A stretch of 64,000 bases of DNA from Burkholderiales bacterium. Its GTDB lineage: Bacteria > Pseudomonadota > Gammaproteobacteria > Burkholderiales > Casimicrobiaceae. Every line of letters starts with the position of its first letter. Positions within the stretch are counted from its first letter, which is position 1. This document shows positions 1 to 64,000 of the stretch, piece by piece. A program made the translations under genes and the position numbers. The stretch covers positions 22,007-86,006 of the forward strand of contig JAEUPL010000004.1 in NCBI GenBank assembly GCA_016790165.1, read 5' to 3'. Under the pieces are notes generated by a model. It saw nothing but the letters and a program-made list of their open reading frames with translations, did not search any database and was not told where the DNA came from.

Positions 1-44
1 GGCGCGTTCGATTCGGTTTGTTGCACAGCGATTTGAGGCCGCAA

Positions 45-544
45 ATGAAACAGTACGAGCGCGATATCCTTCGTAACATTGACGAGTACGGTTGCAGCGT
101 CACTTCGGTATTCGATCCGGACGGGATTGAGCCGCGGTTTTCCTACTCGATAGGTATCTCGAAATCCTGTGGCGCACCCGAGCTAATCGTGCTGGGCCTC
201 AATTCCGAGATCGGGCACTGGCTCGTCAACGAGTACCGACGGCGAGTTGGCAAGGGGAAACCTTCGGGTCAGGCGTGCTCTATCCCGGCTTTCTGGAGGG
301 CTTCGACGTACGCTTCGAGCCGGTGGGCACACAGGCTCGGGAAAAGTACATGCGGTCGGCGTGCTGGCTATATGATGGTCCGGAATTCGAGGCTTTGCAG
401 TTAATTTGGCCGGGAACCGATGGCGTTTGGCCGTGGGAAGATCAGGCGAGCGAATGGATTCGATTCCATCAACCCCTGCTCCGCCCGGAAACGTCGTCAC
501 ACGGCCCGCCAATCACCAAGAATCAAAGCCGTCAGACCCCGTAA
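45..544 (+). pseudogene. DUF4262 domain protein, frameshifted
   Basis: The two halves of a DUF4262 protein lie in different frames. The first half, starting at the ATG at 45 (a TTG at 18 is possible), reads MKQYERDILRNIDEYG then FSYSIGISKSCGAPELIVLGL and NEYRRRV. The second half, in the frame of position 275, reads ETFGSGVLYPGFLEGF, then CWLYDGPEFEALQLIWP and WPWEDQ, and stops at 542-544. Together they give the expected family order and length (about 165 residues). The frame change falls near 245-258, next to a GGGG run at 254-257, so a one-base indel or a base-call error is the simplest explanation. DUF4262 has no established biochemical role. The gene is probably inactive if the frameshift is real. 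Confidence 0.75.
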
Positions 545-585
545 TTTTCATATTTCCGCTTTGAGCTGCGAACCGAGAAAGACGC

Positions 586-924
586 ATGACCCGCTTGATC
601 GAGTACGTGCCTGTCTGTGGATGGTCCGCCTTCGACCGCAAGGACGCGTTCACCAAAGCGCTTCATGCCAAGCTGCCGGAAAGCGACTGGCACTACCAGT
701 GGCAGTATCGCAACTTTGTCGAGGTCACCGAGCTGTGGGAGTCGCTGCGGGACGCTAGCAGTATGGTTACCCATCTCAATATCAACCAGTTCGTGGACGA
801 GCGATTCGTCTACCTCGCGACCCAGGGGGCTGCCGCCACCTCAATTCTGGATTCACTCGCCGCCGAGTTTGGACTCGTTCGCTCGGTCCGCATCGAGCCA
901 GACGCTGCGGCAGGCGATGCGTGA
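586..924 (+). CDS. hypothetical protein, 112 aa
   Basis: A short soluble protein beginning MTRLIEYVPVCGWSAFD, with a GAGAAAG purine stretch just upstream as a possible ribosome binding site. It has no signal peptide, membrane segment or recognised motif. It contains several aromatic residues (HYQWQYRNF). The stop overlaps the GTG that opens the beta-lactamase reading frame at 921, and the DUF4262 remnant ends 41 nt upstream. I do not recognise a family. Its codon use and lack of in-frame stops support a real gene. Confidence 0.6.
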   Translation: MTRLIEYVPVCGWSAFDRKDAFTKALHAKLPESDWHYQWQYRNFVEVTELWESLRDASSMVTHLNINQFVDERFVYLATQGAAATSILDSLAAEFGLVRSVRIEPDAAAGDA

Positions 925-956
925 ATCGAGCGGGTGAGCCGCGACTTTCCACGCCC

Positions 957-1811
957 ATGACCCCACGCCTCGTATGCGATATTCATCGCATCACAGTTCC
1001 AGCGAGCGCAAGCGTGACAAAACAACTCTGGGCCGCATTCGCAGCGTGCATCCTTTCCACCCTCGCTGTTGCTGCCGATAGCATGGTCGACAAACCCGAG
1101 TGGGGCAAATACTTCGCTGATGCAGGCGTGACGGGAACGATCGTGGTGGTGGACGAGCGCAAGGCGCCTGCGGCGACGTTGGTGTTCAACCGCGAGCGGG
1201 CGGCGCGCCGCTATGCGCCAGCGTCCACCTACAAAATTCCGCACACACTGTTTGCGCTGGATTCCGGCGCTGTGACCGATGAGTTTCAGGTGTTTGCGTG
1301 GGACGGCGTGAAGCGGACCTTCGCGGGCCACAATCAGGACCAGACGCTGCGCTCGGCGATGCGTTACTCCACGTTGTGGGTCTACGAGCGGTTTGCCAAG
1401 GCGATTGGCGAGCCGAAGGCGCGTGCATATTTGCGCAGTATCGACTACGGCAACGCCGACCCCACGACCCGCCAGGGTGCGTACTGGGTGGATGGCAACC
1501 TGCGCATCTCGGCGCTGGAGCAGGTGGCGTTTCTGCGCAAGCTGTATCGCAACGCTTTGCCGTTCAAACTGGAGCATCAGCGGCTGCTGAAGGATGTGCT
1601 GATCAAGCAGGCGACGTCGGACTGGATTTTGCGCGCGAAGACCGGTTGGGAAGGCAAATACGGTTGGTGGGTCGGCTGGGTCGAGCAAAACGACGGGGCC
1701 GTGTTCTTCGCGCTGAACATCGACACGCCACGCCGCTTTGACGATCTGCCCAAGCGCGAGCAAATCGTGCGTGCGGTGCTGAAGTCGATGGACTTGCTGG
1801 AGGCCGAATAG
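957..1811 (+). CDS. class D (OXA-type) beta-lactamase
   Basis: A periplasmic serine beta-lactamase that would hydrolyse beta-lactams through a carbamylated-lysine mechanism. Numbered from the ATG at 957, the active-site S-x-x-K is STYK at 90-93, the Y-G-N box is at 154-156, and K-T-G is at 218-220, followed by YGWWVGWV as in OXA enzymes. The second-motif serine is present (RYSTLWVYE), but the usual S-x-V reads S-T-L. The reading frame opens at a GTG at 921. A GTG at 1014 would give the cleanest signal peptide (MTKQLWAAFAACILSTLAVAA), so the true start may be downstream of 957. Length fits chromosomal OXA enzymes. No resistance transposon or integron signature flanks it, so it is probably a resident gene. 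Confidence 0.88.
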   Translation: MTPRLVCDIHRITVPASASVTKQLWAAFAACILSTLAVAADSMVDKPEWGKYFADAGVTGTIVVVDERKAPAATLVFNRERAARRYAPASTYKIPHTLFALDSGAVTDEFQVFAWDGVKRTFAGHNQDQTLRSAMRYSTLWVYERFAKAIGEPKARAYLRSIDYGNADPTTRQGAYWVDGNLRISALEQVAFLRKLYRNALPFKLEHQRLLKDVLIKQATSDWILRAKTGWEGKYGWWVGWVEQNDGAVFFALNIDTPRRFDDLPKREQIVRAVLKSMDLLEAE

Positions 1812-1837
1812 CCGCGTGGCATGATCGACAGTTGGGC

Positions 1838-2004
1838 TAGCAGGCTGCTGAAATACTTCACGCGACGTGCAGAAACGGAGCCTCGAACGCATGGCGGCGT
1901 TGGCTTTTTTGCCCGTAGCGACGGCTACAGGCTGCAAAAACCGCCTTGCCCTGCGCCCGATCTGCATTCCTGCCCATCCGCGCAAGTATTTCAGCAGCCT
2001 GCTA
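1838..2004. mobile_element. MITE-like element, 167 bp, with TIRs and 4-bp target duplication
   Basis: The left end begins TAGCAGGCTGCTGAAATAC at 1838. The right end is its inverted copy, finishing GTATTTCAGCAGCCTGCTA at 2004; the match continues for about 21 bp. The base outside each end gives a direct repeat GGGC at 1834-1837 and 2005-2008, as expected of a target-site duplication. There is no transposase inside. This fills most of the gene-free stretch 1812-2195; the remaining ~190 bases before ubiM show no gene. The ends resemble TIRs of full-length insertion sequences in other proteobacteria, but I cannot name the parent family. Confidence 0.75.
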
Positions 2005-2195
2005 GGGCGCGACACAAATGGGTGGTTGACGCAGGTCAATTGCCCCGGCCCGCAAACGTTGGCCGTTGGCGTTTCGAATGGACAATGCGCGGGGCGCACC
2101 GAAACCACAATGCCGAAAACGGCAAAATGGTGCCCATCCGGCGAGGTCACGTCGTTGGGCCGCCGCGCCAAATTTCACACAGGATGTTCACCACC

Positions 2196-3368
2196 ATGGA
2201 CTATGACGTCATCGTTGTCGGTGCCGGGCCGAGCGGCCTGTGCTTTGCGCGGGCGCTCGCCGACACGCCCCTGCGCGTTGCGCTGATCGAGCCGCAGCCC
2301 GAGTCGGAGTTGCGCGAAGCGGCGTTCGATGGGCGCGAGATAGCCTTGACGCATTTTTCTGCGCGCGTCCTGCAGACGTTGGGCGTGTGGGGCCACATCC
2401 CTGCCGAGGCGATCTCGGCGTTGCGTGACGCCAAGGTGATCAACGGTCTCGCGTTGAGCGGCATGCTGATCGAGCATCGCCACGGCAACAAGGATGAGCT
2501 GGGTTATCTGGTATCTAACCATTTGATTCGGCGCGCGGCGTACGCGGCAGTGAAGGACGCACCGAATGCCACGCTGTTGTGCGGTGTCAAAGTCGCTGAC
2601 GTATCAACCAACGCCGACGCGGGCTCGGTGACGCTCTCCGACGGCCGCACGCTGCGTGCGCCGTTGATCATTGCCGCCGACAGCCGCTTCTCCGCCACAC
2701 GTCGTGCCATGGGCATTCCGGCACACATGCATGATTTCGGCAAGGTGATGCTGGTGTGCTGCATGGAGCACGAGGTGCCGCACGAGCACGTGGCCTGGGA
2801 GTGGTTCGACTACGGGCAGACACTGGCGTTGCTGCCGATGAATGGCAACCGCTCGTCCGTGGTGTTGACGTTGCCGCAACACGAAATGCAGGCGATACAG
2901 ACGATGCCGGAGCCGGACTTCGACACGGAGATGAGCAAGCGCTTCGGCAATCGACTGGGCGCGATGCGGCTCACCAGCACGCGTCATACCTATCCGCTGG
3001 TGACCGTGTATGCGGACCGGTTTGTGGCGAAGCGCTTCGCGCTGATGGGCGACGCTGCAGTCGGTATGCACCCGGTCACCGCACACGGCTTCAACTTCGG
3101 CCTGCGTGGCGCCGACACGCTTACGAGTGGCATCAAGCGAGCGCTGGCCATTGGCAGCGATTTCGCGGCGCCCTCCGTGTTGAGTACGTACGAACGCACG
3201 CACCGCCTCGCGACGTTGCCGCTTTTCGCCGCGACGCATGCGGTGGCGAAGATTTACACCAACGAGAGCATGCCGGCCCGCGTGCTGCGTGATGGTTTGC
3301 TGGCGATTGGCGAACGCGTCACACCGTTCAAGCGACTGATTGCGGCGAGTCTAACCGGGGCGCGCTAG
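2196..3368 (+). CDS. ubiM: UbiH/UbiM-family FAD-dependent ubiquinone hydroxylase
   Basis: A flavoprotein monooxygenase of the UbiH/UbiF/VisC group that hydroxylates the ring of ubiquinone precursors. The N-terminal dinucleotide fold is YDVIVVGAGPSGLCFARAL, followed by FDGREIALTH, and the second FAD motif is FALMGDAAVGMHPVTAHGFNFGLRGA near the C-terminus. The DGREIALTHFSARVLQTLGVW and DELGYLVSNHLIRRA stretches are closer to UbiM (5-demethoxyubiquinol 5-hydroxylase type) than to UbiH or UbiF, so the symbol is from recalled similarity. The start at 2196 has AGGA at 2181-2184; an in-frame ATG at 2184 is the alternative. The frame stays open upstream to 1821, but that part crosses the MITE and is not coding. 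Confidence 0.82.
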   Translation: MDYDVIVVGAGPSGLCFARALADTPLRVALIEPQPESELREAAFDGREIALTHFSARVLQTLGVWGHIPAEAISALRDAKVINGLALSGMLIEHRHGNKDELGYLVSNHLIRRAAYAAVKDAPNATLLCGVKVADVSTNADAGSVTLSDGRTLRAPLIIAADSRFSATRRAMGIPAHMHDFGKVMLVCCMEHEVPHEHVAWEWFDYGQTLALLPMNGNRSSVVLTLPQHEMQAIQTMPEPDFDTEMSKRFGNRLGAMRLTSTRHTYPLVTVYADRFVAKRFALMGDAAVGMHPVTAHGFNFGLRGADTLTSGIKRALAIGSDFAAPSVLSTYERTHRLATLPLFAATHAVAKIYTNESMPARVLRDGLLAIGERVTPFKRLIAASLTGAR

Positions 3369-3376
3369 CTAGCGCG
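3361..3376. other. perfect 16-bp palindrome over the ubiM stop
   Basis: CGCGCTAGCTAGCGCG is a perfect palindrome that includes the ubiM stop codon (TAG at 3366-3368). No T-run follows, so it is not a standard intrinsic terminator. It could be an RNA 3' end structure or a protein site. Confidence 0.4.
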
Positions 3377-3558
3377 GGGCCGGCTACCAAACCTTGGAGC
3401 AATTGCCGTCCGGTCCGTGACGTGATGCGCGCCTCGCCGACCGATTTCCTCGCAGAAACACGGCAGCGATGATCTCTTAAGCTCACCTTAATGTTCGCCC
3501 ACTAATGTTCACCCCGCACTGTGCAAGAGGCACGGTGTTTGTGCGGAGATCAACAGGT

Positions 3559-5760
3559 ATGGTTACGTTGGGTGAAGCAGTGGTCGGCATGAGACGTTGG
3601 CTCATGCGCTGTGTGTTGAGCCGTGGGGCGCAGCGCGGGGTCGCAGCGCTGGGCACGCTGGCATTGAGTACGTGCGTGCTGGGAATCAAGACCGATCATG
3701 TCGAGGTTGATCTCGTCGCGGAAAAGGCGGCGCTGACGGTCGGTTCGCAGTGGATCGGCATTCGCGTTCGGCACCAGCCGGGCTGGCACACATACTGGAC
3801 GAATCCTGGCGACGCGGGCTACGCCATGCGGCTCAGCTGGACGTTGCCGTCCGGTGTCACCGCGAGTGACATTCGCTGGCCGGCGCCTCGTCGTATTCCG
3901 ACGGGTGACAGTGCGTCGCCCGCAATCAATTTTGGTTACAAGGGCGACACGTTGCTGCCGGTGGTCCTGCAGGTCGAACCTTCTGCTCTGGCTGCTGCGG
4001 GCGACAAGCCCATCAAGATCGGATTGCACGCCGAGTGGCTGGTGTGCCGTGACATATGTGTGCCGGAAGAGGGCGACATCACGCTGGCCTTGAGTCCCAC
4101 ACGGGGCGGAGATGCTGTGCCCGACGCCACGCACGCTCCGCTGTTTGCGGCGGCCCGCGCCCGCCTGCCCGAGGCAAAACCGGCGTGGAAAGCCGTCGCC
4201 AGCGTCGACGGTGCGCGCCTGCAACTCAATGTCACGTTGCCCCCGGGCGAACGTGTTCCTGCATCGTTCGAGGTCTTTCCTGTGGCCGAAGGCGTGCTCG
4301 ATCCGACGGTGCACAAGACGTTTCGCACCGCCGATGGCATCAGCTCCCAGCTCAAGCTTATGGACGGGAAACGGCCCGACGCACCGCTGCAATTCGTGGT
4401 TGTTGGCGCGACGGCCGACGGCAAGCCGGTCGTCGCGTCGGTGCAGGCGGCCCTCGGGGCGGCCGGATTGTCGCCCACCGCGCAGTCGTTGGTGGACGCC
4501 AAAGGCAAGTCGGACATGTCGGCGTGGTCGGCGATTGCCCTGGCGTTTCTCGGCGGTTTGATCCTCAACCTGATGCCGTGTGTATTCCCCGTCCTGTCGC
4601 TCAAGATTCTGGGCTTCGCGCAGCACGCCGGTCAAGGCGAGGAGGGACGCTCCGCGTTGCGCGCGCATGGTACTGCCTACGCGGTGGGTGTGCTCGTTTC
4701 ATTCCTGTTGCTGGCCGCAGTGCTGCTTGGTCTGCGCCAGGGGGGGGCCGCCGTGGGCTGGGGGTTTCACCTCCAATCGCCCGTGGTGGTGTGGGTCCTG
4801 GCGGTTGTGTTCTGCCTAATCGCACTGAACCTGGCGGGCTTGTTCGAATTTGGCCAGTTCGCGCCATCTTCCGTGCTGTCGTTTCAGGCGAAGAATCCAT
4901 TGTTTGACGCTTTCGTCAGCGGCGTGATCGCCGTCGTCGCGGCGAGTCCGTGCTCCGCCCCGTTCATGGGGGCGGCACTCGGTTTCGCTGTGGCGCAGAG
5001 CAATTTCACTGCGCTTGCGGTGTTTGCCGCGCTCGGCGTGGGCATGGCACTGCCGTACGTGTTGCTGGCGAGCTTTCCGGCGTGGATCGAGCGTTTGCCG
5101 CGTCCCGGCTTGTGGATGGTGCAACTCAAGCAGGCACTGGCCTTCCCGATGTTCGCAACCGTGGTCTGGCTGATTTGGGTGCTGGCACAGCAGGGCGGGC
5201 TGGACACTGCGGTGATCGGACTCTTTGCGCTGGTGGTGTTGTCGCTCGGTGCCTGGCTGGCGGGCATTGGTCGTCGCTTCTCCGCAGCGGTTGGTTTGGC
5301 GACGGGGCTGCTGGCTGTCGCCGCGGGCTGGCCCGCCGCAGCTGTCAATACCGCGGTGGCCGCGCGGTCTGCCAGCACCGGGCCGAACGGTCCGGTTGTG
5401 GCGACCACTGCCGCCGGCAAAGAGGTATGGCAGGCGTGGACGCCAGAACGCGTGAAGGAGCTGCTGACTGAAGGCAAGCCAGTGTTCGTCGACTTCACTG
5501 CGGCTTGGTGCGTGAGCTGTCAGGCCAATAAACGCCTGGTGCTGGCAAGGACTGACATCGCCTCCGAATTCGCGGGCAAGGAGGTCGTACTGTTGCGCGC
5601 TGACTGGACTAACCGCGACGAGCGCATCACGCGTGTGCTCAATGAGCTTGGCCGCACGGGTGTGCCGGCCTACGCACTCTACGCACCGGGCCGCCCGGTG
5701 CAACTGTTGCCAGAGCTGCTGACGACAGCAGCTGTGCGCGACGCGATCAGTACGCTGTAA
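3559..5760 (+). CDS. DsbD/ScsB-like thiol:disulfide interchange protein
   Basis: An inner-membrane protein that moves electrons from cytoplasmic thioredoxin to periplasmic partners. From the start at 3559 (733 aa) it has: an N-terminal periplasmic DsbD-alpha-like domain with the motif WLVCRDICVPEEG; a multi-helix membrane domain with the conserved cysteines C341 (NLMPCVFPVLSLK) and C465 (ASPCSAPFMGAALG); and a C-terminal thioredoxin domain with C651-V-S-C654 (FTAAWCVSCQ). The architecture matches ScsB-like DsbD proteins of betaproteobacteria. The frame opens at an ATG at 3505; 3559 is preferred because GGAG lies about 11 nt upstream, and 3589 is also possible. It heads a same-strand run that includes a TlpA-like thioredoxin, a plausible electron recipient. 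Confidence 0.88.
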   Translation: MVTLGEAVVGMRRWLMRCVLSRGAQRGVAALGTLALSTCVLGIKTDHVEVDLVAEKAALTVGSQWIGIRVRHQPGWHTYWTNPGDAGYAMRLSWTLPSGVTASDIRWPAPRRIPTGDSASPAINFGYKGDTLLPVVLQVEPSALAAAGDKPIKIGLHAEWLVCRDICVPEEGDITLALSPTRGGDAVPDATHAPLFAAARARLPEAKPAWKAVASVDGARLQLNVTLPPGERVPASFEVFPVAEGVLDPTVHKTFRTADGISSQLKLMDGKRPDAPLQFVVVGATADGKPVVASVQAALGAAGLSPTAQSLVDAKGKSDMSAWSAIALAFLGGLILNLMPCVFPVLSLKILGFAQHAGQGEEGRSALRAHGTAYAVGVLVSFLLLAAVLLGLRQGGAAVGWGFHLQSPVVVWVLAVVFCLIALNLAGLFEFGQFAPSSVLSFQAKNPLFDAFVSGVIAVVAASPCSAPFMGAALGFAVAQSNFTALAVFAALGVGMALPYVLLASFPAWIERLPRPGLWMVQLKQALAFPMFATVVWLIWVLAQQGGLDTAVIGLFALVVLSLGAWLAGIGRRFSAAVGLATGLLAVAAGWPAAAVNTAVAARSASTGPNGPVVATTAAGKEVWQAWTPERVKELLTEGKPVFVDFTAAWCVSCQANKRLVLARTDIASEFAGKEVVLLRADWTNRDERITRVLNELGRTGVPAYALYAPGRPVQLLPELLTTAAVRDAISTL

Positions 5761-5822
5761 GCGACGGCTGCAATCACGCTTTCAACAATACCGGGGACTT
5801 TGAATTGATATGGAGAACCGCC

Positions 5823-8687
5823 ATGACGCAATGGTTTGACGAACACGCAAGCGAGGCCACCACGTGGCGACGGTTGGCTGCAATAATCTCTGTTGCGACC
5901 CTCGGCTTGCTGCTTGCAGCACCGTCGTTCGCACAGAATGCCGTGAACGGCAAGACGTTGTACAACGCAATTCTGGTCTCCGGCCAACTGTCTTGCTCGA
6001 ACGGCCAGTGCCACGGGCCGAACCCGGCATCGCGGATCAACAAAATCCAAAATGGCACGAGCGCGAGCGTCATTGCATCCGCGATCAATCCGGGTGGGGT
6101 CTCGCAAATGGCCTTTTTGCGCGGGGTGCTGACGAGCGCGCAACTGTCGGATCTCGCCGCCTACATCGCCAATCCCGCAGCGGGCAATGGCAGCCCTGCT
6201 GCGAGCGTGTCGGCGACGTCCCTCACGTATGCATCAACCAACGTAGGCTCAACGGCGGCCGCCCAGACGGTGACTCTGTCCAATACCGGTACCGCAGCGC
6301 TGACGCTCGGCGCAACGACGATTTCCGGTGACTTTGCTGTCAGTAGCAATACGTGCACGTCTGGCAGCAGCGTGGCGGCGGGGGGCAGTTGTTCGGTGAG
6401 TGTGACATTCACACCGACTGCCGCCGGTGCGCGTAGCGGTTCGCTCACCATCGCGCACAACGCGACGCCGTCCACCAGTACGGTGACGTTGTCCGGTACG
6501 GGCGCCGCCGTCGGATCGCCGGCTGCGAGTGTCTCACCCGCCCAGTTGTCGTTTGGCTCCACAACGGTGGGCGCCACGGCGGCCGCGCAAAGCGTGACGT
6601 TGACCAATACCGGGAACGCGGCGTTGGTGCTGGGGACGACCTCGATCGCCGGCGCTGATTTTGCCGTCGGGAGCAACAGCTGTACGTCGGGGAGTAGCCT
6701 CGCAGCCGGTGCCAGTTGCAACGTGTCGGTGAGCTTTACGCCTTCTGCCCCGGGTGCCCGCAGTGCGACGCTGACCATCACGCACAACGCCTCACCCGCG
6801 AGCAGCAGTGTGACGCTATCTGGTACCGGCGCCGCAGCTGGCGCACCGGCGGCCAGCGTATCGCCCACGCAGTTGACGTTTGGATCCACCACGGTAGGTA
6901 CCACGGCGGCCGCACAAACGGTGACGCTGACCAACACCGGCAATGCAGCGTTGGTGCTTGGTACGACGGCGATTGCTGGCAGCGACTTCGCGGTTGGCAG
7001 TAACACTTGCACCTCGGGTAGCAGTCTCGCGGCATCGGCCAGTTGCACGATTTCTGTGTCGTTCGCGCCAACGGCAGCGGGAAGTCGCAGCGGCACACTC
7101 ACGATCGCCCACAACGCGACGCCGGCGAGCAGCTCAGTGTCGTTGACTGGAACCGGGGTGCCGGCAGGCTCGCCCGGAGCATCGTTGTCGGCGTTGCAGC
7201 TGACGTTTTCATCCACCAACGTCGGAGCAACGTCTGGAACACAGAGCGTCACCCTGGCCAACTCTGGCACGGCACCCTTGCTGCTGGGCGCGACCAACCT
7301 CTCGGGCCCTGACTTCGCCATCAGCAGCAACACCTGCACGTTGGGCACCAGCCTAGCAGCGGCTGGATCGTGCACTGTATCAATCACGTTTACGCCCACG
7401 GCGGCTGGTGCTCGCAACGGCACGCTGACCATCTCGCACAATGCAACACCATCCACCAGCACCGTTGCCTTAAGCGGTACAGGGGCCACGGTGGTTCAGG
7501 GCGCGCCGTCCGCCAGCCTCTCGGCGGCGGCGCTGACCTTTGCCTCGACCAACGTGGGCAGCACCTCGGCCAGTCAGACGGTGACGTTGACCAACACTGG
7601 CTCTGCGGCGTTGAACATCAGTGGCTTCGTGCTGTCTGGCAGTGACTTCTCTGCGACGGTGACCTCGTGTCTGGCCGGCACCACGGTTGCGCCGCAAGCG
7701 CAGTGCAGCGTCAGCGTAGTATTTACGCCGACCGCAATGGGTAGCCGCTCTGGCACAGTGACCATCACACATAACGCAACGCCAGCGACAACCACGCTTG
7801 CGTTGAGTGGCACGGGCGCGCAGACGACGGTCACCGCACCAGCGGCGACCGTAAACGCAACAACGCTGGCCTTCGGCGACACGCCTGTGGGCGTGCAGTC
7901 GCCGTCGCAGGCGGTCACCATTACCAACTCAGGGACGGCACCATTGATAGTGTCGTCGACCCACCTCGCTCCGGCGACCCTGCGCATCGCTGCGAGCACC
8001 TGTGTGCTGCCACAAACGCTGGCCGTGGGTGCAAGCTGTACGTTGATGATCGCGTTCGCTCCGAGTACGACCGGGGCGGTGACGGGTTCGTTGACGATTG
8101 GTCATAACGCGACGCCATCGACCAATACCGTCGCGTTGACGGGCAACGGAATCGCGACCAGCACCGGCTTGCCTGCGACGCGAACAATGGTTGAATACGT
8201 TTATTCGCCGCTCGACTACTACTTCATCACATCGCGACCCGCCGAACAGGCGCTGCTTGATGGCATCGCGGGGTTTCAGCGGACCGGGGCAACGTTCCTG
8301 GTTTACGTGAGCCAGCAGGGCGACATGCGCGGTATCAACCGCATCTACTTTGACAAGGTCGCCAAGGCCAGTTCGCGCGGATCGCACTTCTACACGTTGA
8401 TCGATCTCGACATGGCACTGCTGATGAATCTCAATCCGATGCATACGACGGCGCCGGCAATGCCGCAATACGAGGGCGTCGATGCGTTTGCCTACCCGCC
8501 CCTTGTGTCGGGCGTGGGCGGCTCGTGCGCGTCGGGTTTGGTGCCGGTGTATCGGCTGTTCCGCGGGGCAGCGCGCTTCCCGGACGACCCAAATCACCGA
8601 TATACAACGAGCCTGACCGTTTACAACCAGTTTGTCGCCAGCGGTTGGGATGGCGAAGGGGTTAATTTCTGCGTACCGGCGCAATAG
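5823..8687 (+). CDS. secreted cytochrome c / choice-of-anchor D repeat protein
   Basis: A 954-residue exported protein with three parts. After a signal peptide ending near APSFAQ there is a short cytochrome-c-like domain with C58-SNGQ-C63-H64, a C-x4-C-H heme motif instead of the usual C-x2-C-H, and a possible axial M96 (SQMAFLRG). Six tandem choice-of-anchor-D (Ig-like) repeats of about 109-111 residues follow, each beginning near P-A-A-S-V-S and containing NVGST, VTLTNTG, DFAV, C-S-V-S-V-F-T-P and LTIAHNATP. The C-terminal domain (EYVYSPLDYYFITSR, ALLD, SSRGSHFYTL, MNLNP, NHRYTTS, GWDGEGVNFCVP) is also found, truncated, in the metalloprotease at 61379. GGAGA at 5812-5816 supports the start. 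Surface or periplasmic electron carriage is inferred only. Confidence 0.8.
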   Translation: MTQWFDEHASEATTWRRLAAIISVATLGLLLAAPSFAQNAVNGKTLYNAILVSGQLSCSNGQCHGPNPASRINKIQNGTSASVIASAINPGGVSQMAFLRGVLTSAQLSDLAAYIANPAAGNGSPAASVSATSLTYASTNVGSTAAAQTVTLSNTGTAALTLGATTISGDFAVSSNTCTSGSSVAAGGSCSVSVTFTPTAAGARSGSLTIAHNATPSTSTVTLSGTGAAVGSPAASVSPAQLSFGSTTVGATAAAQSVTLTNTGNAALVLGTTSIAGADFAVGSNSCTSGSSLAAGASCNVSVSFTPSAPGARSATLTITHNASPASSSVTLSGTGAAAGAPAASVSPTQLTFGSTTVGTTAAAQTVTLTNTGNAALVLGTTAIAGSDFAVGSNTCTSGSSLAASASCTISVSFAPTAAGSRSGTLTIAHNATPASSSVSLTGTGVPAGSPGASLSALQLTFSSTNVGATSGTQSVTLANSGTAPLLLGATNLSGPDFAISSNTCTLGTSLAAAGSCTVSITFTPTAAGARNGTLTISHNATPSTSTVALSGTGATVVQGAPSASLSAAALTFASTNVGSTSASQTVTLTNTGSAALNISGFVLSGSDFSATVTSCLAGTTVAPQAQCSVSVVFTPTAMGSRSGTVTITHNATPATTTLALSGTGAQTTVTAPAATVNATTLAFGDTPVGVQSPSQAVTITNSGTAPLIVSSTHLAPATLRIAASTCVLPQTLAVGASCTLMIAFAPSTTGAVTGSLTIGHNATPSTNTVALTGNGIATSTGLPATRTMVEYVYSPLDYYFITSRPAEQALLDGIAGFQRTGATFLVYVSQQGDMRGINRIYFDKVAKASSRGSHFYTLIDLDMALLMNLNPMHTTAPAMPQYEGVDAFAYPPLVSGVGGSCASGLVPVYRLFRGAARFPDDPNHRYTTSLTVYNQFVASGWDGEGVNFCVPAQ
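6193..8165 (+). repeat. six tandem ~327-333 bp repeats (protein-level)
   Basis: Internal repeats of the choice-of-anchor-D protein begin near 6193, 6519, 6846, 7173, 7506 and 7839. The first four are the most alike in DNA and share phrases such as GTGACGTTGTC and CACAACGC. The last two have diverged more. The spacing suggests unit duplication with the possibility of recombination-driven change in repeat number. Confidence 0.75.
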
Positions 8688-8700
8688 AGGAGAAATCAGC

Positions 8701-9240
8701 ATGAACTCAATGATCTACGACCGGAGCAAGCCCCGGCAGCGGTTGCGCTTCGCCACTGTCGTCTGCATCCTCGCATCGGCATTCGCGTTTGAATCTGCGG
8801 CAGTCGATGTCGGCGCGCCGGCACCGGACGTCTCGCTACCGGCACTGACCGGCAAGTTTGAATCATCGCAAGCGCGTGGCAAAGTGCTCTACGTCGACTT
8901 CTGGGCGTCGTGGTGTGTGCCGTGCCGGCAGTCGTTTCCGTGGATGAACGAGATGCAGGCAAAATATGCGGCGCGTGGACTGCAGATCGTTGCGATCAAT
9001 GTCGACGCCAAGCGCGCGGATGCAGAACGCTTCCTTGGGCAGGTGGAATCAAAGGTGACGATTGCGTTCGACGCGAATGGCGACACGCCCAAGCGCTTTG
9101 GCGTCAAAGGCATGCCGAGCTCGTACCTGATTGCGGGTGACGGGCGTCTGATCAAGGCCCACAGCGGTTTCCGCGATAGCGACAAGGCAGCCCTCGAAGC
9201 GGCGATCGTCGCCGCGCTGGATGCGACCCAACGAAAGTAG
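8701..9240 (+). CDS. TlpA-like periplasmic thioredoxin
   Basis: A 179-residue secreted or membrane-anchored thioredoxin-fold protein. It has an N-terminal hydrophobic segment (FATVVCILASAFAF), the active site W-C72-V-P-C75 (FWASWCVPCRQSFPWMNEM), and the cis-proline loop GMPSSYLI. A strong GAGGAG ribosome binding site sits at 8690-8695 before the ATG at 8701. It follows the previous gene by 13 nt and precedes the DUF4266 gene by 4 nt, so these are one operon. It probably keeps a periplasmic thiol reduced, with the Cys-Gly-Cys tail of the next gene product as the obvious candidate substrate and the DsbD-like protein upstream as the likely electron source. Confidence 0.88.
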   Translation: MNSMIYDRSKPRQRLRFATVVCILASAFAFESAAVDVGAPAPDVSLPALTGKFESSQARGKVLYVDFWASWCVPCRQSFPWMNEMQAKYAARGLQIVAINVDAKRADAERFLGQVESKVTIAFDANGDTPKRFGVKGMPSSYLIAGDGRLIKAHSGFRDSDKAALEAAIVAALDATQRK

Positions 9241-9244
9241 AACC

Positions 9245-9499
9245 ATGAAAACAACACCATGCAGGCACCGTCGCGTGCGCCATGCCGTGATGGTCGTGTG
9301 GCTTGCGGGGTCGTTCGCGACGCTCTCGGGTTGCGCGATCCAACCACCTCAAGCGTGGGAAAAAGGCAACCTCGCGCGCAAGGAAATGACGATGGACAGT
9401 GACGCGCTGGATCAGGCGTTTACGCAGCACATCTACTTCAGCAAAGAAAGCGCCTCGGGCGGCTACGGTGTAGGCGGAGGTGGCTGTGGTTGCAACTGA
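9245..9499 (+). CDS. DUF4266 lipoprotein with C-terminal Gly/Cys tail
   Basis: An 84-residue small lipoprotein. The signal peptide ends at the lipobox L27-S-G-C30. The mature part carries the DUF4266 signature (AWEKGNLARKEM, then HIYFSKESASGGYG) and ends in GVGGGGCGCN. The start at 9245 gives the shortest complete signal peptide. The family typically sits between a TlpA-like thioredoxin and a DUF3570 gene, exactly as here. The role is unknown. The invariant-looking Gly-rich tail with two cysteines suggests metal or cofactor binding, or a modified peptide terminus (inference). Confidence 0.88.
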   Translation: MKTTPCRHRRVRHAVMVVWLAGSFATLSGCAIQPPQAWEKGNLARKEMTMDSDALDQAFTQHIYFSKESASGGYGVGGGGCGCN

Positions 9500-10664
9500 C
9501 GAAATTGCCGTCGGGGCCTGCCGCGGGCACGACGAAACGACCACCGCTGCGCCCGGACTCGGTGCGGTGACGCTGGCTGCGCTCGCGTTGCCGGGTGTGA
9601 TGTGCGCACCTGCCGCAGCGGCGTCGGCGCCGGAGGAGGGCGTGATCTCGCTGAAAGTACTGGGGTACCGCGATTCGCAACCCGGATTGGACCGGATCAA
9701 GGTGACGGCCCCCTCATTGCATCTGCTCGCGCCCATTGCAGGAAACTGGTCGGTCGAGGTATCGGCCGTTCAGGACAACATTTCGGGTGCTTCGCCACGC
9801 TGGCACAGCAATATCTCCGGCGCGTCCCGCATGCACGACTTGCGCAATGCGGGTGATGTCAAGCTCACGCGATATTTCGAACGTGCGGCGGTCGGCGTGC
9901 GCTTTGCGACGTCCAACGAGCATGACTATCGATCCAATGCGTTGGCAGTCGACGCGCGCTTCTCGAGCGCAGACAACAACACGACCTGGAGCGTTGGAGT
10001 CGGTGGCTCGCGTGACACGATCAACCCGGTCAACGGGATTGTCGAGAACGAATCCAAGCGTGTTGAAGAGTACATGGTGGGCGTCACGCAGGCGCTCAGC
10101 AAGAACGATATCGCGCAGTTCAACCTCTCTCACGTGCGCGCGCGGGGCTACCTGAACGACCCGTACAAACTGGTTGATGAGCGGCCGCGTTTCCGCAATC
10201 AGACCATTGCCTTGCTGCGCTGGAATCACTTCCTCGAAGGGTCAGGGACAACACTCCGCAGCAGCTATCGTTACTACAGCGACAGCTATGGAGTGCGTGC
10301 GCATACGCTGAGCGGCGAATGGGTGGTGCCGATCGGTGAGCGTTTCCGGGTGACACCGACGGCGCGTTACTACACGCAGCGCCGAGCCGATTTTTATTTC
10401 GACCCAGTCTACGATCCGGTGTACGGCGAGCCTTACCCTGTGGGCAACCCCACGTACTACTCGGCTGACACCCGGCTTTCGTCATTCGGCGCGTTGACCT
10501 TTGGTGCCAAGTTCGAGTGGATGTTCGCGCCAAAGTGGATCTTCGATCTGAAGTACGAACGCTACGGGCAACGCTCAGCCTGGTGGTTCGGCGGTGGCGG
10601 TTCGCCAGGGATCTCGGCGTTCCGTGCGGACTTCGCGCAAATCGGTATCAGTCGCCGGTTCTAA
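9480..10664 (+). CDS. DUF3570 outer-membrane beta-barrel-like protein
   Basis: A 394-residue protein read from a GTG at 9480, overlapping the DUF4266 gene by 20 nt, which implies translational coupling. After an Ala-rich export signal (VTLAALALPGVMCAPAAAA) come alternating strands with aromatic girdles (SYRYYSDSYG, ARYYTQRRADFYFDP, LKYERYGQRSAWW) and a terminal phenylalanine (ISRRF), as in outer-membrane barrels. It matches DUF3570. Function is not established; the constant pairing with DUF4266 suggests it exports or displays that lipoprotein. Confidence 0.85.
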   Translation: MAVVATDEIAVGACRGHDETTTAAPGLGAVTLAALALPGVMCAPAAAASAPEEGVISLKVLGYRDSQPGLDRIKVTAPSLHLLAPIAGNWSVEVSAVQDNISGASPRWHSNISGASRMHDLRNAGDVKLTRYFERAAVGVRFATSNEHDYRSNALAVDARFSSADNNTTWSVGVGGSRDTINPVNGIVENESKRVEEYMVGVTQALSKNDIAQFNLSHVRARGYLNDPYKLVDERPRFRNQTIALLRWNHFLEGSGTTLRSSYRYYSDSYGVRAHTLSGEWVVPIGERFRVTPTARYYTQRRADFYFDPVYDPVYGEPYPVGNPTYYSADTRLSSFGALTFGAKFEWMFAPKWIFDLKYERYGQRSAWWFGGGGSPGISAFRADFAQIGISRRF

Positions 10665-10723
10665 TGGATCCGTTCGGGCGGACGTTGCGCCGCCTGTCGC
10701 CACGCTGCTGACGGTATTTTCAG

Positions 10724-11401
10724 GTGCGCACACTGATTGTCGAGGACGACCCGTCTTTTGCGGCGGGGGTCATGGCTTTTTTGCAGAGTGAAGGTTTCGC
10801 TGTGGACGTGGCGCCGACGCTCGCCAACGCGCGCATTCGCCTGCGCGCCGAGCGCTATGGTCTCGTTGTGCTCGACATGGGGCTGCCCGATGGCTCCGGG
10901 GCGACGCTACTGACCTGGTTGCGCGGCGCCGCACCGGACTCGCTGGCGACGGCATCGTCCACGCCCGTTCTCATATTGTCCGCTCGCGCTGATATTGATG
11001 ACGTGGTCGCCGGTCTCGACGCGGGGAGCGACGACTACGTCGTGAAACCCGTGGACCAGCGCGCCCTGGCGGCCCGTATTCGCAGCTTGCTGCGGCGCGC
11101 TGAGGGGCGGAGCAGTGCCGAGATCGTGATTGGCGAACTGGTGCTTGATTGCACGCGCCGACAGGCGACACTCGCCGGCTTGTCGCTGGACCTGTCGGCT
11201 CGCGAGTGGGCGGTTCTGCGAGCGCTCGCAGCGAACCCCGGAGCGGTGCTCTCGAAGGCGGATCTTGAGGCGGCGCTGTATAGTGACGGCAACGCGGTGG
11301 AGAGTAACGCCATCGAAGTGCACATCCATCATCTGCGCCGCAAGATTGGCGAGAAGACGATCAGAACGCTTCGCGGCGCGGGCTACGCGCTGCGGGTTTG
11401 A
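10724..11401 (+). CDS. OmpR/PhoB-type response regulator
   Basis: A 225-residue two-component regulator. The receiver domain has the acidic pair D8-D9 (LIVEDDPSF), the phosphoacceptor D51 (LVVLDMGLPDGSG) and the KP motif (DDYVVKPVDQ). A winged-helix DNA-binding domain follows (LDLSAREWAVLRALAANPG, then IEVHIHHLRRKIG, LRGAGYAL). The start is a GTG at 10724. It lies 59 nt after the DUF3570 gene and 39 nt before the sensor kinase gene, so it may control the redox genes upstream. Confidence 0.92.
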   Translation: MRTLIVEDDPSFAAGVMAFLQSEGFAVDVAPTLANARIRLRAERYGLVVLDMGLPDGSGATLLTWLRGAAPDSLATASSTPVLILSARADIDDVVAGLDAGSDDYVVKPVDQRALAARIRSLLRRAEGRSSAEIVIGELVLDCTRRQATLAGLSLDLSAREWAVLRALAANPGAVLSKADLEAALYSDGNAVESNAIEVHIHHLRRKIGEKTIRTLRGAGYALRV

Positions 11402-11440
11402 TCGGCATACCTCACTACACCACTTTAACCAGCTAACGTC

Positions 11441-12820
11441 GTGCGATCGCGACTTTCCATCAAGATGCGGCTGATTCTTGGCGTCGCCATGAGTCTCCTA
11501 GTCATGTTTGCGCTGTTGATCTACTTGGTGCGACAAAAGGCAGTGGTGGAGGCGCAGGAGTTGCTGGAGGGCAATCTCGTTGGGACCTCACGTGTCGCGG
11601 TGCAAATCGCCAATTCGGCGCCGTTTTCTATGGCACCGGCGCCTGCACTGCTGGCTCGTGACCGGTATGAATCTCCGTTGGTCGTGCAGTTCTGGAGCAG
11701 TCGCGGCGAACTGCTGTCGCAGGTCGGTGTGATTTCCGGGGCGACCACCCCACCCCCCAAGAGTGGCTTCGACGGCCATGTGATCGACGGCCGACCATGG
11801 CGCTCGTATTCCGCACTGAACCAGAGCGGGCTGGTGTGGGTGCGGACCCTGTTGCCGCAAGACGCTGGCGCGTTGATGGTCGCGGACTTGACCTACCACT
11901 TTGTCAAAGTGGCCGTGATCGCTGCCATTGTGCTGATCGGCGGCATCTGGATGTTTATGTGGTACCTGTTGCGGCCGCTGAGCGTGTTTTCAGCGGTGTT
12001 GTCGAAAACTCCGGTGAACCGTATTGGCGCGGTCGACATGCAGCCGCGCGCGGGTGAATTGCGGGCAGTCGTTGACGCGTTGAACGACGTCATGGGGCGC
12101 GTAAGGGACGAGCGCGAATTGGAGCGCGCGTTTATTGCCGACGCCGCACATGAACTGCGGACACCGCTCGCGGGCATTCAATTGCATGCGCAAAATGCGC
12201 AGCGCGAAGATGACCCGGAGCGCCTGCGCCGTGCCTTGCAGTACGTCGAGGAGGGGTGTCTCCGCGCCACACATATTGTGAGTCAATTGCTCGGGCTCGC
12301 TCAATATGATGCAGTCAAGCGGCTACCGATGGTGCCGGTGTGTGCAGAGTCGCTGGTGCGTCGTGCGCTGCCATTTGTGCTGCCCGGCGCGGATCAGCGG
12401 AACGTGGAAGTTGTCAGCGACATTGATGCCAATGTCACTATCCTCGGTGACGAGGCCGCGCTCGATGTCGTGCTGCGCAATCTGCTGCTCAACGCGATCC
12501 AGTTTTCGCCAGATGGCGGTGTGGTACGGATCGAAGTGCGTGAGCTAGGGAAGTACGTCACCCTCTCGGTGCTGGATCAGGGGCCCGGTGTGCCGCGCGA
12601 GGCTCGGCGGGAAATCTTCGAACGTTTCGCCCGCTTGCCAGACGCGCGGCCCGGCGGCTCCGGACTCGGCCTCGCGATCGTCCGCCGCATTCTTTCTTTG
12701 CATCGAGCGCAAATTCACGTCAACAATCAGTCGGGTGGTGGTGCCGCCTTCACGGTACGTTTGCGCAACGCGTCATCACGCGGGCCGCATTCGCTATTGC
12801 ATTCGCGGCTCGGGCGATAG
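11441..12820 (+). CDS. membrane sensor histidine kinase
   Basis: A 459-residue EnvZ/QseC-like kinase. Two transmembrane helices (VAMSLLVMFALLIYLV near residue 20 and VAVIAAIVLIGGIWMFMWYLL near 155-170) bracket a periplasmic sensor of about 120 residues. The H box is AAH237ELRTPLAG, with a HAMP-like linker before it. The ATP-binding domain has the N box (LLLNAIQFSP), G1 (DQGPGVPRE) and G2 (GGSGLGLAIVRRI). The start is a GTG at 11441. It partners the response regulator just upstream. The signal is unknown; envelope redox or metal status would fit the neighbouring genes. Confidence 0.92.
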   Translation: MRSRLSIKMRLILGVAMSLLVMFALLIYLVRQKAVVEAQELLEGNLVGTSRVAVQIANSAPFSMAPAPALLARDRYESPLVVQFWSSRGELLSQVGVISGATTPPPKSGFDGHVIDGRPWRSYSALNQSGLVWVRTLLPQDAGALMVADLTYHFVKVAVIAAIVLIGGIWMFMWYLLRPLSVFSAVLSKTPVNRIGAVDMQPRAGELRAVVDALNDVMGRVRDERELERAFIADAAHELRTPLAGIQLHAQNAQREDDPERLRRALQYVEEGCLRATHIVSQLLGLAQYDAVKRLPMVPVCAESLVRRALPFVLPGADQRNVEVVSDIDANVTILGDEAALDVVLRNLLLNAIQFSPDGGVVRIEVRELGKYVTLSVLDQGPGVPREARREIFERFARLPDARPGGSGLGLAIVRRILSLHRAQIHVNNQSGGGAAFTVRLRNASSRGPHSLLHSRLGR

Positions 12821-12987
12821 CGCGATAGAAGTCTGGGCGGCGGGAAGAGGCCGACTGCAAGTGACGAATCAGCGGCGCCTTTCCATGCACTTTCGATTGG
12901 CGTAGATACGGCTACGGCGCACGAAACGCGCGAACACTCACCTGCTGATCGTCACTTTCGTTACGGTTGCTCCTGCCGCACCGACTC

Positions 12988-13776
12988 CTAGCCGCTGTGG
13001 GGCGCGCAAGCCAGACTGAGGAAGTCTGGCTTGCGTTTCTCCGCGAATGCCTGAAACGCCTCACGCGCCTCGGGTGACGCAAGCCGCTCAGCGAAGACAT
13101 CGCTTTCCCGGCGCATGATGCTGGCGATCAGCGCACCGTCGCGCATCAGCCGTTTACTTGCGCGCACGGCGCCGAGCGGCTTGGCCGCGATCTCCCCGGC
13201 GATCGCGCGCGTGCGGTCAGCAAGCTCCCCGGGCGCGACGCATTCGCGTGCCAAGCCCCATTGCACTGCGGTCGCGCCGTCGATGGCGTCGCCCATGGTG
13301 ATCATACCGAAGGCGCGCGCATAACCAATGCGCGCTTGCAGTAGCAGGCTGGACGCCGCTTCGGGTACCAGTGCGAGATTGACGAAGGGCGTGGTCAGCC
13401 TGGTTTGCGGGGTGACGCACACCACGTCGCAATGCAGCAGCATCGTGGTGCCAATGCCAACGGCAAGCCCTTGCACCGCTGCAACGATTGGTTTGTCGGC
13501 CAGCGCGAGCGCGTCGAGGAACCGAGCTACATGGCGCACGGACGGGCCTCTGCCCTGTGCGATGGACATGAAATCGGCGAGATCATTGCCAGCCGTGAAA
13601 CTGTCGCCATTCCCAGCGAGGATGACGCAGCGAATGCGGTCGTCCTGATCGGCCTGCGCCAATGCGTCAGCGAGCACGCCGTACATCGCATTGGTCAGCG
13701 CGTTCTTCTTGTCCGGACGGTTCAGCGTCAGGGTCAGGATCGGGCCGTCGACAGCAGTGATGACATGTTCGGTCAT
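12988..13776 (-). CDS. enoyl-CoA hydratase/isomerase family protein
   Basis: A 262-residue crotonase-fold protein. It shows the oxyanion-hole segment (GNGDSFTAGNDLADF), the core helix (KPIVAAVQGLAVGIGTTMLLHCDVV) and the LVPEAASSLLL region where catalytic glutamate E is kept. The ATG at 13776 is preferred because GGAGGAAG lies just upstream; the longer frame to 13908 is non-coding. It is divergent from the BenE-type transporter with about 140 nt between starts. The natural substrate cannot be told from sequence; fatty-acid or aromatic-acid CoA thioesters are possible. Confidence 0.88.
   Translation of the reverse strand: MTEHVITAVDGPILTLTLNRPDKKNALTNAMYGVLADALAQADQDDRIRCVILAGNGDSFTAGNDLADFMSIAQGRGPSVRHVARFLDALALADKPIVAAVQGLAVGIGTTMLLHCDVVCVTPQTRLTTPFVNLALVPEAASSLLLQARIGYARAFGMITMGDAIDGATAVQWGLARECVAPGELADRTRAIAGEIAAKPLGAVRASKRLMRDGALIASIMRRESDVFAERLASPEAREAFQAFAEKRKPDFLSLACAPHSG
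13005..13035. terminator. 13-bp stem hairpin inside the end of the enoyl-CoA hydratase gene
   Basis: CGCAAGCCAGACT (13005-13017) and AGTCTGGCTTGCG (13023-13035) are perfect inverted repeats around a 5-nt loop. The hairpin lies within the last ~16 codons of the minus-strand gene. On the plus strand it is followed by TTTCT, so it could end the sensor-kinase transcript. Confidence 0.5.
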
Positions 13777-13914
13777 GACGAACTTCCTCCTTGGTGCATG
13801 GCGCAAGGATAGCCGCTGCGATTTGCCGCTGGTTAGTGCTTCAATTTCAAACGGGGTCGGGCGGCGGCCTCTGCGCTCTGCAACAATGGCGTTTGCCGTC
13901 CAGATCACTGCCGC

Positions 13915-15090
13915 ATGCCATTCTTCCGCGATCTGTCCCTCTCCGCCGTTGTCACAGGCTTCGTTGTCGTGCTCGTCGGGTTCACCAGCACCGGTGCACT
14001 GGTGTTTCAGGCGGCTCAGTCACTGGGTGCCAGCCAGGCGCAGATCAACTCGTGGATCTGGGCGCTCGGCCTTGGCATGGGGCTCGCCACCATCCTGCCG
14101 TCGCTCTACTTCAAAAAGCCGGTCGTCGCCGCGTGGTCCACGCCCGGCGCCGCGCTCATCGCCACCAGCGCCTCCGGCGTGGTGGGCTTGACGATGGCGC
14201 AAGCGATTGGCGCTTTCGTGGTCTGTGCATTGCTGATCGTTCTGGCTGGAACCACACGGTTGTTCGAGCGCCTCATGAACCGCATTCCGGTGGCAATCGC
14301 CTCGGCGATGCTGGCCGGCGTGCTGCTGCGCTTCGGAATTGAGGCGTTTGTCGGCCTAAAGTCGGCGCCGGTCATGGTGCTCGCGATGTTCGTCGCGCAC
14401 CTGCTTGGCAAGCGCTTCTGGCCGCGCTACGGTGTCGTGGGCGTGCTCGCCGTTGGGGTGGCCTGTGCGCTGGCGAGCAACTCGCTCAAGTGGGCGGTGG
14501 TGCGGGTCGAATGGGCGACACCGGTCTGGGTGACGCCTGAGTTTTCGCTGACTGCGATCATTGGGCTTGCACTGCCGCTGTTTCTGGTCACGATGGCCTC
14601 GCAAAACATGCCCGGGGTGGCTGTCATGCGGGCCTCCGGCTATGACACGCCGATATCGCCGGTGATCACCACCACGGGCGCGATTAACCTGATCTTCGCG
14701 CCGTTTGGTGGTTACACGCTCAACCTGGCCGCAATCACCGCGGCGATCGCCATGGGACCCGAGGCGCATGAGGACCGCGACAAGCGCTACGCCGCCGCCG
14801 TCATGGCAGGCGTGTTCTATTGCCTGATCGGGCTCGTCGGCGCGATCGTTGGTGGCCTGTTCGCGGCGTTCCCGAGGGAACTGATCATCGCCCTCGCCGG
14901 GCTGGCGCTAATGAGCACCATCGGCAACGGCCTCGCTACGGCCACCCGGGACGAGAGCGACCGCGAGGCCGCGATCATCACCTTCCTCGTCACCGCGTCC
15001 GGCGTTTCGCTCGCTGGCATAGGAAGTGCATTCTGGGGACTGGTGGCCGGGGTGCTGGCGATGGTGGTGTTGAAGTGGCGCAAGGTGTGA
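13915..15090 (+). CDS. benE: BenE-family benzoate/H+ symporter-like permease
   Basis: A 391-residue polytopic inner-membrane protein of the BenE family, with about 12 hydrophobic segments. Characteristic stretches are TGFVVVLVGFTSTGALVFQAA near the N-terminus, KPVVAAWSTPGAALIATS, the SQNMPGVAVMRASGY loop and the LIFAPFGGYTLNLAAITAAI helix pair. The family imports benzoate in some species. Here no benzoate catabolism genes are nearby and the stop overlaps the likely start of ureD, so the protein is co-expressed with urease and its substrate is uncertain. Confidence 0.85.
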   Translation: MPFFRDLSLSAVVTGFVVVLVGFTSTGALVFQAAQSLGASQAQINSWIWALGLGMGLATILPSLYFKKPVVAAWSTPGAALIATSASGVVGLTMAQAIGAFVVCALLIVLAGTTRLFERLMNRIPVAIASAMLAGVLLRFGIEAFVGLKSAPVMVLAMFVAHLLGKRFWPRYGVVGVLAVGVACALASNSLKWAVVRVEWATPVWVTPEFSLTAIIGLALPLFLVTMASQNMPGVAVMRASGYDTPISPVITTTGAINLIFAPFGGYTLNLAAITAAIAMGPEAHEDRDKRYAAAVMAGVFYCLIGLVGAIVGGLFAAFPRELIIALAGLALMSTIGNGLATATRDESDREAAIITFLVTASGVSLAGIGSAFWGLVAGVLAMVVLKWRKV

Positions 15091-15956
15091 CTGACGCAGC
15101 CGACACGGGGTGGTCGGCCCGACTGAAACTACGATTTGAAGCGACGGAGGTCGCAGGCCGCGCGCGCACCATTTTGTGCGAACGCAGCCACGTTGGCCCA
15201 CTGCGTGTGTTGAAGCCACTCTATCCCGAGGGCGACGCGTTCTGCCACGCCGTTCTGGTGCATCCGCCGGGCGGCATTGTGGAGGGCGACAGCCTGTCCG
15301 TCAGCGTTGCGGTGGATGCGGGTGCCAACGCCGTCATCACCACGCCCGGGGCGCAAAAGTGGTACCGCTCCGCCGGGCGCGTGGCGGTGGCCGATACGCA
15401 AATCGCTGTTGCCAATGGTGCGTCGCTGGAATGGATGCCGCAGGAAGCGATGGCTTACGACGGTGCACGCGCGCGGCAGCGACTCACCATCGACCTTGCA
15501 CCGACGGCGCGCTTTTTCGGTTGGGAAGTGCTTTGCCTGGGGCGCACCGCGCGCGGCGAACGCTTTGCCGCTGGAGAGTTCCAGCAGCGCATCCGATTGG
15601 TGCGGACCGGTAAGAGTGCACCTTTATGGAGCGAGTCGATGCATCTCATTGGGAATGACCCATTGATGTCGTCGCCGCTTGGTTTGCGCGGATTGCCGGT
15701 GATGGCGACGGCGTGGATTGCACTGGGCGGCGAGGCGGCGGGTGACAACGCCACCGCGGCGTTGGCGACGGTCCGCGAAGTTCTGGCCGAGGAGCCGCTG
15801 GCGGCGGCTTCGGCACCCGAAGAACAACTGATCGTGGTCAAGATGATCGGCGACGCGCCGGAGGCGGTACGCAACTTGCTGATTCGGGTGTGGAAAAACA
15901 CACGATTGCAGCTGTTTGAGCGGGAACCGGTGCTGCCACGCATCTGGAGCACGTAG
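15087..15956 (+). CDS. ureD: urease accessory protein UreD
   Basis: A 289-residue chaperone that binds apo-urease and, with UreF and UreG, delivers nickel. Family stretches include the GWSARLKLRFE start, TILCERSHVGPLRVLKPLYPEG, HPPGGIVEGDSL, TTPGAQKWYRS, WMPQEAMAYDGA and CLGRTARGERF. The GTG at 15087 overlaps the upstream TGA stop; a GTG at 15075 is the alternative. The frame is open further upstream, but that region is the transporter gene. It is the first gene of the urease set and is probably coupled to the transporter. Confidence 0.92.
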   Translation: MTDAADTGWSARLKLRFEATEVAGRARTILCERSHVGPLRVLKPLYPEGDAFCHAVLVHPPGGIVEGDSLSVSVAVDAGANAVITTPGAQKWYRSAGRVAVADTQIAVANGASLEWMPQEAMAYDGARARQRLTIDLAPTARFFGWEVLCLGRTARGERFAAGEFQQRIRLVRTGKSAPLWSESMHLIGNDPLMSSPLGLRGLPVMATAWIALGGEAAGDNATAALATVREVLAEEPLAAASAPEEQLIVVKMIGDAPEAVRNLLIRVWKNTRLQLFEREPVLPRIWST

Positions 15957-16014
15957 CGCGACGGGCTGATTCTGCAGAGGGATACGAGGGACTGAAACCA
16001 ATGGATGAAGTAAC

Positions 16015-16317
16015 GTGGACCTGAGCCCAAGAGAGAAAGACAAACTGCTGATCTTCACGGCCGCACTGCTGGCCGAGCGCCGGCGCGCCCGCGGGCTGAA
16101 ACTCAACCACCCGGAGGCGATCGCTTTCATCACCGCCGCAGTGCTCGAAGGAGCGCGTGACGGCAAGACAGTGGCGGAGCTGATGAGTTTCGGCACGACG
16201 ATCCTTACCCGTGACGACGTGATGGAAGGGGTGCCGGAAATGATTCCCGACGTTCAGGTCGAAGCCACGTTTCCCGACGGGACGAAGCTCGTGACGGTCC
16301 ATTTCCCAATTCAGTGA
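16015..16317 (+). CDS. ureA: urease gamma subunit UreA
   Basis: A 100-residue structural subunit of urease, full length for the family. It begins at a GTG ([15 protein letters not shown]) and contains [40 protein letters not shown] and [18 protein letters not shown]. It assembles with UreB and UreC into the cytoplasmic nickel enzyme that hydrolyses urea to ammonia and carbamate. It lies 58 nt after ureD and 7 nt before ureB. Confidence 0.96.
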
Positions 16318-16324
16318 GTGCGGC

Positions 16325-16728
16325 ATGATTCCAGGTGAAATCCTCACACTCGATGGTGACATCGAACTCAACAGCAAGCGCAGGACACACCAGATCGCCG
16401 TGTCGAATACCGGTGATCGCCCGATTCAGGTCGGCTCGCACTATCACTTCTTCGAAACCAACAACGCATTGCAGTTTGACCGGGTGGTCGCCCGTGGCAT
16501 GCGGCTCAACATAGCCGCGGGAACCGCCGTGCGCTTTGAGCCCGGCCAATCGCGCACCGTCGAACTGGTAGATCTCGCGGGCAGCCGCACGGTGTTTGGC
16601 TTCCAGGGGCGAGTGATGGGGCCGCTGGTGCGAGTAGCGAAAGCGGCGAAAGCGAAAGGAGCGGCAGCGACCACCACGAAAAGGACCGCCAGCAGGAAGC
16701 TGACAACAAAGAGAACCGGGGGCAAGCG

Positions 16729-16732
<4 letters not shown>
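16325..16732 (+). CDS. ureB: urease beta subunit UreB with basic tail
   Basis: The beta subunit core ([64 protein letters not shown]) is complete by about residue 100. A further ~35-residue tail rich in Lys, Ala, Thr and Arg ([15 protein letters not shown], then [16 protein letters not shown]) makes it 135 residues, against about 101 normally. The tail overlaps the ureC start by 4 nt (ATGA). It may be a flexible or nucleic-acid- or membrane-contacting extension. Confidence 0.95.
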
Positions 16733-18462
<1,730 letters not shown>

Positions 18463-18466
18463 CGCC

Positions 18467-18970
18467 ATGCAGATCGCGACGCACCTTGTCCCGCGAGAAA
18501 TTCAGGCCGTTGAATCGGTCGAGCTCACGTTCGACCAGCGCGAGCGTTCACGAATGCGCGCTTACCTCGCAGGTGGCGAGGAGATCGGCATCCAGCTCAA
18601 GGTTGGCACCATGCTCTCGCATGGCGACAAACTCGCGTTGCAGGATGGCCGAATCGTGGAAGTGATCGCCGCCGACGAGAGCCTGCACGAAGTCCGCGCT
18701 TCAAGCGTTACGCAGCTTGCACGCATCGCCTATCACGTCGGTAATCGGCATGTGCCTTTGCAGGTGGAAGACGATCATATGCTGATGCTGCCCGATCACG
18801 TGCTGCGCGCGATGGTCGAAGGGCTCGGCGGCACCGTCACCGAAGTTCGGCGCGGTTTCCAGCCCGAGAGTGGCGCGTACGGCCACAGCCACGTGCACCA
18901 TTCGCATGACGACGAGGGGCACGGCGGGCGAATTCACGACGGTCTGGCACCGCGCAACCAGGATCGGTAG
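18467..18970 (+). CDS. ureE: urease accessory protein UreE (nickel chaperone)
   Basis: A 167-residue metallochaperone that hands nickel to the UreDFG-urease complex. The peptide-binding N-domain and the metal domain (YHVGNRHVPLQVEDDHMLMLPDHVL) are present, and the C-terminal tail is histidine-rich (HSHVHHSHDDEGHGGRIH), as in nickel-storing UreE types. It begins 4 nt after ureC and ends 2 nt before ureF. Confidence 0.95.
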   Translation: MQIATHLVPREIQAVESVELTFDQRERSRMRAYLAGGEEIGIQLKVGTMLSHGDKLALQDGRIVEVIAADESLHEVRASSVTQLARIAYHVGNRHVPLQVEDDHMLMLPDHVLRAMVEGLGGTVTEVRRGFQPESGAYGHSHVHHSHDDEGHGGRIHDGLAPRNQDR

Positions 18971-18972
18971 CG

Positions 18973-19662
18973 ATGTCGACCACGACGCGCCTGCTGCAAC
19001 TTGCTTCGCCAGCGCTGCCGGTCGGCGCTTACAGTTACTCTCAGGGTCTCGAATGGGCGATTGAGTGCGGTGACGTTCATCATGCTGCATCAGCGCAGCG
19101 CTGGATCGAGGATCACCTCGAGCTCGTGGTGGCACGATTTGAGGCGCCGGTGTATGCAGCATGCCATCGTGCCTGGCTCGTCGACGATGCGGTGTCGCTG
19201 CACCGGTTGAATGCCGAATTCCGAGCTTCGCGAGAATCGGCTGAGCCACGCGCCGAAACCGTGCAGGTCGGGTTTTCATATGCCGCCTGGTGTCGCGACG
19301 TTGCCCCGCTTTCCGACACACAACGCGCGACGCTCGATTCGATCAATTCGGTCACGGCACCGGTTGTTGCCAGTCTCGCAGCTGCAGCGAGTGGTCTCAC
19401 CACCGAAGAAGGTTTGACTGCCTACCTGTTCGGTATCGCAGAGAATCAGGTCATGGTGCTGGCGAAGGCACTGCCCATGGGGCAGATCGCAGCGCAGAAA
19501 CTTTTGTTTGGACTGTCCACGCCGGGTCGCGCCGTCGAGGCAGCGGTTCGCACGGCGACAGCGCTCAGCGAACACGAGGATAACTGGTCTAGTGCCTCGC
19601 CATGGCTCGCGATCGCACAGATGAAACATGAAACGCAGTACACGAGATTGTTCCGCTCATGA
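18973..19662 (+). CDS. ureF: urease accessory protein UreF
   Basis: A 229-residue all-helical urease chaperone that regulates UreG GTPase action. Family stretches are [25 protein letters not shown] at the N-terminus, [36 protein letters not shown], and the end [13 protein letters not shown]. The stop overlaps the ureG ATG by 4 nt. Confidence 0.95.
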
Positions 19663-20294
19663 GTAACGACGATATCCAACACGGCTCACAGCATGGGCCA
19701 TTGCGCGTCGGTATCGGTGGCCCGGTGGGCTCCGGCAAGACTGCGCTGACCCTGGAGCTTTGTCGCCGCTTTCGCGAGACGCACCACATCGCCGCTGTCA
19801 CCAACGACATCTACACCAAGGAAGACGCGCAGTTTCTGGTTGACCACGCGGCTCTGCCTGCTGATCGGATTATCGGCGTCGAGACCGGTGGTTGCCCGCA
19901 TACCGCCATTCGCGAGGATGCGTCAATTAACCTCGAAGCCGTGGATCGGCTCAACCGGCGATTTCCCGGCCTCGATATGATCTTTGTCGAGAGCGGTGGC
20001 GACAACCTGGCGGCCACGTTTTCACCGGAGTTGAGCGATCTCACGATCTATGTGATCGACGTCGCCGCTGGCGAAAAAATCCCGCGCAAGGGAGGGCCAG
20101 GCATCATGAAGAGCGATCTGCTGGTGATCAACAAGATTGACCTCGCCCCCTACGTTGGCGCTTCGCTCGAAGTGATGGATCGCGACGCGACACGGATGCG
20201 CGGGAAGAAGCCGTTCGTGTTCTCCAATCTGAAAACAGGCCAAGGCGTCGACGACATCGTCGCCTTCATCAAACATCAAGGTATGCTGGGGTAA
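19659..20294 (+). CDS. ureG: urease accessory GTPase UreG
   Basis: A 211-residue SIMIBI GTPase that powers nickel insertion into urease. The P-loop is G20-GPVGSGK-T28, with [32 protein letters not shown] (the C-P-H metal motif), [17 protein letters not shown] and the guanine-specificity [11 protein letters not shown]. Full length. Coupled to ureF by a 4-nt overlap and followed 4 nt later by the nickel permease gene. Confidence 0.96.
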
Positions 20295-20298
20295 CGTC

Positions 20299-20895
20299 AT
20301 GAAAAAGTCATCAACGATTAGACTGCTTGCTCTCGTGGCGTCACTGTGCGCCGGGTTGGCCGCATCGCCCGTCGCTGCCCACGCCGGGCACGATGCTGCG
20401 TCCGGCGCGGCCGCCGGATTTGCGCATCCATTCACCGGGCTTGATCACTTGCTCGCCCTGGCCTCTGCCGGTGCAATCCTCGCTGCGTGCACACTGCGCA
20501 TGCGCTGCATCGGTGCGACCGCACTCGGCGCTGCCTTGCTGATCGGCGCGATGATCGGGCGCCAGGGCGTCAATTTCCAGGCGTTGGAATGGGTGCTCGC
20601 GTTGTCTGTCGTCGCGGCGGGTGTGATGGTCGCCACACAGTGCGGGGCTGGTAGTAGCCACTGGCTAATAGCCGGTATGGCAGGATTTGCCCTGTTTCAC
20701 GGCTACGCGCACGGCGCCGAGGCGACCGGCGACGCGACGGCTTTTGTCGCGGCGTTTCTCGTTGCGTCGGCATCAATTCTCGGCGGAGCGCTATGGGCCG
20801 CGCTGCGCTTTCCCCGAGCCGATTCGTTGCGGACGGTGTTTGGCCTTGCGGTGGCGACGACCGGCGCGGGCATGCTGTTGTTCGCGGCGATGTAG
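20299..20895 (+). CDS. HupE/UreJ-type nickel permease
   Basis: A 198-residue membrane protein with a cleavable signal (LVASLCAGLAASPVAAHAG) and about six hydrophobic helices. The family motif H-P-x-x-G-x-D-H-L-L-A is present (FAHPFTGLDHLLALASAG), and a second His/Gly-rich site (FALFHGYAHGAEA) lines the likely transport path. Placed at the end of the urease operon, it most likely supplies nickel for urease. Confidence 0.9.
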   Translation: MKKSSTIRLLALVASLCAGLAASPVAAHAGHDAASGAAAGFAHPFTGLDHLLALASAGAILAACTLRMRCIGATALGAALLIGAMIGRQGVNFQALEWVLALSVVAAGVMVATQCGAGSSHWLIAGMAGFALFHGYAHGAEATGDATAFVAAFLVASASILGGALWAALRFPRADSLRTVFGLAVATTGAGMLLFAAM

Positions 20896-21078
20896 CTAGA
20901 AGCTTTGTTGTCGCGGCATCGCTGCCGGGTTTGGGCGCGATCATTTTGTCACCGTTGCGTCGTACTTCGCCAGTTGGGTCCGCGTGAGGCTACGTCGTCA
21001 GTGCGACGCGTCGCGGTGCGTCCTCACTTGCAACTATTTGAGTGAGACCGGCTCGCTGGAGCGGTTTGCGCTAAATCA

Positions 21079-21102
21079 GCCCGCCATAAGTCAGCGGGTT
21101 TT
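21079..21102 (+). terminator. possible intrinsic terminator after the urease operon
   Basis: GCCCGC (21079-21084) pairs with GCGGGT (21094-21099) and runs into TTTT. The stem is only 5-7 bp, so the call is tentative. It would separate the urease operon from the nor promoter. Confidence 0.4.
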
Positions 21103-21103
21103 C

Positions 21104-21152
21104 TTGAACGGGTTCAAGGAAAACTAGCGCAGCGATTCCTATAGTCCCGCAT
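21104..21152 (+). promoter_or_regulatory. FNR/DNR-type promoter of norCB
   Basis: TTGAACGGGTTCAA (21104-21117) is a perfect palindromic FNR/DNR-type half-site pair (TTGAA-N4-TTCAA). A good -10 hexamer TATAGT lies at 21140-21145, 22 nt after the box. The predicted start of transcription near 21152 puts the box centre at about -41.5, the class II activator position. The likely regulator is the Crp/Fnr protein at 26824. Confidence 0.8.
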
Positions 21153-21176
21153 CGATTTCACGATGCGGAGACAACC

Positions 21177-23046
<1,870 letters not shown>

Positions 23047-23076
23047 CGATTTCGCTAACTCGAAGACGGACTGCTC

Positions 23077-23901
23077 ATGCATCACGTGGATCAGCACAGC
23101 AACGCGCTTGTCGAGCGTGACACACCGTACTACGCGCCGCAGGGACAAGAGTGCGAGGTCTTCGATCATGCGTTTCGCTGCGAGTTGCCGCTGTTGCTGA
23201 AGGGGCCGACAGGTTGCGGCAAGACGCGGCTGGTCGAGCACATGGCGAGGCGACTCGGACGTCCTCTCATTACCGTGAGCGGACACGACGATCTGGCGGC
23301 GGCTGATCTCACGGGCCGTCATCTCATCGTCGGCGGCGACACACGTTGGTGCGATGGACCGCTCACGCGCGCGGTTCGCGAGGGGGCAATTTTCTATCTT
23401 GACGAGGTGGTTGAAGCGCGCAAGGACGTCACCGTCGTGTTGCATCCGCTCGCGGATGACCGCCGCTCGTTGCCGCTGGAACGTACCGGCGAGCACCTGC
23501 ACGCGGCGCCCGGCTTCATGCTGGTGGCGAGCTACAACCCTGGATACCAGCATCTGCTGAAAGGGCTCAAGCCCAGCACCCGACAGCGCTTTGTAGCCAT
23601 CACGCTGGCCTACCCGCCACCGGAGCTTGAAGAACGCATCATCTGCCGTGAGTCATCATGCAGTCCGCACGTCGCGGCGCAATTGGTGGCGCTCGCCCGA
23701 GCACTGCGTCGGCTAACTGATCACGACCTGGAAGAGACTGCGAGTACCCGTCTGCTGGTGATGGCGGCGCGACTGCACCACCGTGGGATGAAGCTGGAAG
23801 ATGCCTGCGGAGCTGCCATCCTCGAGGCGTTGACCGATGACGCCGTGACGCGCGCAGCGCTTTACGAGGTGCAACGTGCTGTGCTCGGCGATTCCAACTG
23901 A
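23077..23901 (+). CDS. norQ: NorQ/CbbQ-family AAA+ ATPase
   Basis: A 274-residue MoxR-type ATPase needed to activate NO reductase together with NorD. Walker A is GPTGCGKT at 43-50, and Walker B lies in GAIFYLDEVVEARKD. The sensor region (HAAPGFMLVASYNPGYQHLLKGLKPSTRQRF) is characteristic of NorQ/NirQ/CbbQ. It follows norB by 30 nt. Confidence 0.94.
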   Translation: MHHVDQHSNALVERDTPYYAPQGQECEVFDHAFRCELPLLLKGPTGCGKTRLVEHMARRLGRPLITVSGHDDLAAADLTGRHLIVGGDTRWCDGPLTRAVREGAIFYLDEVVEARKDVTVVLHPLADDRRSLPLERTGEHLHAAPGFMLVASYNPGYQHLLKGLKPSTRQRFVAITLAYPPPELEERIICRESSCSPHVAAQLVALARALRRLTDHDLEETASTRLLVMAARLHHRGMKLEDACGAAILEALTDDAVTRAALYEVQRAVLGDSN

Positions 23902-24886
23902 GGCCGATGGCCGCACGAGGGACGCTCCCGCGCCGAGGATCGGGTTCGGCACGTTGCAACGTCGTCGTCGTGCACTGCAGATCGGCTTCCTGGTTCTATT
24001 TTTGGTGGCTCCTGCGCTTGACTGGCTGCGCTTTGACCTGCACGAGGCGCAACTATGGTTCCTCGGTGGCCGCTGGTCGCTCGGGATTGACGACTTTGCC
24101 CTAGGCAAACTGACTGCGACTGAAGTGGCCATGAGCATTATCGCGCGCGGCATTCTGCCTGCTGTGACGCTGGTCATCTGCTTTCTCGCTGTGGCTTGGC
24201 GCTACGGCCGTCTGTACTGCGGCTGGTTGTGCCCCCACTTCTCGTTGGTTGAATTGCTTAACGATCTGCTGCATCGCGCATCGGGCCGCTTTAGTGTTTG
24301 GGAACGCGATGCAGTGGTGGTGGGGGATCGCAAGCCGCAAGCCCGGTACTGGCCTCTGTTTGCCCTGAGCTGCGTAACCTTCGGCATTATGTGGGCGATC
24401 ACGCTGCTGACCTATTTGTTGCCGCCGGCTGAAATCTGGGGCGGGCTGGTCAACGGAACGTTGACGACTAACCAGAGTCGCTTTCTGCTTGTCGCGAGCG
24501 TAGTCTTCTCGCTCGAATTCGCCTTTGCACGCCACTTCTTTTGTCGTTTTGGCTGTGCGGTTGGCTTCTTTCAGAGCCTTGCGTGGATGGCCAACCCAAA
24601 AGGGATGGTGATCGCCTACGATGCCCAGAAGACGCGCGATTGCAAGTCTTGTGCTTCCGCGCGCTCGCCTGGCGGTTCGTCTTGTGACAACGCCTGTCCG
24701 ATGCGACTGCGACCACGGCAGGTCAAACGCATGATGTTCTCGTGCGTGCAGTGCGGCCGCTGCGTCAGTGAATGCGCCGAATCGGCTGCCCGTCGCAGCA
24801 CGATGCCACCACTGGAGTGGCGGATCGGCGTTGACGCGCTGCGGGAATCGGCAACCCGTCGCCGCGATGCCAAGATGGATTCATGA
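23876..24886 (+). CDS. NapH/CcoG-like membrane polyferredoxin in the nor operon
   Basis: A 336-residue inner-membrane protein starting at a GTG that overlaps norQ by 26 nt. About five membrane helices carry Cys pairs on the cytoplasmic side (GRLYCGWLCPHFSLVE and ARHFFCRFGCAVGFFQSLAW). The C-terminal domain holds two 4Fe-4S clusters (CKSCAS...CDNACP and CVQCGRCVSECAES). NosR, NapH and CcoG share this layout. It probably moves electrons across the membrane to mature or sustain NO reductase; the specific role is not established. Confidence 0.85.
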   Translation: MLCSAIPTEADGRTRDAPAPRIGFGTLQRRRRALQIGFLVLFLVAPALDWLRFDLHEAQLWFLGGRWSLGIDDFALGKLTATEVAMSIIARGILPAVTLVICFLAVAWRYGRLYCGWLCPHFSLVELLNDLLHRASGRFSVWERDAVVVGDRKPQARYWPLFALSCVTFGIMWAITLLTYLLPPAEIWGGLVNGTLTTNQSRFLLVASVVFSLEFAFARHFFCRFGCAVGFFQSLAWMANPKGMVIAYDAQKTRDCKSCASARSPGGSSCDNACPMRLRPRQVKRMMFSCVQCGRCVSECAESAARRSTMPPLEWRIGVDALRESATRRRDAKMDS

Positions 24887-26708
24887 CGTGGAACAGTGGA
24901 TTGGCGAGCGTTGGCACCGCTGGATAACGCGCCAGGCATCAACTGAACGTACAGACGCTGCTGTCAAGTTTGAAGATGTCAAAGCGTCTGTCGGTGCACT
25001 GCTGCGTGCGGGCGGTGGCACCCAGCGGCTGGCGTACGCTTCGCCAATCTCGGTCGGCGGTCAGCGTACGTGGCTGGAGCGCATAGCTGGCGCCGGGAAG
25101 CGAGCCGCGTTGCCGCAAATCGATGCTGAGGTGCTCGCTTTGCCTGCTACCGTGGCGCGCTATGGCGACCGAGCGCTCAACCGTGATTTGTATCTCTGGT
25201 GGGCCGTGCTGGCATCGGGCATGGATGAACAGTTGCCCTGGGTGCAGGCGAATGTGTTCGCAACGCGTGACGCGTTGCGGCGCTTTCCCGGAATGCGTGC
25301 TCGTTGGGAGCGCCTTTGCGGCGCTGAGCTTGCGTTGCGGCCTATGCCTGACGATCCGCAGCGCAAGGCGACCGAGTTGCAGCTGCGCGCTAAGCTTGGC
25401 CATGCAGACGGTGCGCTCCGGAATGGCTCAATGGGCTGTACGCGCGACCAAGTGGCCCCTGTTTGGTTGTGGTTGGTGCCGTTTTCGCAACGAGACCACT
25501 TGGCCAACGCGGCTGGGCCAAATGCCTCTGCCGATAGCCACTCTTTGCAGTCACTGCAGGCGGAGCGGAGGCGCGCACGTGAGTTGACCACAGTGCAGTC
25601 GCGCAACCCCTTGCTGCTGGCGCCCAAGGGCGAGTCACTCACGATCTTCGCCGATCCGTTCAGCATCGATCGCGGCCAGGACGATGACGCTGATCGCAGC
25701 GCCGACGTCGCGGCGCAGGAGCTAGAAACACTCGCCATTCAGCGTAACGAGCGGCGGGTTGCGGCACTCGTGCACTTCGACCTGGACTTGCCGGCCGCCG
25801 CCAGCGATGACATTCCGACCGGACAACACGAGTTGCTGCCGGAGTGGAACTGGCGCACGCAGACTCTTGAATCCGCCCGCGTGTCGCTACAGTCGTTTGC
25901 GCATCGCGACGAAGTGAATGCGTGGACGCCGGACGCCGCATTGCGCGCAACCGCACAACGCGTTCGCCGTCGTCTTGCCGGTCAACGCTCCGCCCTTGCC
26001 TGGCAGCACGGCTGCAGTGACGGCGACGAAGTTGATTTCGACGCCTGGGTACGATTGGCCGGCGCGTGTCGCAGCGGGCACACTGGGACGGACGCGGTGT
26101 ATCAGCGACAAACGGCGATGCGTCGCGAGCTGGTGACCCTATTGCTGGCGGACCTCTCTCTATCTACCGATGCCCATGCCAACGATCAACAGCGCATCAT
26201 CGAGGTCATTCGCGACGCACTTTACGTCTTTGCGGAATCGTTGCACGCCAGCGGCGACACCTTCGCGATCAACGGCTTCAGTTCGCTGCGACGCTCCCTG
26301 CGCTGGTATGACCTGAAGCGATTCGACGAGTGCTGGACACCCACAGCGCTCTCGCGGATCGCCAACATCCGCCCCGGTTACTACACGCGAATGGGCGCGG
26401 CGGTTCGCGCGGCAACGCGGCGTCTCGCGGGTCGTGCCGAACGGCAGCGATTGCTGCTCGTGCTCACAGATGGAAAGCCGCATGACCTGGACGGCTACGA
26501 GGGCCGCTACGGGATGGCCGACACACGCCGTGCGGTGCATGAGGCGAGGGCGGCAGGACTGATCGTCTTCGCCGTCAGCATCGATCAGGAAGCGGGGGAT
26601 GTCATGCCCGAACTCTTCGGCAGCGCTGGTTGGGCCTGGGTACCGCGACCGGAGGCATTGGCGGAACGATTGGCGGCGTTGTACGCGCAGCTAACGCGGC
26701 AACGTTAG
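24867..26708 (+). CDS. norD: nitric oxide reductase activation protein NorD (VWA domain)
   Basis: A 613-residue NorD protein. The N-terminal region is family-specific, and the C-terminal von Willebrand A domain has the MIDAS motif D-L-S-L-S (LLLADLSLSTDAHAND), the threonine region ARMGAAVRAATRRLAGR, and LVLTDGKPHDLDGYEGRYG. It works with NorQ to insert the NorB non-heme iron. The ATG at 24867 overlaps the previous gene by 20 nt; a GTG at 24888 (MEQWIGERWHRW) is an alternative start. Confidence 0.92.
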   Translation: MPRWIHDVEQWIGERWHRWITRQASTERTDAAVKFEDVKASVGALLRAGGGTQRLAYASPISVGGQRTWLERIAGAGKRAALPQIDAEVLALPATVARYGDRALNRDLYLWWAVLASGMDEQLPWVQANVFATRDALRRFPGMRARWERLCGAELALRPMPDDPQRKATELQLRAKLGHADGALRNGSMGCTRDQVAPVWLWLVPFSQRDHLANAAGPNASADSHSLQSLQAERRRARELTTVQSRNPLLLAPKGESLTIFADPFSIDRGQDDDADRSADVAAQELETLAIQRNERRVAALVHFDLDLPAAASDDIPTGQHELLPEWNWRTQTLESARVSLQSFAHRDEVNAWTPDAALRATAQRVRRRLAGQRSALAWQHGCSDGDEVDFDAWVRLAGACRSGHTGTDAVYQRQTAMRRELVTLLLADLSLSTDAHANDQQRIIEVIRDALYVFAESLHASGDTFAINGFSSLRRSLRWYDLKRFDECWTPTALSRIANIRPGYYTRMGAAVRAATRRLAGRAERQRLLLVLTDGKPHDLDGYEGRYGMADTRRAVHEARAAGLIVFAVSIDQEAGDVMPELFGSAGWAWVPRPEALAERLAALYAQLTRQR

Positions 26709-26744
26709 TGCGACCTCTCCGCTTGCGTGAGAAATGGCTGTGTG

Positions 26745-26793
26745 TTGACCACCGTCAAGCCGGACGCGTGCGTCAGCGCGCATCATCGACGGA
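26745..26793 (+). promoter_or_regulatory. FNR/DNR-type box before the Crp/Fnr regulator gene
   Basis: TTGACCACCGTCAA (26745-26758) is a perfect TTGAC-N4-GTCAA palindrome. A -10-like CATCAT lies at 26781-26786, again 22 nt after the box, giving a predicted start near 26793 and a class II geometry identical to norC. The site suggests autoregulation or control by another Crp/Fnr protein. Confidence 0.7.
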
Positions 26794-26823
26794 CCTGCAG
26801 CGTGTTGTGTGAAAGGGGCGCTT

Positions 26824-27522
26824 GTGTCAGACCGACTAAATCTGGAGCCGACCCAGTGGCTCGCCCGCCTACCGCTTTTTCACGATATTGGGCCGCAGGC
26901 GCTTGAGCGGTTGGCCGAGAGTTGTCGCGTACGCCGATTCGAGCGGACGGAATTTGTGTTCCGCACAGGCGAACCGTGCGACAGCTTTCATGTCGTGCTG
27001 TCGGGCCAGGTCAAATTGTTTGTCCTCTCACCGGCTGGCAATGAAAAGGTGATCGAGCTTGTCGGGCCCGGTGCAAGTTTTGCCGAGGCGCTCATGTTTC
27101 TCGGTCGCCCGTGTGTGGTCAATGCACAATGTCTTGCCGACACGACACTGCTGTCGGTGCAGCGTCAGGCGGTCATTGATGAATTGCAGTCCGACAGCGG
27201 TTTCGCGTTGCGTATGCTGGCAGGGCTTTCGCGCCGCCTGCACGGTCTGGTCTCGGACGTGCAGGCGTATGCCTTGCAGAACGGTGTGCAGCGGGTGATT
27301 GGGTATCTTTTGCGCGATCAGGCAATGGATGACGAGCGTGTGGATGATGCCGTGACGGTTTCGTTGCCGGTTAGCAAGGCGACTCTCGCATCGCGGCTGT
27401 CGCTGACCCCGGAGTACTTTTCTCGCGTGCTGCGCGAGCTTGAGGACGCGCGATTGATTGAAGTGGATCGCCGCGACATCCGGATTCCCGACGTGAAGCG
27501 ACTCGCTGCCTACACTGGGTAG
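26824..27522 (+). CDS. Crp/Fnr-family regulator, Dnr/Nnr-like
   Basis: A 232-residue transcription factor. A cyclic-nucleotide-binding-type sensor domain (FHDIGPQALERLAE, FVFRTGEPCDSFHVVLSGQVKLF, ELVGPGASFAEALMFLGRP) is followed by a helix-turn-helix domain (LPVSKATLASRLSLTPEYFSRVLREL) in which the recognition helix has E-x-x-S-R, matching TTGA-type half sites. It lacks the N-terminal Cys cluster of FNR, as in NO-responsive Dnr. GAAAGG precedes the GTG at 26824; a GTG at 26809 is also in frame. It probably activates nor and nir genes in response to NO. Confidence 0.88.
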   Translation: MSDRLNLEPTQWLARLPLFHDIGPQALERLAESCRVRRFERTEFVFRTGEPCDSFHVVLSGQVKLFVLSPAGNEKVIELVGPGASFAEALMFLGRPCVVNAQCLADTTLLSVQRQAVIDELQSDSGFALRMLAGLSRRLHGLVSDVQAYALQNGVQRVIGYLLRDQAMDDERVDDAVTVSLPVSKATLASRLSLTPEYFSRVLRELEDARLIEVDRRDIRIPDVKRLAAYTG

Positions 27523-27525
27523 GGG

Positions 27526-27552
27526 AAAAAAAAGGCGAACCGTCGGTTCGCC
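27526..27552 (-). terminator. intrinsic terminator, nirS-cytochrome operon
   Basis: GGCGAACC (27534-27541) and GGTTCGCC (27545-27552) form an 8-bp stem with a 3-nt loop. On the minus strand the stem is followed by eight T (27526-27533). It lies between the convergent regulator and cytochrome genes and can also stop plus-strand transcripts weakly. Confidence 0.9.
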
Positions 27553-27589
27553 CTTGTCCACTCGCACACTGCGTGCGCAAGCGTCTACG

Positions 27590-27928
27590 CTACTGCGCCA
27601 GGATGTACTCCACTGCGGCTTTGAGTTCCGCGTCGGAAATCTTGTCCGGAGGATTCGGTGACATTGGAATTGGACCGAACGATCCTTTGCCGCCCTTACG
27701 TACTTTGTCCGTCAATGTAGCGACGGCATTGGCGTGGCCTTTGTAGCGGGCGGCGATGTCCTTATAGGACGGCCCGACCAGTTTTTTTTCCTTGGCATGG
27801 CAGGCCACGCAGCCTGCCTTGGTCATGGATTCTTCCGGCGTCGCGGCATTCGCCGACGCGCCGACCAGCGCCGTCACCGAGAGCATAAACGTCAGGGTGA
27901 ACAGCGATATGGCGGAGCGTGGTTGCAT
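27590..27928 (-). CDS. c551/c8-type cytochrome c (NirM/NirC-like)
   Basis: A 112-residue secreted cytochrome. The signal peptide ends near SANA (28). The heme motif is C40-VA-C43-H44 (AGCVACHAKEKKLVGPSYKDIAARYKG) and the methionine ligand is in FGPIPMSPNPPD. Size and motif fit class I small cytochromes that donate electrons to cytochrome cd1. It sits 12 nt after nirS on the same transcript and ends before the terminator. Confidence 0.88.
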   Translation of the reverse strand: MQPRSAISLFTLTFMLSVTALVGASANAATPEESMTKAGCVACHAKEKKLVGPSYKDIAARYKGHANAVATLTDKVRKGGKGSFGPIPMSPNPPDKISDAELKAAVEYILAQ

Positions 27929-27940
27929 GATGTTCTCCGC

Positions 27941-29743
<1,803 letters not shown>

Positions 29744-29754
29744 TCAATGTCGGC

Positions 29755-29796
29755 ATCGTCGACCAAGAGCGGTGTCGCGGCCTTGAACTGGTTCAA
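29755..29796 (-). promoter_or_regulatory. FNR/DNR-type promoter of nirS
   Basis: TTGAACTGGTTCAA (29783-29796) is a perfect palindrome differing from the norC site only in the spacer. At the same 22-nt gap toward nirS lies GACGAT (read on the minus strand, 29760-29755), which keeps the A2, A5 and T6 of a -10 box. No -10-like hexamer stands at that gap in the other direction, so the site is read as the nirS promoter. Single TGATC-type half sites occur at about 29838-29844 and 29886-29892. Confidence 0.72.
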
Positions 29797-29955
29797 GCCT
29801 GAGGCGCGCCAAAGCCGATTCGCCTTTTGTCTGCGCTGGATCAAAGACACTCGCATCGGTTGAACTCGCATTGCAGAAGCTAATCTGGATCAAGGATTGC
29901 GACATCTCGCATGCGGAGACTCAGCCATTGCTGTTCTTGCTTCAAGTGGTTTCTC

Positions 29956-31932
29956 ATGTTGCTTCATTGTTTAGGTCGCCGCTTGCGCTGCAAATTGCGG
30001 CCGCTAACGTTAGCCATCGTGGCGACGTGGTGTGTGGCGGCGCAGGCTCAGGACGCCGACGTGTTGTCACGCGTTGTTGTGTCGGCAACCCGTCATTCCA
30101 TGCCGCTGGCGGATGCGCCCGCAGCCGTGACATTGATCGATCAGGACGCCATTGCTGCTCGCGGTGCACAGGACGTGCTGGAGGCACTGCGCGGTGAAAG
30201 TGGCGTAACCGTATTTGGCCGCAATATCGGCGGGCGCAAGGCGCTGGCGCTGCGAGGGCTTGATCCAAAACATACGCTATTTCTGCTGGATGGCCGACGC
30301 ATCAGTGCAAGCGACGGTGTGATAGGGCACACGGATTTCCAGCTCGGCTGGGTTCCGATGACCGAGGTCGAGCGCATCGAAGTCGTGCGCGGCCCGTTGG
30401 CCTCGCTGTACGGCGCTGAAGCAATGGGAGGCGTGATCCAGCTCTTCACACGTCGCCCGGCGAAGAAATTCGAACTGGATACCGCGCTGGAAGGCGCATG
30501 GACGAACAGCACGCGAGGCGGTGACCGCTGGCAGGGCAGTGCGTACGTTTCCGCGCCGGTGTCGGAGCGGCTGGCGCTGGGTGTCGGCGTCGCCGAGTCG
30601 CATCGACAGGCGGTTGCCTCGGTACTCGATCCCCGTTTGTCCGATCTCGAAGGGCTGCACAAGACTCACTTGTCCGCGCGTGGGCACTGGGCGCTGCGCG
30701 AAGGCCAGCGCATTGACGTCGACCATCGCAATAGCCGCGAGGCGCGCTGGTTTAACACCATCGAAAAGAGCGGTAAGCGCCGTACTTATGAAAGCGATAC
30801 CGACATCGCGCGTGAACACAACGCATTGACGTGGGCCGCAGATTGGGCAAGCGGCGACCTTGCTCCAATCAGCGAGCTGGGCACGGTGCTGCGGGCCTAT
30901 CGTAGCCAACTGGGCATGACCAATCGCCGCACGAATGGCGTTCCCGCATTGCGCCCAAACACGCTCGAGGATCGTGCGCTCGACGGCCAGTGGTCGGCGC
31001 GTGTCGGCACGACGCATTTCATCCTTGGCGGGTTTGAGCTACGCGATGAGCGACTCGAAAACGATAGGCTCACCGGCGGTGAGAGCTCGGCAGCGCATCG
31101 CGCAGCATTCGTGCAGGACGAATGGGCAGTGCGTCGTGATCTCACGGTGACGACTGGCGTTCGTCGTGACGCCCATGAGCGATTCGGCGCGCGCTGGAGC
31201 CCACGCGTTTACGTCGTGTGGCGTTTTGCGCCCGAATGGCTCCTCAAGGGCGGTTACAGCGAAGGATTCAAGCCGCCGACACTCAAGCAGATCACGCCGG
31301 GCTACGCCGAAGACGAGGGGCCGTACACCTACTTGGCCAATCCGTCGCTGCGTGCCGAACGAAACCGCGGCCACGAGATGGGAGTGGCCTGGGATCACGT
31401 GCGCTGGGGCGTACAGGTGCTGGCATTCGACAATCGAGTCCGTGACCTGATCATTCCCAAGCTATTCGGTGCCGTCTCCGGGCGAACGACTTATGTGTTT
31501 GACAATCTGGATCGTGCTCTGCTGCGTGGTGCGGAGTTCACCAGCAGCCTGCATCTCGCGCAGGGCCTGCGCGTGCAGATGAACTATCAGTATCTCGACG
31601 CGCGCGATGGCAACGACCAGCGCATCGAAAAGCGCCCGCGCCACACCGTTGGTGCGACAGTTGACTGGCAGTACGGCCCGTGGCGTGCGAGTCTGACGGC
31701 TGACAGCACCGCCGGTCAGGTGCTCGCAAGCGCGGTGGTGGGACAAGCTCCGCAGCCGGTGCCTGCGCTTACGTTTGTCGGCGCAGGCGTGGCGCGCGAA
31801 ATCCGCCCGGGCCTTACCGTTCGGGCCGGTGTTGCCAACCTCACTGGTACGAATCCGCCCGAGCGGTCCCCGTTGTTTACCTGGGGCGAAGCGCCACGAA
31901 CGTTTCGAGTGTCGCTGAATGCGCGTTGGTAG
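29956..31932 (+). CDS. TonB-dependent outer-membrane receptor in the nir region
   Basis: A 658-residue receptor. A signal sequence (LTLAIVATWCVAAQAQ) is followed by a TonB-box-like stretch (DADVLSRVVVSATRHSMP), the plug (VTLIDQDAIAARGAQDVLEALRGE, LFLLDGRRIS, VERIEVVRGPLASLYGAEAMGGVIQLFTRRP) and a 22-strand-type barrel ending in aromatic W (FRVSLNARW). The ATG at 29956 is chosen for the signal peptide; the frame opens at 29911. It overlaps NnrS by 14 nt and is divergent from nirS. Copper or heme uptake for denitrification is a guess from context. Confidence 0.85.
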   Translation: MLLHCLGRRLRCKLRPLTLAIVATWCVAAQAQDADVLSRVVVSATRHSMPLADAPAAVTLIDQDAIAARGAQDVLEALRGESGVTVFGRNIGGRKALALRGLDPKHTLFLLDGRRISASDGVIGHTDFQLGWVPMTEVERIEVVRGPLASLYGAEAMGGVIQLFTRRPAKKFELDTALEGAWTNSTRGGDRWQGSAYVSAPVSERLALGVGVAESHRQAVASVLDPRLSDLEGLHKTHLSARGHWALREGQRIDVDHRNSREARWFNTIEKSGKRRTYESDTDIAREHNALTWAADWASGDLAPISELGTVLRAYRSQLGMTNRRTNGVPALRPNTLEDRALDGQWSARVGTTHFILGGFELRDERLENDRLTGGESSAAHRAAFVQDEWAVRRDLTVTTGVRRDAHERFGARWSPRVYVVWRFAPEWLLKGGYSEGFKPPTLKQITPGYAEDEGPYTYLANPSLRAERNRGHEMGVAWDHVRWGVQVLAFDNRVRDLIIPKLFGAVSGRTTYVFDNLDRALLRGAEFTSSLHLAQGLRVQMNYQYLDARDGNDQRIEKRPRHTVGATVDWQYGPWRASLTADSTAGQVLASAVVGQAPQPVPALTFVGAGVAREIRPGLTVRAGVANLTGTNPPERSPLFTWGEAPRTFRVSLNARW

Positions 31933-33184
31933 CCGCAGCCCGCCGGGGGGCCACTGGCACTTGCGAGCACTCTTGCGGGCGCCACATCGTCTCGCGTTCG
32001 CTGCCGGCGCAACAATGTTGGCGCTGACGGCGCTGTGGTGGACGGCGATACAAGTCACACGCTGGAGCGATTGGCCGATGGCGTGGGCAGTCCCGATCAC
32101 GGCAGCGCACGGCGTGTTCCTGACCTTTGCGTTCATTCCCCTCTTCTTCGTCGGCTTCCTTTTCACCGCAGGGCCGCGTTGGCTTGGTCTGCCGCCCGTA
32201 ACGGCGGACACAGTATTGCGCCCGGTATTGCTCTACCTATCTGCTTGGGTCGTGTATGTCCCAGCGGTGCATCTGAGTGCCGTGGCGGCTGGCGTCTGTG
32301 TTGCGATCGCCGCAGCTGCGTGGGCGGCGCTCGCGGCACGCTATCGCAAGCTGGTGCGGCAGAGCCGCGTCGAAGACCGCGCACACGCCGGCTTGATCGT
32401 GATCGCCTCAGGTTTGGGCGCGATCACCCTCTTGTTGGTCGCGATTGCACTCGGAAGCGAGAGCTATGTTGTGGTGCGACTGCTGATATTCGCCGGGCTG
32501 TGGGGCTTTTTGGCTCCCACCTATCTAGCGGTTGCCCACCGGATGATCCCATTTTTCACGCTGAGCGTACTGCCGCAATTTGCGCCGTGGCGCCCAACGT
32601 GGTTGTTGAGCGCGTTGGGCGCGGTGACCGTCGTCGGGTTCGCGTCGGCCTTTGTTGACGCGGTGCTGTGGCCGGTGCCAACCGCGCTACGTGGCGTGCA
32701 GGCAATTTTGGAAACTGGCATTGGCGTTGGCCTGATTGCCTTGAGTGTCCGCTGGGGGCTGCTGCCCAGTCTTCGTGTGCGTTTGCTCGCCATGTTGCAG
32801 GTTGGCTTTGCCTGGCTCGGGATCGCGTTCCTGTTGGCTGCCGGCGCGCATGTGGCGATCATGTACGGCGCCGCCAAGGCCGCATTGCAACTGGCCCCGC
32901 TGCATGCGTTGACGATGGGATTCATGGGAGCGACTCTGCTTGCGATGGCGACGCGTGTTAGCGCGGGGCACGGTGGCCGCCCGTTGGTCGCCGACGACTG
33001 GGTGTGGGCGTTGTTCTGGTTGCAGCAATTGGCGACCGGTTTGCGAATAGCGGCGGCGATGCGGCCGTCGGCCACGTGGCTTATTCCTTTGGCATCGGTA
33101 CTCTGGGCGTTTGCCACGGTTGCCTGGGCCGCGCAGCATCTCAACTGGTATGGTCGCCTTAGACTGGACGGCCAGCCTGGTTAG
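31919..33184 (+). CDS. nnrS: NnrS family membrane protein
   Basis: A 421-residue polytopic protein of the NnrS family, which holds heme and copper and eases nitrosative stress during denitrification. About 12 helices. Family stretches are PHRLAFAAGATMLALTALWW, FIPLFFVGFLFTAGPRWLGLPPV, HRMIPFFTLSVLPQFAPWRP, LHALTMGFMGATLLAMATRVSAGHGGRPL. The ATG at 31919 lies inside the end of the receptor gene. Position within the nir/nor island supports the call. Confidence 0.92.
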   Translation: MRVGSRSPPGGHWHLRALLRAPHRLAFAAGATMLALTALWWTAIQVTRWSDWPMAWAVPITAAHGVFLTFAFIPLFFVGFLFTAGPRWLGLPPVTADTVLRPVLLYLSAWVVYVPAVHLSAVAAGVCVAIAAAAWAALAARYRKLVRQSRVEDRAHAGLIVIASGLGAITLLLVAIALGSESYVVVRLLIFAGLWGFLAPTYLAVAHRMIPFFTLSVLPQFAPWRPTWLLSALGAVTVVGFASAFVDAVLWPVPTALRGVQAILETGIGVGLIALSVRWGLLPSLRVRLLAMLQVGFAWLGIAFLLAAGAHVAIMYGAAKAALQLAPLHALTMGFMGATLLAMATRVSAGHGGRPLVADDWVWALFWLQQLATGLRIAAAMRPSATWLIPLASVLWAFATVAWAAQHLNWYGRLRLDGQPG

Positions 33185-33214
33185 GTATGTATTGATGAGC
33201 GGTTGTGGCATGGA

Positions 33215-33775
33215 ATGCGGATGATGGCAGAACGATCAACCTTTCCGGGCTTTGACACGCCCGGCGCAAGCTTTGATGAACCGTTTGAGATGCTCGGCGG
33301 TTGTCACGAACGGGTGGAGCGAACGCTAGCGCTTCTGGAGCGCCTGGTGCCTTATTTGCGGGAACGCGGCGTGGATCAGGTCGCTAAAAATGCAGCAAAC
33401 GATGTGATGCGATATTTTGACCTCGCGGCACCATTGCATCACGAGGACGAAGAGCGGCATGTGTTTCCCGTATTGCTGCGCGGCGAGAACGCGGAACTCA
33501 AGGCAGCGGTCTTACGCCTGCGAGCCGATCACCGGGCGATGTCTGCTGCGTGGGGCGTACTGCGCGACCTGCTGCGCGCTGTCACGGCCAACCCCCCGCA
33601 AGCAGACGTCGCGGCGCTTTCGAGTGCGTGCGCACGATTCACCGCCCTGTACAGCGAACACGTCGAGACCGAAAACAACCTAGTGTTTCCCGCTGCCCGC
33701 GCGCTGCTATCGCAGCAAGAGGTCGCGGCGATGGGGCTCGACATGCGGCAAAGGCGGGGTGTTCGAATATCTTAG
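33215..33775 (+). CDS. hemerythrin-like (HHE) domain protein
   Basis: A 186-residue protein with the four-helix HHE signature: His/Glu ligands in GGCHERVERTL, LHHEDEERHVFPVL, LRADHRAMSAAW and YSEHVETENNLVFPAAR. Such di-iron proteins repair Fe-S clusters or bind NO or O2. The ATG at 33215 is used; 33221, 33224 and a TTG at 33203 are close alternatives. It follows nnrS by 30 nt, so an NO-defence role is likely. Confidence 0.88.
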   Translation: MRMMAERSTFPGFDTPGASFDEPFEMLGGCHERVERTLALLERLVPYLRERGVDQVAKNAANDVMRYFDLAAPLHHEDEERHVFPVLLRGENAELKAAVLRLRADHRAMSAAWGVLRDLLRAVTANPPQADVAALSSACARFTALYSEHVETENNLVFPAARALLSQQEVAAMGLDMRQRRGVRIS

Positions 33776-35598
33776 GCCGCCGCCGTTTGACCCGTCGCCA
33801 ACCAACGATCCCGGCGCGCTTTGCCTGCGACGTCGTCCAGCGACACTTGTAACCACACGGTGTCGTGCTCGGCCTCAGGCACGGTGAGCCGAGCTTGATG
33901 CAGCACGTCGTGGCGGAAGTAACTCACATCGAGCGTGTCGCCCGCGCGAAAGCGCGCCAAGTGTTTGCCTAGCGTCGTGGCGTTGGCGCGGAGGCCGTCA
34001 ATGGCAATCAGGGTGTCACCAGCGCTCAAGCCTGCTTGCCAGGCGGCCGAGCCATTGAGGACGTGCTTGACCGCCGGCAGGCCGCCACCGTCTGCGATTT
34101 GCATCCCCAGCGTGCGAGGATTGGTGTCACAGGTCGCTTCGTCGCGACCGCCGCGATCACCAGCGGTAGAAGATGGGCGTGTTCGATATTGAATTCCGAG
34201 CGTCGCGAAGAGGTCCAGCCAGGGCGGATCGTCGCTACCGTAAACGTAGTCATCAAAGAACTTGCCGAGATCGCGTTGGCACCAGCGCGAAAACAACGAT
34301 TCCGGCCGCTCCGGCACCCCGCGCCCCGTGTCGTCAGCGTTGCCAAATTCAAGCCACAGTGCACGCATGACGTCGTCCAGCGTCGGCGCATCGTCTCCCT
34401 GAGCGCGTTGCGCGAGGTCGAGCGCCAGGGCAATTTGGCTGCCACGCACGTAGTAGCTGAATTGCGAATTGACTGCGTTTTCGTCGGCGCGGTAGTACTT
34501 GATCCAGGCGTCGAAGCTGGCCTCGGCGGCGCTTTGAGGGCGGCGCCCCGGCGTGCGCAGCGCCTGTGTCAGGCGACGACCGAGTAGTTTGAGATAGTCG
34601 CCTTCAGTGATCAGGCCGACACGTTTCAACATCAAGTCGTCGTAGTAGCTGGTAAAGCCTTCAAACAACCACAGAAGTTGCGTGTAGTTTTCTTGAGCTG
34701 TGTTGTAGGGCACCATCGCCGCGGGCTTGATGCGCTTGACGTTCCACGCGTGAAAATACTCATGACTGATGAGGCCGAGCAGGTCGCGGTAGCCTTCGCT
34801 CATGCCTTCGTCATGAGGCGCAGGCAAGTCGCTGCGCGGGGCGATGAGGGCAGTGCTCGCACGGTGTTCCAACCCACCGTAGCCATCGTCAACCACATGC
34901 AGCTGGAACAGATAATTCGGAAAGGGCGCACGTCCGGTCGCGTCCGCGAACAGAGCACAGTGGCCCCGGCAGATGCGTTCGCAATCGCGCCGCAGGCGGT
35001 CGAGATCGCCGCGGTGCCGACCGGAAATCACAAAACGGTGCGTGACTCCACCGGCCTCAAACGTGAACTCGTCGAACGCACTGCACTCGATCGGGTGGTC
35101 AATCAGCTCGTCGTAGCTTGCCGTCGTGTAGCGACCGAAGCCGCGTTCGCTGACTGCAATTGGCGTCATTGCGGTGGCGCACTTCCAGTGTTCGCTCCCG
35201 ACGAAGTGAGGCGGATGGACATCCACCGTGCAGGGGGTGGCGGGCGACGTCAGGCTGTGAAGCAGGCAGGCGGCTGGATTAACAAAGCCGCGCGACGCAT
35301 CAAAATAGCAGCCACGCACCGAGCGATCCCACGCGTAAACGCGATACCGCACGATCACGATGGCGTCGGCGCGTGCGTCGATCTTCCAGGTCGATTTGTC
35401 GATTTTCTTGACCGGCACCGCGCCGCCAGTCTGTTCTGCCGACACTGTCAGCACGTGGCGAGCGAACTCACGTATCAGGTACGAGCCGGGAATCCATGAC
35501 GGCATCGCAACGCGCTGGTCCGCGCCGGCTGGCAAGGTCATCTCGACGTCCAGCCAATGACCGGCTGGGTCGGCGAAGCAAATGTTGTAGTGCACCAT
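33772..35598 (-). CDS. M61 family glycyl aminopeptidase-like protease with PDZ domain
   Basis: A 608-residue zinc protease. The catalytic H-E-x-x-H is in GLISHEYFHAWNVKRIKP, the downstream Glu is in LLWLFEGFTSYYDDLML, and the N-terminal domain has PSWIPGSYLIREFARHV. A C-terminal PDZ domain (SAAWQAGLSAGDTLIAIDGLR) binds peptide ends. No signal peptide is seen, so it is cytoplasmic. It is convergent with the hemerythrin gene, overlapping its stop by 4 nt. Confidence 0.92.
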   Translation of the reverse strand: MVHYNICFADPAGHWLDVEMTLPAGADQRVAMPSWIPGSYLIREFARHVLTVSAEQTGGAVPVKKIDKSTWKIDARADAIVIVRYRVYAWDRSVRGCYFDASRGFVNPAACLLHSLTSPATPCTVDVHPPHFVGSEHWKCATAMTPIAVSERGFGRYTTASYDELIDHPIECSAFDEFTFEAGGVTHRFVISGRHRGDLDRLRRDCERICRGHCALFADATGRAPFPNYLFQLHVVDDGYGGLEHRASTALIAPRSDLPAPHDEGMSEGYRDLLGLISHEYFHAWNVKRIKPAAMVPYNTAQENYTQLLWLFEGFTSYYDDLMLKRVGLITEGDYLKLLGRRLTQALRTPGRRPQSAAEASFDAWIKYYRADENAVNSQFSYYVRGSQIALALDLAQRAQGDDAPTLDDVMRALWLEFGNADDTGRGVPERPESLFSRWCQRDLGKFFDDYVYGSDDPPWLDLFATLGIQYRTRPSSTAGDRGGRDEATCDTNPRTLGMQIADGGGLPAVKHVLNGSAAWQAGLSAGDTLIAIDGLRANATTLGKHLARFRAGDTLDVSYFRHDVLHQARLTVPEAEHDTVWLQVSLDDVAGKARRDRWLATGQTAAA

Positions 35599-35670
35599 TC
35601 GGCGATTATGCCGCCGAGGTGGTGGCGGCGTGCGCGTTACTCACGCGCGCGGCTCGCGGCAAAGGCGGCG

Positions 35671-35746
35671 TGGCACCCCGGAGACGAATCGAACGTCCGA
35701 CCTCTCCCTTAGGAGGGGAGAGCTCTATCCACTGAGCTACCGGGGC
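35671..35746 (-). tRNA. tRNA-Arg (anticodon CCU)
   Basis: A complete cloverleaf on the minus strand: the acceptor stem starts GCCCCGG at 35746, the D arm follows with AGCTCAGTGGATAGAGCT, the anticodon stem is CTCCC...GGGAG with the loop CTCCTAA (anticodon CCU, reading AGG), and the T arm contains GTTCGATTC. The last acceptor pair is G1-U72, the discriminator base is G, and CCA is encoded at 35671-35673. Confidence 0.95.
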
Positions 35747-35911
35747 ACAGTTGCAATTGTTGCAAATTTTCCGCTTCCCGCTCGCGGATGAGGGATAGCC
35801 CCAGTCGCTCTACACTTCCGGCATGTATTCAATTCACCCCGGACAGCCCTCCGCCTGCTTGTCCCGATCCGCCGGCAAGGCGTCCTCGAACCCCGGACGG
35901 TTGCTACCGTG

Positions 35912-36952
35912 ATGCAACCTGCCAGCGCGGCGTCGTTGCCACCCATTGCGGTCGTCGGGGCCGGATCATTTGGTACCGCACTCGCGATTCAATTGGCTCG
36001 CCGCGGCAATTCGACGCGTCTGTGTGGTCGCCACGCAGACGAAATGGCGGACGCGCAGCGGGAGCGCCGCAATCCCCGTTATCTGCAAGACTGCGTCTTC
36101 CCGGATGGCCTAACCGCGACTTCTGATCTCCGCGCCGCGCTTGAGCACGGTACCGAGATTGTGGTGGCGACGCCGAGTCATGCGCTTCGGGAAACGCTGG
36201 CGGCGCTCCACCCCTTGCTCGAAGCCCGTCGTGCTGACGTCGACACGCGCCACGCAGGGGTGGTGGTGGCCTGCAAGGGGTTTGAGCCAGGGAGCGGTAA
36301 GCTCTCGCATGAGGTTGCGCGGGAGGTGCTGGGCGAAGTGCATCCGTACGCCGTGCTCTCTGGACCGACGTTTGCGAGCGAACTAGGACGAGGGCTGCCG
36401 ACCGCAGTGATCGTGGCTTCGCGCGACGAGGCGTTTGCCACCCGCGTAGCGCATCGTCTCAACGGCGGCGGCTTTCGTGCCTATGTGGGGCGCGACGTGA
36501 TCGGCGTTGAGCTGGGGGGCGCATCGAAGAACGTCATCGCGATCGCGGCCGGGACCTCAGACGGTCTTGGTTTTGGCGCAAATGCGCGCAGCCTGCTCAT
36601 CACTCGCGGCCTGGCTGAGATTCGACGCCTGGGTCAACCCATGGGTGCCCAGAGCGAGACGCTGATGGGCCTCGCCGGCCTCGGCGATCTTGTACTCACC
36701 TGCACCGACAACCAGTCCCGAAACCGTCGCATGGGATTGCTTCTCGCGGGCGGCAAATCGGTCCACCAGGCCACGGAGGAAATTCAGCAGGTCGTCGAAG
36801 GCGTCAAGGCTGCGCCTGAAGTCTTGCGCCTTGCGCGACGGCACGGGGTGTCGATGCCAATCACCGAAGTCGCTTGCGCGGTGCTGGACGGCAAGTTGAG
36901 TCCGAGTGAGGCGTTCGCCAAGCTGGCGTCACGTTCGGTCCGTGCAGAGTAG
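35912..36952 (+). CDS. gpsA: glycerol-3-phosphate dehydrogenase [NAD(P)+]
   Basis: A 346-residue cytoplasmic enzyme that reduces dihydroxyacetone phosphate to sn-glycerol 3-phosphate for phospholipid synthesis. The NAD-binding motif is AVVGAGSFGTALAIQLARRG, followed by PSHALRETL, VVVACKGFEPGSGKLSHEV, LSGPTFASELGRGLPTAV, the catalytic-lysine helix GGASKNVIAIAAGTSDGLG, and GLAGLGDLVLTCTDNQSRN. The start is ATG at 35912, with a GTG one codon earlier. Normal length. Confidence 0.95.
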   Translation: MQPASAASLPPIAVVGAGSFGTALAIQLARRGNSTRLCGRHADEMADAQRERRNPRYLQDCVFPDGLTATSDLRAALEHGTEIVVATPSHALRETLAALHPLLEARRADVDTRHAGVVVACKGFEPGSGKLSHEVAREVLGEVHPYAVLSGPTFASELGRGLPTAVIVASRDEAFATRVAHRLNGGGFRAYVGRDVIGVELGGASKNVIAIAAGTSDGLGFGANARSLLITRGLAEIRRLGQPMGAQSETLMGLAGLGDLVLTCTDNQSRNRRMGLLLAGGKSVHQATEEIQQVVEGVKAAPEVLRLARRHGVSMPITEVACAVLDGKLSPSEAFAKLASRSVRAE

Positions 36953-37073
36953 CTGCTCGGTCCGGCCGACGTGGAGGATTGCGCGAGAGTGAGCGAACGT
37001 TGACGAATCGCTGCGATGCGCGACTACAGGCCACAACGCATGCCAAACTGACTCGTCGCGCTGATTAACTGCC

Positions 37074-38744
37074 ATGACCATCACTTCTTCTTCCGCCTGG
37101 CTTTCCTTGCTCGAGCACGCCGATGCGATGCGCGACTATCGGGTCGCTGAAGCTTTTCAAGCCGATCCGGCTCGAGCCGACCGGTTTTCGCTGCGTGCGG
37201 CGGGTTTGTTTGTTGATTTTTCGAAGCAGCGGATCAATGCTGAAACCCTGGCGCGATTGCTTGCCGTTGCTGAAGCGGCGGACGTGCTGGCACGTCGCGA
37301 CGCGATGGCGGCCGGCGAACCCATCAATTGCACGGAGCAGCGCGCTGTACTGCACATGGCGCTGCGCAATCGAGCCGGCAGTTCGCGGCGCTACGTCACG
37401 CGGGGTTACGACGTGGCGTCTGACGTGGAGGCCGTGCAGCAGCAGATGGCACGCCTTTGCGACGACATTCACAGCGGCCGCTGGAGGGGCTGGCGCGGCG
37501 ACAAGATCACCGATGTGGTCAATATTGGCATTGGCGGCTCCGACTTGGGACCGTTCATGGTGACCGAAGCGTTGCGCCGTGATGCTTTTCCGGCAATTCG
37601 TGCGCATTTCGTGTCGAACGTGGACGGTGCGCACCTGCAGCGCGTGCTTTCGCAATGCAACCCGGGAAGTACGCTTTTCGTCATCGTGTCGAAAACGTTT
37701 AGTACGACAGAGACACTAATGAACGCCCGTGCGGCTCGCGAATGGCTGCTCGCGAGCGGGGCGAAGGAAAGGGACGTTTGCAAACATTTTGTTGCGGTAT
37801 CGGCATACCTCGATGCGGCGCGCGAATTCGGGATTGATGCGGCCAACGTGTTTCAGTTCTGGGATTGGGTGGGCGGTCGCTTTTCGTTGTGGTCGGCGGT
37901 TGGTCTGACCATCGCGCTGGCCACCAGCATGGCGGTGTTTCGCGACCTGCTCGCGGGCGCGCACGCGATGGATGAGCATTTCCTGACAGCGGCGCCTGAG
38001 TGCAATCTGCCTCTGTTGATGGCACTCATCGGCGTCTGGAATCGGAACGGATTGGGCGCAGAAAGCCTCTGTGTTGCGCCGTACAGTCAGGATCTGCGGC
38101 GCCTGCCTTCGTACCTGCAGCAGCTCGAAATGGAAAGCAACGGCAAGTCGGTCGGTATCGATGGAGCGCCACTGGAGGTGGCAACCTGCCCATTGATTTG
38201 GGGCGAGCCGGGCACCAATGGCCAGCACGCTTTTTTTCAGCTCCTGCATCAGGGGACGACGGTGGTACCGGTTGATTTCATCGCAGTGCTCGCCAACGAC
38301 GGCTCCTACCCAGACCACCAACGTGCGTTACTCGCCAACTGTTTTGCGCAGTCCGAGGCGTTGATGCTGGGCAAGACCGAGTCGCAAGTGCGTGCCGAAT
38401 TGATCGAAGCGGGGCTGGATGCTGCGGCCGTCAACTCACTTGCGCCACACAAGATATTCGCCGGCAATCGACCGAGTACGACCATCCTGCTACCCGCATT
38501 GACCGCGCACTCGATCGGAGCGCTGATTGCACTCTACGAGCACAAAGTCTTCGCGCAGGGCGTGCTATGGGGCGTCAATTCGTTCGATCAGTGGGGCGTC
38601 GAGCTGGGGAAGCAGCTTGCGCGACGCATTGATCTCGAGCTGGCGGAGGGTGCGATCAGCAGTGTCGGTAAGCCTGCACACGACGCGTCTACCCGCAACC
38701 TGATGGCGGCGGCAATCGGCGCGACCGGGAGTATCAAGAGGTAG
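37074..38744 (+). CDS. pgi: glucose-6-phosphate isomerase
   Basis: A 556-residue enzyme interconverting glucose-6-phosphate and fructose-6-phosphate. Landmarks are NIGIGGSDLGPFMVTEAL, VSKTFSTTETLMNARAAREWL, FWDWVGGRFSLWSAVGLTIAL, the catalytic-Glu/His signature LPSYLQQLEMESNGKSV and WGEPGTNGQHAFFQLLHQGTTVVPVDFI. Length is normal for the long bacterial type. Confidence 0.97.
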   Translation: MTITSSSAWLSLLEHADAMRDYRVAEAFQADPARADRFSLRAAGLFVDFSKQRINAETLARLLAVAEAADVLARRDAMAAGEPINCTEQRAVLHMALRNRAGSSRRYVTRGYDVASDVEAVQQQMARLCDDIHSGRWRGWRGDKITDVVNIGIGGSDLGPFMVTEALRRDAFPAIRAHFVSNVDGAHLQRVLSQCNPGSTLFVIVSKTFSTTETLMNARAAREWLLASGAKERDVCKHFVAVSAYLDAAREFGIDAANVFQFWDWVGGRFSLWSAVGLTIALATSMAVFRDLLAGAHAMDEHFLTAAPECNLPLLMALIGVWNRNGLGAESLCVAPYSQDLRRLPSYLQQLEMESNGKSVGIDGAPLEVATCPLIWGEPGTNGQHAFFQLLHQGTTVVPVDFIAVLANDGSYPDHQRALLANCFAQSEALMLGKTESQVRAELIEAGLDAAAVNSLAPHKIFAGNRPSTTILLPALTAHSIGALIALYEHKVFAQGVLWGVNSFDQWGVELGKQLARRIDLELAEGAISSVGKPAHDASTRNLMAAAIGATGSIKR

Positions 38745-38849
38745 CGCTAGCGGCAAGCTCGACAAGTCGTCGCCGATCAACGCACTTGTCGGGGCAATGA
38801 TGTCTCGTTCCGACGGATCGCAAAGCGCGCTGGACGAATCCAGCACCAT

Positions 38850-39257
38850 TCAGCTGGCGGGATTTGCCTCGATCAGCAGTAGAGCCGCTACCGCACGGCC
38901 TTCAGCCAGGAGCAGGTTGTAGGTCCTGCAGGCTGCGTCGGTAGCCATGACTTCGAAGCCGATTTGAGCCTCGATGAGCGGCCTCAAGGCATCCACTTTG
39001 GGAAATCGAAGGGAACGCCCAGTGCCGATCAGGACGATTTCATTGCTCGCGACGGCGGCTGGCGCCACCGCGCCGCCGTCAATGTCAGCGAAGCAAGTCA
39101 CCGGCCAGTGCTGGGGCGGACGATCATGCGCGACGAGCACGCTCGACGAGTGAACAGACGCTCCGATCATAACGGACGTTGGCGTGGTGGCGGTGATTGC
39201 AAATTCGCTGGTCGCCTCGCGCTGGAATCGGGTAGCCATGAAATCGACGCGTGACAA
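38850..39257 (-). CDS. Mth938-like domain protein
   Basis: A 135-residue protein with the Mth938/DUF498 fold signature (TCFADI...NEIVLIGTGRSLRFPKVDALRPLIEAQIGFEVMATDAACRTYNLLLAEGRAVAALLL). The start shown is a TTG at 39257; the ATG at 39239 is the other candidate. The family is uncharacterised in bacteria and linked to respiratory-complex assembly in eukaryotes. Confidence 0.85.
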   Translation of the reverse strand: MSRVDFMATRFQREATSEFAITATTPTSVMIGASVHSSSVLVAHDRPPQHWPVTCFADIDGGAVAPAAVASNEIVLIGTGRSLRFPKVDALRPLIEAQIGFEVMATDAACRTYNLLLAEGRAVAALLLIEANPAS

Positions 39258-39309
39258 ATGGAGCCGAGATTATTCACCACCCGATCACCCCGAGCGTCGG
39301 AATGCTGCG

Positions 39310-39338
39310 TTGCAGCGAAGCAGATAACCTTGTAAACT
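39310..39338 (+). promoter_or_regulatory. possible sigma-70 promoter upstream of alaC
   Basis: TTGCAG (39310-39315) and TAAACT (39333-39338) are spaced by 17 nt. If used, the alaC mRNA has a leader of about 185 nt containing a GC-rich possible hairpin (CCCCC near 39354 with AGGAGGGG near 39385). The match is moderate. Confidence 0.4.
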
Positions 39339-39530
39339 CAACGACTTAGGTGCCCCCTTCGTCTGCCAGATTCCTGTTGGATCGAGGAGGGGTGTTTCGA
39401 AGTAGGTCGTTGCTGCGCCCCACGGATGGTGCCCAACTGCGCCGAAAGTCTCCACCGGACACTCGCCCGATTGCGTGACTGCCTATTATTTGCGGCAGTG
39501 CCGACGTAAACAGGGCGTCGTGCAACTCAC

Positions 39531-40754
39531 ATGACGACTTTGACCCCTCCCGCGCCCGTTGTGACGCCGCAAACGGAGTTCTCGCGCATCAAGCGCCTTC
39601 CCCCTTACGTTTTTGCGATCACCACCGATCTGAAAATGGCCGCACGTCGTGGCGGTGAGGACATCATCGACTTTGGCATGGGTAACCCCGACGGCCCCAC
39701 GCCAAAGCATATCGTCGACAAGCTGGTCGAAACCGCGCAACGCGGCGACACGCACGGCTACAGCGTGTCAAAAGGCATTCCACGCTTGCGGCGGGCAATT
39801 TGCAACTGGTATGACACGCGCTACGGCGCCAAACTGGACCCGGACACCGAGGCCATCGTCACTATCGGCTCGAAAGAAGGCCTCGCGCACCTGATGCTCG
39901 CGACGCTTGACCGTGGTGACACGGTGCTGGTGCCGAATCCCAGCTACCCGATTCACATTTACGGTGCGATCATCGCGGGTGCGGATATCCGCTCGATTCG
40001 CATGACCTCCGACGTGGATTTCTTCGAAGAAATCGAGCGCGCTATTCGGGAAAGTTTTCCGAAGCCCAAGATGCTGATTCTGGGTTTCCCATCCAACCCG
40101 ACGGCGACTTGTGTCGATCTCCCCTTTTTCGAGAAAGTGGTTGCGCTCGCCAAAGAGCACGGTATCTGGATCGTGCATGACCTGGCCTATGCAGACTTGG
40201 GATTTGACGGCTACAAACCGCCCAGCATCATGCAAGTGCCGGGTGCGAAAGACGTCGCCGTTGAGTTCTTCACGATGAGTAAGAGCTACAACATGGCCGG
40301 TTGGCGCGTGGGGTTCATGGTTGGCAACCCGCATCTCGTGGCAGCACTGGGTCGCATCAAGGGCTACAACGACTACGGTACCTTCACGCCCATCCAAGTG
40401 GCGTCGATTGCCGCACTGGAGGGGCCGCAAGACTGCGTTGAAGAAATTCGTTTGAAGTATTTGTCCCGTCGAAACGTGATGGTCAAGGGGCTCCACGAAG
40501 CGGGCTGGATGGTCGACAATCCAAAGGCCAGCATGTACATCTGGGCGAAAATCCCGGAACCGTATGCGAAGATGGGTTCGCTCGAATTCGCCAAGAAGCT
40601 TCTCGCCGACGCGAAAGTCAGCGTCTCGCCCGGAATCGGCTTCGGTCAATACGGCGACACGCATGTGCGTTTCGCATTGATCGAAAACGAAGCGCGATCA
40701 CGCCAAGCCGTGCGTGGCATTAAGGACATGTTCAAGAAGGATGGGTTGTTGTAG
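39531..40754 (+). CDS. alaC: alanine transaminase (AlaC-type, PLP class I)
   Basis: A 407-residue aminotransferase making alanine from pyruvate and glutamate. It shows [59 protein letters not shown], the [19 protein letters not shown] motif, and the PLP-lysine motif [18 protein letters not shown]. Its closest remembered relatives are AlaC (YfdZ)-type proteins in betaproteobacteria, where the gene is commonly followed by homoserine dehydrogenase, as here. Confidence 0.92.
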
Positions 40755-40770
40755 CGCAGGGCGCTACAAC
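40748..40770. other. hairpin over the alaC stop codon
   Basis: GTTGTAGCGC (40748-40757) and GCGCTACAAC (40761-40770) form a perfect 10-bp stem with a 3-nt loop, spanning the alaC stop. There is no T-run. A second small GC-rich palindrome (GGCGGCG-TT-CGCCGCC) follows near 40815-40830. Confidence 0.5.
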
Positions 40771-40959
40771 GCGGGACGACGAGACATCGCTCGCTTTGCT
40801 CGCTAAGACGACGGCGGCGTTCGCCGCCTAGCACGCAAAGCGTTGTCGCCGGAGTGGCATTCAACACAATATGCAAAGCACAACACAATCAACATCTGCT
40901 CGCGTCATAGCGCCCTCGGCGCGACGTTCTTCGTCCTTGGTCCTGCCGCAGGCACAACT

Positions 40960-42273
40960 ATGAAACCTCTCCGAATCGGACTCCTCGGCATCGGCACCGT
41001 GGGTGGCGGCACGTTTGACGTCCTGGCTCGTAACGCCGAGGAAATTTCACGTCGTGCGGGGCGTCCGATCACGATCACCCACGTCGCCGACAAGAACACG
41101 GCACTGGCCAATCAAGTGGTGGCGGGCCGCGCAGCCGTTACGGATGACGCGTTTTCCGTCGTGCGCAATCCCGACATTGACGTCGTCGTCGAGCTGATTG
41201 GCGGCTACACGATTGCCAAGCAATTGATGCTGGAGGCAATCAGCAACGGCAAGCATGTGGTGACCGCCAACAAAGCGCTCCTCGCCGTGCACGGCAATGA
41301 AATATTCACGGCAGCGCGTGCCAAGGGCGTGATCGTCGCGTTCGAGGCGGCCGTGGCAGGTGGAATTCCGATCATCAAGGCGCTGCGTGAGGGGCTGGTC
41401 GCCAATCGCATCGAGTGGATCGCCGGAATTATCAACGGCACCACCAACTTCATCCTCTCCGAGATGCGCAGCAAGGGCCTCGCCTTTGCCGACGTGCTCA
41501 AAGAAGCGCAGGCCAAGGGCTACGCCGAGGCTGACCCGACGTTCGACATCGAAGGCGTCGACGCGGGCCACAAGATCAGCATCCTCGCGGCACTCGCGTT
41601 TGGTATTCCCCTGTCGTTCGATAGGGCGCATGTGGAAGGCATCACGAAGATTGAAGCCATCGATATTCGCTACGCCGAGGAGATGGGCTATCGCATCAAA
41701 CTACTCGGTATCGCACGCCGCAGGCAGGGCGCTGGTTTTGAGCTGCGCGTCCACCCCACCCTGATCCCGGCCAAGCGCCTCATCGCTAACGTCGAAGGTG
41801 TCATGAACGCAGTGCTGGTGAAGGGCGATGCCGTGGGGGCGACGCTGTACTACGGTGCTGGCGCTGGCGCGCAGCCTACTGCGTCGGCGGTGATCGCGGA
41901 TCTTGTAGACGTCGCTCGTCTGATTGATGCGGACGTGAACCATCGCGTGCCGTATCTCGCTTTCCAGCCCGACCGCATTGGCAGCGAGCCGGTGCTGCCG
42001 ATTGAAGAAGTTGAAACGTCATACTACCTGCGCCTGCGCGTGGACGACAAGCCGGGCGTGCTGGCCGACATCACGCGCGTGCTGGCCGACAATCACATCT
42101 CGATTGATGCCATGTTGCAAAAAGAGCCCGATGAAGGCGAAGCGCAGACTGACATCATTTTGCTGACGCACGAAACGATTGAGAGGAACGTCAAGCGCGC
42201 CATCGCCGCGATCGAGGCGCAGCCCAGCACGCGCGGCAGGATTGTGCTGTTGCGGCTGGAGAATCTCGCGTAG
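40960..42273 (+). CDS. hom: homoserine dehydrogenase
   Basis: A 437-residue monofunctional enzyme converting aspartate semialdehyde to homoserine. The NAD(P) motif is GLLGIGTVGGGTFDVL, then VVVELIGGYTIAKQLML, VTANKALLAVHG, FEAAVAGGIPIIKALREGL, GIINGTTNFILSEM, GYAEADPTFDIEGVDAGHK. A C-terminal ACT domain (YYLRLRVDDKPGVLADITRVLADNHISI) gives feedback control. The frame opens at 40843, but homology begins at the ATG at 40960. It forms a threonine-synthesis pair with thrC. Confidence 0.96.
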   Translation: MKPLRIGLLGIGTVGGGTFDVLARNAEEISRRAGRPITITHVADKNTALANQVVAGRAAVTDDAFSVVRNPDIDVVVELIGGYTIAKQLMLEAISNGKHVVTANKALLAVHGNEIFTAARAKGVIVAFEAAVAGGIPIIKALREGLVANRIEWIAGIINGTTNFILSEMRSKGLAFADVLKEAQAKGYAEADPTFDIEGVDAGHKISILAALAFGIPLSFDRAHVEGITKIEAIDIRYAEEMGYRIKLLGIARRRQGAGFELRVHPTLIPAKRLIANVEGVMNAVLVKGDAVGATLYYGAGAGAQPTASAVIADLVDVARLIDADVNHRVPYLAFQPDRIGSEPVLPIEEVETSYYLRLRVDDKPGVLADITRVLADNHISIDAMLQKEPDEGEAQTDIILLTHETIERNVKRAIAAIEAQPSTRGRIVLLRLENLA

Positions 42274-42345
42274 CCCCGATTTGAGGCGGCTTGCCGTGAC
42301 GCGCATGTTTGGTCGGGACACGTCGCTCCCCACACGAATCCGAGT

Positions 42346-43764
42346 ATGAAATATCTCTCCACCCGCGGCCACCCGGCCCGACAATCGTTCAGTCAAGTGT
42401 TGCTTTCGGGACTCGCCGAAGACGGTGGACTGATGTTGCCCGAGACACTTCCGAAGATCACGGACGGTGAACTCACCGCGTGGCGCATGCTGCCGTACCA
42501 CGCGCTGGCACATGCAGTGCTGTCGAAATTCATTGCCGCCGACGATATCGATTCGGTCACGTTGGCGACGCTAACCAAGGCGACCTACACGAAGGCCGTG
42601 TTTGGCACCGACGAAATCACGCCGCTTCGCAAAATCGATGAGTATGCGCCCGGCATGCAGATCGAAGCGCTGTCGAACGGCCCGACGCTGGCGTTCAAGG
42701 ACATGGCGATGCAGTTGCTCGGTCGCCTGTTCGAGTTTGAGCTGGGGCGCCGTAGCGCCACGCTTAACATCCTTGGTGCAACCAGCGGCGATACCGGCAG
42801 TGCGGCGGAGTACGCAATGCGCGGGCGCAAAGGGGTCAACGTCTTCATGCTGTCTCCCGCCGGACGCATGAGCGCGTTCCAGCGCGCACAGATGTACTCG
42901 CTTCAGGACGCCAACATCCACAACATTGCCGTAGAAGGGGTGTTCGACGATTGCCAGGACATCGTCAAGGCGGTGTCGAACGATCTCGCATTCAAGCGAC
43001 AACACCACATCGGCACCGTCAACTCCATCAACTGGGGGCGGATCTCCGCGCAGATCGTTTACTACGTCAAGGGCTATCTCGCCGCGACAACTGGCAATAG
43101 CCAGAAAGTCTCGTTTGCCGTGCCGTCCGGGAATTTCGGCAACATTCTCGCAGGGCATATCGCGCGCGAGATGGGGTTGCCGATTGAGACGCTGGTGCTC
43201 GCCACCAACGAGAACAACGTCCTCGCCGAGTTCTTCAATAGTGGCGTGTACCGCCCGCGCCCGAGCAGTCAAACGTATGAGACGTCGAGCCCGTCGATGG
43301 ACATTTCCAAGGCGTCGAACTTTGAGCGCTTCGTCTATCACCTGTTCAACAATGACGCCGCGCGCGTCGCGGCCCTGTGGTGCGAGGTGGATAAGGGCCG
43401 CGCGTTTGACGTATCCCAAACGCCCGAGTGGAGGGGCCTGCGTGAACGGTTCGGGTTTGTCGCTGGCAGTAGCACGCATGCGGATCGTCTCGCGACCATT
43501 CGCGAGGTGTACGAAAAGACCGGCAGCCTGATCGATACGCATACCGCCGATGCAGTGAAAGTTGCGCGACCACTCGTCACACCGGGCGTTCCGATGATCG
43601 TCCTGGAGACCGCCCTGCCGGTAAAGTTCGCCGATACAGTGCGTGCGGCTGTCGGCTTTGAGCCACCACTGACTGCGGATCAGCAGGCGATGATGAAGTT
43701 GCCGCTACGATTGGTGCAGATCGCGCCTGACGTGGAGCGCGTGAAGGCGATCATCGCCGCGTGA
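42346..43764 (+). CDS. thrC: threonine synthase
   Basis: A 472-residue PLP enzyme converting O-phosphohomoserine to threonine. The N-terminal family motif is MKYLSTRGHPARQSFSQVLLSGLAEDGGLMLP, the PLP-lysine lies in LSNGPTLAFKDMAMQLLG, and the phosphate-binding motif is ILGATSGDTGSAAEYAMRG. It is the long ThrC type and lies 72 nt after homoserine dehydrogenase. Confidence 0.96.
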   Translation: MKYLSTRGHPARQSFSQVLLSGLAEDGGLMLPETLPKITDGELTAWRMLPYHALAHAVLSKFIAADDIDSVTLATLTKATYTKAVFGTDEITPLRKIDEYAPGMQIEALSNGPTLAFKDMAMQLLGRLFEFELGRRSATLNILGATSGDTGSAAEYAMRGRKGVNVFMLSPAGRMSAFQRAQMYSLQDANIHNIAVEGVFDDCQDIVKAVSNDLAFKRQHHIGTVNSINWGRISAQIVYYVKGYLAATTGNSQKVSFAVPSGNFGNILAGHIAREMGLPIETLVLATNENNVLAEFFNSGVYRPRPSSQTYETSSPSMDISKASNFERFVYHLFNNDAARVAALWCEVDKGRAFDVSQTPEWRGLRERFGFVAGSSTHADRLATIREVYEKTGSLIDTHTADAVKVARPLVTPGVPMIVLETALPVKFADTVRAAVGFEPPLTADQQAMMKLPLRLVQIAPDVERVKAIIAA

Positions 43765-43804
43765 TACCTGGCTGCGCGGGGCGAACCGCTCCTACAATGT
43801 CAGC

Positions 43805-44221
43805 ATGACCCGCGGCGACTACAAGCATTTCCTCATCATCCCCACGCGCTGGATGGACAACGACATCTACGGCCACGTCAACAACGTCGTCTACTACAGC
43901 TGGTTTGATACCGTCATTAACGAGTATTTGATTCGCGCTGGCGGGCTCGATATCCACAACGCGCCCATCGTCGGCTTCTGTGTGGACTCCGGTTGCAACT
44001 ACAAGCAGAGCTTTGCTTTCCCGGAGCCGGTTCACGCTGGCTTGCGGGTGACGAAGCTGGGCAATAGTTCCGTGCGCTATGAAGTGGCGCTGTTCGGTGA
44101 AGGCGATGAAGCGCCGCGCGCCGCCGGCTTTTTTGTGCACGTGTTTGTGGATCGTGCGTCCAATAAGAGCGTCCCGATCCCCGCGAATATTCGCGGCGCG
44201 TTGCAAGCGCTACAGCCGTGA
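43805..44221 (+). CDS. hotdog-fold acyl-CoA thioesterase
   Basis: A 138-residue 4HBT/YbgC-like thioesterase. The active-site region RWMDNDIYGHVNNVVYYSWFDTVINEYL carries the Asp and the HVNN loop; FPEPVHAGLRVTKLGNSSVRYEVALF follows. The likely reaction is acyl-CoA hydrolysis in the cytoplasm. It lies 40 nt after thrC. The physiological substrate is unknown. Confidence 0.88.
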   Translation: MTRGDYKHFLIIPTRWMDNDIYGHVNNVVYYSWFDTVINEYLIRAGGLDIHNAPIVGFCVDSGCNYKQSFAFPEPVHAGLRVTKLGNSSVRYEVALFGEGDEAPRAAGFFVHVFVDRASNKSVPIPANIRGALQALQP

Positions 44222-44238
44222 CCTGGTAGCAGCCGTCG

Positions 44239-44317
44239 CCTCGATGTAACGAAGTGGAATCGAGGGCGAACGTGACTCGATGAACAAGTGCCTCGATTCC
44301 GCTTCGTTACATCTAGG
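44239..44317. repeat. REP-like inverted repeat
   Basis: A 27-nt arm CCTCGATGTAACGAAGTGG (continuing AATCGAGG, 44239-44265) is repeated in inverted form at 44291-44317 with only two mismatches and a 25-nt spacer. Partial matches continue outward (GTAGC / GACTAC). The pattern resembles REP elements of proteobacteria. It can form a long hairpin between the thioesterase and NTF2-like genes. Confidence 0.75.
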
Positions 44318-44340
44318 CTACGACTACCACCTAAACACGC

Positions 44341-44715
44341 ATGCCAACCCTCCCTGACGCCGCCTCCATTGTTCAACGCCAACTCGATGCCTACAACGCC
44401 CGTGACATCGACGGGCTGATGGCGACGTACTCGCCCGACATTGAGTACTATGAATTTCCCGGCACGCTGCTGGCGGCAGGTGCTGAGGCCGTGCGCGCGC
44501 GGCAAAGTGTGCGCCTGCAGGAGCCCGACCTCTACGCCCGCTTGCTCGGTCGCACGGTGATGGGCAATCTCGTGATGGATCATGAAATGGTGACGCGCAA
44601 CTTCCCGGAAGGCATTGGCACCGTTGAGCTGATCGCGATCTACGAAGTGCAGGGCGAGCACATCGCCCGAGGCTGGTTCAAGTTTGGCGAAAAGCGGATG
44701 GGAGCGCCCGAGTAG
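44341..44715 (+). CDS. NTF2-like / SnoaL-type protein
   Basis: A 124-residue small alpha+beta protein (IVQRQLDAYNARDIDGLMATYSPDIEYYEFPGTLLAAGAEAVR) with the cone-shaped pocket fold used by steroid isomerases and many unrelated proteins. No catalytic residue can be assigned by eye. It has no signal peptide. Function unknown. Confidence 0.82.
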   Translation: MPTLPDAASIVQRQLDAYNARDIDGLMATYSPDIEYYEFPGTLLAAGAEAVRARQSVRLQEPDLYARLLGRTVMGNLVMDHEMVTRNFPEGIGTVELIAIYEVQGEHIARGWFKFGEKRMGAPE

Positions 44716-44773
44716 TCCGGCGTCTCAAAACCGGGGCCGCTTGAGTTAACGAACCCGGTTGCCAGCGACCAGC

Positions 44774-47308
44774 CTACGTCACACCATCAATTTCGGCAAT
44801 CATCCGCGCTACGCGCTGCTCGATCTGCTCGGTCGAGAGCTTTTCGCGCAGGCGCTCCACCATCAGCGGGAATGAAAATGGCGTCGGCCGCTCACATTGC
44901 ATGGGCAGCGCCTTGCTGCCACGCAGACGTAACAGCGCTGCGGCGAGGCGCGAGGCTTCCAGTTGCCGCTCGAGCACCTCGCGCACGGCCTGCTTGAGCA
45001 GCAGGTTATCGCTGTCGTAGGTGCTGAACACGTCGTAGAGCAAACCACTCGATGCCTGCAGCTGCTTGCTCGATTTGTTCTGCCCCGGATAGCCTTGGTC
45101 GATCAGCCCAGCGACGCGCGCGATCTCGCGAAACTGACGTTTGCCCAGTTCGGCGGCATTGAGGCCTGCGAGGATGTCGGCTTCCACGTTTCGAGAATCG
45201 AGCAATTCACGCAGCTCGCGGGCGTTGATCGAGACTTCGGTCGGTGACAGCAGTTCGAAGCCGTAGTCGTTGATCGCGATGGAAAAGGTCTTGCCCAGCT
45301 CCGGCTGTTTCCGTGCGAGACGGTAGCTGAAGAGCGTGGCAAGCCCCAGGTGCACCAACCGACCCTCGAACGGGTAGAAAAACAGGTGTCGACCTTCGCG
45401 GCTCTTGAGCGATTCAACCAACCATTCCTTCATGTTGGGGAGGGCAGAGAGTCGGCGCTGTAACGCGAAGATCGGCTCGCACAGGCGCATTTCCGGCGTC
45501 GAGTAGACAGCGTCCTTCGCCTCGGCAATCAGCTCGCGGGTCGCACCCGCGAGCTGCGTGGAGAGCGGCATCTTGCCACCTGCCCAGCGGGGGACGAGAT
45601 TGCGCCTTTTGGTGGCGCGACGCACGTAGGCCGTCATCTCGCGGACGCGGATGAACTCGACTACCCGTCCGGCAAAGATGAAAGCGTCACCCGGATTCAG
45701 CCTGGCAATGAAATCCTCTTCGACGTGCCCAAGTCTCGCGCCGCCCTGAAACTGCACTGTGATCGAGGCCTCCGACACAATAGTGCCGATGTTGATGCGG
45801 TGGCGCTGCGCGATCCGGCGGTCTTTGACCACATAGCGACCGCTCGCCTCATCAATCACCACCTTGTGAAAGTCGGGATAGGCCGAAAGCGACGCGCCGC
45901 CACGCACGACGAAATCGAGGGCCCATTGCCACTCGGCATCAGTGAGGTTTAGATAGGTGAAGCTTTTTTCCACTTCGGCACGCAGCGCGTCCGCGTCAAA
46001 TCCCCCGCCCAGCGCACAGGTCACGAGATGTTGCGTCAACACGTCGAGCGGGCGCCACGCCTTGCCGCCGCCAGCGCCGCTGCCCGCACTTCCCAGCGGT
46101 GTACGCGATTCAATGTGTCGCGCATCGGCCGCCTGCCGTGATGCTGCGGCCTCAACCAGCTCCAGCGCATGGGTCGGCACCACGGTCACGCGACTGGTCG
46201 CGCCCGGTTGATGACCGCTGCGGCCCGCGCGCTGCAGAATGCGCGCAATGCCTTTGGGTGAGCCGATCTGCAGCACCTGTTCGACAGGCCGGAAATCGAC
46301 GCCGAGATCAAGCGAGCTGGTGCACACCACGGCGCGCAGCGCGCCGCTGCGGATGCCTTGCTCGACGTACTCGCGGGTCTCGCGATCCAGCGAGCCGTGA
46401 TGTAGCGCGATCTGTCCGGCCAGATCGGGCTCGGCATCGAGCAGCGCCTGATACCAAAGCTCCGTCTGCGAGCGCGTGTTGGTGAAAATCAGCGTGCTCT
46501 TCGCGCGCCTGATGTGCTCCACCACCGGCTTCACCATGCGCACGCCGAGATGTCCGCCCCAGGGAAACCGTTCGATCGTCTCCGGCAGCAGCGAGTCGAT
46601 CACGATCTTCTTCTCGATCTTGCCGCTGATCAGCACGCCTTGCCGCGCCAACGCGGCATCGGGGCCAATCAGCACACGCATGGCCTCATCAAGGTTGCCG
46701 AGTGTGGCGCTCATGCCCCAGGTCTGCAGTTTCCGGTTGGCGCCGCGCAGGCGCGTCAGGCAAAGCTCCAGCAACACACCGCGCTTGGACGACAGCAGCT
46801 CATGCCATTCGTCCACGATGACGGTGCGCAAACTGGCCAACCGGTCTCGCCAATCCGCCTTCGTGAGCATCAAGGCCAGCGATTCGGGCGTGGTCACCAA
46901 AACCGTCGGCAGACGGCGATCCTGCTTCGCGCGTTCGCTGCTCGACACATCTCCCGTGCGCAGACTCACAGTCCACGTCGGCTGCATCGTGGAGGCCGCA
47001 TCCTTCAGGCTCAGCGTGGTGTCGGCGGCGAGCGCCTTCAAGGGGGTGACCCAGAGGATCGTCAGCGGCGGCGCCAGTTTGTCATTGCCCACCGGGCCGA
47101 GCGCACACGCCGCGCAGAATGCGGCGTACGTCTTGCCAAATCCCGTCGGCGCGTGGATCAATCCATTCAACCCTTGCGCATACGCCGCCCATGCCTCGCG
47201 CTGGAACGCAAACGGTGTCCAGCCCCGCATGGCGAAGAAGGCTTCAGCGCCTGTGACGCGTTGCGCAGCGGCAGTCGCGCCGGGCCGCGCTTGATATGCT
47301 TTTGGCAC
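44774..47308 (-). CDS. Lhr-type DEXH helicase (ligase-associated DNA damage response type)
   Basis: An 844-residue superfamily 2 helicase. Walker A is LIHAPTGFGKTYAAF, motif II is IVDEWHEL, motif III MSATLGNLDEAM, motif IV/V LIFTNTRSQTELWYQALL and VVCTSSLDLGVDFRPVEQVLQ, and motif VI LQRAGRSGHQPG. The C-terminal domain is Lhr-like. The only in-frame start before the conserved region is the GTG at 47308; upstream sequence to 48028 is the shadow of the sigma and kinase genes. The usual partner DNA ligase and exonuclease genes are absent here. Confidence 0.92.
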   Translation of the reverse strand: MPKAYQARPGATAAAQRVTGAEAFFAMRGWTPFAFQREAWAAYAQGLNGLIHAPTGFGKTYAAFCAACALGPVGNDKLAPPLTILWVTPLKALAADTTLSLKDAASTMQPTWTVSLRTGDVSSSERAKQDRRLPTVLVTTPESLALMLTKADWRDRLASLRTVIVDEWHELLSSKRGVLLELCLTRLRGANRKLQTWGMSATLGNLDEAMRVLIGPDAALARQGVLISGKIEKKIVIDSLLPETIERFPWGGHLGVRMVKPVVEHIRRAKSTLIFTNTRSQTELWYQALLDAEPDLAGQIALHHGSLDRETREYVEQGIRSGALRAVVCTSSLDLGVDFRPVEQVLQIGSPKGIARILQRAGRSGHQPGATSRVTVVPTHALELVEAAASRQAADARHIESRTPLGSAGSGAGGGKAWRPLDVLTQHLVTCALGGGFDADALRAEVEKSFTYLNLTDAEWQWALDFVVRGGASLSAYPDFHKVVIDEASGRYVVKDRRIAQRHRINIGTIVSEASITVQFQGGARLGHVEEDFIARLNPGDAFIFAGRVVEFIRVREMTAYVRRATKRRNLVPRWAGGKMPLSTQLAGATRELIAEAKDAVYSTPEMRLCEPIFALQRRLSALPNMKEWLVESLKSREGRHLFFYPFEGRLVHLGLATLFSYRLARKQPELGKTFSIAINDYGFELLSPTEVSINARELRELLDSRNVEADILAGLNAAELGKRQFREIARVAGLIDQGYPGQNKSSKQLQASSGLLYDVFSTYDSDNLLLKQAVREVLERQLEASRLAAALLRLRGSKALPMQCERPTPFSFPLMVERLREKLSTEQIEQRVARMIAEIDGVT

Positions 47309-47311
47309 GGG

Positions 47312-47902
47312 ATGGGGGTAAATAGGAACGTGTCCGGGCAGTTTACTGTTGCGCTCGAAGATATTGCGGCGTGTCGGCGCGGCGATCGGGCTGCGCTTGA
47401 TCGCATTTACCCGCTTGTGTATGAAGAGCTGCGGCGTGTCGCCCGCAGCCACCTCTCGCGGGAACGGCCCGGCCACACGCTTCAGCCCACCGCGCTCGTG
47501 AACGAAGTCTATTTGCGCCTGTGTGCCCAACACGACGCCGATTGGTCCAGCCGCGCCTACGTGTTTGGACTGGCGGCCACCATGATGCGCCGTATTCTGG
47601 TCAATCACGCGCGCGATTCTGCCGCGAAAAAGCGAGGTGCCGGGGTGACGATGTTGACGTTGTCCGATGCCGACGGGCTCGCCATCGTTGATGCACACGA
47701 CAGCGTCGACGTGCTGGCAATTCACGAGGCGTTGGACGCGCTCGCCCAGCTCGATTCTCGTCAGGCGCGCGTGGTGGAGCTTAAGTTTTTCGGCGGACTC
47801 GAGATCGACGAAATCGCAACGTTGCTGGAGGTTTCCAGTGCAACAGTGCGTCGCGACTGGACGATGGCAAAACTCTGGCTGGGACGCGAGCTCGCAAGAT
47901 GA
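47312..47902 (+). CDS. ECF-subfamily RNA polymerase sigma factor
   Basis: A 196-residue sigma factor. Region 2 is RIYPLVYEELRRVARSHLSRERPGHTLQPTALVNEVYLRL, followed by RAYVFGLAATMMRRILVNHARD, and region 4 is DSRQARVVELKFFGGLEIDEIATLLEVSSATVRRDWTMAKLWL. It is the type usually coupled to Ser/Thr kinases. The ATG at 47312 is used; GTG at 47330 is possible. The start lies 3 nt from the divergent helicase start. The stop overlaps the kinase start by 4 nt. Confidence 0.92.
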   Translation: MGVNRNVSGQFTVALEDIAACRRGDRAALDRIYPLVYEELRRVARSHLSRERPGHTLQPTALVNEVYLRLCAQHDADWSSRAYVFGLAATMMRRILVNHARDSAAKKRGAGVTMLTLSDADGLAIVDAHDSVDVLAIHEALDALAQLDSRQARVVELKFFGGLEIDEIATLLEVSSATVRRDWTMAKLWLGRELAR

Positions 47903-50673
47903 AGACCGGGATGTCTCCAGAAGATTGGCACACGCTACAGTCGCATTTGGACGTGCTGCTGCCGCTCGATGCATCGGCACGTCAGCAACGGCTCGACGCG
48001 ATCGCGGCGGAGGCCCCGCAGCTGGCAACGACCCTGTGTGAACTCCTGGCCACGGAGTCGCGCATGCCCGAGGCCCCCGACGTCAGGACGGTTGCAATGG
48101 CTTTCGCCAACGTCGCCGCAGGGGAGGTGCTGGGCCCGTTTGTGCTCGATACGCTGCTCGGTGAGGGCGGCAGCAGCGTGGTTTACCGCGCGCATCGGGC
48201 GAGCGACTTTTCGCAAACGGTGGCTATCAAAGTCCTGCGTTCCGTGTCCGGCAGGCAGTTCGACGCGAGGTTCCGGCAGGAGCGCGACATTCTCGCGTCG
48301 TTGAGTCATCCGAATATCGCAAGACTGTTTGACGGTGGAGCGACAGAGGATGGCCGACCCTACCTGGTTCTGGAGTACGTTGAGGGAACCGATTTTGTCA
48401 CGTGGTCCCGAGAGCCGGGGCGGTCAGTCGCCTCGGTGATCGCCGCGATGATCAAAGTCTGCGACGCCGTGGACTATGCGCACCGCCGCCTGCTGGTACA
48501 CCGTGATCTGAAACCTGCCAATATCCTGATCGATGCCGACGGTGAGCCAAAGCTGCTCGATTTCGGCGTGGCCAAGTTGCTGGAGTCGGGCGCTTCCTCC
48601 AGCGTGACACAGGACGCGCTCGCTCCGCTCACCCCGGCCTATGCGGCACCCGAGCAAGTCAGCGGCACGCCGGTGACAACGGCTACCGACGTGTATTCGC
48701 TCGGCGTCGTGTTGTTCGAAGCGTTGTGCGGTGATCATCCCTACCGTCGCGGTGACGACACGGCAGCGCAACTGCTGCACAAGGTTTCGACCGTGGAACC
48801 GCCGTGCCCCAGCGACTTCGCAGCGTCGGCGCCAGCGGGTCATGGCCGTGTGCTGATGTCGCAACCTGGTGACCTTGACCATGTTGTGCTGCATGCGATG
48901 GACAAACGGCCTGAGGCTCGCTATGCCTCCGCCGGGGCGCTGGCCGACGATCTGCGAGCCGTGCTTGCCAGCCAGCCGGTGCGCGCGCGGGCGAGGACCT
49001 GGCGCTACCTTGCGGCCCGCTTCGCTGTGCGACATCGGATCGGCGTCGCGCTGGCGGGGGTGGCGGCCATGGCGGTCGTTGCGGCGACGTCGGTCGCCCT
49101 CTGGCAAGGCTACGTGGCGTCACGCGAACGCGCGCGCGCGGAGAAGCGCTTTGACGAGGTGCGCCAATTGGCCAACCGCCTTCTGTTCCGGTACGCAGAC
49201 GGCATCAAGTCGCTCGCCGGTTCGCTGCCCGTCCAGCGGCAGCTCGTTCAGGATGCTCTCGGTTACCTTGCCGGCTTGCGCGCCGAGGCTGGCGACGATC
49301 CCGCGCTGCTGGTGGAACTCGGCAGCGCCTACGCGCGCCTGGGTGACATGCAGGGCAATTTCACCGAGGCAAACGCCGGTGATTTCGCCGGCGCTGCCCA
49401 AAGCTACGCATTGGCGCGCGAACTGCTCAACGCAGCGAGCGAGCGCGACCGTCGTCCGGTCGTCAGGGAGGCACTCGCTGAACTGTCGCTCAAAGAGGCG
49501 CACCTCGCGTATCAGCGCATCGACCATCCGCTGGCTGAGCGCAAGTATCAGGAGTCGATCGCAGCGTGGCGCGATGTGGTACGGTCCGCACCGGAGCGCG
49601 CCGATACACGACTGGCGCTGGCGGCTGCGCTTGATGCGTTCGGTGATTTTCTCGGCCGCGACGGCGGGGTGGGCAAGTCTGATCCCGCTGCGGCGCTTCC
49701 GCTCTATGCCGAGGCGCGCGGGCTGCGCGAAAAGATCGCCGAGGTATCGCCCAATCTGCCCGGCCTGCAGCTTGCGATCTATGAGAGTGAGTTACGCGAC
49801 GGTGAAAGTGCTTGGGCGCAAGGGCGCAAGGCGGACGCGGTCGGGCTCTTCGAGCGTGCGTTGACCCGCATTCGTCGCATCGCCGCAGCAGAGCCGGACA
49901 ATGGTTATCGGCAGCGCGAGGTCGGGCTGGTGCTGACACGTCTGGTGCCGGCGTACGAGGCCGTCGATCGGCTCGATGCGTCGATCAGCGTGGCGATTGA
50001 AGCGGCAGGCATCACCCAGCGCATGCTCGCGGCGGATCCCGGCAACGAGGCGATGCGAGCGGCGGTCACGTCAAGCGCAGGGTGGGCGGCGCGGCAACTC
50101 ATGCGGGCGGGTCGCTTTGACGAAGCGGCCCCGTTTGTCGCGACGGAAATGACGGTGGCGAAGACGCGTCTTGCCGCCGCACCGGACAATATCGATGTCC
50201 AGGCGACGGTCGCGCTCGCGCACCGTCGCGCTGGCAACCTGGCGTACGGGCGTCGCGACTTTGATGCGGCGATCGCCGCGCACCAGCAGGCGCGTGCGAT
50301 GCAGGTCAAGTTTCGCGGCAGCGCGCCGGAGAATGACATGGCCGCCGCGCTATCACTCATGCACGCTGGGCGGGCGCAGCTCGCCGCAAAGCGGGGTGCG
50401 GACGCGTACCGAACCCTGCAGCAGGCTGCCGCCGAAATGCGCGCGCTCGTGAGCACGCATCCAACGACCCGCTTCAAGGACGAGCTGGTCGGCGCATTGA
50501 ATTTGCTCGGTGACGCGGCGCTGAACACGCCGAAGCCGGCGACCACTGCCAGTGCTGCCTGGCGTGAGGCACTCGCGTTGATTGACGGCGAGGCAGCGCG
50601 ACGGGCGCTGGCTGCTTCTGAGCTTCAACTGCGCGAAGCCATCGCCAACAAACTGGCGCGCGTTCAGGGCTAA
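47899..50673 (+). CDS. Ser/Thr protein kinase with C-terminal TPR-like region
   Basis: A 924-residue eukaryote-type kinase. The glycine loop is LGEGGSSVVYRA, the ATP lysine is in VAIKVL, the catalytic loop is VHRDLKPANILID and the activation-segment motif DFGVAKL. A single membrane helix (GVALAGVAAMAVVAATSVALW) near residue 385 separates the kinase from a large periplasmic helical repeat region (TPR-like). It is coupled to the ECF sigma gene by ATGA overlap, so a signalling pair is likely. Confidence 0.92.
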   Translation: MKTGMSPEDWHTLQSHLDVLLPLDASARQQRLDAIAAEAPQLATTLCELLATESRMPEAPDVRTVAMAFANVAAGEVLGPFVLDTLLGEGGSSVVYRAHRASDFSQTVAIKVLRSVSGRQFDARFRQERDILASLSHPNIARLFDGGATEDGRPYLVLEYVEGTDFVTWSREPGRSVASVIAAMIKVCDAVDYAHRRLLVHRDLKPANILIDADGEPKLLDFGVAKLLESGASSSVTQDALAPLTPAYAAPEQVSGTPVTTATDVYSLGVVLFEALCGDHPYRRGDDTAAQLLHKVSTVEPPCPSDFAASAPAGHGRVLMSQPGDLDHVVLHAMDKRPEARYASAGALADDLRAVLASQPVRARARTWRYLAARFAVRHRIGVALAGVAAMAVVAATSVALWQGYVASRERARAEKRFDEVRQLANRLLFRYADGIKSLAGSLPVQRQLVQDALGYLAGLRAEAGDDPALLVELGSAYARLGDMQGNFTEANAGDFAGAAQSYALARELLNAASERDRRPVVREALAELSLKEAHLAYQRIDHPLAERKYQESIAAWRDVVRSAPERADTRLALAAALDAFGDFLGRDGGVGKSDPAAALPLYAEARGLREKIAEVSPNLPGLQLAIYESELRDGESAWAQGRKADAVGLFERALTRIRRIAAAEPDNGYRQREVGLVLTRLVPAYEAVDRLDASISVAIEAAGITQRMLAADPGNEAMRAAVTSSAGWAARQLMRAGRFDEAAPFVATEMTVAKTRLAAAPDNIDVQATVALAHRRAGNLAYGRRDFDAAIAAHQQARAMQVKFRGSAPENDMAAALSLMHAGRAQLAAKRGADAYRTLQQAAAEMRALVSTHPTTRFKDELVGALNLLGDAALNTPKPATTASAAWREALALIDGEAARRALAASELQLREAIANKLARVQG

Positions 50674-50732
50674 CGCTTCAGGGTAAGCAACACGGCGGTG
50701 GCGATCATGGCAAGTGGTCACCCCAGCCCTAG

Positions 50733-51326
50733 TCACCAGCGTCCGTTGATCGAAAGGCCCTTGTTCAGTGCGCAGTTGCCGCCCGTGATCTTGCCGCGCT
50801 CGTCGAGCACGCGGAAGTTGCCGCCACTTTGGCGCTGGTAGCTGAGGCCTTTGCCGGGCCCGGAGACCAGACGCAGGACACCGGTTCGCGAGTCAAACGT
50901 ATAGCTGCCACGCTTGCCGTCGACGTTTCGGTACGTACTGCCATCAACAATGCCGAAATAGGCACCGGTGAACAAACCGATTCCGGGCAGCGAGCAGCGG
51001 TAAACACTGCCCGGCACCAGCGCGCCGCTGCCGGTCGCAGAGTAGCCCGCAGGACGGGGCGGTGCCGGTTTGACGTCGCCACCCATGTTCCACCACAGAT
51101 CACGCCCGTCTTCCGTTCTCCAGAAGCACGCCCCACGGCGGTCCGGAGCGCTGCCTTTCGCAGTGACCCGGGTGTCGCCGGCGAAGCCCTTGATCACGTA
51201 TTCGGCGCCGGCAGGCGGGCAAGCGGCTTCGGCGACCGACGCCAGCGTGCCGACGACTGCTGCCAGCGTCAGCCCCCTCAATGCGCACGGTTGACCGGCA
51301 GCGCGTTCTCGTTTGGATGATCGCAT
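50733..51326 (-). CDS. secreted protein of unknown function, 197 aa
   Basis: A signal peptide (LRGLTLAAVVGTLASVAEA) precedes a mature domain with six or so cysteines and repeated aromatic-Gly patterns (CFWRTEDGRDLWWNMGG, GLFTGAYFGIVDGSTYRN, GSYTFDSRTGVLRLVSG). The ATG at 51326 shares its A with the TGA stop of the IPTL-CTERM gene (TGATG), so the two are co-translated. No known family was recognised. Confidence 0.75.
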   Translation of the reverse strand: MRSSKRERAAGQPCALRGLTLAAVVGTLASVAEAACPPAGAEYVIKGFAGDTRVTAKGSAPDRRGACFWRTEDGRDLWWNMGGDVKPAPPRPAGYSATGSGALVPGSVYRCSLPGIGLFTGAYFGIVDGSTYRNVDGKRGSYTFDSRTGVLRLVSGPGKGLSYQRQSGGNFRVLDERGKITGGNCALNKGLSINGRW

Positions 51327-51913
51327 CACGCGCCCCAGCGTCGCCGCAATGCCAGCAAAGCGGCCAGGCCGATCACCGCGCCGAGCGCGCCAAGGCCCCG
51401 TGCATCCAGGGTGGGGATCACCGCCGGGGCAGCCGCGGCTTGCGAGGTGCGCACCCGCGCGGTGCCGCCCCAGCCGACCAGCGTCCCGTTGTTGCAACCT
51501 CCAACCACGCCCTCGGTGCGAATCGCGACGGTGTGGCTGCCCGGCGTCACCGGTCCGAGGCTGATGAAACCCGTGCTCTGGTTGGCGGCCAGTGGCGCCG
51601 GCGACGTGTAGGCGGGGCTTGCGCTATTGCCGTCCAGCTCAAAGCGGACGTACATGCTTGAGCAATGGCCCGCGCTGGTGGTGAACTCCACGTCCAGTGT
51701 GCCGGTGGTGGTGACCGCGATGGGATACGACGTTGCGGACAGCTGGATGCCGGTCGCATTGCCGGTCGTGATCGAGATGCCGGAATAGGTCGTGGTGTTG
51801 ATTTGTTGCGCCGCAACAATGCCAGGCACACTGCAAAGTGCAACAAAGAACAGCGGGGTCAGAAGGCCGCGCAGGCGGTGCGCGAGGGAAGTCATGGGGG
51901 CAGGGCGCGACAT
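51326..51913 (-). CDS. IPTL-CTERM sorting-domain protein
   Basis: A 195-residue exported protein. The signal peptide is LLTPLFFVALCSVPGIVAAQQ, the middle is a beta-rich domain (SGISITTGNATGIQLSATSYPIAV, GPVTPGSHTVAIRTEG), and the C-terminus has the tripartite sorting signal V-I-P-T-L followed by a Gly/Ala/Leu helix (GALGAVIGLAALLAL) and the basic end RRRWGA. Such signals direct processing by an exosortase/archaeosortase-like system in Burkholderiales. GGAGA precedes the ATG at 51913. No sorting enzyme lies in this window. Confidence 0.85.
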   Translation of the reverse strand: MSRPAPMTSLAHRLRGLLTPLFFVALCSVPGIVAAQQINTTTYSGISITTGNATGIQLSATSYPIAVTTTGTLDVEFTTSAGHCSSMYVRFELDGNSASPAYTSPAPLAANQSTGFISLGPVTPGSHTVAIRTEGVVGGCNNGTLVGWGGTARVRTSQAAAAPAVIPTLDARGLGALGAVIGLAALLALRRRWGA

Positions 51914-52051
51914 ACGTTCTCCGGTGTTAGCGAGGTGGAGCAACGCCGTTCGGTCGCAATGACCGCCCGCGCATTGCGCCGTCAACAGCACACGCACGGA
52001 AACGCGCCGAAACCGCTCATCGTCGGCGAACTTTTTCTCGGGAAGCTGCGC

Positions 52052-52411
52052 TTATCCGCGCAGACCGAGGCAGTTCCCCCAGGGGTCACGCACCTGGCAC
52101 ATGCGTTCGTCGTTCTCGATCACGCCGGGGCCGCGGTAGAGCGTGGCGCCGAGCGATTGCAGGTGTGCGAGCGTCGCGTCGAAATCGTCCGTCGCCCAAT
52201 AGACGACGCTGCCGGCGGCACCGGCGGAGACTTTTTCATCGGCGGGATGAATTTCGATCTGCACGCCGTCAAGCTCAAGACATTCAAACTCGCCGCCGTG
52301 CCAGACGATGCGCTTGCGCTCAGCGCTCGGAAAGGCGCACGCGTACCACGACATCGCCGCAGCGGTGTCGGCGGCGTGGATCATGATGGCGCGGATGGGG
52401 TTGGGTGTCAT
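52052..52411 (-). CDS. VOC (glyoxalase-fold) family protein
   Basis: A 119-residue single-module vicinal-oxygen-chelate protein (MIHAADTAAAMSWYACAF, ECLELDGVQIEIHPADEK, WATDDFDATLAHLQSLGATLYRGPG, QVRDPWGNCLGLRG). Family members are metal-dependent enzymes or binders; the substrate is unknown. The start at 52411 overlaps the stop of the membrane protein gene upstream by 4 nt, so it belongs to a three-gene operon with thyA. Confidence 0.85.
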   Translation of the reverse strand: MTPNPIRAIMIHAADTAAAMSWYACAFPSAERKRIVWHGGEFECLELDGVQIEIHPADEKVSAGAAGSVVYWATDDFDATLAHLQSLGATLYRGPGVIENDERMCQVRDPWGNCLGLRG

Positions 52412-52851
52412 GCAGGAAGAGTCGTTCGCCGACTTCGACAAAAACCGCTGCCAGCCAGCGCGGACAGTGCAATCGCCGCATTTGTTAACAGCATGTAGCC
52501 GAGCGGTCGCGATGGCTGGCCCGAAACGTAAATGGCCCCAACAGACATGGCGAGGGCGGCAATCCAGATGGCCAACTCCGCCAAGTAGCCGCGCGGCAAC
52601 AGGCGTGCGACGAGCCAACCGAGTGCGAACGACGGTACGGCGGCGATCATGAGCACTGTTACTTCAAGCACACGCATCGCAACGTGGAACCACGCCACCG
52701 AACTCAGGAAGTTTCCGGCAAGCGCACCGGTCAGACTACCCAGGCCAACGATCACCTGCAGTTGAATGAACGACATCGCCACCCAGCATGCCGTGGCCGT
52801 TGCGAGCGCTTGCAGCGCATCGATCACAAGGCGTTGGCGCACCGCCATCAC
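52408..52851 (-). CDS. small integral membrane protein, 147 aa
   Basis: Four hydrophobic helices ([75 protein letters not shown]). No motif identifies it. It overlaps both the thyA stop and the VOC start by 4 nt, so all three are co-translated. Confidence 0.72.
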
Positions 52852-53678
52852 ACGGCCACCGGTGCCTTGATCGCCGCATGACTCTGATACCCAACAATCT
52901 CAAAGTCCTCGTACGCGTAGTCAAAGATTGACGCCGGTTTGCGCTTGATATTGAGCGTGGGCGGCGGGTCGATGGGGGTGCGGGTGAGTTGCAGATCGAC
53001 CTGCTCGAAGTGGTTGTTGTAGATGTGGCAGTCGCCGCCGGTCCAGATGAATTCGCCGACCTCGAGATCGCATTGCTGCGCGAGCATGTGGGTGAGCAGG
53101 GCGTAACTCGCGATGTTGAACGGCACGCCGAGGAAGAGGTCGGCGCTGCGCTGGTAGAGCTGGCAGGAGAGCTTGCCGTCGGCGACGTAGAACTGGAAGA
53201 AGGCGTGGCAGGGCATCAGCGCCATCTTCGACAGTTCGCTCACGTTCCAGGCGCTGACGATGATGCGGCGTGAATCGGGGTTGCTCTTGAGCTGATTGAC
53301 CACCTCGGCAATCTGATCGATGTGGCCGCCGTCGGGGGTGGGCCAGCTGCGCCATTGCACGCCGTAGACAGGGCCGAGATCGCCGTCGGGTTTGGCCCAT
53401 TCGTCCCAGATGGTGACGCCACGCTCCTGTAACCACTTCGCATTGCTATCGCCCCGGAGAAACCAGAGCAGCTCGTAGGCGATGGCTTTCCAGAACACCT
53501 TTTTGGTGGTGATCAGCGGAAAGCCGCGCTGCAAATCAAAGCGCAACTGCGCGCCGAAGGTGGAGAGCGTGCCGGTGCCGGTGCGGTCGGTCTTGACCGC
53601 GCCCTGCGTGCGCACGTGACGCAGCAGGTCGAGGTAGGGTTGTTCGAGTGGGGCGAGTGAGGTCGTGGCTGACTGCAT
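52848..53678 (-). CDS. thyA: thymidylate synthase
   Basis: A 276-residue enzyme making dTMP from dUMP with methylene-tetrahydrofolate. It has [33 protein letters not shown], the catalytic cysteine in [36 protein letters not shown], and [17 protein letters not shown]. Slightly longer than the E. coli protein. Confidence 0.97.
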
Positions 53679-53967
53679 GGTGCACAGTGTAGATGGCGCG
53701 CTTCGTCTACCTCGCCCCGCGGAGCCGGAGTCCTTACTGATTTATGGCTTTTTCCTGAGCGCCAGGCCAGGAGAGGGTTAGAACAACAATTTAGGGCAAT
53801 GTCGACTTTACAAAAAACATGGCTGTACGCTACTACTGATAGCCGTTCCTGGCGGAAAGTTGATGATCGTAGTTGCCGACTATCCACCCGCCCCCAGCCA
53901 CCGATGCCCATGCGCTATCGAGGCAGCGATTCACGCAACACCGGGCGATGCGGTTTTGCAAACCCGG

Positions 53968-55239
53968 TCAGTCGCCAATACGCTGGCCGGGGATCGCAGG
54001 AGGCATCACGCGGTTCTTCCCGCCGTGCTTCGCGGCGTACATGGCGGAATCCGCGAACTGTAGTAGCGCCACTGGGTCGCAGGTATCGGTGGGTGCGACG
54101 GCGTAGCCGATACTGGCGCTGACATTGGTGCCATTGGCTCGAGCCGTAGATTCGACGGTCGTGCGGAGTTTCTCGGCCAACGCTGGCGCCTTGGCATGAC
54201 CGCAGTCGCGGGCCAGCACCAGAAATTCGTCGCCGCCAAAGCGGCCAACGGCATCCTCGGCGCGGACAGCGTCGCGCAGTGCCGCCGCGATGGCCACCAA
54301 CAGCCGGTCGCCAGCATGGTGCCCTTGCTGATCGTTGACCGCCTTGAAGCCATTGAGGTCGATAAAGAAAAGGGCGTACTCGCGCGTCGGCTCAGTCAGT
54401 GAATATTCGATGTAGGACATCATCGTCTGCCGGCTCAACGCATCGGTCAGTGCATCACGCTCCAGGCTACGGCGCAGCCGCTCTTGCGTCGAAGTCAGTT
54501 CGTGCACGTCGATCGACAGCGTGTAGACGCCGACTACCCGCCCAGCGTCGTCAAAGTCCGGAACGTAACTGGTGCGCATCCAGCGGGGGCCGCCCACGAT
54601 GCCACGCACCAATCGCGAAAAGTGGGCCGGCTCGCCGGCCAGTGCCTTGTCGTAATAGGGCTTCTGCTCCAGCCAGATTGCTTCGCCGCGCACCTCGCTG
54701 ACGTGACGGCCGAGCGCGTTTTCGCCAACGGCGCCGACCATGTCGCGCCAGGCGCGGTTGACGAAGCGTAGCCGGCACTCGATATCCAGATAAACCAGCG
54801 GCATCGGGATGTTGTCGGTGAAGCGGTCCAGTCGTCGACGCGCAGCGATCAGGGCGTCGCGCTGGACGACGTCCTGGTGAATGTCGGTGGCGAGGGTGAA
54901 GACTGAGGCCACGGTGCCATCTGCTCCGACTTCCGGGAACACCTGGATTCGGACCCAGCGTTCCGGATGCGGGGCGTGTGTAAGCAGACGCTCATAGCTG
55001 CTGGCCTCGCCGCAGAACGCTCGCTCGAACGCGGGGCGAGCCGCCTGCCATGCCCTCTCGCCGAAAAGCGTCGCCAGCGTACTTCCGAGCAAAGCCTCCT
55101 GCGGGCGGCCGGCCCACGCAAGATAGGGAGTGTTGCAAAAAATCAGGCGGGCATCGCGATCCCAGCGACCGATCGGGAGCGCGACGACATTGGCCAGCCG
55201 TTCGAACTGCGATATCTGCGCGGCGACTGGCTTTTGCAT
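53968..55239 (-). CDS. PAS-PAS-GGDEF diguanylate cyclase
   Basis: A 423-residue soluble signalling enzyme making c-di-GMP. Two PAS domains (ANVVALPIGRWDRDARLIFCNTPYLAW and IPMPLVYLDIECRLRFVNRAWRDMVG, with PAC-like ends) precede a GGDEF domain (RDALTDALSRQTMM, FFIDLNGFKAVNDQQGHHAGDRLL, the intact active motif RFGGDEFLVLARD). The ATG at 55239 has AGGAGGT 9 nt upstream, so the longer frame to 55305 is not used. PAS ligands are unknown. Confidence 0.93.
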   Translation of the reverse strand: MQKPVAAQISQFERLANVVALPIGRWDRDARLIFCNTPYLAWAGRPQEALLGSTLATLFGERAWQAARPAFERAFCGEASSYERLLTHAPHPERWVRIQVFPEVGADGTVASVFTLATDIHQDVVQRDALIAARRRLDRFTDNIPMPLVYLDIECRLRFVNRAWRDMVGAVGENALGRHVSEVRGEAIWLEQKPYYDKALAGEPAHFSRLVRGIVGGPRWMRTSYVPDFDDAGRVVGVYTLSIDVHELTSTQERLRRSLERDALTDALSRQTMMSYIEYSLTEPTREYALFFIDLNGFKAVNDQQGHHAGDRLLVAIAAALRDAVRAEDAVGRFGGDEFLVLARDCGHAKAPALAEKLRTTVESTARANGTNVSASIGYAVAPTDTCDPVALLQFADSAMYAAKHGGKNRVMPPAIPGQRIGD

Positions 55240-55335
55240 GGACGCGTGACCTCCTGATTCAGGCAGGCGTGATTCAGCGGCTGCGGCTAGCGCCGCGATG
55301 AGCATAACGCACGAGCCGATGGCTCACGATCACAC

Positions 55336-55977
55336 TCAGGTGAGTCCGATCGCCACGATGTCGCGGTAATTCTTCATCGACTGCAACTGGTCATACCAGC
55401 GCCAGACGTTGGTCAGTTTGGGGCGGCAATGCTCCAGCCCGACCTTGCCGAGTGGCAGCTCCATCCAGGTGTAGGCCAGGATGCCGAGTGGCACGTCGCC
55501 CATCGTGAAGTCGTCACCCGCCAGCCATTTCGTTCGTCCGAGCTGTTGATCGACGATTTGCCAGATTTCGCTCGAGCGCGCGATGTTGCGTCGGATCATG
55601 TCGAGATCCCATTCCTGCTCCGGGGAGCGTATGAGCTGCATAAAGGGCGGACCGAGCGCCGGCCCCATCGTGCCCTGCTGAAAGTCCATCCAGCGATCCG
55701 CCGCGCCGCGCACCCTGAGATCGGCGGGCCAAAACGGCGCTCTTGGATGTTTGGCGCAGAGATAACGCACGATGGCGTTCGATTCCCAGAGAACAAAGCC
55801 GTCATCGTCGATCACGGGAATCAACCCCATCGGGTTCATGGCGCGGTATTCGTCGGTGTTGTTCACGCCGAAATGCAGCCCGGCGTCGATGCGTTCATAG
55901 GGAATGTCGAGTTCGGCGCAGGCCCAGCGCACCTTCTTGACATTGGATGAATTGACTCGGCCCCAGAGTTTCAGCAT
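55336..55977 (-). CDS. glutathione S-transferase family protein
   Basis: A 213-residue protein. The thioredoxin-like N-domain (MLKLWGRVNSSNVKKVRWACAELDIPYE, the cis-Pro LIPVIDDDGFVLWESNAIVRYL) and the helical C-domain (DDFTMGDVPLGILAYTWMELPLG) match bacterial GSTs. The motif WGRVNSSNVKK is of the type with a serine-or-asparagine active site. The substrate is unknown. Confidence 0.9.
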   Translation of the reverse strand: MLKLWGRVNSSNVKKVRWACAELDIPYERIDAGLHFGVNNTDEYRAMNPMGLIPVIDDDGFVLWESNAIVRYLCAKHPRAPFWPADLRVRGAADRWMDFQQGTMGPALGPPFMQLIRSPEQEWDLDMIRRNIARSSEIWQIVDQQLGRTKWLAGDDFTMGDVPLGILAYTWMELPLGKVGLEHCRPKLTNVWRWYDQLQSMKNYRDIVAIGLT

Positions 55978-56089
55978 GGCGAGGATGGGTTTCGGCGTCA
56001 ACCAGTGTCTTCCGGCGGCGGCTGTACGCAAGCTCCGGTAGACCGGTTGATCAGGTTAAATGTGCGTACATCGTAACCGCTAGTTGCTC

Positions 56090-56848
56090 ATGAGACGTTC
56101 CGCCGTTTTGTTCCTGCCGCTGATCTTCACCGTTTTCATGGGCGCGTGCCGACAGACTGACCTTGGCGAAGGTGGCAGCAAAGTCTCGGGCTCCGCTGGA
56201 CCGGCCGGCGCGCAAGGCGCAGCGAAAGAACTGCTCACGTGCGATAACCCGATTGGCACCATCTCACTTGCCGAGAGCCCGAACGGCTACGCCGTACTGA
56301 CGCAATACCAGTTGCCGCCCACGCCGTTGCCGTTGATTCGCGTGATGATGCAGCAGAGCAACTGCTTTCGGGTGGTTGATCGATCCGCGGGACTGCGCGG
56401 TGCGGTGACGGAGCAGGAACTCAAGGAAGCAGGCATCCTGAAAGCGGACACCGTACCGAAGAAAGGAGAGGGAATTGGGGCAACCATGACGCTGACGCCA
56501 TCACTGAGCTTCAGCGAGAACAACGCGGGTGGCGGCATCGCGGCCATCTTGAGTGCCATCCCGGCACTACGCGATTGGGCGGGCGTCGCCAGTGGCGTAA
56601 AGATCAAGGAGGCGCAGGTCGTGCTGCTGCTCACCGACAATCAGACCACCGAACAGCTTGCAGCAGCCACGGGCTCGGCCAGAGCGACCGATCTGGGTGT
56701 CGGCGGCCTCGTGATCGGCAAAGTGATCGGAGGCGCAGCGGGTTGGGGAATCACGAACGAAGGAAAGGTCGTCGCGGCGGCATTTCTTGACGCTCACAAT
56801 CGCCTGGTTCAGCAGGCGCGAGCATTGCCCGTACGCAAGGCTGATTGA
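56090..56848 (+). CDS. CsgG/HfaB-like lipoprotein
   Basis: A 252-residue secreted lipoprotein. The signal (LFLPLIFTVFMGAC) ends in a lipobox-like M-G-A-C. The mature part has LPLIRVMMQQSNCFRVVDR, KKGEGIGATMTLTPSLSFSENNAGGG and LTDNQTTEQLAAATGSARATDLGVGG, resembling CsgG/HfaB outer-membrane secretion or holdfast lipoproteins. The ATG at 56090 follows a TTG at 56084. No curli genes are beside it, so the job is uncertain. Confidence 0.7.
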   Translation: MRRSAVLFLPLIFTVFMGACRQTDLGEGGSKVSGSAGPAGAQGAAKELLTCDNPIGTISLAESPNGYAVLTQYQLPPTPLPLIRVMMQQSNCFRVVDRSAGLRGAVTEQELKEAGILKADTVPKKGEGIGATMTLTPSLSFSENNAGGGIAAILSAIPALRDWAGVASGVKIKEAQVVLLLTDNQTTEQLAAATGSARATDLGVGGLVIGKVIGGAAGWGITNEGKVVAAAFLDAHNRLVQQARALPVRKAD

Positions 56849-56866
56849 TGCGCACCAGTAACCGCT

Positions 56867-56922
56867 AGGGAAACGCTGAACGACTCCCACGCGAGCCGCG
56901 CGGACTTATTCAGCGTTTCCCT
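56867..56922. repeat. 56-bp inverted repeat, possible solo IS ends
   Basis: AGGGAAACGCTGAA (56867-56880) and TTCAGCGTTTCCCT (56909-56922) are perfect inverted repeats around a 28-nt centre, with partial matches continuing inward (GACTCC / GGACTT). It may be a terminator-like hairpin or a tiny transposon remnant; there is no T-run. Confidence 0.6.
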
Positions 56923-57119
56923 GGCTTCAGCCTGCGATCGGGCGCGGCGTCGAATGATCTCCGTTCGCGGGGAGGCCTGCCGCACGGGTTGATGACGCAC
57001 GCTGGCCGATGCACTGCGGGTTGCCGACGAAAGGCCCCGGCTGCGCTCGATCCGTAGTGATAAAGTCGCCAGCCTCAGTGCTTTGTCGCGCCAGTCGCGC
57101 GCGTTCTGTTTTCTGCAAT

Positions 57120-58517
57120 ATGCCGACGTCTCAAACCGGAAACCCATCCATCCTTGCTCGCAAGGATGTTGCGAGCCATTTTCACCCCTATACCAACCTG
57201 CGGGCCATTGAAAAAGATGCGCCACTGATGATCGTGCGTGGCGACGGCATTGAAGTGATCGACGACGCCGGCAAGCGCTACATCGAAGGCATGGCAGGGT
57301 TGTGGTGTGCCTCGCTCGGTTTCAGCGAGCCGCGGTTGGCAGAAGCCGCCAAGCGGCAGATGGATGTGCTGCCGTACTACCACTCGTTTTCCGGCAAGGC
57401 GCATAACGTCGTCGCGGAGCTTAGCGAGAAGTTGATTTCGCTGGCGCCGACGCCTGCGTTGCAATCCGGCCGCGTGATCTTTGCCAACTCCGGTTCGGAG
57501 GCCAACGACACGGCATTCAAGCTGGTGCGCTACTACCACAACGCGATCGGAAAGCCGCTGAAGAAAAAGGTGATCGCGCGCGGCAAAGGCTATCACGGCG
57601 TGACGGTAGCGGCAGCCTCGATGTCGGGCATTCCGATCATGCATCAACACTTTGATCTGCCCATCGATGGCGTGCTGCGGGTGAGTTGCCCGCACGCCTA
57701 TCAGTTCGCCAACGATGGCGAGTCACCGGAAGCCTTCGCCACCAGGCTCGCCGATGAATTGGAGACATTGATTCTGAAAGAGGGGCCGGACACGATTGGT
57801 GGATTTATCGCCGAACCGATTCAGGGCGCCGGTGGCGTGATCGTGCCGCCACCAACCTACTTCGAAAAAGTTCAGGCGATCCTGAAGAAATACGAAATCC
57901 TGTTCATCGCAGATGAAGTCATCACTGGGTTTGGGCGCACGGGTAACCTGTTCGGCACTCAAACGTACCGGCTTGAGCCGGACATGCTGACGACTGCGAA
58001 GATGATTACCTCGGCCTATGTGCCGCTCTCCGCACTGTATGTGAACGGGCGCATCTATCAGGCCTGCGCCGACGCCAGCGCAAGCGCGGGCGTGTTCGGC
58101 CACGGCTACACCTATTCGGGCCATCCGCTGGGCTGTGCCGTCGCGCTAGAGACGCTCAGGATTTATGAGGAGCGGCGCGTGCTTGAGCACGTCCGTGCGA
58201 TGACGCCAGTTTTTCAGCGTGGCCTGCAGGCGTTTGCGGCGCACCCACTGATCGGCGACGTACGGAGCGTTGGTTTGATTGGCGCCGTGGAGCTCGCTGA
58301 GGACAAGGCGGCGCGAAAGGCCTTCGCTACCCAGCGCGGTGTCGGTGCCTGGCTGGTGCGGCGAGCTCAGGCGCATGGGCTGATTCTGCGCGTGATGGGG
58401 GGCGACATCATCGCGTTCAGCCCGCCCCTGATCATCAACGAGGCGCAGATCGCCGAGATGATGCGCCGATTCAGCCTCGCGCTGGACGACACGGTTGCCT
58501 GGTTGAAGTCGGCCTGA
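57120..58517 (+). CDS. class III PLP aminotransferase
   Basis: A 465-residue omega-amino-acid-type aminotransferase. Landmarks are the N-terminal HPYTNLRAIEKDAPLMIVRGDG, GMAGLWCASLGFSEPRLAEAA, IFANSGSEANDTAFKLVRYY, the PLP aspartate in FIADEVITGFGRTGNLFG, and the lysine in LTTAKMITSAYVPLSALY. Substrate class (beta-alanine, putrescine, GABA to pyruvate) cannot be told apart. The ATG at 57120 is the first start before homology; the frame opens at 57009. Confidence 0.92.
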   Translation: MPTSQTGNPSILARKDVASHFHPYTNLRAIEKDAPLMIVRGDGIEVIDDAGKRYIEGMAGLWCASLGFSEPRLAEAAKRQMDVLPYYHSFSGKAHNVVAELSEKLISLAPTPALQSGRVIFANSGSEANDTAFKLVRYYHNAIGKPLKKKVIARGKGYHGVTVAAASMSGIPIMHQHFDLPIDGVLRVSCPHAYQFANDGESPEAFATRLADELETLILKEGPDTIGGFIAEPIQGAGGVIVPPPTYFEKVQAILKKYEILFIADEVITGFGRTGNLFGTQTYRLEPDMLTTAKMITSAYVPLSALYVNGRIYQACADASASAGVFGHGYTYSGHPLGCAVALETLRIYEERRVLEHVRAMTPVFQRGLQAFAAHPLIGDVRSVGLIGAVELAEDKAARKAFATQRGVGAWLVRRAQAHGLILRVMGGDIIAFSPPLIINEAQIAEMMRRFSLALDDTVAWLKSA

Positions 58518-58531
58518 AAGCGAGTCGGGCT

Positions 58532-58756
58532 GTGGAACTCAAAATCACGCTGACGCCAACCGCACAGCGCCTGGTGCGCAGCACGGAATTCAAGTTCTCA
58601 ACCAATGCCGAACCCGGCATGACGATGCCGCAGGTCGGCGACGTGATGCGCATTACGATGGACGAGCCACCGGTGTTCTTCAAAGTACTGCAGCGCGCGT
58701 ACGACTTCACGACGTCGCCGATCACAGTGACGCTGATACTCGGCGCGCCCGATTGA
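58532..58756 (+). CDS. small conserved-looking hypothetical protein, 74 aa
   Basis: Starts at a GTG 14 nt after the aminotransferase (MELKITLTPTAQRLVRSTEFKF). It is soluble and beta-rich (PQVGDVMRITMDEPPVFFKVLQRAYDF, TVTLILGAP). Position suggests an operon with the aminotransferase. No family recognised. Confidence 0.6.
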   Translation: MELKITLTPTAQRLVRSTEFKFSTNAEPGMTMPQVGDVMRITMDEPPVFFKVLQRAYDFTTSPITVTLILGAPD

Positions 58757-58954
58757 ACGCGTGACCGCCTCAGCGATGGGTGGTGTCGTCACAGGCATCG
58801 CATTGCGCCGTTCTGAAATGCTTTGTTACGTATCGACGGGAAGTACGGGCGCCGCTTGCCTACAATCTGTTCATCGGCGCGACGCTCGGACAATTGGGCC
58901 AGGTCGCCTCTGGGGCGCTTCCCCACGCGCGTTCTATTCTTCGAGAAGTACCTT

Positions 58955-61270
58955 ATGACCGATTTTGTTCGTCGCGCGTTGCCTGCTGCGTTGACAGCAG
59001 CCCTGGCGATCACGGGGTCGGTGCAAGCGCAGGATTCCGTCCCTGCGCCAACACCGGTGCCCAGTGATACACCGTCGACGGTCGGGGCGCCGGGCCGAGT
59101 TGCCGCCCCCGAGCGAAGCCCGCGCGCGGCCGCGAAGCCAGTCGAGCCGGTCGAAAGGGTCGACAAGGTCGAGATCACAGGGAAGAATACCGGCACGGAG
59201 GAGCGGCGGCAGTCGACCGCTGCGAAAATCGTCATCACGCGCGAGGACATCGAGCAGTACGGAGACTCGAATCTGGGCGAAGTGATGCGACGACTCCCCG
59301 GTGTAACCCAGGGCGGGCGACCGGGGCGCGGCGGGCCGATCGCGATGCGTGGCATGGGCGGCGGTTTCACTCAGATTTTGCTCGACGGCCAGCGCATTCC
59401 ACCAGGGTTTTCCATCGAGGACATCACGCCCGAGCAAGTCGAGCGCATTGAAATCTTTCGCGCGCCGACCGCAGAAACCGGTGCCCGGGCGATCGCGGGC
59501 ACCATCAACATCATCCTGCGTGAACCGCTGCGGCAGACCAACAATGACGTCCGAATTGGCGATCAGCGCGATCGGGGGCTCGATTCGCCGCAGGCTTCGT
59601 GGTCGCGCAATGGCACCGTGGGAGACGCGGGCACCTACAACGCGACGGTCTCTGCCGGGCGAACCCATCTGCTCACCGACACTGCCGCCACCACGCGCTA
59701 TTTTGACGACGTCACGAACGGCCTGTTGATCGAGCTGGACACATTTGGCCGCAGCGAATCGGATCGCAAGAACGTGCACCTGAACGGGCGTCTGCAATGG
59801 CGGCTCGGTAACGGTGAGCAGTTCGGAATTCAGTCGTTTGGCGTACATACCCAGTTCAATACCGTCAGCGATGGCACGATGGAGCAGCCGGTGGGCACGC
59901 TGCCAGCGCCTTACGCGACGCGGCACAGCGCAACGGACGGGCGGTTCGACACGCTCCGGCTTGGAGCGAATCTCAACAAGCGCTTCAACTCGAGCACGCG
60001 CTACGAGCTGCGCGTCGGCGGCGGCGGTTATGAATCCAAGTCCAACACCGTGACAGCGCTTTACGACAAGGCGGGAAGTCGCTCGCTGTTACAGAGCGTG
60101 GACGGTAAAACGCACGACCGGTCCTGGCTCGCAAACGCGAAGGTGGTGCACAACGTGCCGGACAGTTCCCATGCGATTACCGCGGGTCTGGAAACCGAGA
60201 ACGTGCGCTGGACCGAGGATTCCGTCAATATTTTGAACGGCGTGCAGCAGTTGGCCGATCTGGGCACCCAGTTTGGCGTGACCACCCGGCGCAACGCGTT
60301 TTATTTGCAGGATGAATTCGACATCGCGCAAAACTGGGCGGCCAATCTCGGGCTGCGCTACGAGACCATACGCACGCAAAGTTCAAACGCCGATGATGTA
60401 TTCGTCAACACGTCGAAGGTGCTGACGCCGCTGGGGCACATCGTCTGGCGCTTTGCCGCGCCGTCCCGCGACCAGATCCGCCTCAGCCTGACGCAAAGCT
60501 ACCGCGCGCCAACACCGCAGCAACTGGGCACGCGGCCGAGCTTGAACGTCACTTACCCGGTGCCTGGCGCGAACACCGTCCTCACCTCTGACAGCGCGGG
60601 AAATCCAAATCTGAAACCGGAGCGCGCAAACGGAATCGACCTTGCGTTCGAACGCTATTTCAAATCGGGTGGCGTGGCCTCGGTCAATCTCTTTCAGCGC
60701 AGCATTCGGGACTTGATTCGTAGCGTCGTCGCGCTCGAAAACGCGTCATGGGCGAGTTCGCCGCGCTACGTGCGTCGGCCACAGAATTTGGGCAACGCGA
60801 TGACCCGTGGCATCGAGTTTGATCTCAAGTTCCAATTGCGCGAACTGATGAACACGCAGGTGCCGCTGAGCGTTCGCGCGAACCTGAATCTGTATGACTC
60901 CAAAGTCGACGCGGTTCCGGGGCCAAATAATCGCATCGATAGCCAACCCCGGGCAACCGGGAATTTTGGACTTGAGTATCGTCCGCGAGGCATCCCGGTG
61001 TCGTTTGGTGGCAACCTTGCCTGGACCCCGGCCTACGCCATCCAGCAAACCGAAACGACCGCCTTGCAGACTTCACTGAAGCGCGTAATTGACGCGTATG
61101 CACTGTGGACCCTGAACCCGACAGCCAAGTTGCGGCTCTCGTTCTCCAACATTTCGCCGTTGCACAGCTTCAATACGACGACCGTGGTCGAAGGCGGTCA
61201 ACGTCAGATCGTTCTGAGCGACGGGCGCACAGATATGTCTGTGGCTATACGTCTTGAGATGCGCCTCTAG
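58955..61270 (+). CDS. TonB-dependent outer-membrane receptor
   Basis: A 771-residue receptor. A signal peptide (ALTAALAITGSVQAQ) and a long Pro/Ala/Thr-rich linker precede the plug (VDKVEITGKNTGTEERRQ as TonB-box region, EDIEQYGDSNLGEVMRRLPGV, GMGGGFTQILLDGQRIPPGFSIEDITPEQVERIEIFRAPTAETGARAIAGTINIIL) and a beta barrel ending in LEMRL. The transported ligand is unknown. The ATG at 58955 is chosen for the signal peptide; the frame opens at 58823. Confidence 0.88.
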   Translation: MTDFVRRALPAALTAALAITGSVQAQDSVPAPTPVPSDTPSTVGAPGRVAAPERSPRAAAKPVEPVERVDKVEITGKNTGTEERRQSTAAKIVITREDIEQYGDSNLGEVMRRLPGVTQGGRPGRGGPIAMRGMGGGFTQILLDGQRIPPGFSIEDITPEQVERIEIFRAPTAETGARAIAGTINIILREPLRQTNNDVRIGDQRDRGLDSPQASWSRNGTVGDAGTYNATVSAGRTHLLTDTAATTRYFDDVTNGLLIELDTFGRSESDRKNVHLNGRLQWRLGNGEQFGIQSFGVHTQFNTVSDGTMEQPVGTLPAPYATRHSATDGRFDTLRLGANLNKRFNSSTRYELRVGGGGYESKSNTVTALYDKAGSRSLLQSVDGKTHDRSWLANAKVVHNVPDSSHAITAGLETENVRWTEDSVNILNGVQQLADLGTQFGVTTRRNAFYLQDEFDIAQNWAANLGLRYETIRTQSSNADDVFVNTSKVLTPLGHIVWRFAAPSRDQIRLSLTQSYRAPTPQQLGTRPSLNVTYPVPGANTVLTSDSAGNPNLKPERANGIDLAFERYFKSGGVASVNLFQRSIRDLIRSVVALENASWASSPRYVRRPQNLGNAMTRGIEFDLKFQLRELMNTQVPLSVRANLNLYDSKVDAVPGPNNRIDSQPRATGNFGLEYRPRGIPVSFGGNLAWTPAYAIQQTETTALQTSLKRVIDAYALWTLNPTAKLRLSFSNISPLHSFNTTTVVEGGQRQIVLSDGRTDMSVAIRLEMRL

Positions 61271-61378
61271 AATCGTCACAGCGACAGGTGTTTGTTGTCA
61301 CGTCTGCGCCGCGTTGACCTCGTGGTCTGAAGCGGGACGGCCCGGCACCTGTGGACCGAAGGCAAGGAGGGCGAGCGG

Positions 61379-63880
61379 ATGGTACGGTTTGGGCGGGCGG
61401 CGATTGTCGCGCTTTGTGTTGCCGGTAGCGCCTGGGCGGCGGGTGACGAGGCACGGCAAACGCAATGGCGTGGGCGGTGGGTCAACTATGCTGAGCGGTT
61501 CGGTTATGCCGTCGTTGACGGTGACATCATCGTCGGAACCGCCGCTGCGGTCGCAGAGCGGACCGGAGTGCTGCGCGCGCAATTGACGGCGTCGCCGCTT
61601 GAGCACGGCAAAGCACTGACCACCGATTCCGACCTCGGTCTCTGGAAAAAAGCGGCATCGGGCGTCGCGGAGGTACCGTACGTTGTCGAAGCAGGCGACG
61701 CTGCCGTCATCGCCGCTGCGGTTGCCGAAGTCAATCGCTCGTTGCAGGGGGTACTCAAGTGGGTCCCCCGCGGCGCCGAGATCGACTATGTCGCGTTCAA
61801 TCTTGCGTCGCCCGGCGCGGGTGCCTGTGCCAGCGCATGGGGGCGCACCGGGGGGCGCCAGACCATCGTTGGCGACCCGGTATGCGATGCGTCGGTATTG
61901 ATCCACGAGATGGGGCACGCGATGGGGCTGCTACACGTGCAGCAGGACGTGGACACATCGCCCTTTATCGATACACGGCTTAGCCGGATACCACCGAACT
62001 GGCGGTCGCAAAGCGATCAGTCGTTCTACTCCCGAACGCTCAACGGCTACGACTATGCGTCCATCATGCACTACGGTCGCTTTGGCTTCAACGCCTATTC
62101 CGATCTGGTGACGATGGAAACCAAGCCGCCCGGCATTGATATTGGCTACCCATCGACGTTCTCGACAGCGGACGTTGACGCGCTGACGCGCCTCTACGCA
62201 GCGGTTCCGCAGAGTACGACCATCGTGACGCATCCCGCCGGGCTGGCTTTGATGGTCGACGGCGTACGCGTGACGACGCCCGTGACGTATCAATGGCCGA
62301 TCGGTTCGGTACACCGCATCTGGGCTCCGGATGAACTCCAAACTTTGAATGGTTACTCCCTGGGTTTTGCGCGATGGAGTCATGATGCGACAGCGAATCC
62401 GTCGCCTCAGCTTACCTGGCAGGTAATTCCCGGTGATGGCACCTTGGGTGCTCCGTCGGACGCGCCGATGTCGACGGTGCTGACCGCGAACTTCGCACGC
62501 TTGACACGCGTCGGTACTTCTGTGGCGACGCAGGGTGGCGCATTGACCGTAACCCCGCGGGGCGCTCCGTGGCGTGGCAGCACCGATCTCTACCCGCAGT
62601 ACAGTGCGTTTGATCTCCGCGCGGTGGCTAGCCCGGGCTTCACGAGCTATTTCACGTCCAGTGGCCCAACGTATCTCTTTGGTGGCGGGCAAGGCGTCAA
62701 AACTGACACATCCATGCTGCTTTTTCCGTCGCCAGCGACGGTGATTGGCGCGGGGTTTCATGCCGGCAATTCGATCGCCGTTGATGTCGTCAGCGCCGGA
62801 CAACTCGAAGGCGTCATTACGACCGTGACCGCACCGACGGGGACATCCAGCCGTGGTACGGCACCCCGCTTGCTGCGCGATACGGCTGGCACCTGGCGCG
62901 TCATGGCAACAACGCCGCAGAGTATCAGTCTTGCGAGCCGCTACGTCGTCGACGGAATCGACGGTCTGGACGACAGCGCAACAGGTACGGTTGCGATGCC
63001 CGCTACCGGGAAGCGCACGGTCACGATTCGCGCGCACAAGGAGTGGGCGACCTATCGTCAAGTTGTGCCATCCTGCGCCGCGTCCATTGCGCTCAGTGAT
63101 AGCAGCAGCTACGTTCGGTGGGGGAGCACACTGACCGCCACACTGTCACCCGCCCCCGGAGTTGCTGCGAGCAACTTTATCGGCTGGTCGGGCATCGTGT
63201 CCGGCGGCGCGTTGACCGCGAACGCCACCGTTGGCGATGTGATGCCAGAGTTCGTTGCCACGTTCAATAGCACGGCGACGCCCTTGACGCTGAGTGGTTT
63301 GACACCGCCCAACTTCGGCGATGACGCCGCGTCGACCGTTCTGACGCTAACAGGCACCGGCTTTACACCGGAGACGCGGGTATCGATAAACCGCGTGTTG
63401 GTGACTCCACAACTTGTCGACAGCGGCACCCTGAAATTGACGCTGACACGCAGCAGCCTGCCCTTCGTCGGCCGATTACCGGTATACGTCTACAACCCGG
63501 TCAGCATCGGCTGCCCGGTCAACAGCAATTCGATTGCCCTCGATGTCCTCCCAGCCGGGCAGAAAGTCGCGCAAACGCTAACCGAGTATTACCACGCCGG
63601 GCTTGACTACTATTTCCTCACCGGTCGCGATGCAGATAAAGCACTGCTCGACCAGGTGCCGGCCTGGGCGCGTACCGGCAAGGAGATCAAGGTGTTTGCC
63701 AAACCGAACCTCAAGACGGTTCCGCTGGAACGACACTTTTTCGCCAACGTAGCACGCGGCGGCTCGCGTGGATCGCATTTTTTCACCGCGCTGGCCTCCG
63801 ACCAGGTGCTGATGACCTCGTTGAATCCGGCAAATCAGCCGTTGACCGCCAAACCACAGCTAGATGTTAAGTTGCAATAG
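61379..63880 (+). CDS. astacin-like secreted metalloprotease, C-terminus truncated by an IS
   Basis: An 833-residue exported protein. The signal (AAIVALCVAGSAWAAGD) is followed by an M12A-type zinc domain: H176-E177-M-G-H180-A-M-G-L-L-H186 (LIHEMGHAMGLLHVQQD) and the Met-turn S228-I-M230-H-Y232 (YDYASIMHYGRFGF). The astacin Glu after the third His is Val. Several beta-sandwich domains follow, then a C-terminal domain shared with the protein at 5823 (TEYYHAGLDYYFLTGR, ALLD, RGGSRGSHFFTAL, SLNP). The shared homology stops after AKPQ; the last residues LDVKLQ and the stop come from the adjoining insertion sequence, so about 60 residues of the ancestral domain are missing. Confidence 0.85.
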   Translation: MVRFGRAAIVALCVAGSAWAAGDEARQTQWRGRWVNYAERFGYAVVDGDIIVGTAAAVAERTGVLRAQLTASPLEHGKALTTDSDLGLWKKAASGVAEVPYVVEAGDAAVIAAAVAEVNRSLQGVLKWVPRGAEIDYVAFNLASPGAGACASAWGRTGGRQTIVGDPVCDASVLIHEMGHAMGLLHVQQDVDTSPFIDTRLSRIPPNWRSQSDQSFYSRTLNGYDYASIMHYGRFGFNAYSDLVTMETKPPGIDIGYPSTFSTADVDALTRLYAAVPQSTTIVTHPAGLALMVDGVRVTTPVTYQWPIGSVHRIWAPDELQTLNGYSLGFARWSHDATANPSPQLTWQVIPGDGTLGAPSDAPMSTVLTANFARLTRVGTSVATQGGALTVTPRGAPWRGSTDLYPQYSAFDLRAVASPGFTSYFTSSGPTYLFGGGQGVKTDTSMLLFPSPATVIGAGFHAGNSIAVDVVSAGQLEGVITTVTAPTGTSSRGTAPRLLRDTAGTWRVMATTPQSISLASRYVVDGIDGLDDSATGTVAMPATGKRTVTIRAHKEWATYRQVVPSCAASIALSDSSSYVRWGSTLTATLSPAPGVAASNFIGWSGIVSGGALTANATVGDVMPEFVATFNSTATPLTLSGLTPPNFGDDAASTVLTLTGTGFTPETRVSINRVLVTPQLVDSGTLKLTLTRSSLPFVGRLPVYVYNPVSIGCPVNSNSIALDVLPAGQKVAQTLTEYYHAGLDYYFLTGRDADKALLDQVPAWARTGKEIKVFAKPNLKTVPLERHFFANVARGGSRGSHFFTALASDQVLMTSLNPANQPLTAKPQLDVKLQ

Positions 63881-64000
63881 GTTCTTCCCGCTGAGTCGGG
63901 AAGCTGGAGGCTTGTGGCCCAAGGCCGAATGGGGCCTGCGGGCGTTGTAGTAGGCCAGGAAGGACGGCAGCCAAGCGGTGCGCTCGGCGCTGTTGTTCCA
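63850..64000. mobile_element. IS481-family insertion sequence, one end
   Basis: The element boundary lies between about 63850 and 63870, judged from where metalloprotease homology stops and the transposase frame ends. A TGTTAAGTTGCAATAGG beginning at 63865 could be the terminal inverted repeat, since TGT ends are typical of the family, but the other end is not visible. Confidence 0.7.
63860..64000 (-). CDS. IS481-family transposase, C-terminal part (cut by window end)
   Basis: Read on the minus strand from the window edge: ERTAWLPSFLAYYNARRPHSALG and HKPPASRLSGKN, the end of an IS481/IS3-type integrase core, with the stop at 63862-63860. The YYN-x-R-R-P-H-S-A-L-G signature is diagnostic. Its 3' end overlaps the last codons of the metalloprotease gene, showing that the element inserted there. 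The rest lies outside the window. Confidence 0.85.
   Translation of the reverse strand, partial: WNNSAERTAWLPSFLAYYNARRPHSALGHKPPASRLSGKNLLQLNI

What the first reader, a model, noticed from the sequence alone, without database searches (positions are those of the whole stretch)
3559..12820. Seven-gene redox locus: DsbD-like, cytochrome c/choice-of-anchor-D, TlpA, DUF4266, DUF3570 and a two-component system
All genes are on one strand with short gaps or overlaps. A membrane electron donor (DsbD-like), a periplasmic thioredoxin, a lipoprotein ending GGGGCGCN, an outer-membrane protein and a dedicated regulator pair look like a system that makes, reduces and displays a cysteine-containing lipoprotein. 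The TlpA-DUF4266-DUF3570 order is a recurring set of unknown function. The neighbouring secreted cytochrome and the two-component system may be extra parts of it. This is the best candidate in the window for an undescribed system.
Basis: partly seen in the sequence, partly recalled or inferred. Interest (0 to 1): 0.72.

Follow-up and report, generated by a model that had tools for sequence, protein, structure and literature searches.

The report
Thiol-fed flavin barrel, ApbE elsewhere
This gene cluster most likely builds a chain that carries electrons from inside a bacterium to flavins on a barrel in its outer membrane; the basic system was described in 2021, but this copy has an added cytochrome protein and regulator pair, and its flavin-attaching enzyme is encoded far away in the genome.

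Summary
The seven genes are real. The core (DsbD, TlpA, DUF4266, DUF3570) is the "DsbD system" of Meheust et al. 2021, in which ApbE attaches FMN to DUF3570; it is not undescribed. The window DUF3570 has both attachment motifs, but the cluster has no ApbE. The assembly's single ApbE lies on another contig, between a paralogue of the cytochrome c/choice-of-anchor-D protein (CcAD) and a PhoH-like gene. L067 and L113 carry the TlpA-DUF4266-DUF3570 trio at that spot, and L109 carries the window operon with ApbE, so two operons seem to have lost complementary parts.

New here, as far as searched: CcAD is a frequent operon member in near relatives and is fused to TlpA in 14 ORFs; DUF3570 models as a 16-strand barrel with both FMN motifs in an inferred extracellular loop; DUF3570-linked ApbEs are a leaderless subfamily with a metal-ligand Asp replaced by Gly, suggesting FMN attachment before export; DUF4266 ends in CGC plus one residue in 140 of 140 rows, on a disordered tail. 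Best explanation: thioredoxin, DsbD, TlpA, DUF4266 CGC arm, FMN on DUF3570, outside acceptor. Direction, acceptor and the cytochrome's role are inferred.

The parts
3505..5760 (+). DsbD: inner-membrane thiol electron donor; cysteine pairs C181/C185, C359/C483 and C669/C672 of the ORF
   Evidence: Pfam DsbD_N 2.6e-18, DsbD_TM 4e-16, Thioredoxin_7 2.7e-21; cysteines listed (pairing by eye); 63% identical to the L109 DsbD over 453 aa
5805..8687 (+). CcAD: leader, cytochrome c-like domain, six choice-of-anchor-D domains, DUF5648
   Evidence: choice_anch_D E 5e-119 with six stretches, DUF5648 1.8e-7, domain layout by own profiles
5994..6014 (+). haem-type motif CSNGQCH (C-X4-CH)
   Evidence: the aligned domains of many relatives read CXXCH, others C-X4-CH
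8632..9240 (+). TlpA/ResA-like periplasmic thioredoxin (ATG at 8701 is a likelier start); WCVPC at 8911-8925
   Evidence: Redoxin 1.6e-21, ResA 4.8e-28 but under that model's cut-off, motif
9221..9499 (+). DUF4266 lipoprotein, lipobox Cys at 9332-9334
   Evidence: PF14086 4.5e-22; the only copy found in the assembly
9485..9496 (+). C-terminal Cys-Gly-Cys-Asn of DUF4266
   Evidence: CGC plus one residue at the very end in 140 of 140 rows
9480..10664 (+). DUF3570 outer-membrane barrel, flavin carrier (real start uncertain, leader present)
   Evidence: PF12094 6.1e-58; model with 16 strands, pLDDT 91.6; Foldseek matches to outer-membrane barrels
9783..9794 (+). first flavinylation motif SGAS
   Evidence: motif defined in PMC8238504
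9816..9827 (+). second flavinylation motif SGAS
   Evidence: lost in several relatives, e.g. L068-L070, L079, L084, L086
10665..10723 (.). 59-base gap where L109 has ApbE
10724..11401 (+). OmpR-type response regulator
   Evidence: Response_reg 6.7e-23, Trans_reg_C 7.4e-19; L109 homologue 55%
11441..12820 (+). sensor histidine kinase
   Evidence: HisKA 8.4e-15, HATPase_c 1.4e-24; L109 homologue 59%

Best explanation
A variant of the DsbD/DUF3570 flavinylation system. Electrons from cytosolic thioredoxin pass through DsbD to the periplasmic TlpA-like thioredoxin (inferred from the families), then to the C-terminal Cys-Gly-Cys of the lipoprotein DUF4266, whose floppy Gly-rich tail works as a swinging dithiol arm (inferred), then to FMN bound covalently to the SGAS motifs of DUF3570, an outer-membrane barrel (motifs seen; barrel predicted; flavinylation shown only for a relative in PMC8238504). 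The flavin loop faces the outside or hangs into the barrel from that side, so the final acceptor is most likely extracellular (inferred). CcAD is a scaffold and possible further electron carrier tied to TlpA, as natural fusions show; its electron partner is unknown. FMN is attached by a leaderless, hence probably cytosolic, ApbE encoded in trans on contig C32, after complementary losses in two related operons. The two-component pair probably regulates the operon (inferred).
For: Family matches and the 2021 paper. Both SGAS motifs present. One ApbE, one DUF3570, no FMN_bind, no DUF2271 found in the assembly. Synteny: C32 equals the L067/L113 locus without the trio, the window equals the L109 operon without ApbE; trees agree (DUF3570 with L107-L110 95/97, ApbE with L067/L113 87/90). 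Window DUF3570 keeps 52 of 52 and the C32 ApbE 34 of 34 positions that are at least 97% conserved among the rows compared. Single-contig genome G435 has one DUF3570 and one ApbE of the same subfamily 0.82 Mb apart. Barrel model and topology. CcAD-TlpA fusions, 14 ORFs. ApbE subfamily. Invariant CGC end, disordered tail.
Against: No direct evidence of FMN on this protein. The direction of electron flow is not shown. The flavin loop is the least confident part of the model (pLDDT 54 for mature residues 61-70). CcAD and DsbD are absent beside the core in most of the 60 loci from the order and class samples, so they are not essential to the core. The second SGAS motif is missing in several relatives. 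The own assembly is 92% complete, so a second ApbE or DUF3570 could be missing from it. The ApbE tree support for the origin of the C32 copy is moderate. Two loci with the leaderless ApbE lack an exact motif (L085 AGAT, L096 SGSS).
Confidence: 0.55

Rival explanations
1. One reading: the purpose is a displayed cysteine lipoprotein. The CGCN tail of DUF4266 binds a metal or carries a modification, TlpA and DsbD keep it reduced, DUF3570 is the barrel that displays it, and flavin is secondary.
For: The CGC end is more constant (140 of 140) than the flavin motif (22 of 61 rows in the order and class samples lack [ST]GA[ST] at the aligned site). The trio persists with an [ST]SAS motif and without a neighbouring leaderless ApbE.
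Against: In the window's class the motif goes with the leaderless ApbE (32 with both, 20 with neither, 7 and 2 mixed), and the split genomes still keep both genes. No modifying enzyme other than ApbE recurs beside the core.
Confidence: 0.2
2. Same parts, opposite flow: DUF3570 and DUF4266 take electrons from an outside donor and pass them through CcAD to periplasmic cytochromes or oxidases; DsbD only keeps thiols repaired.
For: A cytochrome c-like domain is fused to the thioredoxin in 14 ORFs. The 2021 paper notes that flow could in principle be reversed.
Against: DsbD is known to carry reducing power outward (established knowledge, also stated). CcAD is absent from most of the 60 broader loci.
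Confidence: 0.1
3. The window operon is decaying: with its ApbE gone, DUF3570 is no longer flavinylated and the C32 ApbE is a leftover.
For: ApbE is missing from the operon and the trio is missing at C32.
Against: Both survivors keep all highly conserved positions (52 of 52 and 34 of 34), and no other known kind of ApbE substrate was found in the assembly. G435 shows the same separation.
Confidence: 0.1

Closest known systems
DsbD-type flavinylation system (Meheust et al. 2021, PMC8238504; abstract, passages and section 12 seen)
   Same: DsbD, thioredoxin-like protein, DUF4266 with C-terminal CXC, DUF3570 with two [ST]GA[ST] motifs
   Different: ApbE not in the cluster; CcAD and a two-component pair added; barrel topology, leaderless ApbE subfamily and CcAD-TlpA fusions are not in the passages I saw
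Canonical ApbE/Ftp FMN transferases (E. coli, PMC4767422 section 18; review PMC12052999, passages)
   Same: Fold and most conserved motifs, His of the HILNP motif kept by eye
   Different: No leader; the metal-site Asp (E. coli D280) is Gly; Glu follows the Lys of GKGY
Cytosolic ApbE of Klebsiella pneumoniae (review PMC12052999, passages)
   Same: No signal peptide
   Different: Its substrate is a soluble fumarate reductase, not an exported barrel
Outer-membrane multihaem conduits such as MtrAB (recalled, no call)
   Same: Would move electrons across the outer membrane
   Different: Here a flavin barrel fed by thiols, no multihaem cytochrome in the operon
C-terminal redox arm of thioredoxin reductase (recalled, no call)
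   Same: A short flexible C-terminal tail with a redox pair next to the chain end
   Different: No relation in sequence claimed; DUF4266 is a lipoprotein without a flavin domain

Membership tests
DsbD-type flavinylation system | DsbD (PF02683) beside the core | tested here: met
   PF02683 4e-16 at 3505-5760
DsbD-type flavinylation system | DUF3570 with [ST]GA[ST] motifs | tested here: met
   PF12094 6.1e-58; SGAS twice
DsbD-type flavinylation system | DUF4266 with C-terminal CXC | tested here: met
   PF14086 4.5e-22, CGCN end
DsbD-type flavinylation system | thioredoxin-like protein (PF13899 in the paper) | tested here: met
   TlpA-like protein with Redoxin and Thioredoxin_8 matches, not PF13899; PF13899 matches the C-terminus of DsbD instead
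DsbD-type flavinylation system | ApbE in the cluster (typical, not universal, in the paper) | tested here: not met
   No ApbE in the operon; single ApbE on contig C32. Filed as a variant, not a standard member
DsbD-type flavinylation system | covalent FMN on DUF3570 | not testable with these tools
   Needs protein; shown for Chlorobium luteolum in PMC8238504
canonical exported ApbE (enzyme in trans) | signal peptide or lipobox | tested here: not met
   25 residues before the domain, maximum hydropathy 0.14
canonical exported ApbE (enzyme in trans) | metal-site-1 Asp (E. coli D280) | tested here: not met
   Gly in the C32 enzyme
outer-membrane beta-barrel | even-strand barrel with short inner turns, long outer loops, C-terminal Phe | tested here: met
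   Predicted 16 strands, Foldseek barrels at TM about 0.4-0.57, F at the C-terminus of all 16 rows of A1 or one residue before it; a prediction only
monohaem cytochrome c | CXXCH haem motif | tested here: not met
   CSNGQCH, C-X4-CH; haem binding itself not testable here

The most novel reading that the evidence does not exclude
A thiol-driven route of extracellular electron transfer: covalent FMN sits on the cell-surface face of a 16-strand outer-membrane barrel and is reduced by a swinging C-terminal Cys-Gly-Cys arm of a lipoprotein fed by TlpA and DsbD; the FMN is attached in the cytosol by a dedicated leaderless ApbE with a rebuilt metal site, and the flavin-bearing chain is then exported to the outer membrane.
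Probability: 0.27. Interest if true: 0.85.

Novelty: new variant of a known kind. Interest (0 to 1): 0.6.

Why it matters
The 2021 paper left the function of DUF3570 systems uncertain. A barrel with its flavins in an outer loop, fed by dithiols, would be a cell-surface electron outlet that needs no multihaem cytochrome, and the core is common (90 of 369 genomes drawn from the class, 32 of 300 from the order have DUF4266). Flavin attached before export would change how covalent flavoproteins of the envelope are thought to be made. Genomes in which enzyme and substrate genes are split are a natural test that the two belong together.

Tried and rejected
Rejected: 'undescribed system'. Rejected: DsbD, cytochrome and regulator as universal parts. 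Rejected on the way: that loci with an [ST]SAS motif are flavin-free. One search found an ApbE in all 22 genomes tested (16 of the SAS type, 6 with the GA motif but no neighbouring ApbE); in 7 (G131, G264, G275, G335, G348, G350, G360) one lies about 10 to 22 kb from DUF4266. Left open: a special export signal in DUF3570 (LTxAALALPG-like leader seen; the simple pattern hit 46 of 145 rows). DUF4266 alone gave no confident fold. Literature: DUF1501 with DUF1800 gave two listings, not read; choice-of-anchor D with cytochrome and thioredoxin gave none; CXC motif gave two listings, not read. The ApbE of genus mate G669 sits near PepSY- and DUF2271-like ORFs (by eye) and has the canonical residues.

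Limits of the counts. The 80 named loci are the best of 574 confirmed relatives of this DUF3570, not an even sample, and some are the same genomes as G handles (for example L120=L070, L126=L069, L141=L068, L109=L230, L113=L232). The order sample is 29 loci from 27 of the 31 other genomes with a match; the class sample is 31 loci from 31 of the 90 genomes with a match, taken from near the top of the E-value list. Of the 112 aligned ApbE rows, 106 have Gly, 4 Asp or Glu and 2 a gap at the site; near-copies are among them. In one search the 16 Glu/Gly rows are mostly the same genes as in the first set; the 30 canonical rows are new. Four of those 30 had no leader by my measure: L209 (13 residues before the domain), L224 (1 residue), L225 (at a contig end) and L267 (just under the threshold). 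In one search two DUF3570 fragments (L081, L197) were dropped and the window was not counted. An earlier count (33, 7, 17, 7) included the window, the fragments and canonical ApbEs. The ApbE tree holds one very long branch (L227).
Full report
WHAT IS THERE. The seven genes are present as described, all on the + strand, with overlaps or short gaps. DsbD has cysteines where its three pairs are expected (pairing by eye); the TlpA-like protein has WCVPC; DUF4266 has a lipobox and ends GGGGCGCN; DUF3570 has two SGAS motifs 11 residues apart. The second protein has a cytochrome c-like domain with C-X4-CH, six choice-of-anchor-D domains and a DUF5648 C-terminus; I call it CcAD.

WHAT IT IS. The one paper in the library that holds the words DUF3570 or DUF4266 is Meheust et al. 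2021 (PMC8238504; abstract, passages and section 12 seen). It reports that DUF3570 of Chlorobium luteolum is flavinylated by its ApbE at two [ST]GA[ST] motifs, and that ApbE, DUF3570, a thioredoxin-like protein, DUF4266 and in some bacteria DsbD form clusters of uncertain function. The window trio plus DsbD is that system.

THE MISSING ENZYME. The operon has no ApbE. In the assembly (3.76 Mb, 92% complete) the searches found one ApbE, one DUF3570, no FMN_bind protein and no DUF2271. ApbE lies on contig C32 in the order XseA-DUF1800-DUF1501-CcAD-ApbE-PhoH (XseA and PhoH named by eye; DUF1800 and DUF1501), with 14 bases between CcAD and ApbE. In L067 (same genus) and L113 the same flanks hold CcAD-TlpA-DUF4266-DUF3570-ApbE, with about 2.3 kb more between DUF1501 and CcAD; L070 and L120 (one genome) show the order from DUF1800 to PhoH. 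L109 (the same place as L230) holds DsbD-CcAD-TlpA-DUF4266-DUF3570-ApbE-RR-HK, the window's operon plus ApbE. So the window genome looks like the remains of two operons: one lost ApbE, the other lost the trio. Trees agree: window DUF3570 with L107-L110 (95/97), C32 ApbE with L067 and L113 (87/90, moderate). Both survivors keep every position that is at least 97% conserved among the rows compared (52 of 52; 34 of 34). A second genus shows a split as well: single-contig genome G435 has one DUF3570 and one ApbE about 0.82 Mb apart, the latter of the same leaderless type and beside ORFs that I read by eye as glyA, nrdR, ribD and ribE; G478 of the same genus shows the same neighbourhood. In the window's genus 14 of 17 genomes have DUF3570 and 16 of 17 an ApbE.

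CO-OCCURRENCE (within 7 kb, same strand). 80 nearest named relatives: DUF4266 79, TlpA 79, ApbE 75, DsbD 53, CcAD 52, histidine kinase 4, response regulator 2. Order sample, 29 loci: DUF4266 29, TlpA 26, ApbE 26, any cytC match 9, CcAD 4, DsbD 1. Class sample, 31 loci: DUF4266 31, TlpA 29, ApbE 12, histidine kinase 3, response regulator 1, no CcAD, no DsbD. DUF4266 itself was found in 90 of 369 genomes drawn from the class and 32 of 300 from the order. In 14 ORFs (13 in the named loci, one in L093) a cytochrome domain, five choice-of-anchor-D domains and TlpA form one polypeptide, which ties the cytochrome/Ig array to the thioredoxin.

THE BARREL. AlphaFold on the mature window DUF3570 with 64 relatives gives 16 strands, pLDDT 91.6, pTM 0.87. 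Foldseek finds outer-membrane barrels such as PelBC, OmpG, FadL and BcsC, at modest TM-scores (0.57 or less by query length among the 50 rows shown). Loops after odd strands are 2, 14, 2, 9, 14, 4, 35 and 15 residues long, turns after even strands 2 to 5, so by the usual rule (recalled) the former face outward. Both SGAS motifs (mature residues 56-59 and 67-70) lie at the edge of or in the second outer loop, which has the lowest confidence. Positions at least 95% conserved are enriched in the outer half: 52 of 201 against 15 of 138, p 8e-4. This puts the flavins at the outer face or in the lumen near it; no coordinates or experiment were at hand.

THE ENZYME SUBFAMILY. ApbEs beside DUF3570 of the window's class have little or no room for a leader: of 106 Gly-type rows, 37 have at most 12 and 64 at most 25 residues before the domain in the longest possible ORF, and 3 exceed a hydropathy of 2.0 before the domain. 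All 106 have Gly where E. coli has D280, a metal-site-1 ligand (PMC4767422, section 18 read), and Glu in place of the Gly of GKGY; the 4 other complete rows have Gly there with Asp or Glu at the metal site, and hydrophobic leaders. A second set has 30 canonical Gly/Asp rows, 26 with a hydrophobic leader, and 16 Glu/Gly rows without one, most of these being repeats of the first set. Cytosolic ApbEs are known for a soluble fumarate reductase (review PMC12052999, passages). For an exported barrel I saw no report in the passages read or in the listings; PMC11334425 was seen in passages only.

TWO CLASSES. In 61 DUF3570 rows of the order and class samples: [ST]GA[ST] and a leaderless ApbE nearby 32; neither 20; motif only 7; enzyme only 2 (Fisher p 2e-8; related genomes, so not independent). 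The rows without motif mostly read [ST]SAS-ID, come mostly from outside the window's order and have other conserved neighbours, among them a protein found in 22 loci whose representative matches HZS_alpha. Four loci (L092, L193, L199, L208) have a canonical, leadered ApbE near such a DUF3570, and all 22 genomes tested have some ApbE, so absence of flavin there is not shown.

THE ARM. DUF4266 ends in CGC plus one residue in 140 of 140 rows (129 Asn, 8 Tyr, 2 Thr, 1 Ser). A lipobox was found in 131 of 140, none with Asp at +2, which fits outer-membrane sorting (the rule is recalled). Alone it has no confident fold (pLDDT 58) and residues 43-55 are below 50. I propose a dithiol arm between TlpA and FMN; a metal-binding tail is not excluded.

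VERDICT. A variant of a known system with several features that I did not find in print within the searches named. Shown: gene content, synteny, separated enzyme gene, motif and residue patterns, fusions. Inferred: direction of electrons, surface position of the flavin, cytosolic attachment, roles of the cytochrome and of the two-component pair.

Noticed in passing
L097, L099-L101, L104-L106, L190, L191, L201, L206 and others (DUF4266 side): A second DUF3570 class with [ST]SAS-ID in place of [ST]GA[ST]P, in a different gene set that includes an HZS_alpha-matching protein, an SH3/OMP-like protein and another OMP-like protein.
   Followed up: partly
L071:10166-12904, L072, L085, L088, L091, L094: DUF3570 proteins of about 900-1000 aa in which the barrel is followed by a further, unassigned C-terminal region of some 300 aa.
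   Followed up: no
L296 (G435) and L297 (G478): A leaderless ApbE beside ORFs that look like a riboflavin-synthesis cluster (glyA, nrdR, ribD, ribE, by eye), far from DUF3570.
   Followed up: partly
L006:3108-7483: DUF1800 and DUF1501 genes just upstream of the CcAD paralogue and ApbE; same order in L067, L070, L113 and L120. Possible further parts of the ancestral locus.
   Followed up: partly
window 9480-9620: DUF3570 leaders carry a rather constant, weakly charged LTxAALALPG-like stretch, unusual for a signal peptide.
   Followed up: partly
window 921-1811 and about 14800-16732: An ORF that looks like a class D beta-lactamase relative lies upstream, and urease-like genes (ureD, ureA, ureB) lie downstream (by eye).
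   Followed up: no
L227:5600-10335: In genus mate G669 an ApbE without DUF3570 lies beside PepSY-like and DUF2271-like ORFs, probably another flavinylation system (by eye).
   Followed up: no
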